Of a DNA stretch of 64,000 nucleotides, positions 1 to 64,000 are shown piece after piece (the stretch's first letter is position 1; each line of letters starts with the position of its first letter). This DNA comes from Sediminibacterium sp. C3 (lineage in GTDB: Bacteria; Bacteroidota; Bacteroidia; Chitinophagales; Chitinophagaceae). The stretch lies in the NCBI RefSeq assembly GCF_000508085.1, contig NZ_KI669560.1, positions 2,279,802 through 2,343,801 on the forward strand, given 5' to 3'. A model generated the notes under the pieces. That model did not search any database and had not been told where the DNA came from. It was given only the letters and a program-made list of their open reading frames with translations. Made by a program: the position numbers and the translations under genes.

Positions 1-53
1 AAATCGGGTATGTCCTGAAAGGAAGAATCCGATTATTACAAGCTTTCTCCTAC

Positions 54-1319
54 TTATGATACTTGTTTCTCAGCCATATCAGGAATCACTTCCACTTTGT
101 AAGCACCTGCATCCAGCTTGGCTTTGGTTTCACTGAATGCCTTTAAAGTCTCTTCAATATCTGCATCGGTATGTGCTGCTGAAGGAATTAATCGGAAAAT
201 GATATGTCCCTTAGGAATAACAGGGTATACAACGATAGAAGCAAAAATGCCGTAGTTCTCTCTCAGGTCCATTACCATAGCAGTGGCTTCTTCCACCCCA
301 CCCTTCATGTAAACAGGCGTAACAGGTGTGTTGGTGTTCCCAATATCAAATCCTTTCTCTTTTAATCCGTTCTGCAGCTTCAATGCATTGCTCCATAGCT
401 TTTCTTTTAATTCGGGCATGGTGCGCAACATTTCCAATCTTTTCAGGTTGCCAATTACAATAGGCATCGGCAAGCTCTTGGCAAAAATCTGACTGCGTAT
501 ATTGTAACGGATAAAATCAATAATGGCTTTATCTCCTGCAAGGAAAGCACCAATAGATGCCATACTTTTCGCAAATGTTGAGAAGTACAAATCTATGGCG
601 TCCTGACAGCCCTGCTCTTCGCCCGCACCCGCGCCAGTTTTACCCAATGTACCAAAACCATGGGCATCATCTACTAATAAACGGAATTGATACTTTGATT
701 TCAAGGCAGCAATTTCTTTTAATTTACCCTGGTCTCCGGCCATACCGAAAACACCTTCCGTAATCACCAGAATTCCGCCAGCCTTTTGCTTTTCAATTAA
801 TTGGGTAGCTCTTACCAGTTGCTTTTCGCAATCTTCCACATCATTGTGTTTAAAAACATAACGATGTCCGGGATGCAACCGCAAACCATCAATGATACAG
901 GCATGGCTTTCCGCGTCGTATACAATCACATCGTGTCTGCCACAAACAGCATCAATGGCACTCATGATGCCCTGGTAACCAAAGTTCATCAGGATAGCAT
1001 CTTCTTTATGCTCAAAAGCTGCCAGCTCTCTTTCCAGTTGTTCGTGGTAATTGGAATTCCCACTCATCATTCTGGCCCCCATTGGATAAGCCAAACCGAA
1101 TTCCTTAGCTGCATCCGCATCCACTTTTCTGATTTCAGGATGATTAGCCAGACCCAGGTAATTATTCAGGCTCCAAACTATCATTTCCTTTCCTCTGAAT
1201 TTCATGCGGCTGTTAATTTCTCCTTCCAGTTTCGGAAAGGCAAAATATCCATGGGCACGTTCACGGTGCTGACCTAAAGGACCGGCATTCTTCAATAATT
1301 TTTCAAAAATATCTGCCAT
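54..1319 (-). CDS. PLP-dependent alpha-oxoamine synthase (serine palmitoyltransferase-like)
   Basis: Fold-type I PLP enzyme of the family that condenses an amino acid with an acyl-CoA (serine palmitoyltransferase, KBL, AONS). The sequence shows the N-terminal SLNNYLGLANHP block, the DDAHGFGTLG aspartate/histidine block that holds the PLP ring, and the presumed PLP lysine in TFAKSMASIGAF. The last resembles the TFSKS motif of bacterial serine palmitoyltransferases more than the KBL or AONS versions, so sphingolipid base synthesis is the favoured inference; Bacteroidota commonly make sphingolipids. About 421 residues, a normal family length. The frame extends two codons upstream to a TTG at 1325, but the ATG at 1319 is the better start. 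It is a single gene with its own promoter just upstream. KBL/AONS activity cannot be excluded. Confidence 0.85.
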   Translation of the reverse strand: MADIFEKLLKNAGPLGQHRERAHGYFAFPKLEGEINSRMKFRGKEMIVWSLNNYLGLANHPEIRKVDADAAKEFGLAYPMGARMMSGNSNYHEQLERELAAFEHKEDAILMNFGYQGIMSAIDAVCGRHDVIVYDAESHACIIDGLRLHPGHRYVFKHNDVEDCEKQLVRATQLIEKQKAGGILVITEGVFGMAGDQGKLKEIAALKSKYQFRLLVDDAHGFGTLGKTGAGAGEEQGCQDAIDLYFSTFAKSMASIGAFLAGDKAIIDFIRYNIRSQIFAKSLPMPIVIGNLKRLEMLRTMPELKEKLWSNALKLQNGLKEKGFDIGNTNTPVTPVYMKGGVEEATAMVMDLRENYGIFASIVVYPVIPKGHIIFRLIPSAAHTDADIEETLKAFSETKAKLDAGAYKVEVIPDMAEKQVS

Positions 1320-1352
1320 AAACAATGGGGATTGGTTAGATTAAATTTTTTG

Positions 1353-1382
1353 CAAATTTAAGAAATATGGGGCAAAGCACAA
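1353..1382 (-). promoter_or_regulatory. Bacteroidota-type promoter for the PLP synthase gene
   Basis: On the minus strand, a -7 box TAAATTTG (1353-1360) matches TAnnTTTG and lies 19 bases from a TTG -33 element (1380-1382). Predicted transcription start is about 1346, giving a leader of roughly 25 nt to the ATG at 1319. Confidence 0.55.
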
Positions 1383-1439
1383 GGCATATTATAGCACAAA
1401 CAGTATCTTGCAAACTTTCAAATCATTAAATCAAGCACT

Positions 1440-3113
1440 TTGTACACAATCAAGTTAAACAGCCAATTCGTCAAGGCAATGAGTATTGCATTGCTGATTG
1501 GAACTTCTGTATTTGCTCAGAAAACAACCAAAGTAACCAGTCCTCAGGAGAAAGCTCCCAGATTGGTAGTTGGCATTGTTGTAGATCAAATGAGATGGGA
1601 TTATCTGGAGCGTTTTGCCCCTTTGTTTAAACCAAACGGCGGTTTCAAGCGAATGATGAATCAGGGATTCAGCAACGACAACTGTCAGATTGGTTATACA
1701 CCTTCTGTTACCGCTTGCGGACATACGGGAATTTATACAGGAACGGTACCTGCCATTCACGGAATAACAGGTAATGCATGGTATGACGCTTTATTAAAAA
1801 GAACCGTCTACTGCAGTGAAGACAGAACTGTTGAGGGAGTGGGTGCCAAAGGTGCCAGCGATGGTAAAATGAGTCCTAGAAATATGCTTACTACAAGCAT
1901 AGCAGATGAATTAAGACTGGCAACAAATTTTAAAGGCAAAACCATTGGAATTGCTATAAAAGACCGAGGCGCTATTCTTCCGGCAGGACACAGTGCCAAT
2001 GGTGCTTATTGGTTCGATGCCAAATCGGGCAACTTCATAACCAGCACTTATTATTACAAAGAATTGCCTGAGTGGGTTGCAAAATTCAATACCAGACAAG
2101 TACCCGATTCACTCAGTAAACTGGGATGGAATAAATCAATGGCAGATCAACTTTATTTAGCATATGCTACTTCTGATGAAAAAGTATACGAATCCAAACC
2201 ATTCGGGGCCAATCAGGTAAAAATGCCTTATGACCTATCCAGAAAAGAAAACGAAGGATTTTCGAAAGTAGTTGGTTCTCCTTGGGGGAACACATTAACG
2301 GCTGAAATGGCCAAAGCAGCGGTACTGGCAGAAGAATTAGGAAAAGATGCTATAACCGACATGCTGGCTGTCAGCTTTTCTTCTCCCGATTATATCGGCC
2401 ATAGTTTTGGTCCTAATTCATGGGAAGTAGTAGACAACTATATAAGGCTTGACGAAGAACTGGGCAAAATGTTCGACTTCCTGGATGCTACTGTTGGGAA
2501 AGGAAAATATACCGCATTTTTAAGTGCAGATCATGCCGTTGCTCATGTACCTGGATTCATGAAAGAGAACAAATTACCCGGAGGAACTTTGGATGACAAA
2601 GCGGCTATGGATGAAATGAACAAAGCCATAAAAAACAAATTTGGCATTGACAAAGCAGTAGTAAGTCTATACAATTATCAGGTGCATTTTAACAGAGATT
2701 TATTAGACAGTCTAAATGCAGATAAAAAAGTACTTAACCAGTTCATGGTAAGCTATCTGATGAAGAAAGATTACATACTAAACGCTTTCCCAACCAGTGA
2801 AATTCTAACTAGTCCAATGCCACAATACCTTAGGGAGAAAGTAGCCAACGGATTTTTGTACAATAGAAGCGGAGACATTCAGATGATTTTAAAATCTGGA
2901 TATATTGATGGAGGCGCAACAGGAACTACTCATGGCCTCTGGTACTCCTATGATGCACATATCCCATTGTTATGGTATGGATTTGGTATTAAGCAGGGAA
3001 GATCTAGTAAGAGAGTGTATATGCACGATATTGCTTCTACGGTGGCAGCACTTTTAAAAATTCAGGAACCCAGCGGAAATATCGGAAATCCGATAGAAGA
3101 TGCATTAAAGTAA
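1440..3113 (+). CDS. PafA-like alkaline phosphatase superfamily enzyme (secreted)
   Basis: Secreted phosphomonoesterase/phosphodiesterase of the alkaline phosphatase superfamily, close to the PafA type of Bacteroidota, which releases phosphate from organic phosphates in the periplasm. Residues in TTG-start numbering: metal Asp in IVVDQMRWD (about 49), nucleophile Thr91 in PSVTACGHTG, the Asn of GNAWYD, the Lys-x-Arg pair of IKDRGA, Asp/His in SSPDYIGHSFG, the Asp-His pair in SADHAVAH, and a late His in GTTHGLW. All catalytic and Zn-binding positions expected for PafA appear present. The frame opens with TTG at 1440; the first ATG (1479) would remove the lysines ahead of the hydrophobic segment and leave a poor signal peptide, so TTG is preferred. 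A strong hairpin terminator follows at 3161. Confidence 0.88.
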   Translation: MYTIKLNSQFVKAMSIALLIGTSVFAQKTTKVTSPQEKAPRLVVGIVVDQMRWDYLERFAPLFKPNGGFKRMMNQGFSNDNCQIGYTPSVTACGHTGIYTGTVPAIHGITGNAWYDALLKRTVYCSEDRTVEGVGAKGASDGKMSPRNMLTTSIADELRLATNFKGKTIGIAIKDRGAILPAGHSANGAYWFDAKSGNFITSTYYYKELPEWVAKFNTRQVPDSLSKLGWNKSMADQLYLAYATSDEKVYESKPFGANQVKMPYDLSRKENEGFSKVVGSPWGNTLTAEMAKAAVLAEELGKDAITDMLAVSFSSPDYIGHSFGPNSWEVVDNYIRLDEELGKMFDFLDATVGKGKYTAFLSADHAVAHVPGFMKENKLPGGTLDDKAAMDEMNKAIKNKFGIDKAVVSLYNYQVHFNRDLLDSLNADKKVLNQFMVSYLMKKDYILNAFPTSEILTSPMPQYLREKVANGFLYNRSGDIQMILKSGYIDGGATGTTHGLWYSYDAHIPLLWYGFGIKQGRSSKRVYMHDIASTVAALLKIQEPSGNIGNPIEDALK

Positions 3114-3160
3114 AAAAACATTCATAATAGTTGTAATATTATTTTGCTTTGATATGGACG

Positions 3161-3190
3161 AGGTTGTATCTTGCGATACAACCTTTTTTT
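3161..3190 (+). terminator. Rho-independent terminator touching the next start codon
   Basis: Perfect 10-bp stem (3161-3170 with 3175-3184), TTGC loop, then a T-run ending at 3190. The ATG of the M16 peptidase begins at 3191, so this signal ends the pafA-like transcript and also abuts the next gene. Confidence 0.85.
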
Positions 3191-6010
3191 ATGACTAATA
3201 GTAGAATCATTACCCGGATTTTTTTATTGATCTGTCTGACTGTTGTGTTTAATGCCAATGCACAACTTAATTTGTCAGAAAAAATTCCGGTAGACCCAAA
3301 AGTTAAAATTGGCAAGTTGTCAAACGGACTAACGTATTACATCCGACAGAATGCCAAACCAGAAAAAAAAGTGGAACTGCGATTAGTTGTTAATGCAGGC
3401 TCAATTTTGGAAGACAATGACCAGCAGGGGCTTGCACACTTCACAGAGCATATGGCTTTTAATGGAACCAAAAACTTCAAAAAGAACGAACTGGTTAATT
3501 TTCTTCAAAGCATTGGTGTTGATTTTGGCGCTGATTTAAACGCCTATACCGGTTTTGATGAAACTGTATATATTTTGCCTATTCCTCTAAGCGACCCCAA
3601 CAATTTTATCAAAGGACTTCAAATTCTGCAGGACTGGGCAGGTGGCATTAGCTTTGAAGGAAAGCAGATAGATGATGAAAGAGGCATTATTCTGGAAGAA
3701 AGCAGATTGGGGAAAGGAGCAGAAGACAGAATGTTCCGGAAAATTTATCCTAAACAATATGCAGGCTCCAAATACGCACAAAGATTGCCAATTGGTAAAG
3801 ACAGCTTGTTAAAAAGCTTCAAGCACAGTGCTATCAAGCGCTTTTATGCAGACTGGTACCGACCTAACCTAATGGCAGTAATGGTTGTTGGAGATATTGA
3901 TGTTACGGCCACTGAAAAATTGGTACAACAGTATTTCGGGGGATTAAAAAATCCAGCCAATCCAAGACCCCGTACTTATGCAACAGTGCCGGCAAGAACC
4001 CAGCACGATGGAATCGTAGTAACCGATAAAGAAGCCACTAATTTTACGGTGGAGTTGAATTATTCAACGGTAAAAACCCAACCTGAACTTACCATTGATG
4101 ACTACAGAAGAAACAGTATCATCAAGTCATTATTTACCAGCATGCTTAATCAGCGGATGAACGAGCTGGCACAAAGCAGCAATCCTCCTTTCAGTTTTGC
4201 AGGAGGTAATTTTGGATCCTATGCAAGAGGTCATGAAGCATTCAACGGTTTTGCCGTTCCTGGTCCCAAAGGTCCTGACACTGCTTTAATGGCTATGCTA
4301 ACAGAAATAGAAAGAATTAAAAAGTTTGGCTTCACCCAGTCTGAACTGGAGAGAGCAAAAAAACAACAACTAGCAAGTATTGAAAGATCTTATAACAACA
4401 GAGACAAAACAGAGTCCAGTGTACTGGTGGAAGAATACATCAGAAATTTCTTACAACAGGAACCAATTCCCGGCATTGAAACAGAATTCAATTACAAGAA
4501 CAGTTTAATGCCAGGTGTTCAATTAGCAGAAGTAAATGCACTGGCCAACGAACTAAAGAAAAATGAAAAACTCTTTGTTTCCGTGCAGGGACCTGAGAAA
4601 AGTAATTTCAATTTACCCAACAAGGACAAATTGCTGGCTTCAATTCAAATGGCTGCCAATAGCCCATTAAAAGCATATGAAGAGAAAGCCATTGCCAGCT
4701 CCTTGCTGGAAAAAATACCAGCAGCAGGTCAATTGGTAAGTGAAAAAAGAAACGAGGCACTGGACATTACAGAATTAACCTATAGCAACGGAACCCGGGT
4801 TATTATTAAAAACACCAATTTTAAACAGGATGAAATTATCCTTACCGGTTTCAAAAAAGGGGGCATCAATGGATATGGCATAGCCGATAAGCAAAGTGCA
4901 GCTTATGCCACATCGGCTATACAACAAATGGGAATTGGCGCATTCAGCCCGGTTGATTTAAGAAAATTTCTTTCGGGTAAAATAGCCAATGCCAGTGTTG
5001 GCTTAAATGCTCTAAGTACAAGAGTCAGCGGCAACAGTAGTATAAAAGACATGGAAACTATGTTCCAGCTGATGTACCTGAACTTTACACAAATAAGAAA
5101 AGACGAAAGTTTATTCAACAGCTGGAAAGAGAAGACAAAATCTCAGATACAGTTTTTGATGTCCGATCCTACCACCGCTTTTATAGATACCGTTTACAAA
5201 GTAATGTATGGTGGAAACCCGTTGGCTCCTTCTGTTGTACCTACCGCTGCAGACTTCGACCAGATAAACCTGAGCAGAGCAATGGAAATTTATAAGGAAC
5301 AAACAAATGATGCCAGTGATTATACTTTTATCATGGTAGGTAATATTGATTTAAATACAGTAAAACCTTTGTTGGCAACTTATATCGGAGGGTTACCTTC
5401 TAAAGGAACCAAAGGAGCATTCAAAGACAATGGTGTACGGATACTACCAGGTAAGAAAGACTTGAAATTCTACAAAGGAAAAGAACCGAAGAGTTTTATT
5501 TTCCATGTTTACGCTGGCCCTGTTGCTTATTCAGAATCGCTGGCCTTGCATACCGAGATGCTTTCAGAAATCCTGAATATCAAAATCATTGAAGAGCTCA
5601 GAGAAAAAATTGGTGGTATCTATGGCGGAGGTATCAATGGTTCGGTATCTAAATACCCCTATGAAGGTTATACCATGGCATTACAATTGCCATGTGGCCC
5701 TGAAAACGTAGATAAATTAACAACGGCAGCCAATGCAGAAATTGAAAAAATAAAACAGCAGGGACCCGAGCAGAAAGACCTGGATAAAGTAAAAAAATCT
5801 TTGCTGGAAAAATATGCGGTAAACATCAAGGACAACCGTTACTGGAGTAATGTACTGCAGGGTATCTACTTTTCGGAGAACGAACCGGAAAGAATATTGA
5901 ATTATACCAAAATTGTAAATGATGTTACCATAGAAGACATTCGTAAAGCAGCCGCTCTGGTGTTGAACAACAGCAATATTATTCATGCTGTGTTATATCC
6001 GGAGAAGTAA
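3191..6010 (+). CDS. M16 family zinc metallopeptidase (pitrilysin/insulinase type)
   Basis: Periplasmic or envelope zinc endopeptidase. A signal peptide (residues 1-25, ending NANAQ) is followed by the inverted zinc motif HFTEH at 83-87 and the downstream Glu in the DERGIILEES segment. At 939 residues it carries the expected duplicated M16 N- and C-domains in one chain; the C-terminal half (from about residue 520) has no HxxEH and is presumably the inactive half. The frame is open back to a TTG at 3149, but that would translate a terminator hairpin; ATG 3191 gives a clean signal peptide. The methyltransferase gene starts 9 bases after the stop, suggesting an operon. Confidence 0.92.
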   Translation: MTNSRIITRIFLLICLTVVFNANAQLNLSEKIPVDPKVKIGKLSNGLTYYIRQNAKPEKKVELRLVVNAGSILEDNDQQGLAHFTEHMAFNGTKNFKKNELVNFLQSIGVDFGADLNAYTGFDETVYILPIPLSDPNNFIKGLQILQDWAGGISFEGKQIDDERGIILEESRLGKGAEDRMFRKIYPKQYAGSKYAQRLPIGKDSLLKSFKHSAIKRFYADWYRPNLMAVMVVGDIDVTATEKLVQQYFGGLKNPANPRPRTYATVPARTQHDGIVVTDKEATNFTVELNYSTVKTQPELTIDDYRRNSIIKSLFTSMLNQRMNELAQSSNPPFSFAGGNFGSYARGHEAFNGFAVPGPKGPDTALMAMLTEIERIKKFGFTQSELERAKKQQLASIERSYNNRDKTESSVLVEEYIRNFLQQEPIPGIETEFNYKNSLMPGVQLAEVNALANELKKNEKLFVSVQGPEKSNFNLPNKDKLLASIQMAANSPLKAYEEKAIASSLLEKIPAAGQLVSEKRNEALDITELTYSNGTRVIIKNTNFKQDEIILTGFKKGGINGYGIADKQSAAYATSAIQQMGIGAFSPVDLRKFLSGKIANASVGLNALSTRVSGNSSIKDMETMFQLMYLNFTQIRKDESLFNSWKEKTKSQIQFLMSDPTTAFIDTVYKVMYGGNPLAPSVVPTAADFDQINLSRAMEIYKEQTNDASDYTFIMVGNIDLNTVKPLLATYIGGLPSKGTKGAFKDNGVRILPGKKDLKFYKGKEPKSFIFHVYAGPVAYSESLALHTEMLSEILNIKIIEELREKIGGIYGGGINGSVSKYPYEGYTMALQLPCGPENVDKLTTAANAEIEKIKQQGPEQKDLDKVKKSLLEKYAVNIKDNRYWSNVLQGIYFSENEPERILNYTKIVNDVTIEDIRKAAALVLNNSNIIHAVLYPEK

Positions 6011-6019
6011 CTTTACCAA

Positions 6020-6835
6020 ATGAACAAGCTGGCAAAAAAAGCAGGAAAACAATTCTTTCACCAATTAGGCGCAAACCAGTTACTGAATGAACTGAATTTT
6101 CGCTTCCAGCAATGTCGACACTATTTTGGCAACCGCCAATTTCAAAAAAAACACAAGCGCTTTGTCTTTCCATCAGACAGAGCGCTTTTTAATACCTTTC
6201 AGTTAAATTATCAACGGTTTTACGAAGACGGATTATTGTCTGCAAAGGAGTTAATTGAATGGAGTGGTATTAAGAACCAGGAAAGACCCGTCATACTGGA
6301 CTGGGGTACAGGTACCGGCAGAATCATCCGGCACCTTCCTACCCTTATGTCCAATGCCGTTTGTTATGGATCAGATCTGGATGAGGCATTGATTAGCTGG
6401 TGCAAAAAAAATATTGATGCCGTTTATTTCGACACTATTAACAACGAATGCCTGCCCTATCCCTCTTATTATTTTACTGCTATTTGGGGCATTTCCGTTT
6501 TTACACATATTCCTGCTAAAGAAACAGCAAATTGGTTAGCTGAGTTACACCGGATCATGAAAGACAATGCCATAGCCATTCTTACAACTCATGGCAGTAA
6601 TTATTATCACCAATTAAATGCAGCCCAACTGAGTCAATTAAACAATCAGGGCACGTATACGATAGATTATATAGAAAAAGGGCATCGTTTAATGACCACA
6701 TATCATGAAGCAGAATCATTCCGTTCAATGCTCAGGCAGAGATTTCAAATAGAACATTTTTGGAAAGGCAAAACCCATCCCGAAAAAATGGGCGGTCAGG
6801 ATTGCTGGATTATAAAAAAAGTCCCGGCCGCATGA
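6020..6835 (+). CDS. class I SAM-dependent methyltransferase
   Basis: Cytoplasmic methyltransferase with a class I Rossmann core. Motif I is visible as ILDWGTGTGR at about residues 91-100, followed by an acidic motif (YGSDLDEAL) and a motif IV/post-motif region (AIWGISVFTHIP). The first 90 residues are a basic extension (many K, R, Q) with no recognised domain. The substrate cannot be read from sequence. It lies directly behind the M16 peptidase and is likely cotranscribed. No clear terminator was seen in the 85 bases before the convergent propeller gene. Confidence 0.75.
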   Translation: MNKLAKKAGKQFFHQLGANQLLNELNFRFQQCRHYFGNRQFQKKHKRFVFPSDRALFNTFQLNYQRFYEDGLLSAKELIEWSGIKNQERPVILDWGTGTGRIIRHLPTLMSNAVCYGSDLDEALISWCKKNIDAVYFDTINNECLPYPSYYFTAIWGISVFTHIPAKETANWLAELHRIMKDNAIAILTTHGSNYYHQLNAAQLSQLNNQGTYTIDYIEKGHRLMTTYHEAESFRSMLRQRFQIEHFWKGKTHPEKMGGQDCWIIKKVPAA

Positions 6836-6920
6836 GCAACCGGAACTTCTTTAGAAAACAATCTTCATTTCAATTTTTAGCAACCAACCCTTGGTTTGGG
6901 ATAGTTACAAGGGAACCAAC

Positions 6921-9428
6921 TTATTTTGCAGCTTTCTGAATTTCAGATAAGCTGGCCACGTATAAACTTCTTCCATGCGTACCCAGAACAATTTCATTGT
7001 CTCTTGGATGAATAGCAATATCATGTACAGGAATACTGTAAGGCAACCCTTTGTTCCACATTACAGAACTGTTTCCACCATTCATGCTTACATAAAGTCC
7101 ACCATCGGTTCCTATATAAAGAATATTCTCATTCACCGGATCTTCTCTCAATACATTCACAGATTCGTAAGGAAGGTCTTTGGCAATCTGCTTCCAGGTA
7201 GTGCCGTAATCATCACTTACATAAACCAATGCATTGAAATAATCATTTCTGTATCCGTTTAAAGTTACGTACACACGACTCTCTTTAAACTTACTGGCTA
7301 CTACTCTACTCACATATAATCCCTTGGGCAATTTTCCATTGATATTGGTCCAGCTGTAGCCACCGTCTTTGGTAACATGAATAAGACCATCATCAGAGCC
7401 CGTATAAATCAAACCAAAACGCATAGGGCTTTCACTGATGGTAGACAGCGTACCAAATGGAACATCTCCTTGCTGAGGATTGGTTGTTAAATCACCGCTC
7501 ATCGCCACCATATTCTCTCCTTTGTTCAGTGAACGGTGAAACTTATTGCTTCCGAAATAAAATACATCCTGGTTATGTCTGCTCAGTACAATGGGAGATT
7601 GCCAGTTAAAGCGAAGCGGTGATTCACCCAATGCACGATTGGGTTTCACCATAGCACCTCTTGGGCCTCTCTCACCGGATGCCGGCGCGCCAATTACCTG
7701 ACGGTTGTAGTTGCCAAACTGAGAGCCACTATACACAGTGCGGTTATCTCTCCAGTCTACCTGCACCTGCATACCATCTCCTCCATTTATGCTCTTATAA
7801 GCGTAGTTACCAGAACCATGCCAGCCAACATTTTCTACATTCTTGCTGGAGCCATACCAGGTACCATTGTCCTGTAAACCACCGTAAACATTATACGGTG
7901 TAGCCATGTCCACTTCAATCGCATAAAACTGTCCAACAGAAGGCGCATTTAGTTTAGACCAGTTTTTCCCATAGTCATAACTCATATTCAATCCGCCATC
8001 GTTACCATTGATAACATGGCCGTCTTTGGTAGCACTAAACCAGAAAGCATGATGATCAGAGTGAACAGAAGGTCCGTCAATAGAAGTAAACTTTTTTCCA
8101 CCATCTGTACTCATCAATAAGTCTACGCCTGTTAACACCACTTTGTTCTCATCAACCGGACTCACGAAAACTTTACCAAAATAGTATCCATAAGAACTGT
8201 AAATATTGATGAAATCATTATGTGTTTTCTTCCAGGTTTTTCCACCGTCGTCACTTCGGTACAATTCGCAACCTTTAACGGCTGCTGCGGTGATGGCCGC
8301 ATTGGCATCGTAGAAATAATCCCAGATTACATTGGGGCTATATTTACCACTGGCCACTCCTTCCTTAATGGAAGCAGCTGTATATTCAGCAGGCAAACGA
8401 TATCTTGGACTGCGGATAAAATTGTTCAGTTTTTTATCATCCAATGCAGCAAACTGCTCTTTAGTTATACCCTGGAAAGTGTTTAGTGTATATGCTCCCG
8501 TATCTGCAGTTGAAGCATTGTTGGCTCGGGCGGTAGCAGGCCTTGGTTCATTATTGTCTACAACGGCATAAACAATATTGGGGTTCTTTGGATAAATAGC
8601 CAATCCAATTCTACCCACACCATCCCCTGTTGGGAATCCGGCACCTTCTACAGATATTTTCTGCCAGGTTTCGCCGCCATCGGTACTTTTAAAAATACCA
8701 CCAGACTTTCCGCTTTCCTCAAAATTCCAGGCTTTACGGGTACGATACCACATGCCTGCATACAATTCATTGGGGTTAGATGGATTGATATCCAGATCTA
8801 CAGCTCCTGTATTTTCATCGATATATAAGGTTTGCTTCCATGTTTTTCCGCCATCTGTTGTTTTGTACACTCCTCTTTCTTTATTGGGGGAGTACAAATG
8901 TCCCAATACCGCTACCCAGGCTGTATTCGGATCGCTACTATGCAATTTGATTTCTCCAATATGATGACTTTCAGGCAAACCCAACCAGGTCCAGGTTTTA
9001 CCATTATCAGCTGACTTATAAACGCCTAAACCAGCGTAAGTAGAACGGCTGCTATTCACTTCACCGGTACCCACCCAGATTTCACGGGTTTTCCAGTTTA
9101 CGGCAATATCTCCAATACCAATAATGTCTTCGGAATCAAAAATGGGCGTAAAGCTCATCCCGTTATTGGTTGTTTGCCACAAACCTCCTGTAGCATAAGC
9201 TACATAGAATTCAGTTGGATCTGCGGGATTCACATCCATGTCTACTACCCTTCCACTTTGTACGGTTGGACCAATATTTCTGAACGCAGTTTTATTGGCC
9301 GGGGATTCTGAACTCAGCTGTTTTCTGATTTCAATACTCTTCAGTCTTTCACTTGCTGGCGTTGGTTTAACCTGCGCTTGCGCAAAAAAAGAAGAAATCA
9401 TTAACAGCGATAAAAATGTTTTTCTCAT
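6921..9428 (-). CDS. secreted BNR/VPS10-like beta-propeller protein
   Basis: Large secreted protein (835 aa, signal peptide 1-19 ending AQAQ) built of repeated Asp-box hairpins. At least seven S/T-x-D-x-G-x-T/S-W-like motifs are visible (for example SADNGKTW, TTDGGKTW, STDGGETW, SDDGGKTW, TKDGGYSW, SDDYGTTW). This architecture is shared by sortilin/VPS10-type propellers and exo-sialidase-like folds and is often labelled glycosyl hydrolase in Bacteroidota. No sialidase arginine triad or other catalytic signature was identified, so a binding or scaffolding role is equally possible. Divergent from the YwqK-like gene with only 36 bases between them. Confidence 0.75.
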   Translation of the reverse strand: MRKTFLSLLMISSFFAQAQVKPTPASERLKSIEIRKQLSSESPANKTAFRNIGPTVQSGRVVDMDVNPADPTEFYVAYATGGLWQTTNNGMSFTPIFDSEDIIGIGDIAVNWKTREIWVGTGEVNSSRSTYAGLGVYKSADNGKTWTWLGLPESHHIGEIKLHSSDPNTAWVAVLGHLYSPNKERGVYKTTDGGKTWKQTLYIDENTGAVDLDINPSNPNELYAGMWYRTRKAWNFEESGKSGGIFKSTDGGETWQKISVEGAGFPTGDGVGRIGLAIYPKNPNIVYAVVDNNEPRPATARANNASTADTGAYTLNTFQGITKEQFAALDDKKLNNFIRSPRYRLPAEYTAASIKEGVASGKYSPNVIWDYFYDANAAITAAAVKGCELYRSDDGGKTWKKTHNDFINIYSSYGYYFGKVFVSPVDENKVVLTGVDLLMSTDGGKKFTSIDGPSVHSDHHAFWFSATKDGHVINGNDGGLNMSYDYGKNWSKLNAPSVGQFYAIEVDMATPYNVYGGLQDNGTWYGSSKNVENVGWHGSGNYAYKSINGGDGMQVQVDWRDNRTVYSGSQFGNYNRQVIGAPASGERGPRGAMVKPNRALGESPLRFNWQSPIVLSRHNQDVFYFGSNKFHRSLNKGENMVAMSGDLTTNPQQGDVPFGTLSTISESPMRFGLIYTGSDDGLIHVTKDGGYSWTNINGKLPKGLYVSRVVASKFKESRVYVTLNGYRNDYFNALVYVSDDYGTTWKQIAKDLPYESVNVLREDPVNENILYIGTDGGLYVSMNGGNSSVMWNKGLPYSIPVHDIAIHPRDNEIVLGTHGRSLYVASLSEIQKAAK

Positions 9429-9464
9429 ATCGGCTTAGTATTTTCGAATCCCAATGTAAGTAAT

Positions 9465-10199
9465 ATGAGATTTCTATTGCTACCGCTGTTCATTTTTTCG
9501 GTGAATATCAGTTTTGCGCAGTGCAAAACCTATCAGTTATCTTCTAAGGGAGATACCCTGAATTGCGTTGATTACAAAGGGATGAAACAGGGCAAATGGA
9601 TTGTTAATACACCCAGATTGAGAGGCGAACCCGGCAGTGAATCTGAAGGCATATTTATCAACGACAAAAAAGAAGGTATCTGGCGGACTTTTAATTTAAT
9701 GGGTGATCTGATTGCTCAGGAAAATTATCGCTGGGGCAATCTCCACGGAAAGCAAAGCTATTTTACTTTAGCCGGACTTGAAAGAGAGGAAAGCTGGAGG
9801 ACGGTTAACCCCAACAAGGCGTTCGACACTTTAGACGTTCCTGATCCCGCCAATCCCCTGCAATTTGAAAGAATTGTGGTTAAAAACGAGGGAGGATCCA
9901 TTAAACATGGGCTCTGGAGATCCTATAATCCAAATACAGGGGCGCTCGTGGAAGTGGAAGAATATATTATGGGGCAATTGAAATCGGAAAGAGAGAATGC
10001 CCTATTACAAAACGGGAACGCTTATAAAGATGCCCAATCCGTTAATGCCTCTGCAGGCAATATCCCCAACAAATCCAAATCTCCCGCAGACAGTTCAGCC
10101 AAAAGCAAAACAAAAGCCCTACCCAAAGAAGTAGCAGACTTCAATAAAAAGCAAGCCAAAAAGAACAAGCCGGTGGTAACCGGAAGAACCGGACAGTAG
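9465..10199 (+). CDS. secreted MORN/YwqK-like repeat protein
   Basis: 244-residue exported protein with a signal peptide (1-19, ending SFAQ) and several short Gly/Trp repeats of the type GxxxGxW (MKQGKWIV, KKEGIWRTF, HGLWRSY). These resemble the MORN-like repeats of the YwqK family found in many Bacteroidota secreted proteins. The C-terminal 70 residues are a low-complexity Lys/Ala/Ser-rich tail. Function unknown; a YwqK antitoxin role is not implied. It ends 7 bases before the convergent glycosyltransferase gene, with no hairpin between. Confidence 0.6.
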   Translation: MRFLLLPLFIFSVNISFAQCKTYQLSSKGDTLNCVDYKGMKQGKWIVNTPRLRGEPGSESEGIFINDKKEGIWRTFNLMGDLIAQENYRWGNLHGKQSYFTLAGLEREESWRTVNPNKAFDTLDVPDPANPLQFERIVVKNEGGSIKHGLWRSYNPNTGALVEVEEYIMGQLKSERENALLQNGNAYKDAQSVNASAGNIPNKSKSPADSSAKSKTKALPKEVADFNKKQAKKNKPVVTGRTGQ

Positions 10200-10206
10200 G
10201 TGTGAA

Positions 10207-11187
10207 TTATTTAATCTTATTGATTTTAATATTCATTGGCGCCAATAACTGATTGATTGTCTTCATAATTCCTCTGCTCTTTATTTTTGGTTTAGCATAA
10301 GCACAGGATAAACCGGAATAGAAATCCCAACCATTGGATCTTACCTTTTCAGTATAGTTATGTAGCAGGGATTGCAATACAGGAATAGAAGAAAGATCAT
10401 GCCGGGTCTGATGCCTCGACAATTGCCAGGGCAAGTTAAAATCATAGCCACTTATATGAAGAAAGAGCAGTGGATATTTCTCATTAACCCAAAACCGACC
10501 TTCTCTTTCAGAAAGCATTCTTTCGTGTAAATTCCAATATGCCACATTCAATCCCGGATCTGAAGCCAGCTGCACCCCTTCAAAAAACAAGGGTACCCAG
10601 TTCAGCCAATTCTGATCTACCCCCATTCCTTCTTCAAAATTATAATGACATTCTGTTTGCATATGTCCTGACCACCAGGCCAGAAAACGATGCGTCTCGT
10701 CACAATTTCTAAATCCAATAAAGCCGGCGTTGTACAAACCGGATCGCAAAATATCCCTCTCCCGGGGCAATAATCCGTCTGGTGGAAGAGGGTTGGTATA
10801 ATGCGGTGTTAATACAATATTACTTTCCATTAAATAAGATTCAACTATTGATAAACTATTGAATACCAATGTATCAGAATCAATATAAAGTAAAATATCA
10901 GGAGAAAACGTTTTGACTAAATACTGCGCAGCAAAGGACTTCACCGCACAGTTCAATTCAATTACCGTATAACGTTGTGTAAATTCAGTAAAATCAGGAA
11001 TGCCTAATTTGCTGATTTCTAATATATTATAAGGCTTAAATGAATTTAAATCAAATCTACCGTCAACACTGTCAACCAATACGATGTACAGGGTATATTC
11101 CGGATGATGGAAAATAAAGGAATCGGCCATTGTTTTTGAATGCGCCAGATGATTGGCAGAACAAACCGTATAAACAATCTTCTTCAT
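10207..11187 (-). CDS. GT8-like glycosyltransferase (GT-A fold)
   Basis: 326-residue cytoplasmic nucleotide-sugar transferase. The N-terminus reads like a GT-A Rossmann start, and a DxD metal/nucleotide-sugar motif is visible in LLYIDSDTLVF (about residue 95-105). A later NAGFIGFRN segment and the acidic EEGMGVDQNW stretch fit the acceptor/catalytic region of GT8-type enzymes. It starts 3 bases after the methyltransferase stop, so the two are translated from one mRNA. Acceptor and sugar unknown; the neighbourhood points to surface glycan assembly. Confidence 0.72.
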   Translation of the reverse strand: MKKIVYTVCSANHLAHSKTMADSFIFHHPEYTLYIVLVDSVDGRFDLNSFKPYNILEISKLGIPDFTEFTQRYTVIELNCAVKSFAAQYLVKTFSPDILLYIDSDTLVFNSLSIVESYLMESNIVLTPHYTNPLPPDGLLPRERDILRSGLYNAGFIGFRNCDETHRFLAWWSGHMQTECHYNFEEGMGVDQNWLNWVPLFFEGVQLASDPGLNVAYWNLHERMLSEREGRFWVNEKYPLLFLHISGYDFNLPWQLSRHQTRHDLSSIPVLQSLLHNYTEKVRSNGWDFYSGLSCAYAKPKIKSRGIMKTINQLLAPMNIKINKIK

Positions 11188-11190
11188 GAC

Positions 11191-11907
11191 TTAGTGGTTG
11201 GGCCTTTTAACAGCCAATACAATGGTATTTAAATAAAACCGTTCCGATTTGGGCCAGAGAGGTTCAAATAAAAGAAACCCACCATTCAGCAGCGGGATAC
11301 CGATTTGGCGAACAAGTTTTTTAAACCAATTGAATTTTCCCAGAAAAGGCACTTTATGCATCCAATGATCGTGTATATACAACACAAACAATTGAAACAA
11401 TGCCTGTACAAAATGACCATTCTTATCCATCACCTGAATTTCATAACCATTTTGCTCCAGCATATCTTTTAAGGCAAACTGGGTATAGCGGGCATAATCC
11501 ACCGGAATTTCATGTTCTTCCCAGGCAAAGGGACAGGTAATCAGCAATTGTCCACCCGGTTTGGTAACCCGGCTTATTTCGGGCAATATCTGCGAAAGAC
11601 CAAAAACATGTTCAAATACTTCACTGGAAAATACGGCATCAAAGCTTTGATCGGAAAAAGGGATGGTCTTACCATCATAAAAAACATCCACATTTTCGTT
11701 CTTATGATCATGCCCCTCCCCTTGGTAATCCAGCCCTGTATAAGAAGACACCTGCGTAAATAGAGATTGATATGGCTTTTCACCACATCCAAAGTCGAGT
11801 AGTTTACCCTTGAGTTGTGGTGCATAAAAACTAATTTTACGAAACAAACCCTTTCTGATAAAATAAAGCGGATGTTTAATGGAGGGATTGAAGTTTTTAG
11901 GCACCAT
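11191..11907 (-). CDS. class I SAM methyltransferase in a glycan cluster
   Basis: 238-residue methyltransferase of the Methyltransf_11 type. Motif I is LLDFGCGEKPY, followed by YTGLDYQG (acidic SAM-ribose contact) and FDAVFSSEVFEHV, with LPEISRVTKPGGQLLITCP as the post-II block. The frame is open to 12024, but those extra codons overlap the divergent GT4 gene and lack conserved sequence; ATG 11907 leaves a 36-base divergent intergenic region and is preferred. Cotranscribed with the GT8-like gene. Probably methylates a sugar or lipid-linked intermediate; this is inferred from context only. Confidence 0.75.
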   Translation of the reverse strand: MVPKNFNPSIKHPLYFIRKGLFRKISFYAPQLKGKLLDFGCGEKPYQSLFTQVSSYTGLDYQGEGHDHKNENVDVFYDGKTIPFSDQSFDAVFSSEVFEHVFGLSQILPEISRVTKPGGQLLITCPFAWEEHEIPVDYARYTQFALKDMLEQNGYEIQVMDKNGHFVQALFQLFVLYIHDHWMHKVPFLGKFNWFKKLVRQIGIPLLNGGFLLFEPLWPKSERFYLNTIVLAVKRPNH

Positions 11908-11943
11908 ATTGTGAACGCAAATATTGCAGGCAAGATACGGAAT

Positions 11944-13044
11944 ATGACAATTAGGTATGATTATCAGATTTTTTGCGAACAACCCTATGGAGGTATCTCC
12001 CGTTATTTTTATGAATTGATTCATCGGCTACAGCAAAAAGCCGGGGTAGATATTCAACTGGATATTTTATCTGCAGACAATATTTTTCTGGAACAGTTAA
12101 AAGGTAAGACAGCCTGGAATGAAGTTCAATTCAAAGGAAAAAAAGACCTGAACCGGTTACTTTCTAACGTTTATGACAGCTTTGCTTCCCGTATGCAGCC
12201 TTTCGACATATTCCATCCAACGTATTACAATAAATCTTCCCTTTCAAGAGCGGCCGGAAGACCCATGGTAATAACCATTCACGATATGATCGATGAACGC
12301 TTTCACAGCAATAAAAAAGAGTTTGAAAATATACTTTCCGTAAGAGCCAAACATATACAACAGGCAACCAGAATTATTGCTGTTTCTCAAAATACGCGCA
12401 AGGATCTGATTGAGTTATGTAATGTACCTGAAGAAAAAATTGAAACCATTTATCATGGCAACAGTTTTGATAAAAATAGAGAAAGGCATAGTCTGCCTCG
12501 TTTAATAGAAAATGATTATATTCTATATACCGGAAAAAGATATGCATATAAAAACTTCATGCGCTTTGCAGAAAGCATAGTGCCCATATTAAAAGACAAT
12601 CCATCGCTGCAACTTATTTGTGCCGGCGGTGGCCCCTTCAAAGCTTCAGAATTAAATCAGTTAAACCAATTGGGCATTCAAAACCAGGTGGAATATCATC
12701 CCATCCCAACGGATGAAACGCTGGCATCACTTTACAACCATGCAATTGCACTGGTATATCCCAGTTTATATGAAGGATTTGGGTTGCCGATTATAGAAGC
12801 TTTTGCCTGTAGCTGTCCGGTAATTACATCGTGGGGCTCCAGTACCGGAGAGATTGCAGGTGATGCAGCTATTTTAATTGACCCTAACAATACATCTGAC
12901 ATCACAGAAAAAATTTGGGAGGTGATGAATAATAGTACCTTGCAGGAAGAATTGATTCAAAGAGGTCATGCAAGAGCAGCTCAGTTTAACTGGGACAAAA
13001 CGGCTCAGCAAACGTTTGAATTATATCAGTCACTCGTAAAATAA
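11944..13044 (+). CDS. GT4 family glycosyltransferase
   Basis: 366-residue retaining GT-B glycosyltransferase. The acceptor-side loop QPYGGISRYFYEL is near the N-terminus, and the nucleotide-sugar site reads YPSLYEGFGLPIIEAFACSCP, with the two glutamates of the EX7E motif. ITSWGSSTGEIAGDAAILI is the usual GT4 C-terminal block. The frame extends 43 codons upstream, but ATG 11944 begins exactly at the conserved start (MTIRYDYQIF) and is chosen. The TylF-like methyltransferase follows after 24 bases, likely in one operon. Confidence 0.85.
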   Translation: MTIRYDYQIFCEQPYGGISRYFYELIHRLQQKAGVDIQLDILSADNIFLEQLKGKTAWNEVQFKGKKDLNRLLSNVYDSFASRMQPFDIFHPTYYNKSSLSRAAGRPMVITIHDMIDERFHSNKKEFENILSVRAKHIQQATRIIAVSQNTRKDLIELCNVPEEKIETIYHGNSFDKNRERHSLPRLIENDYILYTGKRYAYKNFMRFAESIVPILKDNPSLQLICAGGGPFKASELNQLNQLGIQNQVEYHPIPTDETLASLYNHAIALVYPSLYEGFGLPIIEAFACSCPVITSWGSSTGEIAGDAAILIDPNNTSDITEKIWEVMNNSTLQEELIQRGHARAAQFNWDKTAQQTFELYQSLVK

Positions 13045-13068
13045 TAAAACGGTTTTCAAGTAGCATAT

Positions 13069-13815
13069 ATGAAGATTAAACCCATCAAAGCACTAAAAGT
13101 ACTATTTGGTCAGGACGAAAAAAGTCATCAACTACCACCGGATTTTGAAAATATCCATAAATCCATTATTGAAAAAGTAAGACCTTATACCATGACCAGT
13201 CCCGAGCGGCTGTATGGTTTAATTGAAAGTGTTCAATACATTGTCAAAAACAATATTGGCGGCGCTTTGGTAGAATGCGGGGTTTGGAAAGGAGGTTCTA
13301 TGATGGCCATTGCAGAGACTTTACTGGCATTAGGAATAAAAGACCGGGAATTGTATCTCTACGACACTTTTGAAGGCATGACAGCACCAACAGAGGAAGA
13401 TGTGGATCAGCTGAACAGAGACGCAGCAAGTCAGTTAAAACAGGACGCTTCCAAAAAAACAGAAAGTGTGGTCTGGGCTTATTCAGGGTTGGAGGAAGTA
13501 AAGCATAATATTGCACGCACAGGATACCCTTCTGATAAAATTCATTTTATTCAGGGCGATATACTGAAAACGATTCCCGCCCATCTGCCCGGAACAACAG
13601 CCTTGCTAAGATTAGACACCGACTGGTACGAATCTACGAAACATGAAATGGAACATCTTTATCCCTTGTTGGTTTCCAAAGGCATTTTAATCATCGATGA
13701 TTATGGATTCTGGAAGGGTTCTAAAAAAGCGGTAGACGAATACCTGCTGCAACATCAGGTACCGCTGATGCTTCATCGCATGGATGAAACAGGACGTTCA
13801 GCAGTAAAGCCTTAA
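13069..13815 (+). CDS. TylF/MycF-type O-methyltransferase
   Basis: 248-residue SAM-dependent methyltransferase related to macrocin O-methyltransferase TylF and MycF, which methylate sugar hydroxyls with a divalent metal. Visible blocks are GGALVECGVWKGGSM (SAM site), LYDTFEGM, and the metal-binding RLDTDWYEST with ILIIDDYGFW. It lies behind the GT4 gene, so methylation of a transferred sugar or of the glycan end is a reasonable inference. A bidirectional terminator begins 26 bases downstream. Confidence 0.82.
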   Translation: MKIKPIKALKVLFGQDEKSHQLPPDFENIHKSIIEKVRPYTMTSPERLYGLIESVQYIVKNNIGGALVECGVWKGGSMMAIAETLLALGIKDRELYLYDTFEGMTAPTEEDVDQLNRDAASQLKQDASKKTESVVWAYSGLEEVKHNIARTGYPSDKIHFIQGDILKTIPAHLPGTTALLRLDTDWYESTKHEMEHLYPLLVSKGILIIDDYGFWKGSKKAVDEYLLQHQVPLMLHRMDETGRSAVKP

Positions 13816-13838
13816 CAAAAAGAAATAAAAATTTAATT

Positions 13839-14621
13839 TTAAGCATTGGCCAGCCCCAATGCTTTTTTTATTTGGAAGAGCCATTTTCCAAGAGGGGTTT
13901 GTAAGAGCAGGTGCAAAATATATAACCTCAGTTGCCAGATTCGGCATAGCAGTGAATAACCAAAATAAGACTCGTAAATCTGAATATTGTCTTTCAGGGA
14001 TTGCACATAATTTTTAGTACTGATACCCGAATCGTCAAAAACACTGATGGTATGATTAATATATCCGTATGGCTCTGCATGAATCCGGCACATCAGATCA
14101 TAGTCCATGGCAATTTTATGTGCATTATTAAAATAGCCAACCCGGTCATATACTTCTTTTTTCACAAACCAGGTGGGATGTGCCACACTGCGCATACCCC
14201 TGTATAGTTTACTGGCATCAAAGGGTTTGCCTATCACAATCTCTTCCCCTGCTCTGGTAACTTTTATATTCCCGCTGCTCCAGGTAATTTGCGGGTGGGC
14301 CACATAGAATTGTTTAACAACCTCCATTACATCTTTGCTTGCATAACAATCTCCGGCATGTAATAAATGCAGCAAAGAGTAACGAGCATGTTCGATTCCC
14401 TTATTAAAAGCGTCCCCGATTCCCTTGTCCCTTTCATTGATCCAACGTCTGTATGCAGGCTGAGGCGAATCAGCCAACCAGTTGGCAATATCGGGTGAAG
14501 TAGATCCGTTAATAATCAGGTGCTCATCCGGCAAAACCGATTGCTGGTCTACCGATTCACAGGTTCTCTGCAAATCGGCCAGGTTATTGAAGCAAATACT
14601 GATTACCGTTACTTGTATCAT
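13839..14621 (-). CDS. GT2 family glycosyltransferase
   Basis: 260-residue inverting GT-A transferase. The start VTVISICFNNLADLQRTCESV is the canonical GT2 opening; HLIINGSTSPD gives the nucleotide-binding strand and the diacidic region is near LLHLLHAGDCYASKD, where the usual DDD reads HAGD. The segment RSVAHPTWFVKKEVYDRVGYF followed by IAMDYDLMCRI fits the catalytic and acceptor region of colanic-acid WcaE-like enzymes. Its ATG overlaps the mqnA stop by the ATGA arrangement, implying translational coupling. Acceptor unknown. Confidence 0.8.
   Translation of the reverse strand: MIQVTVISICFNNLADLQRTCESVDQQSVLPDEHLIINGSTSPDIANWLADSPQPAYRRWINERDKGIGDAFNKGIEHARYSLLHLLHAGDCYASKDVMEVVKQFYVAHPQITWSSGNIKVTRAGEEIVIGKPFDASKLYRGMRSVAHPTWFVKKEVYDRVGYFNNAHKIAMDYDLMCRIHAEPYGYINHTISVFDDSGISTKNYVQSLKDNIQIYESYFGYSLLCRIWQLRLYILHLLLQTPLGKWLFQIKKALGLANA
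13841..13869. terminator. bidirectional hairpin terminator inside the GT2 3' end
   Basis: Perfect 9-bp stem (13841-13849 with 13856-13864), 6-nt loop and seven T on the plus strand. It separates the convergent TylF-like and GT2 genes. Almost the whole hairpin is coding sequence for the last GT2 residues; the GT2 stop codon (13839-13841) overlaps its first base. Confidence 0.8.
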
Positions 14622-15379
14622 GCCGGATGAATGGGGCTAAGGGTCTTTAATTTTTCGTGAAACAACTGAATCGCTTTTCGCTTATCCTCGTTCAGTTCGT
14701 ATTGAATATTTTCAGTAAAATAGGTTTTCAGGTCGTAGGCTTCAAAAGATAAATCCGCCACCACTTCATCAATATGCTGAAGTCCATACCCCAATGCACG
14801 ATTAAACCCATCTATAAAATCAGGATCAATGGGCTTGTTGGCCACCCAGGCAGCAAACACAAAGGGCAATCCGGTAAAATTGTTCCACGCCGTGGCCAAA
14901 TCATACATATAGGGGGATTGTAACCGCTGCTCCAATGCACGGTCACCAATTACAACCGCAGCTGTTGTTCCCTTAATTTGCTCCCTGAAATCGGGGCCCG
15001 CTGCTTCCATTTGCAGATCTAGTTTCCAGTAATCCCGAACCAGAATCCTGGCAAGGTTCACAGAAGTCCGGCTCTGATAATCGAGCAGCAATGTTTTTAC
15101 TTCTTGTAAGGGTACTTCACTAAAAATGGCCACCGAAGCCACATCTTCTTCCGCAGAAATGCAATAATCAGAAACAATCTGAGCATTGGGTATAGAAGGA
15201 ATAATGGCAACGGGAATCAATCCTATGTCGATAAGGTCATTTTGCAGGTTGGCAGCTACCTTGGCGGGGTAATCTTCGGTTAATTCAATTTTATTGAGGA
15301 GACCCGATCGCTGGATACCCAACATCATGGGCTTGGTATTTAAATAACTTACGGCTCCAATTCTTATCTTCTTGTTCAA
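14618..15379 (-). CDS. mqnA: chorismate dehydratase MqnA (futalosine menaquinone pathway)
   Basis: 253-residue enzyme of the futalosine route that dehydrates chorismate to 3-[(1-carboxyvinyl)oxy]benzoate, the first step toward menaquinone. The fold is like a periplasmic binding protein but cytoplasmic. Characteristic sequence includes IRIGAVSYLNTKPM at the start, the LIDIGLIPVAIIP block and the AAVVIGDRAL segment. The length is normal. No other mqn gene is in the window. It is divergent from purB and overlaps the downstream GT2 start. Confidence 0.88.
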   Translation of the reverse strand: MNKKIRIGAVSYLNTKPMMLGIQRSGLLNKIELTEDYPAKVAANLQNDLIDIGLIPVAIIPSIPNAQIVSDYCISAEEDVASVAIFSEVPLQEVKTLLLDYQSRTSVNLARILVRDYWKLDLQMEAAGPDFREQIKGTTAAVVIGDRALEQRLQSPYMYDLATAWNNFTGLPFVFAAWVANKPIDPDFIDGFNRALGYGLQHIDEVVADLSFEAYDLKTYFTENIQYELNEDKRKAIQLFHEKLKTLSPIHPA

Positions 15380-15385
15380 TTCAGC

Positions 15386-15393
15386 TACTTTTG
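15386..15393 (+). promoter_or_regulatory. -7 promoter box for purB
   Basis: TACTTTTG matches the Bacteroidota -7 consensus TAnnTTTG exactly, about 50 nt before the purB ATG. No convincing -33 TTG was found at 19-21 bases, so support is partial. Confidence 0.35.
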
Positions 15394-15443
15394 TACAAAG
15401 AAAAGATTAAATCTAAATATTTAACGTTTACCCCTTAAAATTC

Positions 15444-16790
15444 ATGGAACTGACTCAATTAACCGCTATTTCACCCGTTGACGGAAGATACAGAAGTAAA
15501 ACCGCCCCTTTAGCAGAATATTTTTCTGAATATGCGCTAATCAAATACCGGGTTTTAGTAGAAGTAGAATATTTTTTCTTTTTGGCCGATCAGAAATTTT
15601 TTAAGCTGGCAGCCAAACCCAGACAGGCACTTAGGACCATGCTCGAAAATTTTAGCCTGGAAGATGCACAATATATCAAGCAGCTTGAAAAGACCACCAA
15701 TCACGATGTAAAAGCGGTAGAATACTTTTTAAAAGAGCAGGTAGACAAAGCGGGTATTGGACAATTAAAAGAATGGATTCACTTTGGACTCACTTCTCAG
15801 GATATAAATAATACTGCCATTCCATTAAGCTGGAAACATGCCATGGAACATGAATACCTACCCGCTTTAATTAATTTACAGAATGGCATTTATAATTTAG
15901 CGAATCAGTGGAAAGCTGTCCCAATGCTGGCCAGAACACATGGTCAGGCTGCTTCTCCAACCCGTCTGGGTAAAGAGCTGATGGTATTTGTAGAACGGTT
16001 ACACAATCAGATAGAATTATTTGCCAGTATCCCTTATGCTGCCAAATTCGGAGGAGCTACAGGCAACTTCAACGCTCACTATATAGCATTTCCTAAAAAA
16101 AACTGGGTTGCCCTGGGAAACAAGTTTGTGGAAGAAACCCTTGGATTACAGCGCATGCAGTTTACCACACAGATTGAACACTATGATGCCATTGCAGCTC
16201 ATTTTGATGCACTGAAGAGAATCAACAATATTCTGATAGACTTGTGCCGTGATATCTGGACTTATATTTCCATGGATTACTTTAAACAGAAAACCAAAAA
16301 AGGAGAAGTAGGTTCCTCTGCCATGCCTCATAAGGTAAACCCAATCGATTTTGAAAATGCAGAAGGAAACCTGGGCATGGCCAATGCCATGTTGGAACAC
16401 CTGAGTGGCAAATTACCCATCAGTCGTTTGCAGAGAGATTTAACCGATTCAACCGTACTAAGAAATATAGGAGTGCCGGTTGCCCATATCCAAATTGCGT
16501 TTCAATCTTTGGAAAAAGGGCTTTCCAAACTCATTTTGAATGAAGCCGCCATACAGGAAGATTTGGAAAACAACTGGGCAGTGGTGGCCGAAGCCATTCA
16601 AACCATCTTAAGAAGAGAAAACTTTCCTAACCCATACGAGGCACTGAAAGACCTAACCAGGGGTAAACAAAAAATGGACAAGAAAACCATTCATCAGTTT
16701 ATTCAATCCCTGAAAATAAGTGCTGCACTCAAAAAAGAATTGAAAGCCATAACGCCTGTTAATTACACGGGAATCAACCCCAATTATTAG
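15444..16790 (+). CDS. purB: adenylosuccinate lyase
   Basis: 448-residue enzyme that cleaves SAICAR to AICAR and adenylosuccinate to AMP in purine synthesis. The N-terminus LTAISPVDGRYRSK is typical of PurB. TSQDINNTA, ARTHGQAASPT and the signature loop GSSAMPHKVNPIDFENAEGN are the three conserved regions of the fumarase/aspartase superfamily; the loop serine is the catalytic base. Cytoplasmic homotetramer in the family. No defects seen. Confidence 0.96.
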   Translation: MELTQLTAISPVDGRYRSKTAPLAEYFSEYALIKYRVLVEVEYFFFLADQKFFKLAAKPRQALRTMLENFSLEDAQYIKQLEKTTNHDVKAVEYFLKEQVDKAGIGQLKEWIHFGLTSQDINNTAIPLSWKHAMEHEYLPALINLQNGIYNLANQWKAVPMLARTHGQAASPTRLGKELMVFVERLHNQIELFASIPYAAKFGGATGNFNAHYIAFPKKNWVALGNKFVEETLGLQRMQFTTQIEHYDAIAAHFDALKRINNILIDLCRDIWTYISMDYFKQKTKKGEVGSSAMPHKVNPIDFENAEGNLGMANAMLEHLSGKLPISRLQRDLTDSTVLRNIGVPVAHIQIAFQSLEKGLSKLILNEAAIQEDLENNWAVVAEAIQTILRRENFPNPYEALKDLTRGKQKMDKKTIHQFIQSLKISAALKKELKAITPVNYTGINPNY

Positions 16791-16898
16791 TATGGCATCA
16801 TGATTGCTTCCTTTTATTCTTTATGATTCGAAAAATATAGTAACCTGCAAAAAGCACTCAACATATTCAGAAAAGTAATACTGATTCTAGTAGCCGTA

Positions 16899-19800
16899 TT
16901 GCTGCTCTTGTATGTAGCCATTCAGACTGATATGGTTCAGAATGCTTTGGTTGGATATGCAACCGGAAAATTAAGTACAGCATTGGGGACTGAAGTACGA
17001 ATAAAAAAAGTAAGTATTTCCTTCTTCAGCAAACTAAGCATGGATGGAACATTGGTCAGAGATAAACAAAAAGACACCATCCTCTATGCGGGTAGTCTTA
17101 AATTAAATATCACTGACTGGTTCTTTCTGAAAGACAAAGTAGAACTAAAATACATTGGACTGGAGAATGCGGTAATAAAACTACAGCGAAAAGACAGCAC
17201 CTGGAACTACCAGCATATTGCAGATTATTTCAGCAGCCCCACTCCCACTAAGAAAAAGAAAAATGACATTAACCTGAACCTGAAGAAAATCGATCTTAAA
17301 AATATTCGATTCTTTCAAAACGATTTATGGGTAGGCACACAGAATACGATTGAACTGGGAGCATTGATTATTGATGCGGAGCGGATAGACTTTAACCGAA
17401 ATCAATACATCATCAATGAATGTTTACTAACTCAGCCCAATGTAATACTACAGAATCTGGAGGGATTAAGGCCGCCGAAATTCAAAAAGAAAACTCCATA
17501 CTACGACGGCAAATCCTTCTATTTTAATCCGGGTAATATTGGCATACAGGTAAAGAATATTCAAATAAAAAGCGGGCGTCTTTTTATTGAGGGCAATACG
17601 GATAAAGCAGGACAGGGATTTGATGAATCACATATTGAATTGTCGGCGATGAACGGGAAACTTCAGCAGTTTGTATTGAATAAGGATACCATGCGCGCCA
17701 AAGCGGTTCTTAGCGCAAAAGACCGAAGTGGTTTTGAATTAAAAAAACTGGCAGCCAATATTCGGTTTACGCCTCAAATCATGGAGTTCAATAATCTTGA
17801 TTTGCAAACCAACAAAAGCAGACTTGGCAATTATTATGCCATGCAATACCGCGATTTCAACGAAGATTTTGCCCATTTTTTAAATCAGGTAAAATTAACT
17901 GCCCGTTTCTCCAATGCTAAAATTCACAGCGACGATATTGCATTTTTTGCTCCCGAGCTAAAGGGATGGAACAAACAGATTACATTGGGAGGTAACTTTA
18001 ACGGTACCATTGAAGACTTTTCCGTAGCCGGATTAAATGGAAGCATTGGAGCCAATACCAGTATTACGGGTTCACTATCAATGAAAGGGCTGCCCGATAT
18101 CAACACTACGCAAATCAATTTCAGCAATGGGGTATTAAATACCAATGCTTATGATTTGGGCATTTTTGTCCCAGGTATGAAAGGCATTACTAATCCGGAT
18201 CTTCCTTCGCTTGGGCCAATTGTATTTCGCGGAAATTTTAAAGGAACCATCAATAACTTTAATACAGCAGGTGTAATTTCAACCAGGCTGGGTGGTGCAC
18301 AAACCAATATTAGCCTGGCATTTCCTGAAAAGGGAGAGCCTAGTTTTGAAGGTTTTTTGAGCACTAAAAAATTTCATCTGGGAAAATTCCTGAAAGTAGA
18401 TTCTCTGGGACATATCAACTTCAGCGGGAAAGTTACTGGCTCCAGTTTTAATATCGATCAGCTCAAAACACAGTTTGATGGAATTGTACATAGCCTGGAA
18501 TACATGGGCTATACCTACAGCAATATCATTGCCAACGGAACCATCCAAAGAAAAGCTTTCAACGGTGAATTGGAGATTGAAGACGATAATATTGGATTTA
18601 CCAGTAACGTAGAAGTAGATTTCAGTAAAAAGGAACCTCTCTTCAATATTGTTGGTGACTTGTCCAAAGCAGATTTACATGCGCTGAAACTAATAAAGGA
18701 TTCCATAAAAATTGCCGGATTACTCGATGTGAATTTTACGGGTAGTAATATTGATCAGTTTATAGGAACCGCCAAATTATTGAATGCAAATATTCAAAAT
18801 GCCAGCAACAGTATCCAGTTTGACTCTTTAAATCTAAGTTCCTATTATAACGACACTATCAAGACCCTTCATGTAGGCAGCAATGAATTCAATGCCACCA
18901 TCAACGGAAAATTCAATATCAAGGAACTGCCTTCCAGTTTTCAGGCATTCCTGCACAACTACTATCCTGCTTATATACCGTCTCCTAAAACAACACCCAT
19001 TAATCAGGATTTCGATTTTGCCATCAACACATTTTATATTGAACCCTATTTTAAAATATTCACCAATAAAATTTCCGGTTTCAATGACGTAAGTATCAAG
19101 GGAACCATCGATACACGGAATATTGCTTTGGGTATCAATGCGTATATTCCCTATGGCAAATTTGATCAGTATGCAGCTACCGGATTTCAACTGGAAGGAA
19201 CCGGTGATTTTGATTCCTTAGCCGTCATTACCAATATTAAAAATTTTGAAATTGGCGACAGCCTTAGCCTGCCCAATTCTGTTATTGATATAGTTGCCGC
19301 CAATGATCACTCGGTTGTATCCATTAATACCAAAGCCAACAACACATTAGATGATGCGGCACTTCTTGCCGATGTGTATACCCTTGAAGACGGAGTGCGA
19401 ATTCAATTTAAGCCTTCAAGTTTTGTATTAAAGGAAAAGAAATGGAACATTGAAGACAATGGGGAACTGGTAATTAGAAAAAATTTGTTAAGTGCCAATA
19501 ATGTCAAGATTTCACAGGGAGACTTTCAGGAAATCAGAATTGTTACAGAGGAAGAAGATGGCGGGAATACCAGTAATTTGATAGTGAAATTAAAAAATAT
19601 TGTGCTGGGCGATATCACTTCCCTTTTCATGAGAAAGGAAACACTGGAGGGAATCGTAAGCGGAGACATCAAAGTATCGGATTATTTTGGCGATTATCAG
19701 GCTTCTGCCAATTTAAAAGCTGCTTCTTTTTATTACGAACAGGATTCCATTGGAGTAGTAGACATTAAAGCTGCCTATGACAGTAAAACCGGACTACTGC

Positions 19801-21611
19801 CTTTTGAAGTAGTTTCTCCCAATAAAAACTACGATTTAAGTGCCAAGGGCTCATACAATATCAAAGACACCAGTGGTAATTCATTCAATACCAAAATTCA
19901 TTTGAATGAAACCCAAATTAGTGTGATAGAAAACCTGCTCACAGGATTGTTCAGCAATTTGAAAGGCATTGCATCCGGAGATTTGGAAATCAGCGGAGAT
20001 TTAAATGCACCACAATTACTTGGAGCCATCAGTTTAAAAAACGCCGGCTTAATGGTAGATTTTACGCAGGTGGAATATAGCATTGATTCAGCCAATCTTT
20101 TATTTGAAGAAGACGGAATTAATTTTGGCAGTTTCACACTAAGAGACAAATACGGCTACACGGGTACAGCAAGCGGCAAGTTATACGAGAATGGTTTTAA
20201 AGACATGGTATTTGACTTTGACGTTAGAACCGATAAATTGCTCATGATAGATACCAAGGCCAAGGACAATGAACAGTTTTACGGCAAAGCAATCGGTAGA
20301 GCCAACCTAAGCTTTAAGGGGCCAGAGAACGATTGCAAAATGACCATTGTAGCAGAAGCCAATGATAGCTCACATATTTTTATACCCAATAAGGAAAGCA
20401 AAGAAAGCGGCAGCGCCGACTTCATTGTATTTAAGTCGTATGGAACAGAACTGGAAACAAGTTCTAAAAAGAGTAATTTCAATTTAACGGTAGACCTGGA
20501 TGTAACTGCCAATAACAAAGTACTCATAGATGTAATTTTAGATGAGGTTAGCGGTGATATTATTAAAGCCGTAGGTAATGGACGCCTCTTAATTAAAGCT
20601 GGCACTGTTGAGCCGCTAACTATTAAAGGCCGTTACAATATTGAAAGAGGAAATTATGATTTCAATTTTCAATCCCTGCTAAAAAAGCCATTTGAATTAT
20701 TACCCAACTCCAACAACTATATTGAATGGAATGGAGATCCTTACAAAGCTACCATGAGCATCGATGCTCAATACACAGCAGAACGTATTTCATTATCCGA
20801 TTTAATCGGAAATAATATCTTCAGTGGTTCTGTAAGAGGATATAGGGGTGATGTTTACGTAATTGCTGAATTAAGAAATCAGTTGAGTCAGCCAGATATT
20901 AGCTTCAGACTTGATTTTCCTCAGGGAAGCCCGGTAAAAAACGACAACGAATTCTCTGCCTTCCTGAACAGAATTCAAAGAGATGAAAACGAAATTCTAA
21001 AACAGGTTTCCTTCCTGATTGTATTTGGAACTTTTGCCCCTCCAGGTGAATTCAGTAGTAGAAGTGGTGGAACCAACCCCTACAATATCAGTTCCCTGGG
21101 TATCAATACGCTTTCACAGGTATTAACCAACGAAGTAAACAAAGCCCTATCCGGATTGCTATTTAAAATTACAGGAGACAGAAGTTTACGATTCGACCTG
21201 GGGGCTTCCTTGTACAATAGTTCCAGTATTTTTGGCGCCACTACCGGAGGTGTGCAAAACAATAGCAACGTATTAGACAGATCTAGGGTGAATTTTAAAT
21301 TCGGCAAATCCTTTTTAAACAACAATGTAATTGTAACTTTTGGCGGTGATCTTGATTTTAATTTAGGTGCTCGTTCCGGTGTGGGAAATAATTTTCAATG
21401 GTTGCCCGATTTAAATATCGAGATCATTCTTTCAAAAGACAGAAAACTAAGAGCCATCATATTCAATAAAAACAGCCTTGATATCAGTGGTTCCAATTTT
21501 GGAAGAAGAAATAGAACGGGTGCCAGTATTTCTTACAGAAGAGATTTTGAAAAACTCTGGGGTAAAAAAGAGAAAGAAGTTTCTATTACAGACCCAGCCC
21601 AAAAGAAATAA
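16899..21611 (+). CDS. tamB: TamB-like translocation/assembly module protein (start uncertain)
   Basis: 1570-residue AsmA/TamB-like protein that spans the periplasm as a long beta-taco, thought to move lipids or help outer-membrane protein assembly. An N-terminal transmembrane stretch is followed by a long repetitive beta-rich body and a C-terminal DUF490/TamB domain (about residues 1050-1540) with the typical late block RGDVYVIAELRNQLSQPDIS. The first possible conventional start in frame is TTG 16899, which falls in the middle of the membrane helix. Upstream in-frame codons encode the missing half (NIFRKVILILVAV), but no ATG is in frame before a stop. An ATG at 16823 joins this frame if one A of the A5 run 16831-16835 is removed. 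The true protein is probably about 25 residues longer. Confidence 0.85.
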   Translation: MLLLYVAIQTDMVQNALVGYATGKLSTALGTEVRIKKVSISFFSKLSMDGTLVRDKQKDTILYAGSLKLNITDWFFLKDKVELKYIGLENAVIKLQRKDSTWNYQHIADYFSSPTPTKKKKNDINLNLKKIDLKNIRFFQNDLWVGTQNTIELGALIIDAERIDFNRNQYIINECLLTQPNVILQNLEGLRPPKFKKKTPYYDGKSFYFNPGNIGIQVKNIQIKSGRLFIEGNTDKAGQGFDESHIELSAMNGKLQQFVLNKDTMRAKAVLSAKDRSGFELKKLAANIRFTPQIMEFNNLDLQTNKSRLGNYYAMQYRDFNEDFAHFLNQVKLTARFSNAKIHSDDIAFFAPELKGWNKQITLGGNFNGTIEDFSVAGLNGSIGANTSITGSLSMKGLPDINTTQINFSNGVLNTNAYDLGIFVPGMKGITNPDLPSLGPIVFRGNFKGTINNFNTAGVISTRLGGAQTNISLAFPEKGEPSFEGFLSTKKFHLGKFLKVDSLGHINFSGKVTGSSFNIDQLKTQFDGIVHSLEYMGYTYSNIIANGTIQRKAFNGELEIEDDNIGFTSNVEVDFSKKEPLFNIVGDLSKADLHALKLIKDSIKIAGLLDVNFTGSNIDQFIGTAKLLNANIQNASNSIQFDSLNLSSYYNDTIKTLHVGSNEFNATINGKFNIKELPSSFQAFLHNYYPAYIPSPKTTPINQDFDFAINTFYIEPYFKIFTNKISGFNDVSIKGTIDTRNIALGINAYIPYGKFDQYAATGFQLEGTGDFDSLAVITNIKNFEIGDSLSLPNSVIDIVAANDHSVVSINTKANNTLDDAALLADVYTLEDGVRIQFKPSSFVLKEKKWNIEDNGELVIRKNLLSANNVKISQGDFQEIRIVTEEEDGGNTSNLIVKLKNIVLGDITSLFMRKETLEGIVSGDIKVSDYFGDYQASANLKAASFYYEQDSIGVVDIKAAYDSKTGLLPFEVVSPNKNYDLSAKGSYNIKDTSGNSFNTKIHLNETQISVIENLLTGLFSNLKGIASGDLEISGDLNAPQLLGAISLKNAGLMVDFTQVEYSIDSANLLFEEDGINFGSFTLRDKYGYTGTASGKLYENGFKDMVFDFDVRTDKLLMIDTKAKDNEQFYGKAIGRANLSFKGPENDCKMTIVAEANDSSHIFIPNKESKESGSADFIVFKSYGTELETSSKKSNFNLTVDLDVTANNKVLIDVILDEVSGDIIKAVGNGRLLIKAGTVEPLTIKGRYNIERGNYDFNFQSLLKKPFELLPNSNNYIEWNGDPYKATMSIDAQYTAERISLSDLIGNNIFSGSVRGYRGDVYVIAELRNQLSQPDISFRLDFPQGSPVKNDNEFSAFLNRIQRDENEILKQVSFLIVFGTFAPPGEFSSRSGGTNPYNISSLGINTLSQVLTNEVNKALSGLLFKITGDRSLRFDLGASLYNSSSIFGATTGGVQNNSNVLDRSRVNFKFGKSFLNNNVIVTFGGDLDFNLGARSGVGNNFQWLPDLNIEIILSKDRKLRAIIFNKNSLDISGSNFGRRNRTGASISYRRDFEKLWGKKEKEVSITDPAQKK

Positions 21612-21660
21612 AATACTTTCTTTTTAGCGCAATTACAAGAGGGGTAATTAAAAGTATAAT

Positions 21661-23199
21661 TTATGGCAGAAGCGGACCAGGAACTTTCTTACAGTTTCTT
21701 AACCGATAAATATAAAAGTAGCGAACTACTCCCCCGCCTCTTTGCTGTTTTAATTTTTCAGCAGGTTCAATTTTACTAAAATAAGCACCATAAGCTTCTT
21801 CTACATTCAAAGGTAAATTAGAAGGTACAATGGCATAGGCGTCCATTCCTATTTTCAGGCTGGTTCGCTGCTGATTCAACCAGGCAAACTGATGGAGATC
21901 CTGCAAAGTACCAACTCCAATTAAGGGAACACCGGAAATTCTGGAAACATAAAATTCCAGATGCCCTCCCGGAAACCATTTATGGGTTACTAATAAGGGA
22001 TTAGATTTTATCTGACCTTCTGCTATATCTTCTTTTACAATACTTGAAAATTGCTCCCCTAAAGAAGCCCATCCGGATAAATCCAAAGTAGGACAATATT
22101 CACCATAAGCCTCTTTGGACTGAGAACCAAAATTAACAGGCGAAAAGCGAATCAGGGAAATGCCAGTTAGCAGAGCAACAACTACAAAACCAAGAGCCCA
22201 TTTAAGTATACCTGGGAAGGAAACAGTTTTCCGTTGATCCAGCCAGGCAGCTACTATAAAATAAAGGGGAATATAGGCAGGCCCAGACCAATGCGGCAAA
22301 GTGGGATTAAACAATGCAATTCCCCAGAAAACCAGCAACATTGGGATACTCATACTAAAAAGCCAGGCTTTTATTCTTTGTTGTCGAAAACGAAACTGTT
22401 TTCTGAGCAGGAGAATTACCGACAACCATACCAACACAAACACAAAAGGATTCTGATAGGCAAATTCCCCTGCTATTTCCTGTAAAAAGGCATCGGTATT
22501 AATGCCAGTATGGGTTACCCTCCCCGAATGGAACCGATAAGTAATAAAATCATTCTGAATATTCCAGTAAAGAATAGGCAGCAAAAACAAAACGGTAATA
22601 AAGGCAGATACATACAACCTTGGATTACTTAGCCAATGGCGTTTCTGCAACAAAATGTATAATCCAAAGCCAGCCCAGAGAAAAAGTCCGTGCACTTTGG
22701 CCAATGTAGCAAGTCCAATCACGACTCCCAGAAAAATCCATACACTCCAGTTTTTTTCTTCCGACTTGTGAATAACCAGATAGGCCATTATATACAATGC
22801 ACCTGTCCAGAAAGGCATCTGAGGAGAATCGGGCAGAACAAAAAATCCGGCAATAAAACCCGTGTAAACAGAAGCGGTGTATAAAAGCGCCGCAAACCAG
22901 CCCATTCGTTCGTTCCCGATCAACTTACCCGTCTTAAAAATAAACCAGGTAGAAAAAGCTGCCCCAACAAAACTTCCCAATCTCAGAGACAATTCAGAAG
23001 CCCACCAGCCGTTTAAACTGAAAATACGTATCATCCAGGCAACCATGGGCGGATGGTCAAAATAATTCCAGTCGGGTCTTAACACATAAGTCCAGTAATA
23101 AACCTCATCATTGCCCAGCTCAATAGTAGAAGCCAGCAGGAGTTTAACAATAAAACTGATGCCTATTAAATAGAGAACTGATTTGGTATAGGATTTCAT
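21661..23199 (-). CDS. GT39/ArnT-like membrane glycosyltransferase
   Basis: Integral membrane protein with about ten hydrophobic helices and the PMT/ArnT-type first loop: LGNDEVYYWTYVLRPDWNYF followed by DHPPMVAW, containing the conserved acidic residues that bind the polyprenyl-phosphate sugar donor. Family enzymes move a sugar from a lipid-phosphate donor onto lipid A, proteins or glycans on the outer face of the inner membrane. The frame starts at ATG 23208, with a second ATG at 23199; the later one gives a normal MKSYTKSVLYLIG start and is preferred. Last gene of the carA-aroQ-GT39 run. Confidence 0.8.
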   Translation of the reverse strand: MKSYTKSVLYLIGISFIVKLLLASTIELGNDEVYYWTYVLRPDWNYFDHPPMVAWMIRIFSLNGWWASELSLRLGSFVGAAFSTWFIFKTGKLIGNERMGWFAALLYTASVYTGFIAGFFVLPDSPQMPFWTGALYIMAYLVIHKSEEKNWSVWIFLGVVIGLATLAKVHGLFLWAGFGLYILLQKRHWLSNPRLYVSAFITVLFLLPILYWNIQNDFITYRFHSGRVTHTGINTDAFLQEIAGEFAYQNPFVFVLVWLSVILLLRKQFRFRQQRIKAWLFSMSIPMLLVFWGIALFNPTLPHWSGPAYIPLYFIVAAWLDQRKTVSFPGILKWALGFVVVALLTGISLIRFSPVNFGSQSKEAYGEYCPTLDLSGWASLGEQFSSIVKEDIAEGQIKSNPLLVTHKWFPGGHLEFYVSRISGVPLIGVGTLQDLHQFAWLNQQRTSLKIGMDAYAIVPSNLPLNVEEAYGAYFSKIEPAEKLKQQRGGGVVRYFYIYRLRNCKKVPGPLLP

Positions 23200-23264
23200 C
23201 AACAGCATTCAGAAGCTGGATAGTGAGCAATAAAAGTAAGAAAAAAACGGCGGATGCACCGATA

Positions 23265-23690
23265 TTAGGCCTTTTGCCACATGAACCATTGAACAGCCAG
23301 CGCATAACCAGACAATCCAAGTCCGGCAATGGTGCCCTTTGCTTTTGCAGAAACATGAGAGATTTTTCTAAAATCTTCTCTTGCGTGAATATTGCTGATA
23401 TGTACTTCAATAACCGGAACAGAAATAGCAGCAATGGCATCACCAATGGCAACACTGGTATGCGTATAGCCGCCTGGATTCAATACAATTCCATCAACAG
23501 TCTCTGCTGCTGACTGGATAGCGTTGATGAGTTCGCCTTCAACATTCGATTGAAAATAAGTGAAACGAACCGCAGGGAAATTTGTTTCCAGTTGTTGCAG
23601 ATATTGCTCAAAGGAAAGACTACCGTAAACCTCCGGTTCCCTTTTTCCCAGCAAATTCAAATTCGGCCCATTGATAATTGCAATATTCAT
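23265..23690 (-). CDS. aroQ: type II 3-dehydroquinate dehydratase
   Basis: 141-residue class II dehydroquinase, third step of the shikimate pathway. NGPNLNLLGKREPEVYG contains the catalytic Arg and Tyr of the lid; GIVLNPGGYTHTSVAI holds the conserved Asn and the region around the substrate; PVIEVHISNIHAREDFR carries the catalytic His. Length and motifs are standard. It begins 9 bases after the carA stop, indicating cotranscription. Confidence 0.96.
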   Translation of the reverse strand: MNIAIINGPNLNLLGKREPEVYGSLSFEQYLQQLETNFPAVRFTYFQSNVEGELINAIQSAAETVDGIVLNPGGYTHTSVAIGDAIAAISVPVIEVHISNIHAREDFRKISHVSAKAKGTIAGLGLSGYALAVQWFMWQKA

Positions 23691-23699
23691 AGAATGAAA

Positions 23700-24803
23700 T
23701 TACTGCATCATTTCAACAAAACGATCAAATAAATAACGGCTATCGTGCGGGCCTGGGGTGCTTTCCGGGTGATATTGAACGCTAAACGCAGGACGGTCTT
23801 TTAAACGGATACCTTCAATGGATTCATCGTTCAGATTCACGTGTGTTACTTCTACATTCGGATGATTCTTCACTGCAACCGGATCAACACCAAAACCATG
23901 GTTCTGAGTAGTGATTTCGCATTGACCAGTGATTATATTTTTAACAGGGTGATTCAACCCTCTGTGCCCATGGTGCATTTTAAATGTTGGGATATCGTTG
24001 GCCAGTGCAAGTAGCTGGTGGCCTAAACAGATTCCGAAGACTGGCTTTTTCTCTGCCAACACATCTTTCACCGTTTCAATGGCATAAGGCATAGCGGCAG
24101 GATCACCTGGCCCATTGGAAATAAAATAACCGGTTGGATTAAATTCTTTCAAACGTTCAATTTTTGTTTTTGCAGGATGAACCCTAATATGTGCGCCCCT
24201 GCTTACCAAACATTGCAGAATATGTTGTTTAACACCAAAATCTAATACAGCTACTTTTATAGCCGATGCAGGATCTCCCAACTCGTATTCAGTAGTAGTA
24301 CTTACTTTACTGGCCAGTTCCTGACCATCCATACTGGGGACTTCTTTCAAACGGGCTTTTAATTCTTCTACAGAAAGATCTTCTGAAGAAATAATGCAAT
24401 TCATTGCCCCTACTGTTCTTATATGTGCCACTAAAGCACGGGTATCAATCCCATCAATAGCTACAATATTGTTTTGGATTAAATAAGCATTTAAATCTTG
24501 ATTGGCCTGGTGTCTGCTGTACTGTTCTTCCAGGTTTCTGGCTATCAGTGCATGAATCTTTACTGAATTACTCTCTACATCTGATTCCTTAACCCCGTAG
24601 TTTCCAATATGCACGGTATTCATAATAATCACCTGTCCGGTATAACTGGGGTCAGTAAACACTTCCTGGTATCCAGTCATCCCAGTATTAAAACAAATTT
24701 CGCCAGTGGCGGTTCCAATTTTACCAAAAGACAGACCATGAAAAACATGTCCATCAGCAAGTACAAGTGTAGCAGGTTTACGGATAAGTGTGGAATGAGG
24801 CAT
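23700..24803 (-). CDS. carA: carbamoyl-phosphate synthase small subunit
   Basis: 367-residue glutaminase subunit that supplies ammonia to CarB for carbamoyl phosphate (pyrimidines, arginine). The N-terminal CPSase domain begins ATLVLADGHVFHG and includes TGMTGYQEVFTDPSY. The C-terminal class I amidotransferase domain has the nucleophile Cys in FGICLGHQLL, and the His-Glu pair in QYHPESTPGPHD. No carB is in the window. It follows the terminator of the rpoA-rplQ operon by about 70 bases and so probably has its own promoter. Confidence 0.96.
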   Translation of the reverse strand: MPHSTLIRKPATLVLADGHVFHGLSFGKIGTATGEICFNTGMTGYQEVFTDPSYTGQVIIMNTVHIGNYGVKESDVESNSVKIHALIARNLEEQYSRHQANQDLNAYLIQNNIVAIDGIDTRALVAHIRTVGAMNCIISSEDLSVEELKARLKEVPSMDGQELASKVSTTTEYELGDPASAIKVAVLDFGVKQHILQCLVSRGAHIRVHPAKTKIERLKEFNPTGYFISNGPGDPAAMPYAIETVKDVLAEKKPVFGICLGHQLLALANDIPTFKMHHGHRGLNHPVKNIITGQCEITTQNHGFGVDPVAVKNHPNVEVTHVNLNDESIEGIRLKDRPAFSVQYHPESTPGPHDSRYLFDRFVEMMQ

Positions 24804-24872
24804 AGTGAAAATTATGAGTGCAAAAGAAAATCAATTTTATCAAAAAAACGAATGAAGTTGCTAACAGACAGA

Positions 24873-24908
24873 TTAAAAAAAAGGCAAAACCGAAACGATT
24901 TTGCCTTT
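24873..24908 (-). terminator. terminator of the infA-rplQ operon
   Basis: On the minus strand, a perfect 10-bp stem (24880-24889 with 24899-24908) and a 9-nt loop are followed by a run of T. It lies 23 bases past the rplQ stop and separates it from carA. Confidence 0.85.
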
Positions 24909-24931
24909 ATGTTAACACCACTTCATTTAAT

Positions 24932-25447
24932 TTATTCAGCGGCTTTTTCTTCAGTTGAAGCAGCTTCTGGAGCTACAGTGGTTTCTTCAGCAGCTTCTGC
25001 TTTTTTAGGAGCGCGGCTACGGCGTGTTTTCTTAGCAGGTTCAGCAGCAGTTGTTGCAGACTTGCCATAGATTTCGTTGAAATCAACCAATTCAATCATT
25101 GCTTTTTCAGCATTGTCACCAGGACGAATGCCTAATTTCAAAATACGGGTGTAACCACCTGGACGAGAAGCCACTTTAGGACCTACTACAGTGAATAATT
25201 CCTTCACAGCAGCTTTATCCTGCAATTCAGCAAAAACCAAACGGTGATTGTGGCTGATTTGTAAAGCAGACTCATTCTTTTTAGTCTTGGTAATCAATGG
25301 CTCTACGTAAGCTCTTAATGCCTTGGCTTTAGCCAAAGTAGTTACGATACGCTTGTGCGTGATTAGCTGACTTGCAAGGTTCTGCAATAAAGCTACTCTG
25401 TGTGCCTTTTTACGGCCGAGGTTGTTGATTTTGTCTCCGTGACGCAT
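24932..25447 (-). CDS. rplQ: 50S ribosomal protein L17
   Basis: 171-residue L17. The N-terminus [20 protein letters not shown] is the diagnostic start and the globular domain ends near residue 128. The rest is an Ala/Glu/Lys tail with a basic patch ([11 protein letters not shown]) followed by acidic repeats; it makes this protein about 45 residues longer than E. coli L17. Such tails occur in Bacteroidota L17 and are probably surface-exposed on the ribosome. Last gene of its operon. Confidence 0.96.
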
Positions 25448-25531
25448 GACATTTAAGTTTTATCTCCACACCGTGTCAGGATTTGTGGAGCTTGCTTCTC
25501 TTACCAAGGTAAGGGAAGCGTGAATGAATAA

Positions 25532-26533
25532 TTAATTATCTAAATTGTCTAAACCTAGTTTACCTAAGTCCATACCAAAGCTTAATCCTCTTTCGGTTAA
25601 TACCTGTTCAATTTCAGACAAGGATTTCTGACCGAAGTTTCTGAACTTCATCAAATCTTCCTGTTCGTATTGTACCAGTTCGCTTAAGCTGTTGATTTTA
25701 GCTGCTTTTAAGCAATTGAAAGCACGCACTGAAAGATCTAAATCTTCTAATGGAGTTTTCAATACTTTGCGCAATTGCAAAACATGCTCATCAACCACAT
25801 CTTCTTTCTTATCTTCTTTGTTATCGAAAGTGATGTTTTCATCGGTGATGATCATCAAGTGCTGAATCAAAATTCTGGAAGCTTGCTTAACGGCTTCTTC
25901 AGGATGAATGGTTCCGTCTGTAGCTACATCCAACACTAATTTCTCGTAGTCGGTTCTTTGTTCAACACGGTAGTTCTCAATAGCGTACTTAACGTTCTTG
26001 ATAGGTGTGTGAATAGAATCGATTGCGATATATCCAAATGGAGCATCCTTCACTTTGTTTTCTTCAGCAGGAACATAACCGCGACCTCTTGCGATGGTAA
26101 GCTCGATGTCTAATTTAGCGGTAGGATCCATTGTGCAGATTAACAATTCAGGGTTCATTACCTGGAAGCTTGGAGTTGCTTCTCCAATCATTCCGGCAGT
26201 GAATTCGCTGCGTCCCTTGATAGATAAATTGATTTTCTCAGAAGTCAGATCCATATCGGCGTTCTTCTTAAAACGAACCTGCTTTAAATTCAGGATCATT
26301 TCAGTAACGTCTTCGGTAATTCCTTTGATGGTAGCAAACTCGTGGTCTACTCCGTCAATTTTAATTCCTACGATAGCGTATCCTTCTAAAGAACTTAAAA
26401 GTACTCTGCGTAAAGCATTACCAATGGTTAAACCATATCCTGGCTCTAGCGGACGAAATTCAAACTGACCTTCAAAATCAGTTGCTTTCTGTAGAACGAT
26501 TTTGTCTGGCTTTTGGAAGCTTAATATTGCCAT
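25532..26533 (-). CDS. rpoA: RNA polymerase alpha subunit
   Basis: 333-residue alpha subunit. The N-terminal dimerisation domain has [20 protein letters not shown]; the C-terminal domain (about residues 265-325) reads [19 protein letters not shown] with the helix-hairpin-helix used for UP-element and activator contact. The frame extends 19 codons further to 26590, but [11 protein letters not shown] at 26533 is the conserved start. Between rpsD and rplQ, the usual position in the alpha operon. Confidence 0.96.
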
Positions 26534-26570
26534 GTTAAAACGTGTTTTATTAATTGTGTGAGTAGATAAA

Positions 26571-27176
26571 TTACTTAGAGTACAATTCAACGATCAACTG
26601 CTCCTTAATGTTTTCAGGAACATGTTCGCGCTCTGGCATGGTGATGAACGTACCTTTCATTTCAGATTCGTTCCAGTCTAACCAACCAAACTTAGGGTTT
26701 TTACCACGAGTTTTGCTGGTAATGCCAGAATTGTGTGCACTCTTAGGACGGTAAGCAATAATATCACCTGGCTTACAAGTGTAAGAAGGTACATTCATGA
26801 TTTCACCGTTTACAGTAATATGCTTATGGTTAACTAACTGACGAGCTTCTGGACGGCTGGCAGTTAATCCCATACGGAATACTGTATTGTCTAAACGTGC
26901 TTCTAATAATTTAATCAGGTTCTCACCGGTAACACCTTTTAAACGCTGAGCTTCTTCAAAAGTCTTACGGAACTGGCGCTCCAATACACCATAAGTGTAT
27001 TTTGCTTTTTGCTTTTCTCTTAACTGTAGGGCATATTCGCCTAAAGTTTTACGCTTACGGGCAGCACCGTGCTGTCCTGGAGGGTTAGAATTTTTACCTA
27101 ACCACTTGGCATTTCCTAAAATAGGTTCGCCGAAGATTCTGGAGATTTTGGTCTTTGGACCTGTGTAACGTGCCAT
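26571..27176 (-). CDS. rpsD: 30S ribosomal protein S4
   Basis: 201-residue S4, a primary 16S rRNA-binding protein. [19 protein letters not shown] is typical of Bacteroidota S4, and the S4 RNA-binding domain ([20 protein letters not shown], then NHKHITVNG) is intact. S4 represses the alpha operon in E. coli; nothing here shows whether that holds. It is separated from rpsK by 143 bases. Confidence 0.96.
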
Positions 27177-27319
27177 AATTTAAATTTTCATTTCGATTTT
27201 TTTAGCATTCGTTGCGTCGATCGGTTAAAAATCGTAAAAAATGAATCGGGCAACCTTTTGATAAATGAAACCTTGTGGCTCAATATTTTTTCCACTACCC
27301 CGGTTGGGGCTTAGGTATA

Positions 27320-27730
27320 TTAAACTCTTCTTTGTTTTGGAGGACGACATCCGTTGTGCGGCATAGGAGTAACGTCCTTGATAGAAGTTACTTCAATACC
27401 AGACTGAGAAATAGAACGGATAGCACCTTCGCGACCAGCGCCTGGTCCTTTCACAAACACATCAACACGCTTCAAACCTGCGTCTAATGCTACTTTAGCG
27501 GCATCAGCAGCAGCCATCTGAGCTGCGTAAGGAGTGTTTTTCTTAGAACCTTTAAAACCCATTTTACCAGCACTGCTCCAGCTAATAACCTGGCCAGTCT
27601 TGTTGGTAAAACTGATAATGATGTTGTTGAAAGTAGCAGAGATTCTTACTTCACCTGCGGCATCTACTTTTACTACTCTTTTCTTGGCAGCAGCTTTTGC
27701 ACTGTTCTGCGCTTTTTGTGGTTTAGCCAT
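27320..27730 (-). CDS. rpsK: 30S ribosomal protein S11
   Basis: 136-residue S11 of the 30S platform. Diagnostic segments are [32 protein letters not shown] and the C-terminal [12 protein letters not shown]. An Ala/Lys-rich N-terminal extension of about 20 residues is normal in the phylum. Long spacers on both sides are unusual for this operon. Confidence 0.97.
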
Positions 27731-27840
27731 TTTTGCTTTTTTAGGTAATCTTCCCCGAGGGGATGGTTAAAAAATATCCGTAGTAACGGAACCCTGCAGT
27801 CTCCTTCTTTTTTAGAGATCCAACCGACAGGGATTTATGT

Positions 27841-27867
27841 AAGAAAGCCCGAATGTTAATTCGGGCT
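27841..27867 (-). terminator. hairpin between rpsM and rpsK
   Basis: On the minus strand, a perfect 9-bp GC-rich stem (27846-27854 with 27859-27867) with a 4-nt loop is followed by TTCTT. It lies 7 bases past the rpsM stop. It could be a partial terminator, a processing site or a 3'-end stabiliser inside the operon. Confidence 0.6.
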
Positions 27868-27873
27868 GACTAA

Positions 27874-28254
27874 TTATTTCTTAGCTGCTTTTTTCTTACC
27901 GGCAACTGTCTTACGCTTACCTTTTCTGGTACGGCTATTGGTTTTGGTTCTCTGACCACGAACAGGAAGTCCTTTACGATGACGTAAACCTCTGTAACAG
28001 GCAATATCCAGCAAACGCTTGATACTCATAGAAACCTCACTTCTAAGTGCACCTTCTACTTTAAATTCATTGTTAATGATGTTACGGATAGCAGTTTGCT
28101 CCTCATCATTCCACTGATTTACTTTCTTGTCAAAGTCAATACCTGCTTTTTCAAGGATATACTGAGCTGTTGAACGTCCAATACCAAAAATATAGGTTAG
28201 ACCAATCTCTCCTCTTTTGTTTTTTGGCAAATCAATACCGGCAATACGAGCCAT
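27874..28254 (-). CDS. rpsM: 30S ribosomal protein S13
   Basis: 126-residue S13. [26 protein letters not shown] is the canonical start and [20 protein letters not shown] the rRNA-binding basic region; the tail is Lys-rich. Preceded by rpmJ on the same strand. Confidence 0.97.
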
Positions 28255-28292
28255 ATTATAATTGTTTTATGCTGTTAATTTGATTAATTGGA

Positions 28293-28409
28293 TTACCCTT
28301 GACGCTGCTTAAAGCGAGGATTCTTTTTGTTAATCACAAATAATTTACCCTTGCGCTTCACGATCTTACAATCGGCACTGCGTTTTTTAATGGAAGCTCT
28401 TACTTTCAT
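28293..28409 (-). CDS. rpmJ: 50S ribosomal protein L36
   Basis: 38-residue L36 read directly from the minus strand: it opens [20 protein letters not shown], and the second half continues [16 protein letters not shown]. The C-terminal arrangement is normal for the phylum. The zinc-ribbon positions are degenerate: only one Cys is clear (SADC), so this looks like the C-minus type. It lies between infA and rpsM as expected. Confidence 0.93.
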
Positions 28410-28453
28410 TGTTTGGTTGTTTAACTGTTATTTTCCTGTTACGTTCGTTGTTC

Positions 28454-28672
28454 TTATTTATATCTGAAAATGATTCTACCTCTGCTCAAATCGTATGGGC
28501 TCATTTCCACACCCACTTTGTCCCCTGGTAAAATACGGATGTAGTGCATCCTCATTTTTCCTGAAATAGTGGCCAATATTTCGTGGCCATTTTCTAACTT
28601 CACTCTGAACATGGCATTACTTAATGCTTCCAGAATTACTCCGTCCTGTTTAATCAATGGTTGTTTCGACAT
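28454..28672 (-). CDS. infA: translation initiation factor IF-1
   Basis: 72-residue S1-like OB-fold protein that binds the 30S A site during initiation. [20 protein letters not shown] and [20 protein letters not shown] are diagnostic. It is the first gene of the local ribosomal operon, with a -7 promoter box 17 bases upstream; map and secY, which usually precede it in this phylum, are absent here. Confidence 0.97.
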
Positions 28673-28688
28673 ACTATTTTTGGGGCTG

Positions 28689-28696
28689 CAAAGATA
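28689..28696 (-). promoter_or_regulatory. -7 promoter box for the infA-rplQ operon
   Basis: Minus-strand TATCTTTG matches TAnnTTTG exactly, 17 bases upstream of the infA ATG, giving a leader of about 10 nt. No clear -33 TTG at the right spacing. Confidence 0.4.
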
Positions 28697-28842
28697 TTAG
28701 AATACAACCGAATTATGAAAAATAAGGGGAGAAAACTCCTTAAAATGTGGAAAAAAAATCCAAAAAATAAGTTTTCCACCGAAAAAACCCGGTTTTAGCC
28801 CTCTTTTTTCCCTGATTCCCTGCACCTGAGAGGCACAAAAAT

Positions 28843-28868
28843 AAAAAGCGTCAGGAAAATCCTGACGC
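28843..28868 (-). terminator. terminator downstream of the 134-aa gene
   Basis: Minus strand: perfect 9-bp stem (28848-28856 with 28860-28868), 3-nt loop, then TTTTTATTTTT. It lies 33 bases past the stop of the gene at 28901 and insulates infA from it. Confidence 0.85.
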
Positions 28869-28900
28869 AAAAATACCTTTTGTAAGGAATAAATTATCGT

Positions 28901-29305
28901 TTACATGGGAGCCCGGGTAAGGTGAATCTTAACCATGTCCGAATACTGATTTTGTAGTTGGTGCACATAATGAACATTGGGATGATGCCTTCTGTCTTCC
29001 CTGTACCACATTTCTATGGACGAGAAATCTCCCGCTTTCGGGGTTACCAGCCGGAAAGCACCTTTTGAGTACTTTACAGATCCATCCTCTCCTTCCTGTT
29101 TACTGAAGCTCAGATTCAGCAAGGCATTCTCATCCAATGGCATCGGATGCAAATGATCGGTTGAAAACCAGAATTCCTGAACAGAGGTAAGCAGACAAAC
29201 CTGCTTTTCATCTCCGTTTAATCGGGTAACTTCTCCTTCCCACATTTTTCCTTCAAACTCGCCCATCATGTAGTCGCCGATTTTGATGTCGTTGAATTTA
29301 ATCAT
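28901..29305 (-). CDS. conserved hypothetical protein
   Basis: 134-residue soluble protein, no signal peptide or membrane helix. It opens MIKFNDIKIGDYMMGEFEGK, which suggests a small SH3-like or KOW-like beta-barrel at the N-terminus (repeated G/D turns and WEGEVTRLNGDEKQV), followed by a less regular C-terminal half rich in His and aromatic residues. I do not recognise the family. It is 40 bases downstream of hmgA on the same strand and ends at a strong terminator, so it is probably the last gene of that transcript. Confidence 0.6.
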   Translation of the reverse strand: MIKFNDIKIGDYMMGEFEGKMWEGEVTRLNGDEKQVCLLTSVQEFWFSTDHLHPMPLDENALLNLSFSKQEGEDGSVKYSKGAFRLVTPKAGDFSSIEMWYREDRRHHPNVHYVHQLQNQYSDMVKIHLTRAPM

Positions 29306-29345
29306 ATGGCAATTGTTTATGCCATAAGTTAAGGAAAAATCGGGA

Positions 29346-30503
29346 TTATTCAGCCCAGCTCATGGTATAACCCTCATTTTCTATGCGAATAGCTTCCTCG
29401 GTAAGCTGAAGCGGATGAAATGTATCTACCATTACAGCCAGCTCAAGGGTCTCTTTTTTGCCAATGCTTTTTTCAACCGCCCCGGGGTGCGGTCCGTGAG
29501 GAATACCTGCTGGATGCAGGGTAATCATCCCCCTGGTTACGTTTTTCCGGCTCATAAAGTCTCCGTCTACATAATACAAGACTTCATCACTGTCTATATT
29601 GCTATGGTTATAAGGCGCAGGTACTGCATCCGGATGATAATCGTATAATCGGGGACAGAAACTGCAAACCACAAAATTGTGTGCATCAAAGGTCTGATGC
29701 ACAGGTGGTGGTTGATGCACCCTACCAGTTATGGGTTCAAAATCGTGAATACTAAAAATGTAAGGATAACAACATCCATCCCATCCAATTACATCAAAGG
29801 GATGTGTACCGTAATGCAATCCATAGAGCACCCCTTTCTTTTTGGTTTTGATTAAAAAATCACCTTTTTCATCAATGGTCTCCAAATCCTTCGGCCCTCT
29901 TATATCACGCTCACAATAGGGTGAATGTTCCAGCAATTGACCATGCCTGCTTAAATAACGCTTTGGATAGCGGAAAGGACTAAAACTTTCTACTATAAAA
30001 AGTCGGTTGTTAGCATCATTAAAATGAATCTGATAGATGGTTCCCCTGGGTATAACAATATAATCCCCATAAGAGAAGTCGAGTTTTCCATATTGGGTTT
30101 TTACCGTACCTGTCCCCTCGTGTATAAAAATCAACTCATCTGCATCCGCGTTTTTATAAAAATAATCGGACATGCTTTTCTGAGGCGCAGCTAATACAAT
30201 ATGACAATCATTGTTTACTAAAACCGCTTTACGACTATCTAAATAATCTGAAACGGGTTTCACCTGAAAGCCTTCAAAACAACGATGCTTGAGCATTTTC
30301 TCTTCGGCCACTTTCGGCGCCACATCTATTGGCGCATCCGTTTTAATAATCTGTGTGGGGGGATATATATGATACAACAGTGAATAATCATCACTGAACC
30401 CTTCAGTAGAAAACAATTGCTCGGAATACAAGCCCCCATCTGGTTTTCTGAATTGCGTATGGCGTTTATGCGGAATGGTTCCGAGTTGTATATAATGTGG
30501 CAT
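29346..30503 (-). CDS. hmgA: homogentisate 1,2-dioxygenase-like bicupin
   Basis: 385-residue Fe(II) bicupin that opens the ring of homogentisate to maleylacetoacetate in tyrosine/phenylalanine catabolism. The N-terminus MPHYIQLGTIPHKRHTQFRK matches the HgmA-type start. Putative iron ligands are the His and Glu in YNHSNIDSDE and the His in GIPHGPHPG; the human enzyme has six residues from His to Glu, here seven, so this belongs to the shorter bacterial branch. No hppD or fumarylacetoacetase lies nearby, so pathway membership is inferred from the protein alone. Confidence 0.82.
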   Translation of the reverse strand: MPHYIQLGTIPHKRHTQFRKPDGGLYSEQLFSTEGFSDDYSLLYHIYPPTQIIKTDAPIDVAPKVAEEKMLKHRCFEGFQVKPVSDYLDSRKAVLVNNDCHIVLAAPQKSMSDYFYKNADADELIFIHEGTGTVKTQYGKLDFSYGDYIVIPRGTIYQIHFNDANNRLFIVESFSPFRYPKRYLSRHGQLLEHSPYCERDIRGPKDLETIDEKGDFLIKTKKKGVLYGLHYGTHPFDVIGWDGCCYPYIFSIHDFEPITGRVHQPPPVHQTFDAHNFVVCSFCPRLYDYHPDAVPAPYNHSNIDSDEVLYYVDGDFMSRKNVTRGMITLHPAGIPHGPHPGAVEKSIGKKETLELAVMVDTFHPLQLTEEAIRIENEGYTMSWAE

Positions 30504-30541
30504 ACAATCTATTTTAAAGAGAACTGAAACAGCTATTCAAT

Positions 30542-31015
30542 CTATGCACCTGGGAAAAGAGGTCTTCCAATGATCTCCCCTCTGAAAGGCCAGGGCACAC
30601 CAGCTAAAATTAGTAAGGCAGCAATCAAAAAGAAAATAAATGCTTTCTTATATTTCACTTCATCGGCAACGGATTTTTTAGACATCCCATGAGCCAGCGT
30701 TATAAATACAATAGCCCCCACCATGGCAATAGGGTGCTCCATCCAGAAAAAACGATAGAACTTGTCTTTCATAAAAGAAGTTCCTTCCGGCAATTGTGTG
30801 GTAAAAATCCCATAACGTCCCAAAGCAACCTGATATAACCCAAGCAATAAAGTAATATGAGAGGCAATCATGGTAAATAACCATACTTTCTTATCGCCAG
30901 GCTGAAAGGCTTTTTTAGCAGACCATCCGGTATATGCTTTCACAATAGATACCACTAACAATATCACAATCACCCAGCGTAAAAAATTGTGTAAATGAAC
31001 AAATCCTGTTTGCAT
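30542..31015 (-). CDS. small integral membrane protein (four helices)
   Basis: 157-residue membrane protein with hydrophobic segments at about residues 11-27, 46-66, 94-110 and 124-140. His residues sit in or near the helices (VHLHNFLRW, SHITLL, EHPIAM, LAHGMS), as in small cytochrome-b-like membrane proteins of Bacteroidota, so heme binding is possible but unproven. It lies between the TolB-like gene and hmgA on the same strand; whether it shares their transcript is unclear because a hairpin separates it from the TolB-like gene. Confidence 0.65.
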   Translation of the reverse strand: MQTGFVHLHNFLRWVIVILLVVSIVKAYTGWSAKKAFQPGDKKVWLFTMIASHITLLLGLYQVALGRYGIFTTQLPEGTSFMKDKFYRFFWMEHPIAMVGAIVFITLAHGMSKKSVADEVKYKKAFIFFLIAALLILAGVPWPFRGEIIGRPLFPGA

Positions 31016-31066
31016 AAAAATAGTTTAAGGCAATAATAATAGAATAAAGAGGCAATATACAACAGA

Positions 31067-31094
31067 AATGGTTTACGCTTTCGCGTAAACCATT
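31067..31094 (-). terminator. hairpin after the TolB-like gene
   Basis: Perfect 12-bp stem (31067-31078 with 31083-31094). On the minus strand the loop is GAAA, a GNRA tetraloop, followed by only a weak T tract. It lies 30 bases past the stop at 31125. Confidence 0.6.
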
Positions 31095-31124
31095 CAAACC
31101 AAACAAACAAATAAACAAACGAGG

Positions 31125-32225
31125 TTATTGCTTAACCCAGTCGGCAACAAATAAATTGGTATCACGGGTTCCACCATTATTTCTGTTGGAACCAAATATA
31201 ATTTTCTTACCGTCTGGACTAATCATAGGAAATGCATCAAAGCCCTGATCTCTGCTGATTTTTTGTTTGTTATTACCTTCCAGATCTACCAGATACATAT
31301 TGAATGGGAACCCTCTTTTGTATTCGTGGTTACTGGAAATAATGATTCCTTTACTATCAGGCGTAAAATTAGGTGCCCAGTTGGCCTGTCCCCAGCTGGT
31401 TATCTGCTTGGGATTGGAACCATCAGCGTCTGCCACCCAAACTTCCATATTGGTAGGCGCCACCAATCCTTCTTTTAATAATTCCTTATACTCAGCTATT
31501 TCCGCATCTGTTTTAGGCCTGCTGGCACGCCATACTATTTTCTTGCCATCCGGACTAAACCAGGCACCACCATCATAACCCAGGTCATGAGTAATTTGTT
31601 TTTCCTTTCCACTTGCCAGGTCCATGATGTACAATTCCAGGTCTCCGCTTTTATCGGAGCAGTATATCATTTTCTTTCCATCATACGATAACGTTGCTTC
31701 GGCATCATAGCCTTTTGCATTGGTTAATTTTTTAACAATTTTACCATTCAGGTCAGCCATATAAATATCATAGCTGCTATATAAAGGCCAGATATATTTA
31801 TTGCCGTATTTGCTGCGATCAGGTACAGGAGGGCACTCCTCCCCGCCTTCGTGGGTAGAAGCATAAATAATATGTTTGCCATCTGGCATGAAATAAGCAC
31901 AGGTAGATCTTCCCTTTCCGGTACCTACCAGTTTATAATCAAATTTCTCTCCGGGTTTGGTTGGAATTTTGCCCACAAAAATCTGGTCACAGTTTACACC
32001 TTCCTTAGGATTGGTACGCTGAAATACAACATGCTTGCTATCATAGCTCCAGTAAGCTTCTGCATTGTCCCCGCCAAAAGTTAACTGACGTACATTTTTG
32101 AAATATTTTTCACCTTCAAAACGAAGCGTATCTCCGGGCACTTTGTTAACGGGTTGTGCTCCGGGCTGGGCTGCAGCAATTATCACAATGACTAATTGTG
32201 CAATAAACAGGAAAGCTTTTTTCAT
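31125..32225 (-). CDS. secreted TolB-like WD40/PD40 beta-propeller
   Basis: 366-residue exported protein (signal peptide 1-19) consisting of PD40-type propeller blades. Repeated motifs such as AYWSYDSKHVVFQ, AYFMPDGKHIIYA, ATLSYDGKKMIYCS, AWFSPDGKKIVW and PMISPDGKKIIFGSN mark at least five blades. Often annotated TolB or biopolymer-transport-like, but there is no N-terminal TolB domain and no Pal/TolA context here, so a TolB function is not claimed. A protein-binding periplasmic role is likely. Confidence 0.75.
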   Translation of the reverse strand: MKKAFLFIAQLVIVIIAAAQPGAQPVNKVPGDTLRFEGEKYFKNVRQLTFGGDNAEAYWSYDSKHVVFQRTNPKEGVNCDQIFVGKIPTKPGEKFDYKLVGTGKGRSTCAYFMPDGKHIIYASTHEGGEECPPVPDRSKYGNKYIWPLYSSYDIYMADLNGKIVKKLTNAKGYDAEATLSYDGKKMIYCSDKSGDLELYIMDLASGKEKQITHDLGYDGGAWFSPDGKKIVWRASRPKTDAEIAEYKELLKEGLVAPTNMEVWVADADGSNPKQITSWGQANWAPNFTPDSKGIIISSNHEYKRGFPFNMYLVDLEGNNKQKISRDQGFDAFPMISPDGKKIIFGSNRNNGGTRDTNLFVADWVKQ

Positions 32226-32244
32226 AATAAAGAATATATAATTA

Positions 32245-32252
32245 CAAAATTA
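32245..32252 (-). promoter_or_regulatory. -7 box for the TolB-like gene
   Basis: Minus-strand TAATTTTG is an exact TAnnTTTG match 20 bases before the ATG at 32225. No -33 TTG at 19-21 bases was found. Confidence 0.35.
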
Positions 32253-32316
32253 GATGGCTACTCTTTGAATATTGTCAGGAAACTGTCATAGGTTCCAAAC
32301 AGAAGAAAAAACAAAT

Positions 32317-32324
32317 TAACTTTG
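32317..32324 (+). promoter_or_regulatory. -7 box for rpe
   Basis: TAACTTTG matches TAnnTTTG exactly, 17 bases before the rpe ATG, giving a leader of about 11 nt. -33 element not evident. Confidence 0.35.
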
Positions 32325-32341
32325 CCATCTAAAATAACCCC

Positions 32342-32989
32342 ATGCCAATCATTGCTCCTTCTTTGTTAAGTGCCAACTTTTTAAACCTGGAAAAAGACTG
32401 TCAGATGCTGAATGAAAGCCAGGCAGATTGGTTTCACCTGGATGTAATGGATGGCAGGTTTGTTCCCAATATTAGTTTTGGATTGCCAGTAATCAGCCAT
32501 ATCAGAAAAGCTACAAACAAAGTATGCGATGTACACCTGATGATTGAGGAACCAGAAAAGTACACACAGGCTTTTAAAGAAGCAGGGGCCGACATTTTAA
32601 CCGTGCATATTGAAGCCTGCAATCACCTGCACAGAAATATTCAGCAGATAAAGTCTCTGGGTATGAAAGCGGGTATTGCAGTGAACCCACATACTTCTGT
32701 GGATTTACTAAAAGACATTATTGCAGATGTAGACCTGGTTTGTTTAATGAGTGTAAACCCCGGGTTTGGCGGACAAAGCTTTATTCCGAGAACTATTGAA
32801 AAAATAAAGCAACTAAAGGCTATTATTAACAATGCCGCCAGCAACTGTCTGATTGAAATTGATGGTGGCGTTACCCTGGACAATGCAAAAGATATTTTAA
32901 CAGCTGGCGCTGATGTTTTGGTTGCGGGCAATACCGTATTTAAATCAGGCGATCCCAAAGCAACCATTGCAGCTTTAAAAGCTCTGTAA
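32342..32989 (+). CDS. rpe: ribulose-phosphate 3-epimerase
   Basis: 215-residue TIM-barrel enzyme interconverting ribulose-5-phosphate and xylulose-5-phosphate in the pentose phosphate pathway. The opening IIAPSLLSANFLNLEKD, the metal-binding FHLDVMDGRFVPN and CDVHLMIEEPE, the phosphate loop SVNPGFGGQSFIP and the second catalytic Asp in LIEIDGGVTLDN are all present. No defect seen. Confidence 0.96.
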   Translation: MPIIAPSLLSANFLNLEKDCQMLNESQADWFHLDVMDGRFVPNISFGLPVISHIRKATNKVCDVHLMIEEPEKYTQAFKEAGADILTVHIEACNHLHRNIQQIKSLGMKAGIAVNPHTSVDLLKDIIADVDLVCLMSVNPGFGGQSFIPRTIEKIKQLKAIINNAASNCLIEIDGGVTLDNAKDILTAGADVLVAGNTVFKSGDPKATIAALKAL

Positions 32990-33108
32990 TTAATTATATA
33001 AGCAACCTCATTAAAGCAAACAGAACTTTCTTGTTACGGAATTGTTACCATATGAATCTTTCCACAGCTGTGCATAAGAATCATTAGGAAATATCTGTAT
33101 AGCTGAAT

Positions 33109-33116
33109 TAAATTTG
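33109..33116 (+). promoter_or_regulatory. -7 box for phoH
   Basis: TAAATTTG matches the -7 consensus exactly. Transcription from about 33122 would give a leader of about 50 nt that contains the hairpin at 33130. Confidence 0.35.
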
Positions 33117-33129
33117 AGAGAGAACGGTA

Positions 33130-33154
33130 AGGTTACCCGGAGAACCTGATTTTT
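33130..33154 (+). promoter_or_regulatory. leader hairpin with T-run before phoH
   Basis: Short stem (33130-33134 with 33143-33147, 5 bp) and 8-nt loop followed by five T at 33150-33154, 18 bases before the TTG start. Too weak to call a terminator; it may act as a leader or attenuator structure. Confidence 0.3.
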
Positions 33155-33172
33155 AATCTAAAACCCTAGAGA

Positions 33173-34159
33173 TTGACAGAAACAATCATTAGCCTGGAAT
33201 CGGTAAATCCCATTGAGTTTTTTGGCGTCAATAATGGAAAACTCGATTTGCTGAAGAAAAAATTTCCCCTTTTAAAAATCTTGTCAAGAGGCACTCAATT
33301 AAAACTGAGCGGCGCGCCCGAACAGATTGATACTGCCAGAGAAAAAATCGATTTAATTGTACAGTACTTGCAGAGAAATGGTCATTTAAGTGAGGGCTAT
33401 TTCGAACAAATACTGGGTGGCGACGACGCTGAAGCCATTGATAATTTTGTAGACCGCAACCCCAATGATATCCTGGTATTCGGACCCAATGGTAAAACCG
33501 TAAGGGCGAGAACCCAGAATCAGAAAAAAATGGTGCATGCTGCCGACAGAAATGATATTGTATTTGCCATTGGTCCTGCGGGTACCGGTAAAACCTACAC
33601 AGCAGTTGCACTGGCTGTTAGGGCTTTAAAAAACAAGGTAGTCAAGAAAATCATTTTAACCCGCCCCGCAGTGGAAGCAGGCGAAAGTCTGGGATTTCTG
33701 CCCGGTGATTTAAAAGAAAAGATTGACCCCTATTTACGCCCTTTGTATGATGCTTTGGATGATATGATTCCCGCAGACAAACTCGGGTATTACATGAGCA
33801 CCCGCACCATTGAAATTGCGCCCCTGGCTTATATGCGCGGCCGAACACTTGACAATGCATTCATCATTCTGGATGAAGCCCAGAATGCGAATGACCTGCA
33901 GCTGAAAATGTTTTTAACCCGAATTGGTGCCAATGCCAAAGCTATAATCACCGGCGATCCAACCCAGATTGATTTACCTCGAAATATGCGAAGCGGGTTG
34001 GATAAGTCAACCCGTATTCTCCGGAATATTGATGGAATTGCCCATATAGAATTAACCGAAGAAGACGTGGTAAGACATCGGCTGGTTAAAGCCATTATCA
34101 AGGCTTACGACAAAGAAAAAGAAAGAGAGGATAAAGAAAACCCTCCCTATCACCGATAA
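33173..34159 (+). CDS. phoH: PhoH-like ATPase
   Basis: 328-residue P-loop NTPase of the PhoH/YbeZ family, linked in other bacteria to RNA metabolism and ribosome maturation with YbeY. An N-terminal KH-like region (about 10-75) precedes the ATPase domain: Walker A in FAIGPAGTGKTYTAV, Walker B in AFIILDEAQNAN, and ITGDPTQIDLPRN. The only usable start for the full-length protein is TTG at 33173; an in-frame TAG lies two codons upstream and the N-terminal TETIISLESVNPIEFFGVN reads as conserved family sequence. Single gene with a terminator directly after it. Confidence 0.92.
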   Translation: MTETIISLESVNPIEFFGVNNGKLDLLKKKFPLLKILSRGTQLKLSGAPEQIDTAREKIDLIVQYLQRNGHLSEGYFEQILGGDDAEAIDNFVDRNPNDILVFGPNGKTVRARTQNQKKMVHAADRNDIVFAIGPAGTGKTYTAVALAVRALKNKVVKKIILTRPAVEAGESLGFLPGDLKEKIDPYLRPLYDALDDMIPADKLGYYMSTRTIEIAPLAYMRGRTLDNAFIILDEAQNANDLQLKMFLTRIGANAKAIITGDPTQIDLPRNMRSGLDKSTRILRNIDGIAHIELTEEDVVRHRLVKAIIKAYDKEKEREDKENPPYHR

Positions 34160-34160
34160 G

Positions 34161-34190
34161 AGAAAGGCGCTGAAAAGCGCCTTTCTTGTT
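34161..34190 (+). terminator. hairpin terminator after phoH
   Basis: Perfect 11-bp stem (34161-34171 with 34176-34186) closed by a GAAA tetraloop, beginning one base after the phoH stop codon. The T tract is short (TTCTTGTT). Confidence 0.75.
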
Positions 34191-34274
34191 GAAACAAAGC
34201 AACAGCATAACTCAAAAAGCCGTGCACACTAATTTTAACTTAATTTCGTTAATGAATCGAATAAGTTGTATTGT

Positions 34275-35087
34275 ATGAAAAGAATATTGCTTGTATTATC
34301 CGTCATAACTATTGCACATACCTCATTGCTTGCTCAGCGTCCAAGTGGTAAGCCCAAGACCGTTGCTCCTCCGGCAGACGAAAATGCTGCGGCCACAGGA
34401 GACAAGCAAAACGTATTTCCTGAAGCGGGATTTGCGGGTATTGGCATACTAACTCCGGGAGCTCCTTTGGAAATTAAGAAAGGAGCCGGTAATACACGCA
34501 ACAAGAATATCTTATTGAAGCTTAGTAATGAGTGGGCTTCCGGTGGTCAGAATGAACCTTCTATCATGTTCTCGAACGGAGACATTTCCAATCCAAAAAA
34601 CTTAAGTTACTGGACCATTGGAGCAAGGGTGTCCGGGGATGAGGTATTAAAAACACCACAAACTTTTAAAATCAGTCACAAAGCGGGTTCCGATGCGGTT
34701 GAAAAAGAATTTTTCTCTATTGATTCTTATGAAGGCCGGGTAAAAATCGGAGAGGTAAATACCCAGGTGGATGGTTATAAATTGTACGTTGAACAAGGCA
34801 TACTTACCGAAAAAGTTAAAGTAGCCATCAAGAATTCCAAAGACTGGTACGACCATGTATTCCAGAAAGATTATCCGTTAATGCCCCTGAATGTTCTGGA
34901 CGAATACATACAGAAGAACCATCACTTGCCAGGTATTCCAACCACAGCGGAAGTAATGAAAGAAGGCATTGATTTGGGAAATATGAATGCGCTTTTACTG
35001 AAAAAAGTAGAGGAACTTACGCTCTACACCATTCAGCTAAAAAAGGAGCTGGATGAAACCAAAAAACTCATCCGCAAAAAGAAATAA
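34275..35087 (+). CDS. secreted coiled-coil protein with tail-fibre-like C-terminus
   Basis: 270-residue exported protein (signal peptide ending LLAQ) with a beta-rich middle (GRVKIGEVNTQVDGYKLYVEQG) and a C-terminal segment DYPLMPLNVLDEYIQKNHHL, then PGIPTTAEVMKEGIDLG, ending in a coiled coil (about 225-268). This C-terminal pattern recurs in many Bacteroidota cell-surface proteins and resembles the endosialidase-chaperone/tail-fibre region, but no autocleavage Ser-Asp dyad was identified. Start: TTG 34266 is possible, but ATG 34275 gives MKRILLVLSV and is preferred. Function unknown. Confidence 0.6.
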   Translation: MKRILLVLSVITIAHTSLLAQRPSGKPKTVAPPADENAAATGDKQNVFPEAGFAGIGILTPGAPLEIKKGAGNTRNKNILLKLSNEWASGGQNEPSIMFSNGDISNPKNLSYWTIGARVSGDEVLKTPQTFKISHKAGSDAVEKEFFSIDSYEGRVKIGEVNTQVDGYKLYVEQGILTEKVKVAIKNSKDWYDHVFQKDYPLMPLNVLDEYIQKNHHLPGIPTTAEVMKEGIDLGNMNALLLKKVEELTLYTIQLKKELDETKKLIRKKK

Positions 35088-35089
35088 GT

Positions 35090-36292
35090 TTATTCGCCTA
35101 ATATAGCATGACCTAATTTATCCCGCTTAGTCGTCAGGTATTTTTCGTTGTGGGGATTGGGAGCCACTTCAATGGGAACCGTATCCACAATTTCAAGACC
35201 ATAGCCCTTTAAGCCAGCACGCTTTCTAGGATTATTACTCATTAGTTTTAGCTTGGTGATACCCAATGCACGAAGAATCTGTGCCCCTACTCCGTAATCT
35301 CTTTCATCCATACCAAAACCCAGTTTTAGATTGGCTTCAACGGTATCCATTCCTGCTTCCTGCAATTGGTAGGCCTTTAACTTATTAATTAATCCAATGC
35401 CTCGCCCTTCCTGGTTCATGTACAAAATAACACCGGTACCGGCAGCTTCCACCATTCGCATGGCTTTGTGCAACTGCTCCCCACAATCGCACCGAAGACT
35501 TCCTAAAATATCCCCGGTAAAGCAACTACTATGCACACGGGTAAGAACAGGTTCATCTTTTTCCCAGCTGCCTTTAACCAGTGCCAGGTGTTCTGCGCCA
35601 GACAAGGTTTCTTTAAAAGCAATCAATTCAAAAGATCCGTATTTGGTAGGCATATTTACCCGAACCAGTTCTTCAATTAATGAATCAGAACTTAAACGAT
35701 AATCAATCAGGTCTTTGATTGAAATAATTTTAAGATTAAATTTTTTAGCAATTTCAAGCAACTGAGGAAGGCGAGCCATGGATCCATCTTCATTCATCAC
35801 TTCTACCAATACACCAGCAGGTTCCAAACCAGCCAGACGTGCCAGATCAACCGTTGCCTCCGTATGTCCACTTCTTCTTAAAACCCCACCAGATTTAGCT
35901 TTCAACGGAAATATATGCCCGGGCCTTCCTAAATCGGAAGCTTTGGTTTCCGGATTAACCAATGCCTGAATGGTTTTAGAACGATCATGGGCAGATATAC
36001 CAGTGGTAGTTCCCTGACCAATCAAATCTATTGAAACTGTAAATGCCGTTTCATGCAAGGAAGTATTGGATGAAACCATCGGGGTTAAATCAAGTTCCTT
36101 GCATCTTTCTTCAGTTAATGCTGCACAAATCAACCCTCTTCCTTCCTTGCTCATGAAGTTAATGGCTTCCGGTGTAGCAAATCGGGCCGCCATAATAAAA
36201 TCACCTTCGTTCTCACGATCCTCATCATCTACCACTATTACCATCTTACCGTTTCTAATATCTTCAATGGCTGCAGAAATACTATCTAACAT
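35090..36292 (-). CDS. ribBA: bifunctional DHBP synthase / GTP cyclohydrolase II
   Basis: 400-residue fusion that makes both riboflavin precursors: 3,4-dihydroxy-2-butanone 4-phosphate from ribulose-5-phosphate (RibB, residues 1-200) and the pyrimidine precursor from GTP (RibA, 205-400). RibB shows [17 protein letters not shown] and the GRPGHIFPL block. RibA shows the zinc cysteines in [18 protein letters not shown], the catalytic QEGRGIGL and a Tyr/Arg-containing [13 protein letters not shown]. Stands alone, opposite to the receptor gene, with an exact -7 box upstream. Confidence 0.96.
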
Positions 36293-36309
36293 AATGCTGA
36301 ATTAAGCCG

Positions 36310-36317
36310 CAAAATTA
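36310..36317 (-). promoter_or_regulatory. -7 box for ribBA
   Basis: Minus-strand TAATTTTG matches TAnnTTTG, 18 bases before the ribBA ATG. A CAA (TTG on the minus strand) 16 bases further out is a marginal -33. No RFN/FMN riboswitch-like structure is visible. Confidence 0.35.
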
Positions 36318-36416
36318 CATAAACCCTTTCAAGCAACCGCTTTAAAACAAATGGATTCGGTACAAATACCATTGATTTTAACAAAAAAGGAGAATAGCAT
36401 TGAATAAATCAATGAT

Positions 36417-39400
36417 ATGAAAAGGTTCTGTTGTTTTTCTGGTGCTCTCCTGTTAAGTATGGCTGCACTTTCACAAAATAATTTTGGCGCAGTAAGTGGC
36501 GTTGTAAGTTTCAGGGGGATTAGAATTGCCGGCGCCATCATCACACTGAAAGACAATGGAACCGGAATGCGATTTTCCACCAGAAGCAATGCTTCCGGAA
36601 CCTATGGCCTTTATCAGTTAAGTCCGGCCAGTCAATACCAGTTAACGGCTTATTATCCGGATGCAGATACGCTGCAAATTCAATCCATACAAATAATTGC
36701 AGGAGAAGACCTTCAGATTCACTTGCCATTACAGCCATCGGTCAATTTGCTCACCCCTTTGATTGTAAAAACAAGTGTAACCAATAAGCAGTGGAGAAAC
36801 GGCATCACGATTCTATCAGAAGAAACATCCAACAGCCAGCATTGGGGCAATCTGTTTTTGCATGAACCTTCTGCCACTGTTAAAAACGATGGCTCAGGGG
36901 CTCTTTCTTTTTCAGGACAAAAGTATCGGTCCAATGCCTTTTATATTGATGGTGTTTTGCAAAACGATCCATTCGGACTTTCACCCAGTGGGATACTGAA
37001 TGGAGAAAACGGACAAGCTCCGCTCGCCTTAGAAAGTATAGAACAGATAACCCTCCATAAAAATCCCTTTGATGCATCACTTGGAAACTTTACTGGTGCT
37101 GTAGTTCAAGTGGTAACCAGCAGAGGGTCCAATCAACCCAAACAGGAACTCTATTTTCATTCAAAAGCCAACTACCAGCAATACAATCATGCAGGTATTA
37201 ATATTAGCGGACCCGTTAAACGTAATTCCATTTTCTTTTTTCTGAATACAGAATTTCTTTCTTCACAAGTATTGTTTCCGTACGACAGCAGCAATTATAC
37301 CGGTGAAACCCGATCAATCAATAAATTATCAAGGTTCAGACAGACCATGATGGAACAATTTCAATACGATCCGGGAACGCCTGATCAAATGGCTATCTAC
37401 AGAAGCCAAAAACTCTTACTAAGGCTTGATGCAACAATCAACCCAAAAAATCGGCTTAGTATTACAGGGAGATGGAATCAGCAATACAGAGAACAGGCAT
37501 ATCCCCCTAATGCACGCATCCTTTCATTTTCGAATAATTCTAAGCGTATTGAACAGCAACAAGTATCCTTCAGTTTGGAATGGAATAAAAAAATATCAGG
37601 CAATATGCAAAACCGACTCTCTCTGTATTTTAATCAACACCAGAGAAATACGCTTCCCAAAATACAGGACTATCCTACAATTCGTATGCTGGACGGAGAG
37701 GGAATAATGGTAGTTGGTGCCAATGATGAGTCGTATCAGAATTCTGCAGTACAAAAAAGTATTCAACTGATCAATCGAATGAATCTTTTAACAGGCAGGC
37801 ATTTTTGGGAAGCTGGCATAGATTTACAATACCATTCACTCGGAAATAATTTTATACCCAACGGGTATGGCAGTTTTTTTTATTACAGTATCAGTGATTT
37901 TGTACAAAACAGAAGGCCGGCTGAGTTTTCCATCAATCAAAAAACAAGAGAAATACCTGAAAACGAATTCCTGTCTGCAATACATCAGATTAGAAAAGCC
38001 CTCTTCCTAAATTACAAATCATCGTTAAGCAATAACCTGCATATTCAGGCCGGAATCAGGTTACAAAAAGAATCCTATATCAACTCACCGGAAATTGATT
38101 CTTTTACACAGGCAGTTGCTATCCCTGTTGTTGGGTCCTATTATCATTCCGGCCATTTACAATCTGGACGATTGCCCAACTTTACATGGAGTGTAGCCCC
38201 AAGAATTCAGGCTATATTTAGAATACCCCGATGGAATAGTTTATTGAAAATAGGAAGCGGTTTATTTATTGGCACGTTACCTACTGTATGGCTTTCCGGG
38301 GTATTAAGCAATAACGGTAATAAATTAAAAACCATCCAATCGAAGGGGCAGCAACTCAATAATTATTATTTCACAACTCCTTCCTATAATGGAAGAGTGA
38401 CACTTCCCCTGAATAACACCGAAACAAAGGGCACCGTTTATTTAAGCAGTGAATCTTTAAAACTCCCAACCATCTGGAGAACCAGTTTTAGCTGGGAGCA
38501 AAAAATTAATAACGCCCTTTTGCTTGAAATGGAATTGCTTTATTATCAACAGAACACAGAAACAGCATTTACCAATATCAATATCACCATGCCGAATTCA
38601 CGGCTCTCTGGCCCTGACCAGCGTTGGATTTATCATCCCAATTTGCCCATGCAAATCAATCTTCAGCCCAATCTAGTTAATCCCTATCAGCAAATACTGT
38701 TAATCCACAATAAAGACAGTTTACAATCCCGTGGCTATCAAATGCAATTACAATCATCTTACACTAAAGGTCCTGTTCGTATGATAGTGGGATACTCATT
38801 TGGAAGATCCTATGCATTGTACGATGGCAACTACAGCAACTCGCTTCATCACTGGCGACTGCAGGAAAATGTTAATGGCAGAAATAATCCGGTACTGGCT
38901 ATTTCAGATTTCAGTCAGGGTCATCGCATTCACGCTTCATTCCATTGGCAAAGCCAAACTGGAAGGAAACAAAGAACCAGATTAAGCATTCATTACACAG
39001 GTCAGCAAGGGGGAAGTTTTAGTTTTGTATATGGCGAAAACAATTTATCGGGAGACGATGCTACAGCGGTGGGTTATGATTTAATTTACATTCCGAAAAA
39101 AGATGAACTCGCTTCCATGATATTTAAACCCACCATCTTCAAAGGTTGGTATTATGGTGCAGAAGATCAAAGAAGGGCACTGGATCTTTTTATTGAGCAA
39201 CACCCCTACTTAGAAAAAAGAAGAGGATTCCATGCAGAGAGAAATGCGAGTAGGGCTCCTTTTTTTCACCGGCTGGACGCATCCATACAAAAACAGTTTT
39301 TCCCAAAACTGCAGCATGTAAAACTGAAAATGACCCTGACTTTTGAAATCATCAATTTATTAGGTTTGATGAATCCAAAATGGAGCAGGGAATGGCAGGT

Positions 39401-39584
39401 TCCGGGCAACCGAATTCCACTTATTGGGTGGGAAGGATGGGCTGATGCAGCTAATGCTGTTCCTCAATATTCCTTTGATCCGGGTTGGCTGAATACCAGC
39501 CTTTTCGAACCTAATTATCAGCCAGGCAACCATAAAACGGGAAATTGGCAACTTCAGACCAGCCTTAGGTTAAGTTTTTATTAA
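36417..39584 (+). CDS. TonB-dependent receptor with carboxypeptidase-regulatory-like domain
   Basis: 1055-residue outer-membrane receptor of the Oar-like group. Signal peptide 1-20; a carboxypeptidase-regulatory-like beta-sandwich (about 24-108, GVVSFRGIRIAGAIITLKD); a plug domain (about 130-235, with the AFYIDGVLQNDPFG turn and GNFTGAVVQVVTSRG); then a long beta-barrel ending in Tyr (LRLSFY), the aromatic last residue expected for BAM insertion. No SusD partner follows, so it is not a SusCD system. Substrate unknown. It is followed by a second receptor of the same architecture about 200 bases downstream. Confidence 0.82.
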   Translation: MKRFCCFSGALLLSMAALSQNNFGAVSGVVSFRGIRIAGAIITLKDNGTGMRFSTRSNASGTYGLYQLSPASQYQLTAYYPDADTLQIQSIQIIAGEDLQIHLPLQPSVNLLTPLIVKTSVTNKQWRNGITILSEETSNSQHWGNLFLHEPSATVKNDGSGALSFSGQKYRSNAFYIDGVLQNDPFGLSPSGILNGENGQAPLALESIEQITLHKNPFDASLGNFTGAVVQVVTSRGSNQPKQELYFHSKANYQQYNHAGINISGPVKRNSIFFFLNTEFLSSQVLFPYDSSNYTGETRSINKLSRFRQTMMEQFQYDPGTPDQMAIYRSQKLLLRLDATINPKNRLSITGRWNQQYREQAYPPNARILSFSNNSKRIEQQQVSFSLEWNKKISGNMQNRLSLYFNQHQRNTLPKIQDYPTIRMLDGEGIMVVGANDESYQNSAVQKSIQLINRMNLLTGRHFWEAGIDLQYHSLGNNFIPNGYGSFFYYSISDFVQNRRPAEFSINQKTREIPENEFLSAIHQIRKALFLNYKSSLSNNLHIQAGIRLQKESYINSPEIDSFTQAVAIPVVGSYYHSGHLQSGRLPNFTWSVAPRIQAIFRIPRWNSLLKIGSGLFIGTLPTVWLSGVLSNNGNKLKTIQSKGQQLNNYYFTTPSYNGRVTLPLNNTETKGTVYLSSESLKLPTIWRTSFSWEQKINNALLLEMELLYYQQNTETAFTNINITMPNSRLSGPDQRWIYHPNLPMQINLQPNLVNPYQQILLIHNKDSLQSRGYQMQLQSSYTKGPVRMIVGYSFGRSYALYDGNYSNSLHHWRLQENVNGRNNPVLAISDFSQGHRIHASFHWQSQTGRKQRTRLSIHYTGQQGGSFSFVYGENNLSGDDATAVGYDLIYIPKKDELASMIFKPTIFKGWYYGAEDQRRALDLFIEQHPYLEKRRGFHAERNASRAPFFHRLDASIQKQFFPKLQHVKLKMTLTFEIINLLGLMNPKWSREWQVPGNRIPLIGWEGWADAANAVPQYSFDPGWLNTSLFEPNYQPGNHKTGNWQLQTSLRLSFY

Positions 39585-39732
39585 CAAACAGTTGTTTTTG
39601 AAGGGGGTAAACATATAGTCTAAAAACAACATAAGTAAATGTAAATCAGCATATTATAGCATATAACTACTATTACCTGCCAGGTATGATGTTTATAAAC
39701 CTCCTTCTAAGGGTATATTATTTTAACAAGAT

Positions 39733-39764
39733 TTTGGGGACAATCGGGTTTAGTTGGATATTTG
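39733..39764 (+). promoter_or_regulatory. promoter for the second TonB-dependent receptor
   Basis: TTTG (39733-39736), 20-base spacer, then GATATTTG (39757-39764), one mismatch to TAnnTTTG. Predicted start near 39770, 13 nt before the ATG. This is the best two-part promoter in the window along with the one at 1353. Confidence 0.5.
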
Positions 39765-39782
39765 CAGCACAAAACCAAAATT

Positions 39783-42700
39783 ATGAGAATTTTTAAAAGA
39801 ATTTCAATGATTATGGTTGCCGTATTAGCAACTTTGATCACAACCGCCCAGGTTACTACGAGTAGTATCACGGGGGTTGTAAAAACTGCTGATGGGCAAC
39901 CCGTTGAGGGCGCAAGCCTTGTGGCTGTTCACACGCCATCTGGTACACAGTATTCTACTTTAGCCAAGAAAGGCGGTGTATTCACCTTAGCAGGTTTAAG
40001 AACCGGAGGTCCTTATACACTAAAAATCAGCTTCACTGGTTTAAAGGTAGAAACAGTAAATGATATCTATCTTTTATTGGGTGAACCTTTCGTAATTAAC
40101 CCTACCCTTCTGGACGAATCTAAAGTGTTGAGTGAAGTAGTGGTTAATGCATTGAAGAAAAAATCCAGCGGTGATAAATCCGGCGGTGCTTCAACAGTAA
40201 TCAATCAGCGTATGTTAGGATCAATGCCTACCATTAGCCGTAGCATTACCGACTTTACCCGTGTAACTCCACAGGCAAACGGTACCAGCTTCGCAGGTAG
40301 AGACGGAAGATTCAACAACACGCAGGTGGATGGCGCTAACTTAAACAACAACTTTGGTTTAAGTTCTGATCCTCTTCCTGGTGGTGGTGCAAGCCCAATC
40401 TCGATTGATGCGATTGAAGAAGTTTCTGTAAACATTGCTCCATTCGACGTAAGACAATCTGGTTTTACCGGTGCTGGTATTAACGCTGTAACCAAGAGCG
40501 GTACCAATACATTAAAGGGATCTGTTTACGGTTTATACAGAAATCAGGATTATAACGGTTTAAATGTAGGGAATGCGAAATTGCCTGCTCTAGTTAAATC
40601 TAGCAACAAAATCTTTGGTGCTACTTTAGGTGGTGCAATCATCAAGAATAAATTGTTCTTCTTTGCTTCTTATGAAGAAGAAGAAAGAAGCCAGCCTGGT
40701 ATTACATTTAGCCCAAGAGGTGGATCTGGTAACGGTAACGTAAGTAACACTAATGTTGACTCTCTGCAAAAATTTGCTAATCATCTAAGAACTACTTACG
40801 GATACGATCCGGGTTCATTTGACAATTTCCCCAACTTCGCAACCAAGAACACAAAGATTCTTGGAAAAATTGACTGGAACATCAACAACAACCACAAGTT
40901 GACCTTAAAATACTCTGAACTTGTTAACAACAACGATCAGCAGTTAAATGGCTCCAGTATTCCGAATGGTCCTAGTTTCAGACCTGTTGGTGCTGCTGGT
41001 TCTATCAACCGTTTGCCTAATAACCGTTTCAGCTTGAACTCAATGTCATTTGAAAATTCAAACTACAAGTTCAAGGATATTGTCAGAACCGGTTCTATTG
41101 AATTGAACTCTAACTTCAATGGCAAGTTCTCTAACCAGTTCATTGCTACTTTCTCTAAAATTCAGGCAACAAGAGCGGTTGCTGGTGGAATCTTCCCTAC
41201 CATTGATATCTTCAATAACAATGGACAGAACTATATGTCTGCGGGATCTGATCCTTTCACCAGAAACAACGACGTTAAAAACGACGTGTTCAACGTGACC
41301 AATAACTTTACTTATTATGCAGGTAAACATACCCTAACTGCAGGTGCTACTTATGAGTATCAGCGTGTTGGTAATATGTTTATGCCTGGTTCTGCCAGCT
41401 ACTATGCATTCAATTCATTGAATGATTTTATCAACAACAGAGCCCCGGTTGCATTCTCTTACACTTTCTCACTGGATCCAAACAAGCCAGCTGTTTACGC
41501 AGCTGATCTTAAAATTGGTCAGTTAGGTGTATATCTTCAGGATGAATACAACGTAAACGAAAACTTTAAATTGACTTATGGTTTACGCGTAGACAAAGTG
41601 ATTTTCCCTGAAGCTCCATTGGAAAATCCAAACGTATCTGCACTTTCTTTCCCAGACAGAAATGGTGTTCCAACCAATTACAAAACCAGCGAGTGGCCTA
41701 AGCAAAATAGTGTATACTTCTCTCCTAGAGTTGGATTCCGTTACAAAATCGATGATGAAAACATTGTAGTTCGTGGTGGTACTGGTTTATTCACTGGTAG
41801 AATTCCATTTGTATATTTAACCAATATGCCAGGTAATAGCCAGATGTATCAGGCAAGTCAGGCAGTAACCAACCCAGCTTTATTAGGCAACTTCTTATTC
41901 AATCCAAATCCGGATGCTTACAGAGGAAGCTTTAGTCCGGTAGCTGGCGTATTGCCAAACAATGCTAACATTGTGATGATGGATAGAGAATTCCGTTTCC
42001 CTCAAATTTGGAGAAACAATATCGCAATTGACAAAAAGTTGGGTAATGGCTGGAGCTTAACTTTTGAGGCCTTAATTACCAAGGACATCAATGCGGTTGT
42101 GATGAGAAATGCTAACCAAAAAGCGCCTAATTCTCAGTTGAATGGCGGTGGCGATTTAAGACCAAGATACGCTGCTACAGCAGACAGAAGATTGTATAGC
42201 AATATTGGTTCTGCAATCATTCTTGAAAATGCGAGCAGAGGAAACAGTGGATCTTTAACTTTTATGGTGAGCAAAACTTCTACCAAAGGATTCTCTGGTA
42301 TGTTGGCTTACACCATGAGCTATGCTAATGAACTAACTGCGAATCCAGGTAGCCAGGCAACTTCTACTTGGCAGAGCAACCCTACCACAAGCACACAGAA
42401 CGATTTGCAATTGTTTAATTCTGCTTATGTAACTCCACACAGAATCATCACCAATATGTCTTACAAGTTTAATACTGGTAAGCATCTGGCAACAACCATT
42501 GGTTTATTTGGTGAAATAGCAAGAGGCAACAACTTCAGCTATACTTACAATGGAGATTTAAACAATGATGGAAACAGTACCTCTGATTTGATGCACATTA
42601 CTGCTGCTCCTATTTTTGTTCCATTAGCCGCTAGCGGAAGCAATCCTGCCAGAACGGTACAGGAACAAGCAGATGCGTGGTTACAATTTGTTCAGAATAG

Positions 42701-43061
42701 TCCTTACTTAAGAAAGAACATCGGTAGAAATGCAGGCCGTAACGAAGTTTATCTTCCATGGGTTGCACGTTTCGACTTAAGAGTAGTTCAGGATATCATG
42801 GCTAATATTGGTGCGCGCAAGCATACTTTACAATTAACTGCAGATATCTTTAACGTAGGTAACTTGTTGTTCAAATCAGCAGGTGTAAGACAGATCGCTA
42901 CTACTACTCAGCCTTTGATCTTCAGAGGTCTGGATACACAGGGCCGTCCTACTTTCAACCTACAGCAACAAAATGGCCAATTGGTAACCAAGCCTTGGCA
43001 AGACAACCTAAGCTTAGCCAGCACATGGTCTATGCAATTAGGTGTACGTTATATCTTCTAA
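39783..43061 (+). CDS. TonB-dependent receptor, Oar-like
   Basis: 1092-residue outer-membrane receptor. Signal peptide (MRIFKRISMIMVAVLATLIT, then TAQ); a carboxypeptidase-regulatory-like domain (about 28-105, SSITGVVKTADGQPVEGASL); a plug with FAGRDGRFNNTQVDGANLNN and TGAGINAVTKSGTN; a barrel ending LGVRYIF. The plug motifs match the Oar group, linked in other bacteria to surface or large-substrate transport. The frame opens at TTG 39762 within the promoter region; ATG 39783 is the start. Third-position use looks less varied than in the preceding receptor (frequent GGT, AAC, TCT), which suggests strong expression. An IS element begins about 16 bases after the stop. Confidence 0.85.
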   Translation: MRIFKRISMIMVAVLATLITTAQVTTSSITGVVKTADGQPVEGASLVAVHTPSGTQYSTLAKKGGVFTLAGLRTGGPYTLKISFTGLKVETVNDIYLLLGEPFVINPTLLDESKVLSEVVVNALKKKSSGDKSGGASTVINQRMLGSMPTISRSITDFTRVTPQANGTSFAGRDGRFNNTQVDGANLNNNFGLSSDPLPGGGASPISIDAIEEVSVNIAPFDVRQSGFTGAGINAVTKSGTNTLKGSVYGLYRNQDYNGLNVGNAKLPALVKSSNKIFGATLGGAIIKNKLFFFASYEEEERSQPGITFSPRGGSGNGNVSNTNVDSLQKFANHLRTTYGYDPGSFDNFPNFATKNTKILGKIDWNINNNHKLTLKYSELVNNNDQQLNGSSIPNGPSFRPVGAAGSINRLPNNRFSLNSMSFENSNYKFKDIVRTGSIELNSNFNGKFSNQFIATFSKIQATRAVAGGIFPTIDIFNNNGQNYMSAGSDPFTRNNDVKNDVFNVTNNFTYYAGKHTLTAGATYEYQRVGNMFMPGSASYYAFNSLNDFINNRAPVAFSYTFSLDPNKPAVYAADLKIGQLGVYLQDEYNVNENFKLTYGLRVDKVIFPEAPLENPNVSALSFPDRNGVPTNYKTSEWPKQNSVYFSPRVGFRYKIDDENIVVRGGTGLFTGRIPFVYLTNMPGNSQMYQASQAVTNPALLGNFLFNPNPDAYRGSFSPVAGVLPNNANIVMMDREFRFPQIWRNNIAIDKKLGNGWSLTFEALITKDINAVVMRNANQKAPNSQLNGGGDLRPRYAATADRRLYSNIGSAIILENASRGNSGSLTFMVSKTSTKGFSGMLAYTMSYANELTANPGSQATSTWQSNPTTSTQNDLQLFNSAYVTPHRIITNMSYKFNTGKHLATTIGLFGEIARGNNFSYTYNGDLNNDGNSTSDLMHITAAPIFVPLAASGSNPARTVQEQADAWLQFVQNSPYLRKNIGRNAGRNEVYLPWVARFDLRVVQDIMANIGARKHTLQLTADIFNVGNLLFKSAGVRQIATTTQPLIFRGLDTQGRPTFNLQQQNGQLVTKPWQDNLSLASTWSMQLGVRYIF

Positions 43062-43077
43062 TTAAGAATAATGAATT

Positions 43078-43096
43078 GTCCTGAAATAGGTTGACA
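43078..43096 (+). repeat. IS3 left inverted repeat
   Basis: 19-bp terminal repeat matching 44354-44372 in inverse orientation at 17 positions; mismatches at positions 6 and 12. It lies downstream of orfB. Confidence 0.75.
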
Positions 43097-43110
43097 GTTT
43101 TAAAATAAGT

Positions 43111-43141
43111 CCCGGTTGCCTCAGGTAGCCGGGATTTTTTT
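43111..43141 (+). terminator. hairpin in the IS left end
   Basis: 10-bp stem (43111-43120 with 43124-43133, including two G-T pairs), TCA loop, then A and seven T on the plus strand. It overlaps the orfB stop codon at 43121-43123. It would stop receptor transcripts entering the element. Confidence 0.7.
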
Positions 43142-43978
43142 GTTGTAGACCTGATCTGGCGTTTTCATTTGAAGTGCTAGATGTGGTCTTTTGTTGTTAT
43201 ATAAAAATACACTTTCTTGAACTAACTGTTTGACCTGTTCTTTACTTTTCAATTTCCGATCCATTCCAAATTCTTCTTTTATGGTACGGTTCATTCTTTC
43301 GGCTAATGCATTTTCGTAAGGGTCTCCATTTTCTGTCATGCTTAATTGTATATTATTTTTTGCTGTCATTAGCACATATTCCTTGCTACAATATTGCAAT
43401 CCTCTGTCTGAATGATGGATGGTTGACATACTTGGGTTGTTTCGTTGTGTTACAGCCATTTTCAAGGCTTCAATCATACTTTCGGTTTCCATATTATCTT
43501 CAACAGCATAGCCCATGATTTTTCTGCTGTAGGCATCCGTTATCATGTTCAAATAACAATTTCCTTGTTCTGTCTTGATGTATGTTATATCGCTTACCCA
43601 AACTTCATCCTGATGATTTATTGTTTTCCCCTTGATTTGATTAGGCCATTTTCTTAGCCAATGTTTACTCATGGTTGTTTGTGTGTAGCGCCTACGGGGA
43701 TTGATTTGTAACCCATAATGACGCATTAAGCCAAAGAGCTTATCCCGACCAAACTTCAGTCCATTCTTCTGTAAATCTTCTTTAATCAGATAGTATACTT
43801 TGCGCGTTCCAATTCTAGGCAGTTGTTTTCTTTCCCTATCCACTAGCTTTTTGACAGCCTCTAGTGTTAACGTCTTTTTTATCCTATCTTTTTGCTGCTT
43901 GTATACATTTTGACGACTGTAACCTAAGACTAATGCTATTCTTCCGACGCTGTATTCTCTTCTTTTTCCCCCTGTTTG
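43121..43978 (-). CDS. IS3 transposase OrfB (integrase core)
   Basis: DDE transposase catalytic protein of the rve superfamily. The catalytic acids are the Asp in WVSDITYIK, the Asp in HHSDRGLQY and the Glu in NALAERMNRT, with exactly 35 residues between the last two (DD35E). The only start-like codon near the front is a GTG at 43843, which would remove a conserved part (EYSVGRIALVLGYSRQNVY, read in frame upstream); the frame is open back past 43978. So the protein is best read as a product of -1 frameshifting from orfA at the G5A5 run (43963-43972), giving an OrfAB fusion of roughly 405 residues. Confidence 0.88.
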   Translation of the reverse strand, partial: QTGGKRREYSVGRIALVLGYSRQNVYKQQKDRIKKTLTLEAVKKLVDRERKQLPRIGTRKVYYLIKEDLQKNGLKFGRDKLFGLMRHYGLQINPRRRYTQTTMSKHWLRKWPNQIKGKTINHQDEVWVSDITYIKTEQGNCYLNMITDAYSRKIMGYAVEDNMETESMIEALKMAVTQRNNPSMSTIHHSDRGLQYCSKEYVLMTAKNNIQLSMTENGDPYENALAERMNRTIKEEFGMDRKLKSKEQVKQLVQESVFLYNNKRPHLALQMKTPDQVYNKKIPAT

Positions 43979-44340
43979 TCGGAAGCTGCTTGTGACAGGG
44001 GTAAGAACTTTTTTCTAATCTCAGTATCGAACATATCATCGGCAATATCTATGGCTCTATTTAATATCTCTTTCTCTGCTTCAAGCCGTTTGATCTTTGA
44101 TTCCAATTGCGATATGTACGTCTTCGGTGGTGCTTTCTTTTTCATGGGAGATTTACTAGTCCAATCTAAAGTTCCGTGTTTTCTTAACCATACCAAAACG
44201 GTACTTCTTCCCTGGATGCCATACTTCTTTTGACTCTGTTTCCAGGTTAAGTGCCCTTTTTCAACTTCATCAACTACCTGAAGTTTAAAGGATAAGCTGT
44301 AGTCCCTTTGGGTTCTCTTTAAATAATTGTTACTCTGCAT
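43936..44340 (-). CDS. IS3 transposase OrfA (HTH protein)
   Basis: 134-residue DNA-binding subunit. The N-terminal helix-turn-helix reads SFKLQVVDEVEKGHLTWKQS then YGIQGRSTVLVWLRKHG; the C-terminal half has a leucine-zipper-like coiled coil (ISQLESKIKRLEAEKEILNR). Its last codons overlap orfB in the -1 frame. The start ATG is 14 bases inside the right inverted repeat. Confidence 0.88.
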   Translation of the reverse strand: MQSNNYLKRTQRDYSLSFKLQVVDEVEKGHLTWKQSQKKYGIQGRSTVLVWLRKHGTLDWTSKSPMKKKAPPKTYISQLESKIKRLEAEKEILNRAIDIADDMFDTEIRKKFLPLSQAASDKQGEKEENTASEE

Positions 44341-44353
44341 AAGTCAACTTTTG

Positions 44354-44372
44354 TGTCAACTTATTTTAGGAC
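44354..44372 (-). repeat. IS3 right inverted repeat
   Basis: Inverse partner of 43078-43096, located upstream of orfA. Confidence 0.75.
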
Positions 44373-44390
44373 GAGGCATAACATTGATAG

Positions 44391-44422
44391 AAAAAGCCCC
44401 GATTTTTAATCGGGGCTTTTTT
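44391..44422. terminator. bidirectional terminator displaced by the IS
   Basis: 14-bp stem (44391-44404 with 44408-44421), 3-nt loop; A-run on the left arm and T-run on the right make it work both ways. It lies 18 bases beyond the IS and 85 bases past the stop of the esterase on the opposite strand. Before IS insertion it would have been about 30 bases behind the receptor stop. Confidence 0.85.
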
Positions 44423-44506
44423 ATTGGAAACAAATGTTAAGGGCTAACAAAGCGGGGGTAAAAATAGAGTGACATTTGAAATGGCTAGGTGAACAAGCTG
44501 CAATTC

Positions 44507-45322
44507 TTATCGTCCCCAACCCCACTTCAAAAAGTCAGGCATGGCTTTTTCCCAGGTCTCCACATCGTGCTTGCCATCTTCCAATTCCAAATAAGCAATA
44601 TGCTCATCCGTAAATCCCTTGGCCTTTAACGCAACAATTAAATCCAATGCATCGTCAATGGAATCAATCACGCCATTGTTATTGCGGTCTGCCGTTTCAT
44701 CTAGCGTACCACACTCAATAAAAAACTGCAGCCAGGGATAGAACTTGCCCTTCCTAACCTGCAAGTGCATCAGACGATCCAGCTCATCATCATATCCATC
44801 CTCATATCCTTTTCTTCTCCACCACAAAGAGGGGCTGAACATGCCCACTTTTCTGAACTCACTTGCATGATTCCAGGCAATGTCCATGGCACTTAATGCG
44901 CCCAGTGAAAAGCCAGCAAATGATTTATCTCTGAAAGAGGGAGCATTGAATTTTTTGCGGATAAAGGGAAGCAGTTCTTCAAAAATAAACTTCGTGTATA
45001 AACCAGCAGATGCTCCTCTACCCTTAAAGTCTGCAGAGTAAGCCGTACCGTATTCCATTTTCCGATTGGGCCCGCAATGAATACCAATGCAACAGATAGG
45101 CTCTAATTGTTCTTTCTGAATTAAACCAGCAATCATTCCCAGAAAATCCATCTTCACCAGATCCTGCCCGTCATTAATCAGCAATAAAGAGGTTTGATCA
45201 AAGCCATTCATTTGCGTTGGCAGGTAAATATCAATGGTAACTTCTCTTTCCAGGTACTCAGAAGGCAATAGGCAGGTTTCCAATTGTACCGATACTGCCT
45301 CAGTGGGAGAATGTGCGTGCAT
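44507..45322 (-). CDS. alpha/beta-hydrolase esterase (Fes/esterase D-like)
   Basis: 271-residue cytoplasmic alpha/beta-hydrolase of the putative esterase family. The nucleophile elbow is FAGFSLGALSAMD (Ser in GFSLG), and the catalytic His is probably in LELEDGKHDVETW near the end; an Asp of the triad is likely near DNNNGVIDSIDD. No signal peptide. It is divergent from the ATP-grasp/GCS2 pair with a 77-base gap. Family members cleave acyl or siderophore esters; here the neighbours suggest release or trimming of a small amide product, an inference. Confidence 0.78.
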   Translation of the reverse strand: MHAHSPTEAVSVQLETCLLPSEYLEREVTIDIYLPTQMNGFDQTSLLLINDGQDLVKMDFLGMIAGLIQKEQLEPICCIGIHCGPNRKMEYGTAYSADFKGRGASAGLYTKFIFEELLPFIRKKFNAPSFRDKSFAGFSLGALSAMDIAWNHASEFRKVGMFSPSLWWRRKGYEDGYDDELDRLMHLQVRKGKFYPWLQFFIECGTLDETADRNNNGVIDSIDDALDLIVALKAKGFTDEHIAYLELEDGKHDVETWEKAMPDFLKWGWGR

Positions 45323-45399
45323 ATGCTCAAAAATAGGGTATTATATTTTTTTATTTATCATCTTATGACTTAAATTACAACTGAACCAAAAAGGCAAAC

Positions 45400-46353
45400 A
45401 TGAAAAAAATCGGGATTCTGTTTGGGCAGGAAAGAAGCTTTCCGCAGGCATTCATAGAAAGAATCAACAGTAAACAGGTTAAAGGCATAATGGCAGAACC
45501 TGTTAAAATTGATAAAGTAATTCAGGGAGAAGATAGTGGTTACGCAGTTATTATTGACCGCATTAGCCAGGACGTTCCATTTTATAGGGCGTACCTGAAA
45601 AATGCCGCATTATGTGGAACAGCCGTAATTAATAACCCCTTCTGGTGGAGTGCCGATGAAAAATTTTTCAACAATTGTTTGTCTACCAAAATAGAGGTAC
45701 CCGTTCCTAAAACCGTCATATTGCCTTCAAGGGATTTGCCAACAGATACGGCCGAATTATCTTTCAGTAATCTATCCTACCCATTGGATTGGGAGGGCAT
45801 ATTTAAATATGTTGGGTTTCCTGCTTATATGAAACCCTTTGCAGGAGGTGGATGGAAAAATGTTTACAAACTAAACGATCAGCAAGATTTTTTTGAAAAG
45901 CATTCTGAAACGGGCCAGCTGGTGATGTTACTTCAGGAAGAAATTATTTTTGAAGAATATTACCGTTGTTACTGTATTGGAGGAAAATATGTAAGAATCA
46001 TGTCTTACGAACCACGTAATCCTCATCATTTAAGATATGCAGCAGACTTTAAGCCCTCTGCAGAAAAGCTAAAAATGATGACTGATATTGTATTAAAAAT
46101 CAACCAATACCTGGGTTACGATTTTAACACAGTTGAATTGGCATTAAGAGATGGAGTCCCTTACGCTATTGACTTCTGCAACCCTGCACCGGATGCTGAT
46201 ATTAAAAGTGTAGGTCAGGAAAACTTTGACTGGGTGGTTGAAACCGCTGCTACCTATGCCATTGAAAAAGCACAATCACATCAGCCAGGAAAAGACAATC
46301 TAACCTGGGGTGAATACATTAAAAGAAGTGCAAACGGTAAGCCATTATATTAA
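45400..46353 (+). CDS. ATP-grasp amidoligase
   Basis: 317-residue ATP-grasp protein. The nucleotide-binding Lys is in FPAYMKPFAGGGWKNVY, the second ATP-side block is LLQEEIIFEEYYRCYCIGGK, and the metal-binding end reads VELALRDGVPYAIDFCNPAPD, where an Asp and Asn stand for the usual acidic-x-Asn motif. Residues 1-130 form an N-terminal pre-grasp-like domain (IGILFGQERSFPQAFIERIN). Such enzymes join a carboxylate to an amine through an acyl phosphate. The GCS2 gene starts 20 bases later. Substrate unknown. Confidence 0.8.
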   Translation: MKKIGILFGQERSFPQAFIERINSKQVKGIMAEPVKIDKVIQGEDSGYAVIIDRISQDVPFYRAYLKNAALCGTAVINNPFWWSADEKFFNNCLSTKIEVPVPKTVILPSRDLPTDTAELSFSNLSYPLDWEGIFKYVGFPAYMKPFAGGGWKNVYKLNDQQDFFEKHSETGQLVMLLQEEIIFEEYYRCYCIGGKYVRIMSYEPRNPHHLRYAADFKPSAEKLKMMTDIVLKINQYLGYDFNTVELALRDGVPYAIDFCNPAPDADIKSVGQENFDWVVETAATYAIEKAQSHQPGKDNLTWGEYIKRSANGKPLY

Positions 46354-46373
46354 GTTGATAGAATAAGACAAGT

Positions 46374-47483
46374 ATGTCAAGAATAAATTACAACCACTTC
46401 ACACTCGGCGTTGAAGAAGAGTACATGGTAATTGATCCCCTCTCACGCGAATTAAAAAGCCATGAGCAGAAAATTGTGCAGGTAGGTCAGTTAACTTTAA
46501 AAGACAAGGTAAAAGCAGAAATGCATCAGGCTGTGGTAGAAGTGGGAACAGATATCTGCAAAAACATAGACGAAGCTTTTAAAGACGTTGCTTCCCTGAG
46601 AGGAAATATTGCACAGATTGCGGGAGACCTGGGTCTCTGGGTTGGCGCGTCCGGAACTCATCCATTTAGTCATTGGGAAAACCAGCTCATTACCGATCAT
46701 GTTCGTTACAACCAGATTGTAAACGAGTTACAGGAAGCTGCCCGAAGCAATTTAATTTTTGGCCTGCATGTGCATGTTGGAATGGAAGACCGAAAAATGG
46801 CCATACATATTGCGAATACGGCCCGGTATTTTCTTCCACACGTTTATGCATTAAGCACCAACTCTCCTTTCTGGGAATCCAGGGATACCGGCTACAAATC
46901 TTTCCGAACCAAAGTGTTCGACAAATTTCCCAGAACCGGCATACCAGATTACTTTGAAAGTTTTGAGGCTTATGAAAATTATGTAAACCTGCTTATCAAG
47001 ACCAATTGTATTGACAATGCAAAAAAAATCTGGTGGGATTTAAGGGTACATCCCTTTTTTAATACGGTTGAATTCAGAATCTGCGATGTGCCCATGAATA
47101 TCATGGAAACCATGACCATTGCTGCTTTGTTTCAGGCCATCTGTGCTAAAATTTATAAACTCCGAAACCAGAATCTGAATTTCATGATGTATCAGCGATC
47201 CCTGATTAATGAAAACAAATGGCGAGCCAGCCGATATGGAATTGATGGCAAGCTCATTGATTTTGGTAAAGAAACAGAAGTAGAAACCAAGGCCTTGATT
47301 TACGAATTATTAGATTTCGTGGATGATGTAGTGGATGAATTGGGAAGCAGACATGTAGTAGAACATGTCACCAAAATATTTGAAAGAGGAACCGGGGCAG
47401 ACAGGCAATTGAAAGTATACCGCGAAACCGGCAGTCTGATTAGTGTGGTAGATTATATCCACGACCAGTTTTTGAGCGTTTAA
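46374..47483 (+). CDS. GCS2-family carboxylate-amine ligase (YbdK-like)
   Basis: 369-residue member of the glutamate-cysteine ligase 2 group. LGVEEEYMVID is the diagnostic N-terminal strand with three metal-binding Glu; GASGTHPFSHW, FGLHVHVGMEDRKMA and WWDLRVHPFFNTVEFRICDVP are the substrate- and ATP-side blocks. Homologues (YbdK) show weak gamma-glutamylcysteine ligase activity in vitro, but physiological roles are largely unknown. Cotranscribed with the ATP-grasp gene; a terminator follows at 47534. Confidence 0.88.
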   Translation: MSRINYNHFTLGVEEEYMVIDPLSRELKSHEQKIVQVGQLTLKDKVKAEMHQAVVEVGTDICKNIDEAFKDVASLRGNIAQIAGDLGLWVGASGTHPFSHWENQLITDHVRYNQIVNELQEAARSNLIFGLHVHVGMEDRKMAIHIANTARYFLPHVYALSTNSPFWESRDTGYKSFRTKVFDKFPRTGIPDYFESFEAYENYVNLLIKTNCIDNAKKIWWDLRVHPFFNTVEFRICDVPMNIMETMTIAALFQAICAKIYKLRNQNLNFMMYQRSLINENKWRASRYGIDGKLIDFGKETEVETKALIYELLDFVDDVVDELGSRHVVEHVTKIFERGTGADRQLKVYRETGSLISVVDYIHDQFLSV

Positions 47484-47533
47484 GTTTTCTGCTCAATTGA
47501 GCCCCAAACATTAAAATATTCACAAAAATTAGA

Positions 47534-47558
47534 AGCCCCTGCCAAACAGGGGCTTTTT
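47534..47558 (+). terminator. terminator of the ATP-grasp/GCS2 operon
   Basis: Perfect 8-bp GC-rich stem (47534-47541 with 47547-47554), CCAAA loop and five T. It lies 50 bases past the GCS2 stop. Confidence 0.85.
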
Positions 47559-47621
47559 GGTACAATTTTGTATTATTTAATTCCTTCAGGCAGCATTTTA
47601 CCAAAAACTGCCCTCTATTAA

Positions 47622-48182
47622 ATGTCAACCCTAAACCACCCTCTTTTGACCGAGCACGAGTTGATAAAAGGCTGTATACAACAGAACCCCGCATGCCAGC
47701 GTATGCTATTTGAAAAATACGCAGGCAAAATGATGGGGGTATGCCTCCGCTATGCCCAGGATAGTATGGAGGCGGAAGACATGCTGCAAGATGCTTTTGT
47801 AAAAGTATTTCAGTACATCGGTCAATTTAAATTTGAAGGCTCATTCGAAGGCTGGATCAGAAGAATTGTAGTAAATACAGCCATAAGACACCTGGAAAGA
47901 AAGAAGATGAGCTTTAAGGAAATTGATGACCATCAACCAGATCTTCCTTCAGTGGATCCCAGTGCCTATCATTTTCTGGGGGAGGAAGACCTAATGAAAC
48001 TCATCAGTGCGCTCCCGGAGGGATACAGGATGGTATTCAACCTAAGTGTGATTGAAGGATACAGCCACGATGAAATAGCAGAAATGCTGAATATTCAGGC
48101 GGGCACCAGCAGGAGCCAGCTGGTAAAAGCCAGAAAAATGTTGCAGAGTCAGATTCTGCAACTACAAAAGATTGCCGTTTAA
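47622..48182 (+). CDS. ECF-type RNA polymerase sigma factor
   Basis: 186-residue sigma-70 family protein with only regions 2 and 4. Region 2 is YAGKMMGVCLRYAQDSMEAE then DMLQDAFVKVFQYIGQF (the DMLQDAF core-binding stretch); region 4 is LPEGYRMVFNLSVIEGYSHD then EIAEMLNIQAGTSRSQLVKA, a helix-turn-helix for the -35 region. The stop codon is immediately followed by the ATG of the next gene (TAAATG), so translation is coupled. No classic anti-sigma gene with a zinc motif lies nearby; the next protein is the candidate regulator. Confidence 0.92.
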   Translation: MSTLNHPLLTEHELIKGCIQQNPACQRMLFEKYAGKMMGVCLRYAQDSMEAEDMLQDAFVKVFQYIGQFKFEGSFEGWIRRIVVNTAIRHLERKKMSFKEIDDHQPDLPSVDPSAYHFLGEEDLMKLISALPEGYRMVFNLSVIEGYSHDEIAEMLNIQAGTSRSQLVKARKMLQSQILQLQKIAV

Positions 48183-49820
48183 ATGAACAACAAAGCGTTC
48201 GATACTATCATACACCAAAAACTGCATTCGTACAGCGCTCCTGTACCCGCGGGATTATGGGATAAAATTGCCGCTAAAGATTTGTCGGAACCCAGTGATC
48301 CTTTTGACGAATTTGTTCAACATAAACTATATCATCATACGGCAGAAGCACCTTCACAACTTTGGGATAAAATACAAACGGCATTAATTCCACAGGAACC
48401 ATTCACTGCCAATCTGGATGAAGGTGAAGAAGAGAAAAAAAGAAGAAGGTTTATATTTTGGTTACCGCAAGAATTAAGGGTAGCTGCTTCCGTAGTATTG
48501 GTTTTATTAATTGGAACCGTAGCTGCGTACTTATACAATTATCGTTTTTCCGCTGAAGCTGTAAATGATAAGTCCGCTGCTCCTGCTCAGGTGCAGGAAT
48601 CAGGATCTACCAATCAGCCTGCTTTGGTACAAGAAAATCCAAACAAACAAGACGATCAAAATAACTCAGTAAATACAGTTGAAAAAATGGCAACAGGAGA
48701 TGTAGTTGCTGAAACAGCCCCCAATACTGCATCTGCAATTAAAAAAGAAGAGAAAGCGAGAAATGCGTCACTATCATGGAAACTAGACAAGAAAAACAAA
48801 ACTGCTTCCTTTAAAGAACGCGGTTCTGTTTTTCCATACGATCAGCGTTTAAAAAACAATAGTCAAAACAAGCTTACTGTTGATCGAACTCTTCTGAATA
48901 AACAGTCTGAAGTAGCGCTTGAAGTAACCGAGTCCCAACCTGAAGAAGAAGCCTATTCTCTTGCCGAAAAAGCAGGCAATGCATTTATCAGACAAAATAA
49001 AACTGCCTGGCGGGGAAACAACCACAATGTAAATGCCTATCAGCATGCATCCAGTTTTAAAAACGTAATCATTTGCCCCACCGATAGAAAAAGAAGAAAT
49101 CCTGACTGGGATCTTGAAGTGTACATTTCTCCGGATATGGCTTTTAAAACCGTCAGCAACAATACAGCTACAGCCCAGTTATTAAACAGCAAAGACAGTA
49201 GCGAGTCGTTAAGACCTGGATTCACTGCTGGTTTTAGAATCGTAAAACCACTGAATGATTATTTATCCATTAAGACCGGATTGCAATATTCGCAGATTAA
49301 TGAGCGATTCACTTACAAAACAGAAAACGAAACCAGAACCACCACCGTGGTAACGGTTCGTTCTATTGTAAGAGCCCCGGGAGACACATTGATTGTAAGA
49401 GACACCAGTACCCTAACACAGGTTGGGTTTAAAACCAATACTGTAAAAAACAGATTCAGAAGCCTGGACATTCCCGTTCTCGCAAGTGTTCAATTTGGCA
49501 ACGACAATTTAAAATGGGGCATCACCGCCGGTGCGATTGTTAATTTATCCAGCTGGTACGAAGGGGTTTTATTAGACAGCAGCCTGGCAGCCGTTGCCGT
49601 TGGCAAAGACAATGGCATGATGTATAAAAAGAATATTGGTCTAGGCTTATATGCAGGTTTTCATGTTACTAAAAGAATCAACTACAATACACAAATCTTT
49701 TTTGAACCCTATTTCAGATATAATTTATCGAATATGACTACAACAGGTGCACCATTCAATCAAAAGTTTAGTATTGGTGGACTGGCAATGGGTCTAAGAT
49801 TTAATTTAAACAGCAGATAG
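48183..49820 (+). CDS. trans-envelope protein: cytoplasmic repeat, TM helix, C-terminal beta-barrel
   Basis: 545-residue protein without a signal peptide. Residues 11-29 and 46-64 are two copies of a motif ending LWDKI (HQKLHSYSAPVPAGLWDKI and QHKLYHHTAEAPSQLWDKI). A basic patch (KKRRR, 85-89) precedes one transmembrane helix (about 100-118), so the N-terminus should be cytoplasmic. A disordered linker rich in Q, N, S, K (about 125-290) leads to an outer-membrane-barrel-like region (about 310-545, alternating strands such as LSIKTGLQYSQINERFTY). Because it is fused to the sigma gene by TAAATG, the N-terminal part is the likely anti-sigma module. This reading of topology is an inference. The C-terminus ends FNLNSR rather than an aromatic. 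Confidence 0.7.
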   Translation: MNNKAFDTIIHQKLHSYSAPVPAGLWDKIAAKDLSEPSDPFDEFVQHKLYHHTAEAPSQLWDKIQTALIPQEPFTANLDEGEEEKKRRRFIFWLPQELRVAASVVLVLLIGTVAAYLYNYRFSAEAVNDKSAAPAQVQESGSTNQPALVQENPNKQDDQNNSVNTVEKMATGDVVAETAPNTASAIKKEEKARNASLSWKLDKKNKTASFKERGSVFPYDQRLKNNSQNKLTVDRTLLNKQSEVALEVTESQPEEEAYSLAEKAGNAFIRQNKTAWRGNNHNVNAYQHASSFKNVIICPTDRKRRNPDWDLEVYISPDMAFKTVSNNTATAQLLNSKDSSESLRPGFTAGFRIVKPLNDYLSIKTGLQYSQINERFTYKTENETRTTTVVTVRSIVRAPGDTLIVRDTSTLTQVGFKTNTVKNRFRSLDIPVLASVQFGNDNLKWGITAGAIVNLSSWYEGVLLDSSLAAVAVGKDNGMMYKKNIGLGLYAGFHVTKRINYNTQIFFEPYFRYNLSNMTTTGAPFNQKFSIGGLAMGLRFNLNSR

Positions 49821-49855
49821 GCAACAATTAAAATTAATACAGTATCTATAACATA

Positions 49856-50881
49856 ATGTTACGCAAGTTTTTCAAATATTATTTCACTGCTCTAACAGGT
49901 ATCTTTTTGTTTACTGCCTGTAACAAGGAAGTATCAGATGGAAATAATTTTGTTCTGTATAACAATGACCTAAGGAACGATACTACATGGGCTACCGGAA
50001 GCTTTACTAGCACTGGAATACAACGCATGTTAGATTCAACAGCCGTATACAAACACAATGATACTATGATGGGAACCAATGCAAAAACCATTGCGTTTTC
50101 TGAAAAATTCAGTGTGTATTTCCCGGCTAATGCTTTCGTAAGCAAAACCGGGGACAGCATTAAGGGACCCGTTGAAATTAAATTGTTACTATTGGATGAA
50201 AAGGGGGAGTTTATCAGAACTGTAAAATCATCCGAGAACCCTGGTCATATGCTTGAATCAGATCTGGCATTCTGCCTGATTGCCACTTCCAATGGAGAAG
50301 AATTAAAAATTGCTCCTGGCAAAAAATACCGTATCAGAGCTGGCAACAAATACGAACAGGTAAAACAACAGATGAAGATTTATTCAGGTGAAGAATCTGT
50401 AACCTATACCTCACAGGTATTAGCTGACCCGCAGTTTTTCTGGAAAGAATCGAATCCATTGAATGTACAGCAATCTGTTTACAGAACCAATAATGGAAGC
50501 AGAGACATAGAACATTACGAAATTAGTACTAACCAGCTACGTTGGATAGCAATTGCCACCCCCAATAACAACCTGGGTAATACCAATAAATTGCATGTTT
50601 TGCTACCACCCAACTTCACTAATAAAAACACCATTGTTTTTGCAACTGCTGACGACTATAATACAGTGATTCAATTGTTGCCAGAGATGAGTTCCCGGTC
50701 ATTCAAATCGGAAATGATTCCACAACAAAAGAAGATTCACATCATAACACTCTCTTTAATTGGCAATCAGTTCTACTATAGCGAAACAGGATATTCCTAT
50801 CTGAACAACAAAATCTATGTTTCAATTAAGCCGGAAAAAAAATCACTGGCCGCCATTTTAAACAGTCTTAAAAAACTATAA
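49856..50881 (+). CDS. lipoprotein, third gene of the sigma operon
   Basis: 341-residue predicted lipoprotein: a short basic N-terminus, hydrophobic core and lipobox FTAC with Cys22, then a mature protein of mostly beta structure. I recognise no family. It includes a repeat-free, Thr/Asn-rich region and a segment resembling a beta-sandwich (FSEKFSVYFPANAFVSKTGD), a ZU5-like pattern seen in other Bacteroidota surface proteins. Its gene is 35 bases behind the barrel gene and ends with a hairpin, so the three genes form one unit. It could be a ligand-binding or folding partner. Confidence 0.65.
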   Translation: MLRKFFKYYFTALTGIFLFTACNKEVSDGNNFVLYNNDLRNDTTWATGSFTSTGIQRMLDSTAVYKHNDTMMGTNAKTIAFSEKFSVYFPANAFVSKTGDSIKGPVEIKLLLLDEKGEFIRTVKSSENPGHMLESDLAFCLIATSNGEELKIAPGKKYRIRAGNKYEQVKQQMKIYSGEESVTYTSQVLADPQFFWKESNPLNVQQSVYRTNNGSRDIEHYEISTNQLRWIAIATPNNNLGNTNKLHVLLPPNFTNKNTIVFATADDYNTVIQLLPEMSSRSFKSEMIPQQKKIHIITLSLIGNQFYYSETGYSYLNNKIYVSIKPEKKSLAAILNSLKKL

Positions 50882-50914
50882 GAACAGTTCATGACGCATA
50901 TCGGGGGATATGCC

Positions 50915-50947
50915 GGCCCTGCCTTCGGCAGGGCCTTACTATTTTTT
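50915..50947 (+). terminator. terminator of the sigma operon
   Basis: Perfect 9-bp GC-rich stem (50915-50923 with 50927-50935), TTC loop, then T-rich tract reaching six T at 50942-50947. It overlaps the convergent MFS stop codon. Confidence 0.8.
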
Positions 50948-52162
50948 CACCTTTTTCAGATGCAATGCGTTGTATGCCCAGATCAGGCTGAACAACATCA
51001 ATACTGCGCCCAATAAAAAAGATGCGCCGGGAAAATAAAACGGAGCAGTTGGCCCGGTAAAATAAGCGAAAGTGCCCGTCATCATAACCGGGCCCAAAAC
51101 AGAAGTAAGACTCATCAGGCTGGTAAGGGCACCCTGCAATTCTCCCTGTTCATTCGGCGGCACATTGCCCGAAATAATAGACTGTAAAGCAGGTCCTGCA
51201 ATCCCTCCCAAACAATACGGTACCAGAAAAGCAAACATCATCCAGGTTTGTGTAGCAAAAGTAAACAGCAATAGCCCGAGGGTATACAAACTCAATCCAA
51301 CATACACACTTTTCTCATTCCCAATCCGGGGATTGATAACCCGAATCAACAAACCCTGTACAAGCGCAATCAAAAATCCAACTATGCCCAGCGAAATTCC
51401 AATCAGCTTAGGTGTCCATTTAAACTTTTCAATATTCACAAAACTCCAGTTGCTTTGCACACTATGTGCCGCCAGATAAATCAATATCAGCGATCCAATT
51501 AAACCGGCAACAGAAGGATACTTTCTCAATTGCAACAAAGAGCCCAGGGGATTGGCTCTCTTCCATTCAAATTTTCTTTTCAGGTGTTTGGGTAAGGATT
51601 CCGGCAATACAAAATAACCATACAACCAATTGGCCAATGCCAACCCTGCCGCAACAAAGAAAGGAAGTCTGGATCCATGCTCACCCAGTAAGCCACCCAA
51701 CAAAGGACCAATGATAAAGCCCAATCCAAAAGCAGCCCCAATCATTCCAAAATTCTGCGCCCTGTTTTCAGGGGTACTTATATCAGCCATATAAGCGGAA
51801 GCAGTGGTTATGCTGGCTCCGGTAATTCCTGCAATAATTCTACCCACAAAAAGCCAGGCAATAGAAGGTGCAAAAGCCACAAATAAATAATCCAGGCCAA
51901 ATCCAAACAAGGAAAAAAGCAAGACGGGTCTTCTACCATACTGATCGCTCAGGTTTCCTAGAATTGGAGAAACAGTAAACTGCATGATGGCATAGGAAAA
52001 AGTAAGCCAGCCACCATACTGAGCCGCCAGGCTGGTACTCGAATTCTGCAATAGTTCTTCAATCAGCCTGGGCACTACAGGAATAATCAGCCCGAGACCA
52101 ATAACATCAATCAAAATCGTGATAAAAATAAAACCAACTGCTGCTTTTTTATTAGAGGCCAT
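50939..52162 (-). CDS. MFS efflux transporter, TetA/TCR-like
   Basis: 407-residue 12-helix major facilitator. The loop 2-3 motif A reads [19 protein letters not shown], typical of drug/H+ antiporters with 12 helices, and motif C-like [15 protein letters not shown] lies in helix 5. Overall it resembles the TetA group, but no tetracycline resistance is claimed; many chromosomal relatives export other compounds. TTG 52171 gives an extra MLS, whereas ATG 52162 gives [13 protein letters not shown] and is preferred. No TetR regulator is adjacent. Confidence 0.85.
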
Positions 52163-52188
52163 AGAGAGCAAATATGAAATAAAAATCC

Positions 52189-53250
52189 TTAAGATGCTAC
52201 CAGTCTTCTCTTCACACCGGGAATTTCCATTACCAGGTCCTCGCCAAAGCAGGCTGCAGGCGTTTGATAGCCCGGCTTAAAATTTCCTGAAAGTATTTTT
52301 TGGGCAATCAATAAGCTGCTGATAGCAGTTAATGTATAGCCTTCCGGTCCTTCCTGAATAGCAGCAATCTGCTGCCCGCTGGCATTTGTTACTTGTCCCC
52401 ATACCATGGATTTTGCTTTCGAGCGCATCTCATCGCTGGGCCCCGCAGGCATTTTTTTAATTTTCTTTTTATAATAATTTCTCACCAGCGACAATTTCAG
52501 AATCCAGTTAAATCCTCTTTGCCATTTAAGCATTTGGAATGTTTTTGGAGAAGCTCCGGTATAGGTTTCAATATTGGGAATACCAGTAGTGGTATACGCA
52601 GTAGAAATATCTCCCCAGGGAATGGTCATCACAAATAATTTCTTCAAACCAAAGTCTACCCACATGCCCTTATGCCCTAAAGGAACCCGGGTAATTTTTC
52701 CGTTCAGTCGAACCGCACTTCCCTCCCCCATACCTTCTGCCATGGTGGCGGCAGTACCATGTGATAATTTTCCACCAATGCTTGCAAATGCCAGTTTCAA
52801 ATTCACAGCATCGGGCATTTGGTTTTTTAAAAACAAAGCCATGCAATCGGTTGGAACCACATCAAAGCCAACACCGGGCATAATCATGATATTTTTCGCA
52901 CGAGCAAGACCATCCATTCTTTTGAGCATTTCAAAAACAGTAATCTCTCCAGTAATATCTATATAATGGGTTCCTGTTTCCAGGCAAGCTTCCACCATGG
53001 GTTTAGCCGTATGTATAAAGGGGCCTGCAGCATGCAATACCAGCGGAAAGGAACGAAGTGCCCCAACCAATTTTTCCTTATCAGCAAGATCAATCACCTG
53101 ATAACTAAGTCCGAGTTCCGAACCCATCAACTGCAGCGCAGATTCATTTCTGCCCGCCAGCACAGGCGTTAAGCCATACTCTTTTGCCATCCTGGCAATT
53201 AATCTACCGGTATATCCATTGGCTCCGTAGAGTAAAAATTGGTTTTGCAT
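52189..53250 (-). CDS. saccharopine dehydrogenase-like NADP-binding protein
   Basis: 353-residue protein of the saccharopine dehydrogenase/trans-acting enoyl reductase group. The N-terminus [17 protein letters not shown] is a Rossmann dinucleotide fold (GxxGxTG), followed by [11 protein letters not shown] and [20 protein letters not shown]. Family members include reductases acting on acyl or polyketide chains; the substrate here is unknown. ATG 53250 follows the conserved start; the open frame upstream to 53316 runs through a hairpin terminator and is not used. It precedes the MFS gene by 26 bases on the same strand and may be cotranscribed. Confidence 0.78.
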
Positions 53251-53261
53251 CCCGTAAAATA

Positions 53262-53289
53262 CAAAATCCCGACAAGAAACTTGCCGGGA
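53262..53289 (-). terminator. terminator of the DUF4382 gene touching the next start
   Basis: Minus strand: 10-bp stem with one mismatch (53267-53276 with 53280-53289), AAA loop, then ATTTTGTATTTT. It ends the DUF4382 transcript and lies about 16 nt before the next ATG (53250). Confidence 0.7.
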
Positions 53290-53347
53290 CTTTTGTTGGG
53301 ATATCAACCACCACATCCCATACGAATCACCCTTATGATAAACCTAT

Positions 53348-54220
53348 TTATTTTTTCAAAGTAATCAGTCCTAATTGCGCTTCTTTGGTTTTAGATACCA
53401 CCACATTGGTAATAGTAGTATCACTGTAGCCATTGGATGCATTTACAAAAACACTGTAGGTTCCATCCGATAATCCTCTTACTTTAAAATGCCCGTCATG
53501 ATTAGGCAAAGCATAAGCAGTGTCTTTGCTGTTAAATACCGTAATGACAGCCTGCGCTTCCTTCGGTGTTACTTTACCGGATACACTGGCAGTAGCTTTT
53601 ACGGTGAAGAATTTAATGACCGGCTTTAGATAAAACTGACCGTTCTTTTCAATAATGGATCTGCTTACATCAAAGTCTAACCAAAGTCTGGAACGACTGG
53701 GAAGAAATTCCTCCCACTCATGTCCTTTCAATTTAACCAGGATATAATTTTTTTCGTTCAGCGGAATGTTCAAAGGATACGTAACACTGTCTTTAATTAA
53801 AGTATGTGTTGCACCCAGTTCAATTTTAATTAAACGAATAGCGCCCTTTGGCACAGTTGCCGTTGCCAGCAAAGTATCTACGCCATTTCGCAGTTTTAAA
53901 ATATCATACACGCCGGGATTCACACCCAGGTTCTGCCAAACCAGCGAGGAATCCTTTTTTTCATTTCTGGAACGACCTATTCTATCCCAGTCACAGGTAT
54001 CTTTTTTACGCGTGTCTTTACTGGTATCTACCAATAACCAGACAGATTTAATGTCAATTAACACATTGTCAAAAACGCCCGGGGCATCCGTTAAATACAA
54101 TGACACCGATTGAGAGCCAACAGGGTTTTCAATGGAAGCTGCTTTGTTGCAGGCAGACAATGACACTACTAAAACGATGGCAAATGCAGCCATCCAGAAA
54201 AGGGGGTTTGTTTTTTTCAT
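53348..54220 (-). CDS. DUF4382 lipoprotein
   Basis: 290-residue predicted lipoprotein. N-terminal hydrophobic stretch with lipobox SLSAC, then a DUF4382 domain (about residues 37-205, VSLYLTDAPGVFDNVLIDIKSV) and a short carboxypeptidase-regulatory-like C-terminal domain (about 210-290, VSGKVTPKEAQAVITVFNS). Probably on the cell surface or periplasmic face of the envelope; the function of DUF4382 proteins is not known. Single-gene unit with its own terminator. Confidence 0.82.
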   Translation of the reverse strand: MKKTNPLFWMAAFAIVLVVSLSACNKAASIENPVGSQSVSLYLTDAPGVFDNVLIDIKSVWLLVDTSKDTRKKDTCDWDRIGRSRNEKKDSSLVWQNLGVNPGVYDILKLRNGVDTLLATATVPKGAIRLIKIELGATHTLIKDSVTYPLNIPLNEKNYILVKLKGHEWEEFLPSRSRLWLDFDVSRSIIEKNGQFYLKPVIKFFTVKATASVSGKVTPKEAQAVITVFNSKDTAYALPNHDGHFKVRGLSDGTYSVFVNASNGYSDTTITNVVVSKTKEAQLGLITLKK

Positions 54221-54319
54221 GGTTCAGGTTTTTAGTGTAGCGTTATATCCATGAAAAAGAGATGCCAGGTGTTTTTAGAATGTTGCCTGTTAAATAAATT
54301 TTAACAAAAAAGATTTTTC

Positions 54320-54991
54320 TTAGAGGCCAGCTATAATAGTACTGATATCTTGTACGCTAAGCTGTTTGCGTTTTTTGGCAGCAGGTAAAATTTGAATCGC
54401 TGCTTCCGCATCGGATGTAAATAATTCAGCAACTGATTTGCCTTTTATGGGAACCAATTCATTGGATGTAAGACGCAGCAAAAAACTTTCTGAAAAGAGT
54501 TCAAACTTTTTTCCACCCGATGACTTTCCGTAATCATAAGTATCAACTGCTTTCTTGTTTATCATTTTCAGAAGCTGGTATTTGGCACTCGTTCTTTTAA
54601 CTTCGTATAAAAGCGGATTATTCGGACTCAATCTAATAATAGTAATAGAATCTGCTACCCCCTCTTCCTGAAAGAACAAAGTCATTTTCTGAATAGCATC
54701 TATAAATTGAAATTCAGCATCTTCTTGTTTAAAATGAATATTACCATTTACCAGGTTAATGATCAGGGGCAGATTCGTGAATTTTTTCCCGTTGAACATT
54801 TCCACATTCGCATTGCACCATTCCTCTCTCCATAAAGGACTGCCTTTTATTCCGCCAACATTGGCACTGATGGTCATCCCCTTTTCATCATACACTTCTA
54901 CAAAATGGGTAACTGGTTTGGCCATATACATATTCTGCCCAAACAAAAAAAAGTTGAATAGCGTAAAAAGAGAAGTCAGTGCCGTTTTCAT
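54320..54991 (-). CDS. secreted protein of unknown function
   Basis: 223-residue exported protein (signal peptide ending LFGQ). The mature part is soluble and mixed alpha/beta. I do not recognise a family. It has a run GKSSGGKKFELFSESFLLRL and a basic patch PAAKKRKQLS near the end. It sits between clpB and the DUF4382 gene on the same strand with 57-100 base spacers, so it may be a single transcript. No catalytic motif seen. Confidence 0.55.
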   Translation of the reverse strand: MKTALTSLFTLFNFFLFGQNMYMAKPVTHFVEVYDEKGMTISANVGGIKGSPLWREEWCNANVEMFNGKKFTNLPLIINLVNGNIHFKQEDAEFQFIDAIQKMTLFFQEEGVADSITIIRLSPNNPLLYEVKRTSAKYQLLKMINKKAVDTYDYGKSSGGKKFELFSESFLLRLTSNELVPIKGKSVAELFTSDAEAAIQILPAAKKRKQLSVQDISTIIAGL

Positions 54992-55048
54992 ACAAAGCTT
55001 TCTCTAATATACACTATTCAACTTGAAACTCCTTTAACTGGAAAAGGT

Positions 55049-57643
55049 TTATTCGTTTCTGAATACCACTACTCCGTCGAACACATCAACCAGAACAGGC
55101 TGATTTTTATCAATGTCTCCGGAAAGGATTTTCTTACTCAAGGCATTCACAATCAATTTCTGAATCAGGCGCTTCAAAGGTCTTGCCCCCAGTTGGGCAT
55201 CAAATCCGTTGTCCATCAGGTAATCAATCAGGTAATCACTGAATCGTAACTGAATGTCGTTTTCTGCCACCAGTTTTTTCAGCGATTCCAGCTGAATACT
55301 GATGATCCCTTTTAGCTGTTTCTTGTTCAAAGGACTGAACATAATAATTTCATCTACCCTGTTCAGAAACTCAGGCCTAACTGTTTGTTTTAGCAACTGC
55401 ATTACTTCTGTCTTTGCTTTTTCAGCTGCTTCTTCCAAACCATTTTCTTCTACCCCTTCAAAAGCTTCCTGAATTAAATGACTACCAATATTACTGGTCA
55501 TAATGATGATGGTATTTTTAAAATTCACCATTCTGCCCTTATTATCAGTTAGTCTTCCATCATCTAGTACCTGTAACATTACGTTCCATACATCCGGATG
55601 CGCTTTTTCAATTTCATCCAGCAAAATCACACTATAAGGTTTTCTCCGAACTGCTTCGGTTAGCTGACCTCCTTCGTCGTAACCCACATATCCGGGAGGT
55701 GCACCAATCAAACGGGAGACCGTATGCTTTTCCTGATACTCACTCATATCAATACGGGTCATCATACTTTCATCATCGAACAGGTATTCCGCCAATGCTT
55801 TAGCCAACTCAGTTTTACCAACCCCTGTAGTACCTAAGAAAATAAAGGAACCAATGGGTTTTTTAGGATCCTGTAAGCCTGCCCTGCTTCTTCTGATGGC
55901 ATCAGAAACTGCGGCAATGGCTTCCTCCTGTCCCACTACCCTGCTGTGCAATTCTTCTTCCAGGCGCAATAATTTTTCTCTTTCACCTTGTAACATTTTA
56001 GCAACTGGTATACCCGTGGCTTTGGCAATACTTTCAGCAATATCTTCTGCATCTACTTCTTCTTTCAGCAATCTTTTTTCAGAAGTCTGCATCAATTGTT
56101 CTGTAACAGAAGCAATAATGGTTTCCTGTTCTTTTACTTTTCCGTATCTGATTTCTGCTACCTTACCATATTCTCCATTGCGTTCTGCCTGTTCCGCTTC
56201 CTGCTTCAGTTGTTCAATCCTGGCTTTGGCAGATTGTACTTTTTCTACCAGTTCCTTCTCCTGTGTCCACTTGGCTTTCAGTGTATCGCGCTCCACAGCC
56301 AGGTTACTGATATCAATATTGAGCTCCTTCAATTTGTCTTCATCGTCTTCCCTTTTGATGGCTTCGCGTTCAATTTCCAGCTGACGAATCTGACGCTCCA
56401 ACTTGTCCAGTTCTTCGGGCATGGAATTCATTTCCAGTCTTAGCTTGGCTGCGCTCTCATCAATTAAGTCAATGGCTTTATCGGGCAAGAAACGATCGGT
56501 AACATAACGATTGGATAATTCTACTGCCGCAATAATGGCTTCGTCTTTAATGCGCACATGGTGATGCGTTTCGTAACGATCCTTCAGCCCACGTAAAATA
56601 GAAATAGCATCTTCCACCGTAGGTTCATCTATCATTACTTTCTGGAATCTTCTTTCCAGGGCCTTGTCCTTTTCAAAATACTTCTGGTATTCGTTTAAGG
56701 TAGTAGCACCAATGGCTCTGAGTTCACCACGCGCCAATGCAGGTTTTAAAATATTTGCAGCATCCATGGCACCTTCACCACCACCGGCACCTACCAGGGT
56801 ATGAATTTCGTCGATGAATAAAATGATTTCTCCGTCACTGGATGTTACTTCCTTCACAACGCCTTTCAATCTTTCTTCAAATTCACCTTTGTATTTGGCA
56901 CCGGCAATCAATTGGCCCATATCCAATCCGTAAACGATTTTACTTTTCAGATTTTCAGGAACATCCCCGTTCACAATCCGCATAGCCAGTCCTTCAACAA
57001 TAGCTGTTTTACCTACTCCGGGTTCACCCACTAAAATGGGATTGTTTTTAGAACGACGGGTAAGAATATGCAGGGTTCTTCTAATTTCTTCATCACGACC
57101 AATCACAGGATCCAGTTTGCCCTGTCTGGCCATATCGTTAAGATTCTTAGCATATTTATTCAGCATATTCAGCTGAGTTTCCTGTGCCTGTGAACGAATG
57201 GTATCGCCCTTACGTAAATCTTTAATTGCGGTGATTAATCCTTTCTCAGTTAAACCCGCCGTTTTTAATAAAGTTCCGGTAGCATCACTCATTTGCACCA
57301 AGGCAAGCAAGAGATGTTCCGGGGTTACGAATTCATCTTTAAAGGAACTCATTACCGTTGTTGCTTTTAATAAAGCATTACTGAAATCACGACCCGCACT
57401 CTGAGCAGGTTCTCCTCCCTGCACCTTGGGCAACTTATTCAGTTGTTCGGTTAGTTTGGTCTCCAGAAAAGCAGGATTTACATTGTTCTTTTTCAACAAA
57501 AATTCAATAGCGGAATCCTTGTCGTTTAACAATGCTTTCAGTAAGTGATCCGTTTCAATGGAGGGGTTGCCATTGCTATAGGCAATCTGTTGTGCCGCCT
57601 GTATAGCTTCCTGGGCTTTAATGGTATAATTGTTCAAATTCAT
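55049..57643 (-). CDS. clpB: ATP-dependent disaggregase ClpB
   Basis: 864-residue AAA+ chaperone that solubilises protein aggregates with DnaK. Clp-N repeats (about 1-145), NBD1 with Walker [14 protein letters not shown] and Walker [12 protein letters not shown], the long coiled-coil middle domain (about 410-525, from [20 protein letters not shown]), which distinguishes ClpB from ClpA/C, and NBD2 with [14 protein letters not shown] and [13 protein letters not shown]. Full length. No CIRCE or HrcA-type operator was recognised upstream. Confidence 0.97.
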
Positions 57644-57711
57644 AGTAAAGTGGATTGATGTAACTTTATTCCTTTCATCAAACGATAATCCAACTCAATA
57701 ATTCGGAAAAT

Positions 57712-58761
57712 ATGTCGCAAAAAAATGGAATATACTGCGCTATAGTCAGTCTGGGAGTGATTTTTCTGTTATTATTACAGCCAGTACAAGCACAATACAA
57801 TTTTCAGGAACTGGAAAAAACCATTGAGCAATCTAAAAAAGAACTGGGCAAGGAATACAGCATACTTGTTTATAAAGACGGGAAAATTGTCTTTAGTAAA
57901 TCGGCCGGAGAATTCAATCCCAAAACACAGGCTCCTATTGCCAGTGCCAGCAAATGGTTAACTGCCGCTTTAATCATGGCCCTGGTTGACGATGGTAAAA
58001 TTTCGTTAGAAGATAAACTCAGTAAGCATATTCCCGACATGAATAAATACAGCAAGGGCTTTATCACCATCAGGCATTGCCTTAGCCATTTAACGGGCAT
58101 AGAATCTGATCCTATCAAGCTAAGTGATATTATCAGAAGAAACCGGTACAATAGCCTTGAAGAGGAAATAACAGAATTTGTTACCAAAAGAGAAATCGTA
58201 GCCAATCCGGGACTGGAATTCCGATACAGCAATGTGGGATTGAACCTGGCGGGCCGCTATATTGAAATTGCCTTAAGAAGGGGCTTTGAACAATTGATGC
58301 AGGAAAAAATTTTACGTCCACTACAAATGCGTGGAACCAATTTTTCCAGCTTAAACGCCATCAACCCATCGGGGGGTGCTCAATCAACGGCCAATGATTA
58401 TATCAACTTCTGTTCCATGTTGCTCAACAAAGGCATGTTCAATGGCAAAAGAATTTTATCAGAAGCATCCGTGCAATTTTTATTGCAGGCGCATACCACT
58501 TCTTCTATGATTAAATATGCCCCCAAAGTTGCGGAGGGTTATAATTATGCAGCGGGTTCCTGGGTCTTGCAAACCGATAGCAATGGCAACCCTTCTGTAC
58601 TGGCTTCTCCCGGATTATTCGGCACCTGGCCTATGATTGACCTTTGCAGAAATTATGCAGTAGTATTTTTTGCCAAAGAATTCATGAACGAAGACCGAAG
58701 GGATGTTTACCTGAATCTGAAGAAAAAGATTGATGAACAAATCGCATCGAATTGCCAGTAA
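57712..58761 (+). CDS. serine hydrolase, beta-lactamase/DD-peptidase type
   Basis: 349-residue exported class C beta-lactamase-like hydrolase (signal peptide ending VQAQ). The SxxK nucleophile/base motif is ASASKWLTA (Ser-Ala-Ser-Lys), and the YxN motif is FRYSNVGLN. The third motif is not evident as a clear HTG/KTG. Family members are esterases, DD-peptidases or beta-lactamases; resistance is not implied. Two bases separate it from queG. Confidence 0.8.
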   Translation: MSQKNGIYCAIVSLGVIFLLLLQPVQAQYNFQELEKTIEQSKKELGKEYSILVYKDGKIVFSKSAGEFNPKTQAPIASASKWLTAALIMALVDDGKISLEDKLSKHIPDMNKYSKGFITIRHCLSHLTGIESDPIKLSDIIRRNRYNSLEEEITEFVTKREIVANPGLEFRYSNVGLNLAGRYIEIALRRGFEQLMQEKILRPLQMRGTNFSSLNAINPSGGAQSTANDYINFCSMLLNKGMFNGKRILSEASVQFLLQAHTTSSMIKYAPKVAEGYNYAAGSWVLQTDSNGNPSVLASPGLFGTWPMIDLCRNYAVVFFAKEFMNEDRRDVYLNLKKKIDEQIASNCQ

Positions 58762-58763
58762 AT

Positions 58764-59690
58764 ATGTTGCCCTTAGAAGCATATACCCGGTTCATCAAAT
58801 CTACAGCTGCCAGGCTGGGATTTAGTTATTGCGGTATTGCCAAAGCAGAGAAATTAAATGAAGATGCAAAAAGGCTGGAACAATGGTTGAACAAAAACCA
58901 TCAGGGCAGCATGCAGTACATGGAGAATCATTTTGATAAAAGAATTGATCCAACCCTACTGGTGCCAGGTGCCCGATCGGTCATCACACTAATGAAGAAT
59001 TATTTTCCCGAAGCAAAGCAGAAAAGCAATAGTCCAAAAATTGCCAGATATGCCTGGGGCAAAGATTACCATGAAGTAATCAGGGAACAGCTAAAAGAAT
59101 TGCTGGTAGAAATGAATCAGGAAATAGGAGCTGTAAACGGAAGAGGCTTTGTAGATTCTGCACCCGTTTTAGAGAGAGCCTGGGCAGTAAAATCCGGATT
59201 GGGATGGGTAGGGAAAAACGGGAATTTGATTAGCAAGCAGAACGGATCGTACTTTTTTATAGCCACTTTAATTGTGGACGTACCGTTGCAATACGATGAT
59301 CCCTATGTAAAAGATTTTTGCGGAACCTGTACCCAATGCATTGAAGCCTGCCCTACTGATGCCATATTACCCAATAAGGAAATCAACGGAAGCCAGTGTA
59401 TCAGCTACTATACCATTGAATTAAAAGAAGCGTTGAGTCAGCATACAGCGGTGAACACCAATAACTGGTTATTTGGCTGTGATATCTGTCAGGAAGTTTG
59501 TCCCTGGAATCGTTTCAGTAAACCGAATTCGGAGCCTGCATTTGAGCCCATCCCTGCTATTCTGAATTTAACCACACAGGAGTGGGAAGAAATGTCCGAA
59601 GAAGTATTTAAGCAACTGTTTAAAGAGTCTCCGCTAAAAAGAGCCAAGTACAGCGGCATCCGAAAAAATCTTCGTTGGCTACAATCGTAA
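58764..59690 (+). CDS. queG: epoxyqueuosine reductase
   Basis: 308-residue cobalamin and 4Fe-4S enzyme that reduces epoxyqueuosine to queuosine in tRNA. The first cluster is CGTCTQCIEACPTDAILP, the second CDICQEVCPWNRF. RGFVDSAPVLERAWAVKSGL with GWVGKNGN is the cobalamin/substrate region containing the catalytic Asp. TTG at 58752 is in frame, but ATG 58764 follows the previous stop and is preferred. Other queuosine genes are not in the window. Confidence 0.94.
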   Translation: MLPLEAYTRFIKSTAARLGFSYCGIAKAEKLNEDAKRLEQWLNKNHQGSMQYMENHFDKRIDPTLLVPGARSVITLMKNYFPEAKQKSNSPKIARYAWGKDYHEVIREQLKELLVEMNQEIGAVNGRGFVDSAPVLERAWAVKSGLGWVGKNGNLISKQNGSYFFIATLIVDVPLQYDDPYVKDFCGTCTQCIEACPTDAILPNKEINGSQCISYYTIELKEALSQHTAVNTNNWLFGCDICQEVCPWNRFSKPNSEPAFEPIPAILNLTTQEWEEMSEEVFKQLFKESPLKRAKYSGIRKNLRWLQS

Positions 59691-59834
59691 ACCCGAAGAA
59701 AATTTGCGGATTTCTGCACGTTTTAAAAAAACTTTGACCAAATTGTCCCCATTTAAGGGAAAAATTATCAACAAAACCAAGAAATTCCCGCACATATTAT
59801 ATATTTATCTTGTTTTTGAAAACTCCAAAACGAT

Positions 59835-62800
59835 ATGCATATGAATGTCAACAATGGCAAGATCGGTGTTCTATCGAAGATGTGCTTCCTTCTCTTCGGT
59901 TTGGCACTGACAATCAGCTTGCAAGCTCAAACAACCATTAAAGGAAAAGTTACCGACAGCAAAGGGCTGCCTGTTCCAGGCGCTTCTGTCACCATCAAAA
60001 ATTCAGGAGCAGGTACTGCTACTGGAACAGATGGTATGTATCAGTTAATTGCCAACCTAAAAGCAGGGAAATACGATGTTGTCATTTCTTCTGTAGGATT
60101 TAAGTCGGCAGAAAAATCTATCACCATAACCAGTACTACAGGCAGCTTTAGTTTCGACGCAAGCTTGAAAGAAGATGCAACCGGTTTGGATGAAGTAGTG
60201 GTAACCGGTACTTCACAGGGTACTACTAAAAAGCAATTGGGTAATTTCATTGGTACTGTAAAAGGAAGCCAGGTAAGCAATGCGGGTTCTCCCAATGCCA
60301 TCGCTTCTTTACAAGGTAAAGTACCCGGTGCGCAGATTACGCAGAACTCAGGTGACCCTGCAGGTGGTATGAGTGTGAAACTACGTGGTGTAAGCTCTAT
60401 CTCTGGTTCTTCAGATCCTTTATACATTATTGACGGAGTTATTCTGAACAATTCAAATGCAAGAGTAACCAACGCGCAAAGTGATTATGATGCTTATGGA
60501 AGCGTAGGACAGAACCGTATGGTAGATATCAATCCAAACGATATCGAAAGAATTGAAGTATTGAATGGTGCTGCAGCTGCTGCAATATATGGTAGCCGTG
60601 CAAATGCTGGGGTTATTCAAATCTTCACTAAGCGTGGATCTACAGGCGCTCCTAAAATCACTTTCAGTTCTAAAGTAAATACTAACTCATTAAGAAAACG
60701 TTTAGTATTCAACAATGCACCAACCAAATTTGGTGGACCAACAGATGGACCAGGTGCTGTTACACAAGACATTTTATTGACTGCATTAACGAATACTACA
60801 CCAGTTACCCGTTACGATTACCAGGATGATATTTTCAGAACTGGATATGGTACAGATAACAACGTATCCATTACTGGTGGTCAAGACAAAATGCGTTATT
60901 TCGCTTCTTTAAACTATAACACCAATCAGGGTATTATCAGAGGAACCGATAATACTCGTTTTGGTTTTAGATTAAATTTAGATAACAAGGTAAACAACTG
61001 GTTCAGCTGGAATGCAGGCATCAACTATACCAACAATGCTACCAATGAAAAACCAGATGGAAACAGCTTCTTCTCTCCTATTAACTCTATGACCATTTTG
61101 GGTAACTTTCACAATATTGGCGCAAGAGATGCGAATGGAAATTTGCAAGCTGTGGGCGAAAGAGGACGTGTGAATCCATTAACCATCATCAACGATATCA
61201 AACAAAGAAACGTAACGAATAGAACCGTTTCCAATGTTGGTTTTAAGTTATTCCCAGTTAAAGGCTTGGTGATTGATTACACAGCAGGTTTGGATAATAT
61301 TGCACAAAACGGTACAACCTATATTCCACCGTTCCCTTACAATGCAAGCCCAGCATTCTATGGTGGTGGTGCTGCTTTAGATCCAACACAAAATGGGTAT
61401 GCCAGTGCGGCCAGCTTTAATTCTACTTTCTTCAATCACGATCTAAACTTTACATACACAACTCAAATCACCAGCAAACTGGCTTCTGTAACTCAGTTTG
61501 GTTATTCTGAGCAGTATGAAAAAGCGCAATATATTTTAGCACAGAGCCGTGGTTTATTGCCAGGTATTTCTACTGCAACAGGTGGTAGCACTTTATTACC
61601 CAACTCTGATGGCAGAAGCGAAAGAACCATCCGCGGTTTCTTCCTACAACAAAACTTTAAGTTCAACAATCAGTTGTTCGTAACGGTTGCAGGACGTGTA
61701 GACGGTTCTTCTGTATTTGATAAGAGCAACCGTAACTTCTTCTATCCTAAAGTAAGTGGTAACTACCTTATTTCTGAAACCGATTTCTTTAAGAAATCTT
61801 CTTTAGCCAATTCAGTAGATGTATTTAAAATCCGTGCTGCTTATGGTGAGAGTGGAAACCTTACTGGTATTGGCGCATACGATCGTTTCAATATATATAA
61901 TATCTCTCCTTTCTTAGGAAGAACCAGCTTAACTTCTCCTTCAGCAACCATCAGCTCTAACTTAAAACCTGAGCGTCAGAAAGAATTAGAAATTGGTACA
62001 GATATCGCTTTATTCGGCAATAGATTACAGTTCACATTCAACTATTACAACAAGAAAGTAACGGATTTATTAGTGCCGAATATTACCAATGCACCAAGTT
62101 CTGGATTCCCTACTGCCACTAAAAATGTTGGTTCTTTAAGCAACAAAGGATTTGAAATCATGGTAACTGCAGTTCCTATAAAAAACAAAGACTTCAGCTG
62201 GGAGATCACCGGTAACTTTAACAAAAACAAAAACAGAATTGAAAACTTAGGCGTTCCTTTCATTTCATTTGCAGCCCCAACTGGAGCCGTATTTGCTTTG
62301 ATTCCCGGATACGATGCGCCTGTATTCTATTCAACCTTTTTTGCTAGAAATGCAAATGGTACAGAAGTAAAGAATGCAGCAGGTATTCCTGTAACAGCAA
62401 GAGGTCCTATTGCAAATGGACAGCCATTTGGTACCCCCACATTAGATCCTGCAACTGGATTACCTTTTACTACCGGACCTAACTCTACCATCCTACGTTC
62501 TGTATTAGGATCCCCTAACCCAACTTATACCGCTACTTTAATCAACAGCTTCACATATAAAAAGTGGACCTTCGGTTTCCAATTAGACCGAGTTGCTGGT
62601 GCGGAAGTATTTAACGCAGACTTCAGAACAAGACAAGGGGTAGGTAATGGTAGCGAATTTGCACAAAGAGAACACAAGGGTGAAATACCAAGAGGATATA
62701 TCAGCGGTATTTACGGTATTGAAGAGTGGAGAGTAGATGATGGATCTTTCACCAAATTACGTGAAATCTCTGTAGGGTACTCTTTTGGAAAAGTAAACAA

Positions 62801-62978
62801 TCTCTTCAACAATTTAACCGTAACATTCACTGGTAGAAACCTAATCTCTTGGGACAACTACAGAGGATACGATCCCGAAACCAACGCTACCGGTCAGAAC
62901 AGTTTGTTCAGAGGTGTAGACTTTGGAAACGTACCTATTCCAAAAACCTTCCAATTTGGCGTAGTAGCTAATTTCTAA
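59835..62978 (+). CDS. SusC/RagA-family TonB-linked outer-membrane receptor
   Basis: 1047-residue outer-membrane pore of a SusCD pair. Signal peptide (about residues 1-32, ending LQAQ) then a carboxypeptidase-regulatory-like domain (about 34-110, TTIKGKVTDSKGLPVPGASV), plug with LDEVVVTGTSQG and SDPLYIIDGVILNN, and a barrel ending FQFGVVANF (aromatic last residue). No N-terminal STN signalling domain, so it is not expected to act through an anti-sigma partner. Two in-frame ATGs at 59835 and 59841; either is possible. SusD follows after 18 bases. Confidence 0.93.
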   Translation: MHMNVNNGKIGVLSKMCFLLFGLALTISLQAQTTIKGKVTDSKGLPVPGASVTIKNSGAGTATGTDGMYQLIANLKAGKYDVVISSVGFKSAEKSITITSTTGSFSFDASLKEDATGLDEVVVTGTSQGTTKKQLGNFIGTVKGSQVSNAGSPNAIASLQGKVPGAQITQNSGDPAGGMSVKLRGVSSISGSSDPLYIIDGVILNNSNARVTNAQSDYDAYGSVGQNRMVDINPNDIERIEVLNGAAAAAIYGSRANAGVIQIFTKRGSTGAPKITFSSKVNTNSLRKRLVFNNAPTKFGGPTDGPGAVTQDILLTALTNTTPVTRYDYQDDIFRTGYGTDNNVSITGGQDKMRYFASLNYNTNQGIIRGTDNTRFGFRLNLDNKVNNWFSWNAGINYTNNATNEKPDGNSFFSPINSMTILGNFHNIGARDANGNLQAVGERGRVNPLTIINDIKQRNVTNRTVSNVGFKLFPVKGLVIDYTAGLDNIAQNGTTYIPPFPYNASPAFYGGGAALDPTQNGYASAASFNSTFFNHDLNFTYTTQITSKLASVTQFGYSEQYEKAQYILAQSRGLLPGISTATGGSTLLPNSDGRSERTIRGFFLQQNFKFNNQLFVTVAGRVDGSSVFDKSNRNFFYPKVSGNYLISETDFFKKSSLANSVDVFKIRAAYGESGNLTGIGAYDRFNIYNISPFLGRTSLTSPSATISSNLKPERQKELEIGTDIALFGNRLQFTFNYYNKKVTDLLVPNITNAPSSGFPTATKNVGSLSNKGFEIMVTAVPIKNKDFSWEITGNFNKNKNRIENLGVPFISFAAPTGAVFALIPGYDAPVFYSTFFARNANGTEVKNAAGIPVTARGPIANGQPFGTPTLDPATGLPFTTGPNSTILRSVLGSPNPTYTATLINSFTYKKWTFGFQLDRVAGAEVFNADFRTRQGVGNGSEFAQREHKGEIPRGYISGIYGIEEWRVDDGSFTKLREISVGYSFGKVNNLFNNLTVTFTGRNLISWDNYRGYDPETNATGQNSLFRGVDFGNVPIPKTFQFGVVANF

Positions 62979-62996
62979 CCCAACAAAAAAGTTATT

Positions 62997-64000
62997 ATGA
63001 AAAAAATATTATTCATCATTTTATCTGGGGTAAGTCTGGTTGCATGTAAGCAGGATTTTACCAACCCAGGAGCCATATCTGATATAGATGCATTTTCTAC
63101 TCCCAGAGGTTTAGCTGGTGTAGCCGTAGGATTACAAAACGTTTACAGCAATGGTCGTTTAAGCCCATTATACAATGGCGTTACTGCTGCAGGTGCTTTA
63201 ACCAATGAATTCAGATTAATGAATGCCGGGAATACCGACGAACTCCAGTTATTTACAGGCGGTGCTGTTGTAGATAACCTAAATGGTATTGTAGGCAATA
63301 TGTGGACTTGGAACAACAAGATCATTTATGATGCAGATAAAGTACTGGAAGGTGCCAATAAGCTTGGAGATAAGAACTACGCTTCCGGATTAATTGCTTA
63401 TGCAAGTATTTACAAAGCAATGGCCATTGGCAACCTGGCTATGTTCTTTGAACAAATCCCTGCAGCACCGGGTACACAAACCACTCCTGCTGCTTTCCAA
63501 AGCAGAGTAGATGGTTTCAGAAGAGCAGTAACTACCTTACGTGCAGCACAAACTGCTCTTGGAGCCAATGCACCGAATGCTGCTTTCTTTGCGAATGTGC
63601 CAACCAATATCACTACTGCGTATTTCAACAATACCATCAGTGCATTGATTGCCCGTTACAGTTTATTTGCCGGAGATTTCGCTGGCGCTATCACTGCAGC
63701 CAATGCGGTAGATTTAAGTTACAATGGAGCTGTGCTAGGTTTTGATGCGATTGTTACCAATCCTATCTTCACCACTGCCACTGCAACCAATAACGTATTC
63801 CAGATCCTGGATTCTACCCTTGGATTGCCTACAGCATTGGCACCAGATTTAAATGATCAGCGTATTGCATTCTATACCGCTATCAATCCAACCATTCAGC
63901 CACGTTACAGAATCAAAGGATTCTTCAGTGCTGCTACTCAGTCTGTGCCTTTGTACTTGCCTGATGAAATGCGTTTAATTAAAGCTGAATGTTATGTAAG
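62997..64000 (+). CDS. SusD/RagB-family lipoprotein (cut by window end)
   Basis: At least 334 residues visible, open at the right edge. It starts MKKILFIILSGVSLVAC with lipobox LVAC (Cys17), then KQDFTNPGAISDID. Helical TPR-like segments follow (SGLIAYASIYKAMAIGNLAM), and the edge sequence LPDEMRLIKAECYVR matches the conserved SusD motif normally read as LRLAEAYL. It caps the SusC pore as the glycan or peptide ligand-binding partner; the ligand is unknown. Read directly from the sequence. Confidence 0.9.
   Translation, partial: MKKILFIILSGVSLVACKQDFTNPGAISDIDAFSTPRGLAGVAVGLQNVYSNGRLSPLYNGVTAAGALTNEFRLMNAGNTDELQLFTGGAVVDNLNGIVGNMWTWNNKIIYDADKVLEGANKLGDKNYASGLIAYASIYKAMAIGNLAMFFEQIPAAPGTQTTPAAFQSRVDGFRRAVTTLRAAQTALGANAPNAAFFANVPTNITTAYFNNTISALIARYSLFAGDFAGAITAANAVDLSYNGAVLGFDAIVTNPIFTTATATNNVFQILDSTLGLPTALAPDLNDQRIAFYTAINPTIQPRYRIKGFFSAATQSVPLYLPDEMRLIKAECYV

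Follow-up and report, generated by a model that had tools for sequence, protein, structure and literature searches.

A predicted Dma-type anti-sigma operon with tandem N-terminal units and a conserved lipoprotein partner in Sediminibacterium

Introduction

The Dma proteins are a recently described kind of sensor. Dma1-3 and Reo, from Bacteroides and Phocaeicola, were published between 2022 and 2026 as anti-sigma factors that span both membranes (PMC13088901, PMC9308784). The Dma layout comprises an anti-sigma domain, a helix, a disordered tether, and a barrel (PMC13088901), and in Dma3 a sigma domain is fused to the anti-sigma/barrel protein. The parts of the Dma/Reo literature covered here report neither the signal nor the release step. 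Here, we compare with these systems a locus of Sediminibacterium sp. C3, located within a window of 64,000 nucleotides (contig NZ_KI669560.1) and made up of genes for an ECF sigma factor, a 545-aa protein, and a lipoprotein.

Results

The locus is flanked by terminator-like hairpins, one between a GCS2 gene and the sigma gene (47533..47555) and one 3' of the lipoprotein gene (50915..50935); the consensus scan found 8 such sites in the region, where shuffling gave 3.6 on average. The sigma factor matches PF04542 and PF08281 and was previously taken to begin at ATG 47622 (186 aa), where only 5 bases separate the end of the -10 element of promoter P1 from the start codon. In 43 sequences (42 loci and the window), the codon just before a conserved TE-x-E-L-I-x-G-C motif is GTG in 28, TTG in 15, and ATG in none. 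We therefore place the start at TTG 47646, which probably gives a protein of 178 aa (47646..48182, forward strand). The sigma TAA and the following ATG are directly joined, and 35 bases separate the 545-aa gene from the lipoprotein gene, both as the sequence-only reading had described.

The 545-aa product (48183..49820, forward strand) was assigned by homology as a Dma-type anti-sigma/barrel protein, based on Pfam, profile comparisons, a structure model, and Foldseek. A membrane helix is predicted at about residues 100-118 (48480..48536), preceded by a basic stretch; the best hydropathy window begins at residue 100 (mean hydropathy 2.28), and the model places a helix at residues 99-127. It is followed by a tether at about residues 125-301 (48555..49085), predicted to be disordered, with pLDDT mostly below 50 and no secondary structure. 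The C-terminal half resembles an outer-membrane-type beta-barrel (about residues 310-541, 49110..49805): PF13568 matches residues 335-517 (E=1.8e-9), and Foldseek relates the model to OmpA, NspA, OmpX, and OpcA, with an OmpA/NspA-like fold at a TM-score by target of up to 0.68. Comparison of the barrel profile with Dma-like barrels returned a probability of 97.9%, and a second comparison 98.6%. The basic patch, single helix, linker, and C-terminal barrel proposed earlier are thus all present, and a topology in which one polypeptide carries an anti-sigma-like segment, helix, disordered tether, and barrel is well supported by sequence and model.

The two LWDKI motifs noticed previously were recovered as putative sigma-holding units by a repeat profile, at residues 5-30 (48195..48272) and 40-65 (48300..48377), and are 42% identical to each other. 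They belong to a 28-residue tandem repeat that occurs in 1 to 7 copies in relatives and in 2 copies in the window. In 46 relatives with at least four in-register copies, the 28-residue register is held in 165 of 168 steps, and the repeat is far beyond chance. Within Sediminibacterium, one copy was counted in S. goheungense, S. ginsengisoli, and S. magnilacihabitans, two in S. salmoneum, four in S. soli, and five in S. roseum. These counts come from proteins obtained at 72 of 77 loci and are biased towards the family of the window protein, from which the 11 seeds of the unit HMM were drawn; the four zero-unit results reflect incomplete proteins (L036, L056) or a wrong ORF (L040, L069), and the count for the incomplete L047 protein is a lower bound.

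The same N-terminal motif precedes the membrane helix in Dma-like proteins of other families. With the helix excluded, the anti-sigma segment of about 40 residues scored 45.1 against 12 Dma-like proteins from NigD-bearing genomes (column-shuffled maximum 14.2 in 60 shuffles) and 40.6 against 17 proteins from other genomes of the class (column-shuffled maximum 15.3). The sigma genes adjoining the 12 Dma-like proteins encode products 31-48% identical to the window sigma factor. That the two units hold sigma is a putative assignment, made by homology.

Conservation of the gene pair, proposed earlier as a test, was observed throughout: the sigma gene lies directly upstream of the barrel gene in 44/44 loci with both visible (44 of 48, the other four being cut at a contig edge). 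In each of these 44, the distance from sigma stop to anti-sigma ATG is between -1 and +5 bases. All 48 loci have a lipoprotein gene next downstream. When two listings were compared across 294 genomes, 46 of 48 strong matches showed this adjacency, and the other two lie at contig ends. PF13568 was above its cut-off in one of five sampled distant relatives, weak in two, and without a match in two.

A rigid promoter motif, approximately GGCA[AG]C-N16-GTATCT, occurs before the sigma gene and again within the 35 bases between the barrel and lipoprotein genes. In the window, P1 (GGCAGC-N16-CCCTCT; 47589..47616, forward strand) was recognized by motif conservation upstream of sigma genes and has a weak -10 element, CCCTCT, while P2 (GGCAACAATTAAAATTAATACAGTATCT; 49820..49847, forward strand) overlaps the last base of the barrel gene stop codon and is the only exact match to GGCARC-N16-GTATCT in the whole genome. 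The broader pattern GGCARC-N14-19-[GC][TCG]NTCT was found in 53 of 70 sigma upstream regions, compared with at most 1 in 50 mononucleotide shuffles; this set leaves out three loci with no sigma start (L006, L009, L022) and includes near-identical or twice-sampled genomes (L003/L069, L004/L075, L005/L070). Furthermore, the motif is present in 39 of 49 anti-sigma/lipoprotein gaps, and 48 loci together hold 92 forward promoter sites versus 1 in the reversed control. Similar promoters were also seen by eye before the sigma genes of three NigD-bearing genomes (L118, L122, L126).

Across 11 genomes, consensus sites numbered 38 versus 2 in the reversed control, 16 of them being the two operon promoters. 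No recurring gene family was seen at the 19 of the other 22 sites inspected by eye (three had no locus), and several of these 19 lie inside genes. With one mismatch allowed, the genome itself gave 23 sites and its reversed control 14, a result that offers no basis for a wide regulon; as the inspected non-operon sites showed no recurring family either, a wide regulon was dropped. Only two of 22 own-genome one-mismatch sites, L200 and a site before a DUF4382 gene, are intergenic and within 40 bases of a start. The latter, candidate promoter P3 (GGCAACATTCTAAAAACACCTGGCATCT; 54260..54287, reverse strand), lies 39 bases upstream of a gene for a 290-aa DUF4382 lipoprotein (53348..54220, reverse strand; PF14321, E=4.2e-19). 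It is supported by some relatives, but of the 14 loci with this gene only 5 have the strict site, and close relatives such as L032 lack it; the DUF4382 lipoprotein is perhaps also a sigma target.

The lipoprotein of the operon (49856..50881, forward strand; 341 aa) has a lipobox cysteine at position 22. Alignment and structure model offer a lead to its fold, with resemblance to ZU5/GAIN folds at about residues 64-240 and to an Ig-like domain at about 241-330. The self-cleavage motif of ZU5/GAIN/FIIND domains carries a conserved histidine; across 48 lipoproteins, no column that is invariant or nearly so is a histidine. A search of solved structures with the lipoprotein profile gave two chance-level matches only (E 0.47 and 0.96). 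NigD was dropped as an identity, with no Pfam evidence for it: the window lipoprotein has no Pfam match of any kind, no Pfam family matched more than one of the 48 lipoproteins, and PF12667 (NigD) has no match anywhere in the genome. NigD is also missing from the 50 matches listed in each of two fold searches, which is uninformative either way.

Discussion

Judged by homology, the 545-aa protein is a Dma-type anti-sigma factor and not a member of a new class. The sequence-only reading had set the bridging topology apart from known ECF systems with separate parts; a categorically new class is ruled out by the layout published for Dma and Reo, as far as those sources were covered (PMC13088901, PMC9308784). 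Like Dma1 and Dma2 of Bacteroides thetaiotaomicron, described with Das1 and Das2, and Reo of Phocaeicola vulgatus, described with EcfO, it adjoins an ECF sigma factor, and it shares with them an N-terminal anti-sigma segment, one helix, a long disordered tether, and a C-terminal outer-membrane barrel. Further genes belong to the operon or regulon in each case, those described for Dma1 and Reo being NigD lipoproteins. Our comparison set consists of genomes showing the published layout rather than the named Dma1, Dma2, and Reo sequences. Among its NigD-bearing genomes, sigma, Dma-like, and NigD genes occur together in L121, L127, L128, and L130, the arrangement published for Dma1/Reo, whereas a single frame in L123 and L124 joins sigma domains to a helix and PF13568, the arrangement published for Dma3. 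The window operon resembles Dma3 in that sigma, helix, and barrel form one unit with an in-frame junction, but keeps two separate genes.

Unlike Dma1, Dma2, and Reo as described in print, the window family has 1-7 tandem putative units, and the gap between its anti-sigma and lipoprotein genes carries a promoter of its own. The place that NigD has with Dma1 and Reo is taken by a lipoprotein family whose members share no Pfam match. Our searches of the Dma/Reo literature, aimed at neither tandem units nor promoter motifs, met no account of them.

In FecA-FecR and SusC-type cell-surface signaling, an outer-membrane event is relayed to an ECF sigma factor, and we propose the same for the window. 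However, Pfam assigns neither a TonB-dependent receptor nor an STN or FecR domain to any of the three proteins of the operon, in agreement with the earlier remark that SusC-type parts are not seen at the locus.

Architecture, co-conservation, Dma homology, and promoter conservation are read from sequence, and from them we infer sigma binding, insertion in both membranes, promoter reading, signal, and release. With a probability of about 0.88, we propose an operon in which an ECF sigma factor is held by a Dma-type bridging anti-sigma factor, is freed by outer-membrane disturbance, and then transcribes the operon and one or more lipoproteins. The two N-terminal units would hold sigma at the inner membrane, where the single helix would anchor the protein; about 175 disordered residues would cross the periplasm to an OmpA-like barrel in the outer membrane. 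Disturbance of barrel or tether, by pulling, failed barrel assembly, or proteolysis, would free sigma to use GGCA[AG]C-N16-GTATCT-like promoters, including that of its own operon (positive autoregulation), the second promoter before the adjacent lipoprotein gene, and perhaps that of the DUF4382 lipoprotein. The GTG or TTG start of sigma, compared with the ATG of the anti-sigma gene, may help to keep the inhibitor in excess.

A chain that is made as one and then cleaved in the periplasm, with barrel and anti-sigma part working apart, would also suit a tether that is long, disordered, and poorly conserved in relatives; RseA and RsiW undergo site-1/site-2 proteolysis. At one distant locus (L099), two neighboring genes encode the anti-sigma part and, separately, a protein that is barrel-like (PF13568 E=0.0026, below the cut-off). 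Such cleavage nevertheless seems unlikely to us, given that, of the 27 more distant loci (L083-L109), 22 have after the sigma gene a single ORF of 424-617 aa whose C-terminus looks barrel-like to the eye, and that the distance from helix to ICP ranges from 138 to 255 residues, with a median of 177 (n=116 of the best 120 of 224 matches listed, from 8000 best candidates scored). A tether never shorter than 138 residues in the 116 measured among these listed matches fits a periplasm-wide reach.

The lipoprotein had been read as a surface sensor, here acting on the barrel, and its strict adjacency agrees with this as well as with an output or feedback protein. Since it has its own sigma-type promoter in the gap, as in most relatives, it looks like an output; we therefore changed its role to a probable sigma target, with feedback possible, and consider the sensor role doubtful. 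It is very improbable that the N-terminal units bind a partner other than sigma and that the barrel protein is merely co-transcribed. A fused sigma/anti-sigma model, built as a stop-read-through fusion with a mostly unpaired alignment, would agree with another partner, as it gave the units pLDDT values of about 40-50 and hence no predicted complex. Against it, a sigma gene immediately precedes the unit in several family groups, the inner copies of the unit keep D in 122/122 and W in 96%, and the NCBIfam anti-sigma model NF052375 matches weakly (E=3.8e-4, under its cut-off).

For the bridging anti-sigma factor that we favor, a tentative extension is that the tandem units form a multi-site sigma store: one protein might hold several sigma factors, two in the window and up to seven in relatives, with copy number tuning an outer-membrane stress response in its threshold or burst size; lipoproteins with a ZU5/GAIN-like fold would be the first outputs of that response.

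As a whole, this lineage appears to add a conserved lipoprotein partner to a Dma-type system, and its promoter motif is legible by eye, which makes targets predictable and reporters buildable. The repeat suggests a minimal anti-sigma motif, about 26-30 residues long, that Dma-like proteins of other families also have. Sediminibacterium provides natural copy-number variants of this putative sigma-holding motif, and, if the store exists, changes in copy number between species within one genus would shift the response threshold or burst size.

An operon of sigma factor, barrel protein and lipoprotein

The window (G000:C4:2279802-2343801, in a 3.2-Mb genome) has named relatives among Sediminibacterium, other Chitinophagaceae and loosely named Bacteroidota assemblies. 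Rereading the sequence bore out the three genes of the sequence-only reading: a sigma factor gene (47646-48182), a 545-aa protein gene (48183-49820) and a lipoprotein gene (49856-50881), all on the forward strand. Pfam matches to PF04542 and PF08281 identify the first product as an ECF sigma factor, and the 545-aa protein carries PF13568 at its C-terminus; the 341-aa lipoprotein has no Pfam match. A simple consensus scan placed terminator-like hairpins at 47533-47555 and 50915-50935, so the three genes look like one unit apart from the upstream GCS2 (glutamate-cysteine ligase family 2) gene at 46374-47483.

Scanning public genomes yielded 48 loci. In all 44 that hold the sigma gene, the anti-sigma ATG lies at -1 to +5 bases relative to the sigma stop; in the remaining four (L036, L047, L056 and L059), the contig starts within the barrel gene or immediately ahead of it. 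A lipoprotein relative follows the barrel gene in 48/48 loci, including one with an assembly gap (L049) and one cut by a contig end (L068). Across 294 family genomes, the barrel protein was matched in 85, with many matches weak and part-length, and the lipoprotein profile in 149. Set against each other, the two lists put 46 of 48 lipoprotein matches with E below 1e-50 at most 150 bases from a barrel match; the two strong matches without one nearby, in G016 and G148, involve contig ends. Weaker relatives also occur away from the operon, and the lipoprotein family is therefore broader than the operon.

The GCS2 gene is upstream in 41/48 loci and less than 800 bases from the barrel gene in 37/48; in the window, a hairpin stands between it and the sigma gene despite this recurrent proximity. 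In Sediminibacterium salmoneum (L032, 5725-6000, forward strand), the barrel gene is intact but the neighbouring sigma gene reads as an ORF of just 91 aa, reflecting a frameshift, an assembly error or decay.

Paired promoters and the sigma start codon

A rigid motif lies about 52-73 bases before the sigma start codon. The form GGCA[AG]C-N14-19-[GC][TCG]NTCT was found in 53 of 70 sigma upstream regions, some of them redundant, compared with a maximum of 1 in 50 mononucleotide shuffles. Under a relaxed definition the motif occurs in 62/70, with a spacer of 16 in 61 of these 62. In the window, its -10 element stops 5 bases ahead of ATG 47622, and because of this short distance the sigma gene of the window likely starts at TTG 47646. 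Of 43 sequences, 28 have GTG and 15 have TTG at the conserved sigma start; for the anti-sigma gene, the start codon is ATG in the window and in 44/44 loci.

The genome of the window contains a single exact copy of the consensus GGCARC-N16-GTATCT, at 49820-49847, in the 35-base gap ahead of the lipoprotein gene. The motif, with a spacer of 15-17, is present in 39 of 49 barrel-to-lipoprotein gaps (maximum 1 in 200 shuffles). Over the 48 loci, GGCA[AG]C-N16-[GTC][TCG][ACG]TCT gave 92 forward sites versus 1 in a reversed control.

A DUF4382 lipoprotein gene has a third promoter-like site 39 bases upstream (54260-54287, reverse strand). Among the 14 of 48 loci with this gene, the strict motif precedes it in five and a relaxed motif in one more; since the site is strict in so few and missing from close relatives such as L032, the gene is a plausible sigma target, not a general one. 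Elsewhere in the window's genome (L200, near 1501-1528, forward strand), a one-mismatch copy lies 20 bases before the gene of an exported-looking 493-aa protein. In three loci of NigD-bearing genomes (L118, L122 and L126), a seemingly similar motif, TGCA[AG]C about 15 bases before GC[AG]TCT, was seen by eye upstream of sigma.

Tandem N-terminal units

The putative sigma-holding unit of the 545-aa protein is about 26 residues long, with consensus xFDxFxxxKLxxHxAPVPxGLWdKI. The window protein has two units (residues 5-30 and 40-65; identity 42%). In 121 proteins, comprising the window's and 120 of 224 database matches, 65 have two units, nine have three, 21 have four, 21 have five, three have six and one has seven; one truncated entry has none. 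Among 72 locus proteins, the number is one in 34, two in 15, three in four, four in five, five in seven and six in three, and the other four yielded none for technical reasons (L036 and L056 truncated, L040 and L069 wrong ORF). Where at least four units are in register (46 proteins), 165/168 steps measure 28 residues, and the inner copies keep the D in 122/122 and the W in 96%. The number of units thus drifts, while each copy remains under constraint.

Helix, tether and barrel

The membrane helix begins near residue 100, preceded by a K/R run; over the relatives measured (n=116 of 120), it is separated from ICP, a conserved motif before the barrel, by 138-255 residues. An AlphaFold2 model of a stop-read-through fusion of the sigma factor and the 545-aa protein (mean pLDDT 61) is well supported in sigma region 2 and over much of the barrel. 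It places a helix at residues 99-127 and leaves residues ~125-301 without structure. At a pLDDT of about 40-50, the N-terminal units found no defined position, making the model uninformative for or against sigma binding. Foldseek matched the barrel part to OmpA, NspA, OmpX and OpcA. For the sigma part, it matched sigma factors whose structures were determined together with RseA, MucA and RsiW.

Kinship with Dma and Reo anti-sigma factors

The 2026 Dma2 paper (PMC13088901) defines Dma proteins by an anti-sigma domain at the N-terminus, followed by a helix, a disordered tether and, at the C-terminus, a barrel; their genes adjoin an ECF21 sigma gene and occur in Bacteroidota only, and Dma3 has a sigma domain of its own. 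Evans 2022 (PMC9308784) describes an unusual P. vulgatus anti-sigma factor with the same layout. PMC13114119, citing Evans 2022, names the pair EcfO-Reo, has Reo span five compartments and includes NigD paralogs in the regulon.

NigD lipoproteins were found in 7/197 genomes, and these seven were searched with the window's sigma factor. In L121, L127, L128 and L130, sigma, Dma-like and NigD genes adjoin, as in the published layouts. Twelve Dma-like proteins from NigD-bearing genomes were aligned; their barrel matched that of the window family with 97.9% probability. With the helix excluded, the anti-sigma segment of these twelve scored 45.1 (shuffled maximum 14.2). In a phylum sample, the sigma gene is present in all 27 loci (L083-L109), followed in 22 by an ORF of 424-617 aa whose end is barrel-like by eye. 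Seventeen of these, once aligned, gave an anti-sigma segment score of 40.6 (shuffled maximum 15.3) and a barrel match of 98.6%; of five phylum-sample proteins checked, only one exceeded the Pfam barrel cut-off. Judged against Dma-like proteins that show the published layout, the window protein is therefore Dma-type in architecture and by homology.

Two frames resemble Dma3, with sigma domains, helix and PF13568 barrel in 547 aa (L123, 385-2028, reverse strand) and 567 aa (L124, 1489-3192, forward strand). In L099 (1543-3264, forward strand) and L089 (1-2073, reverse strand), an anti-sigma-like part of 225 or 369 aa has no Pfam barrel. A separate gene follows: in L099 its 337-aa product matches PF13568 weakly (E=0.0026, under cut-off), and in L089 it is cut by the locus end. 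The two L099 genes may correspond to the fused protein in split form.

Proposed outer-membrane signalling

On the best reading, the sigma factor would be kept at the inner membrane by at least one unit of a protein anchored at its other end in the outer membrane. Outer-membrane trouble would, through presumed sensing and release steps, set the sigma factor free, and the freed factor may then drive more of its own operon, plus the lipoprotein. Because the concept is already published for Dma/Reo, this operon does not represent a new class. What this family adds to the known Dma concept is tandem units, paired promoters and a conserved lipoprotein.
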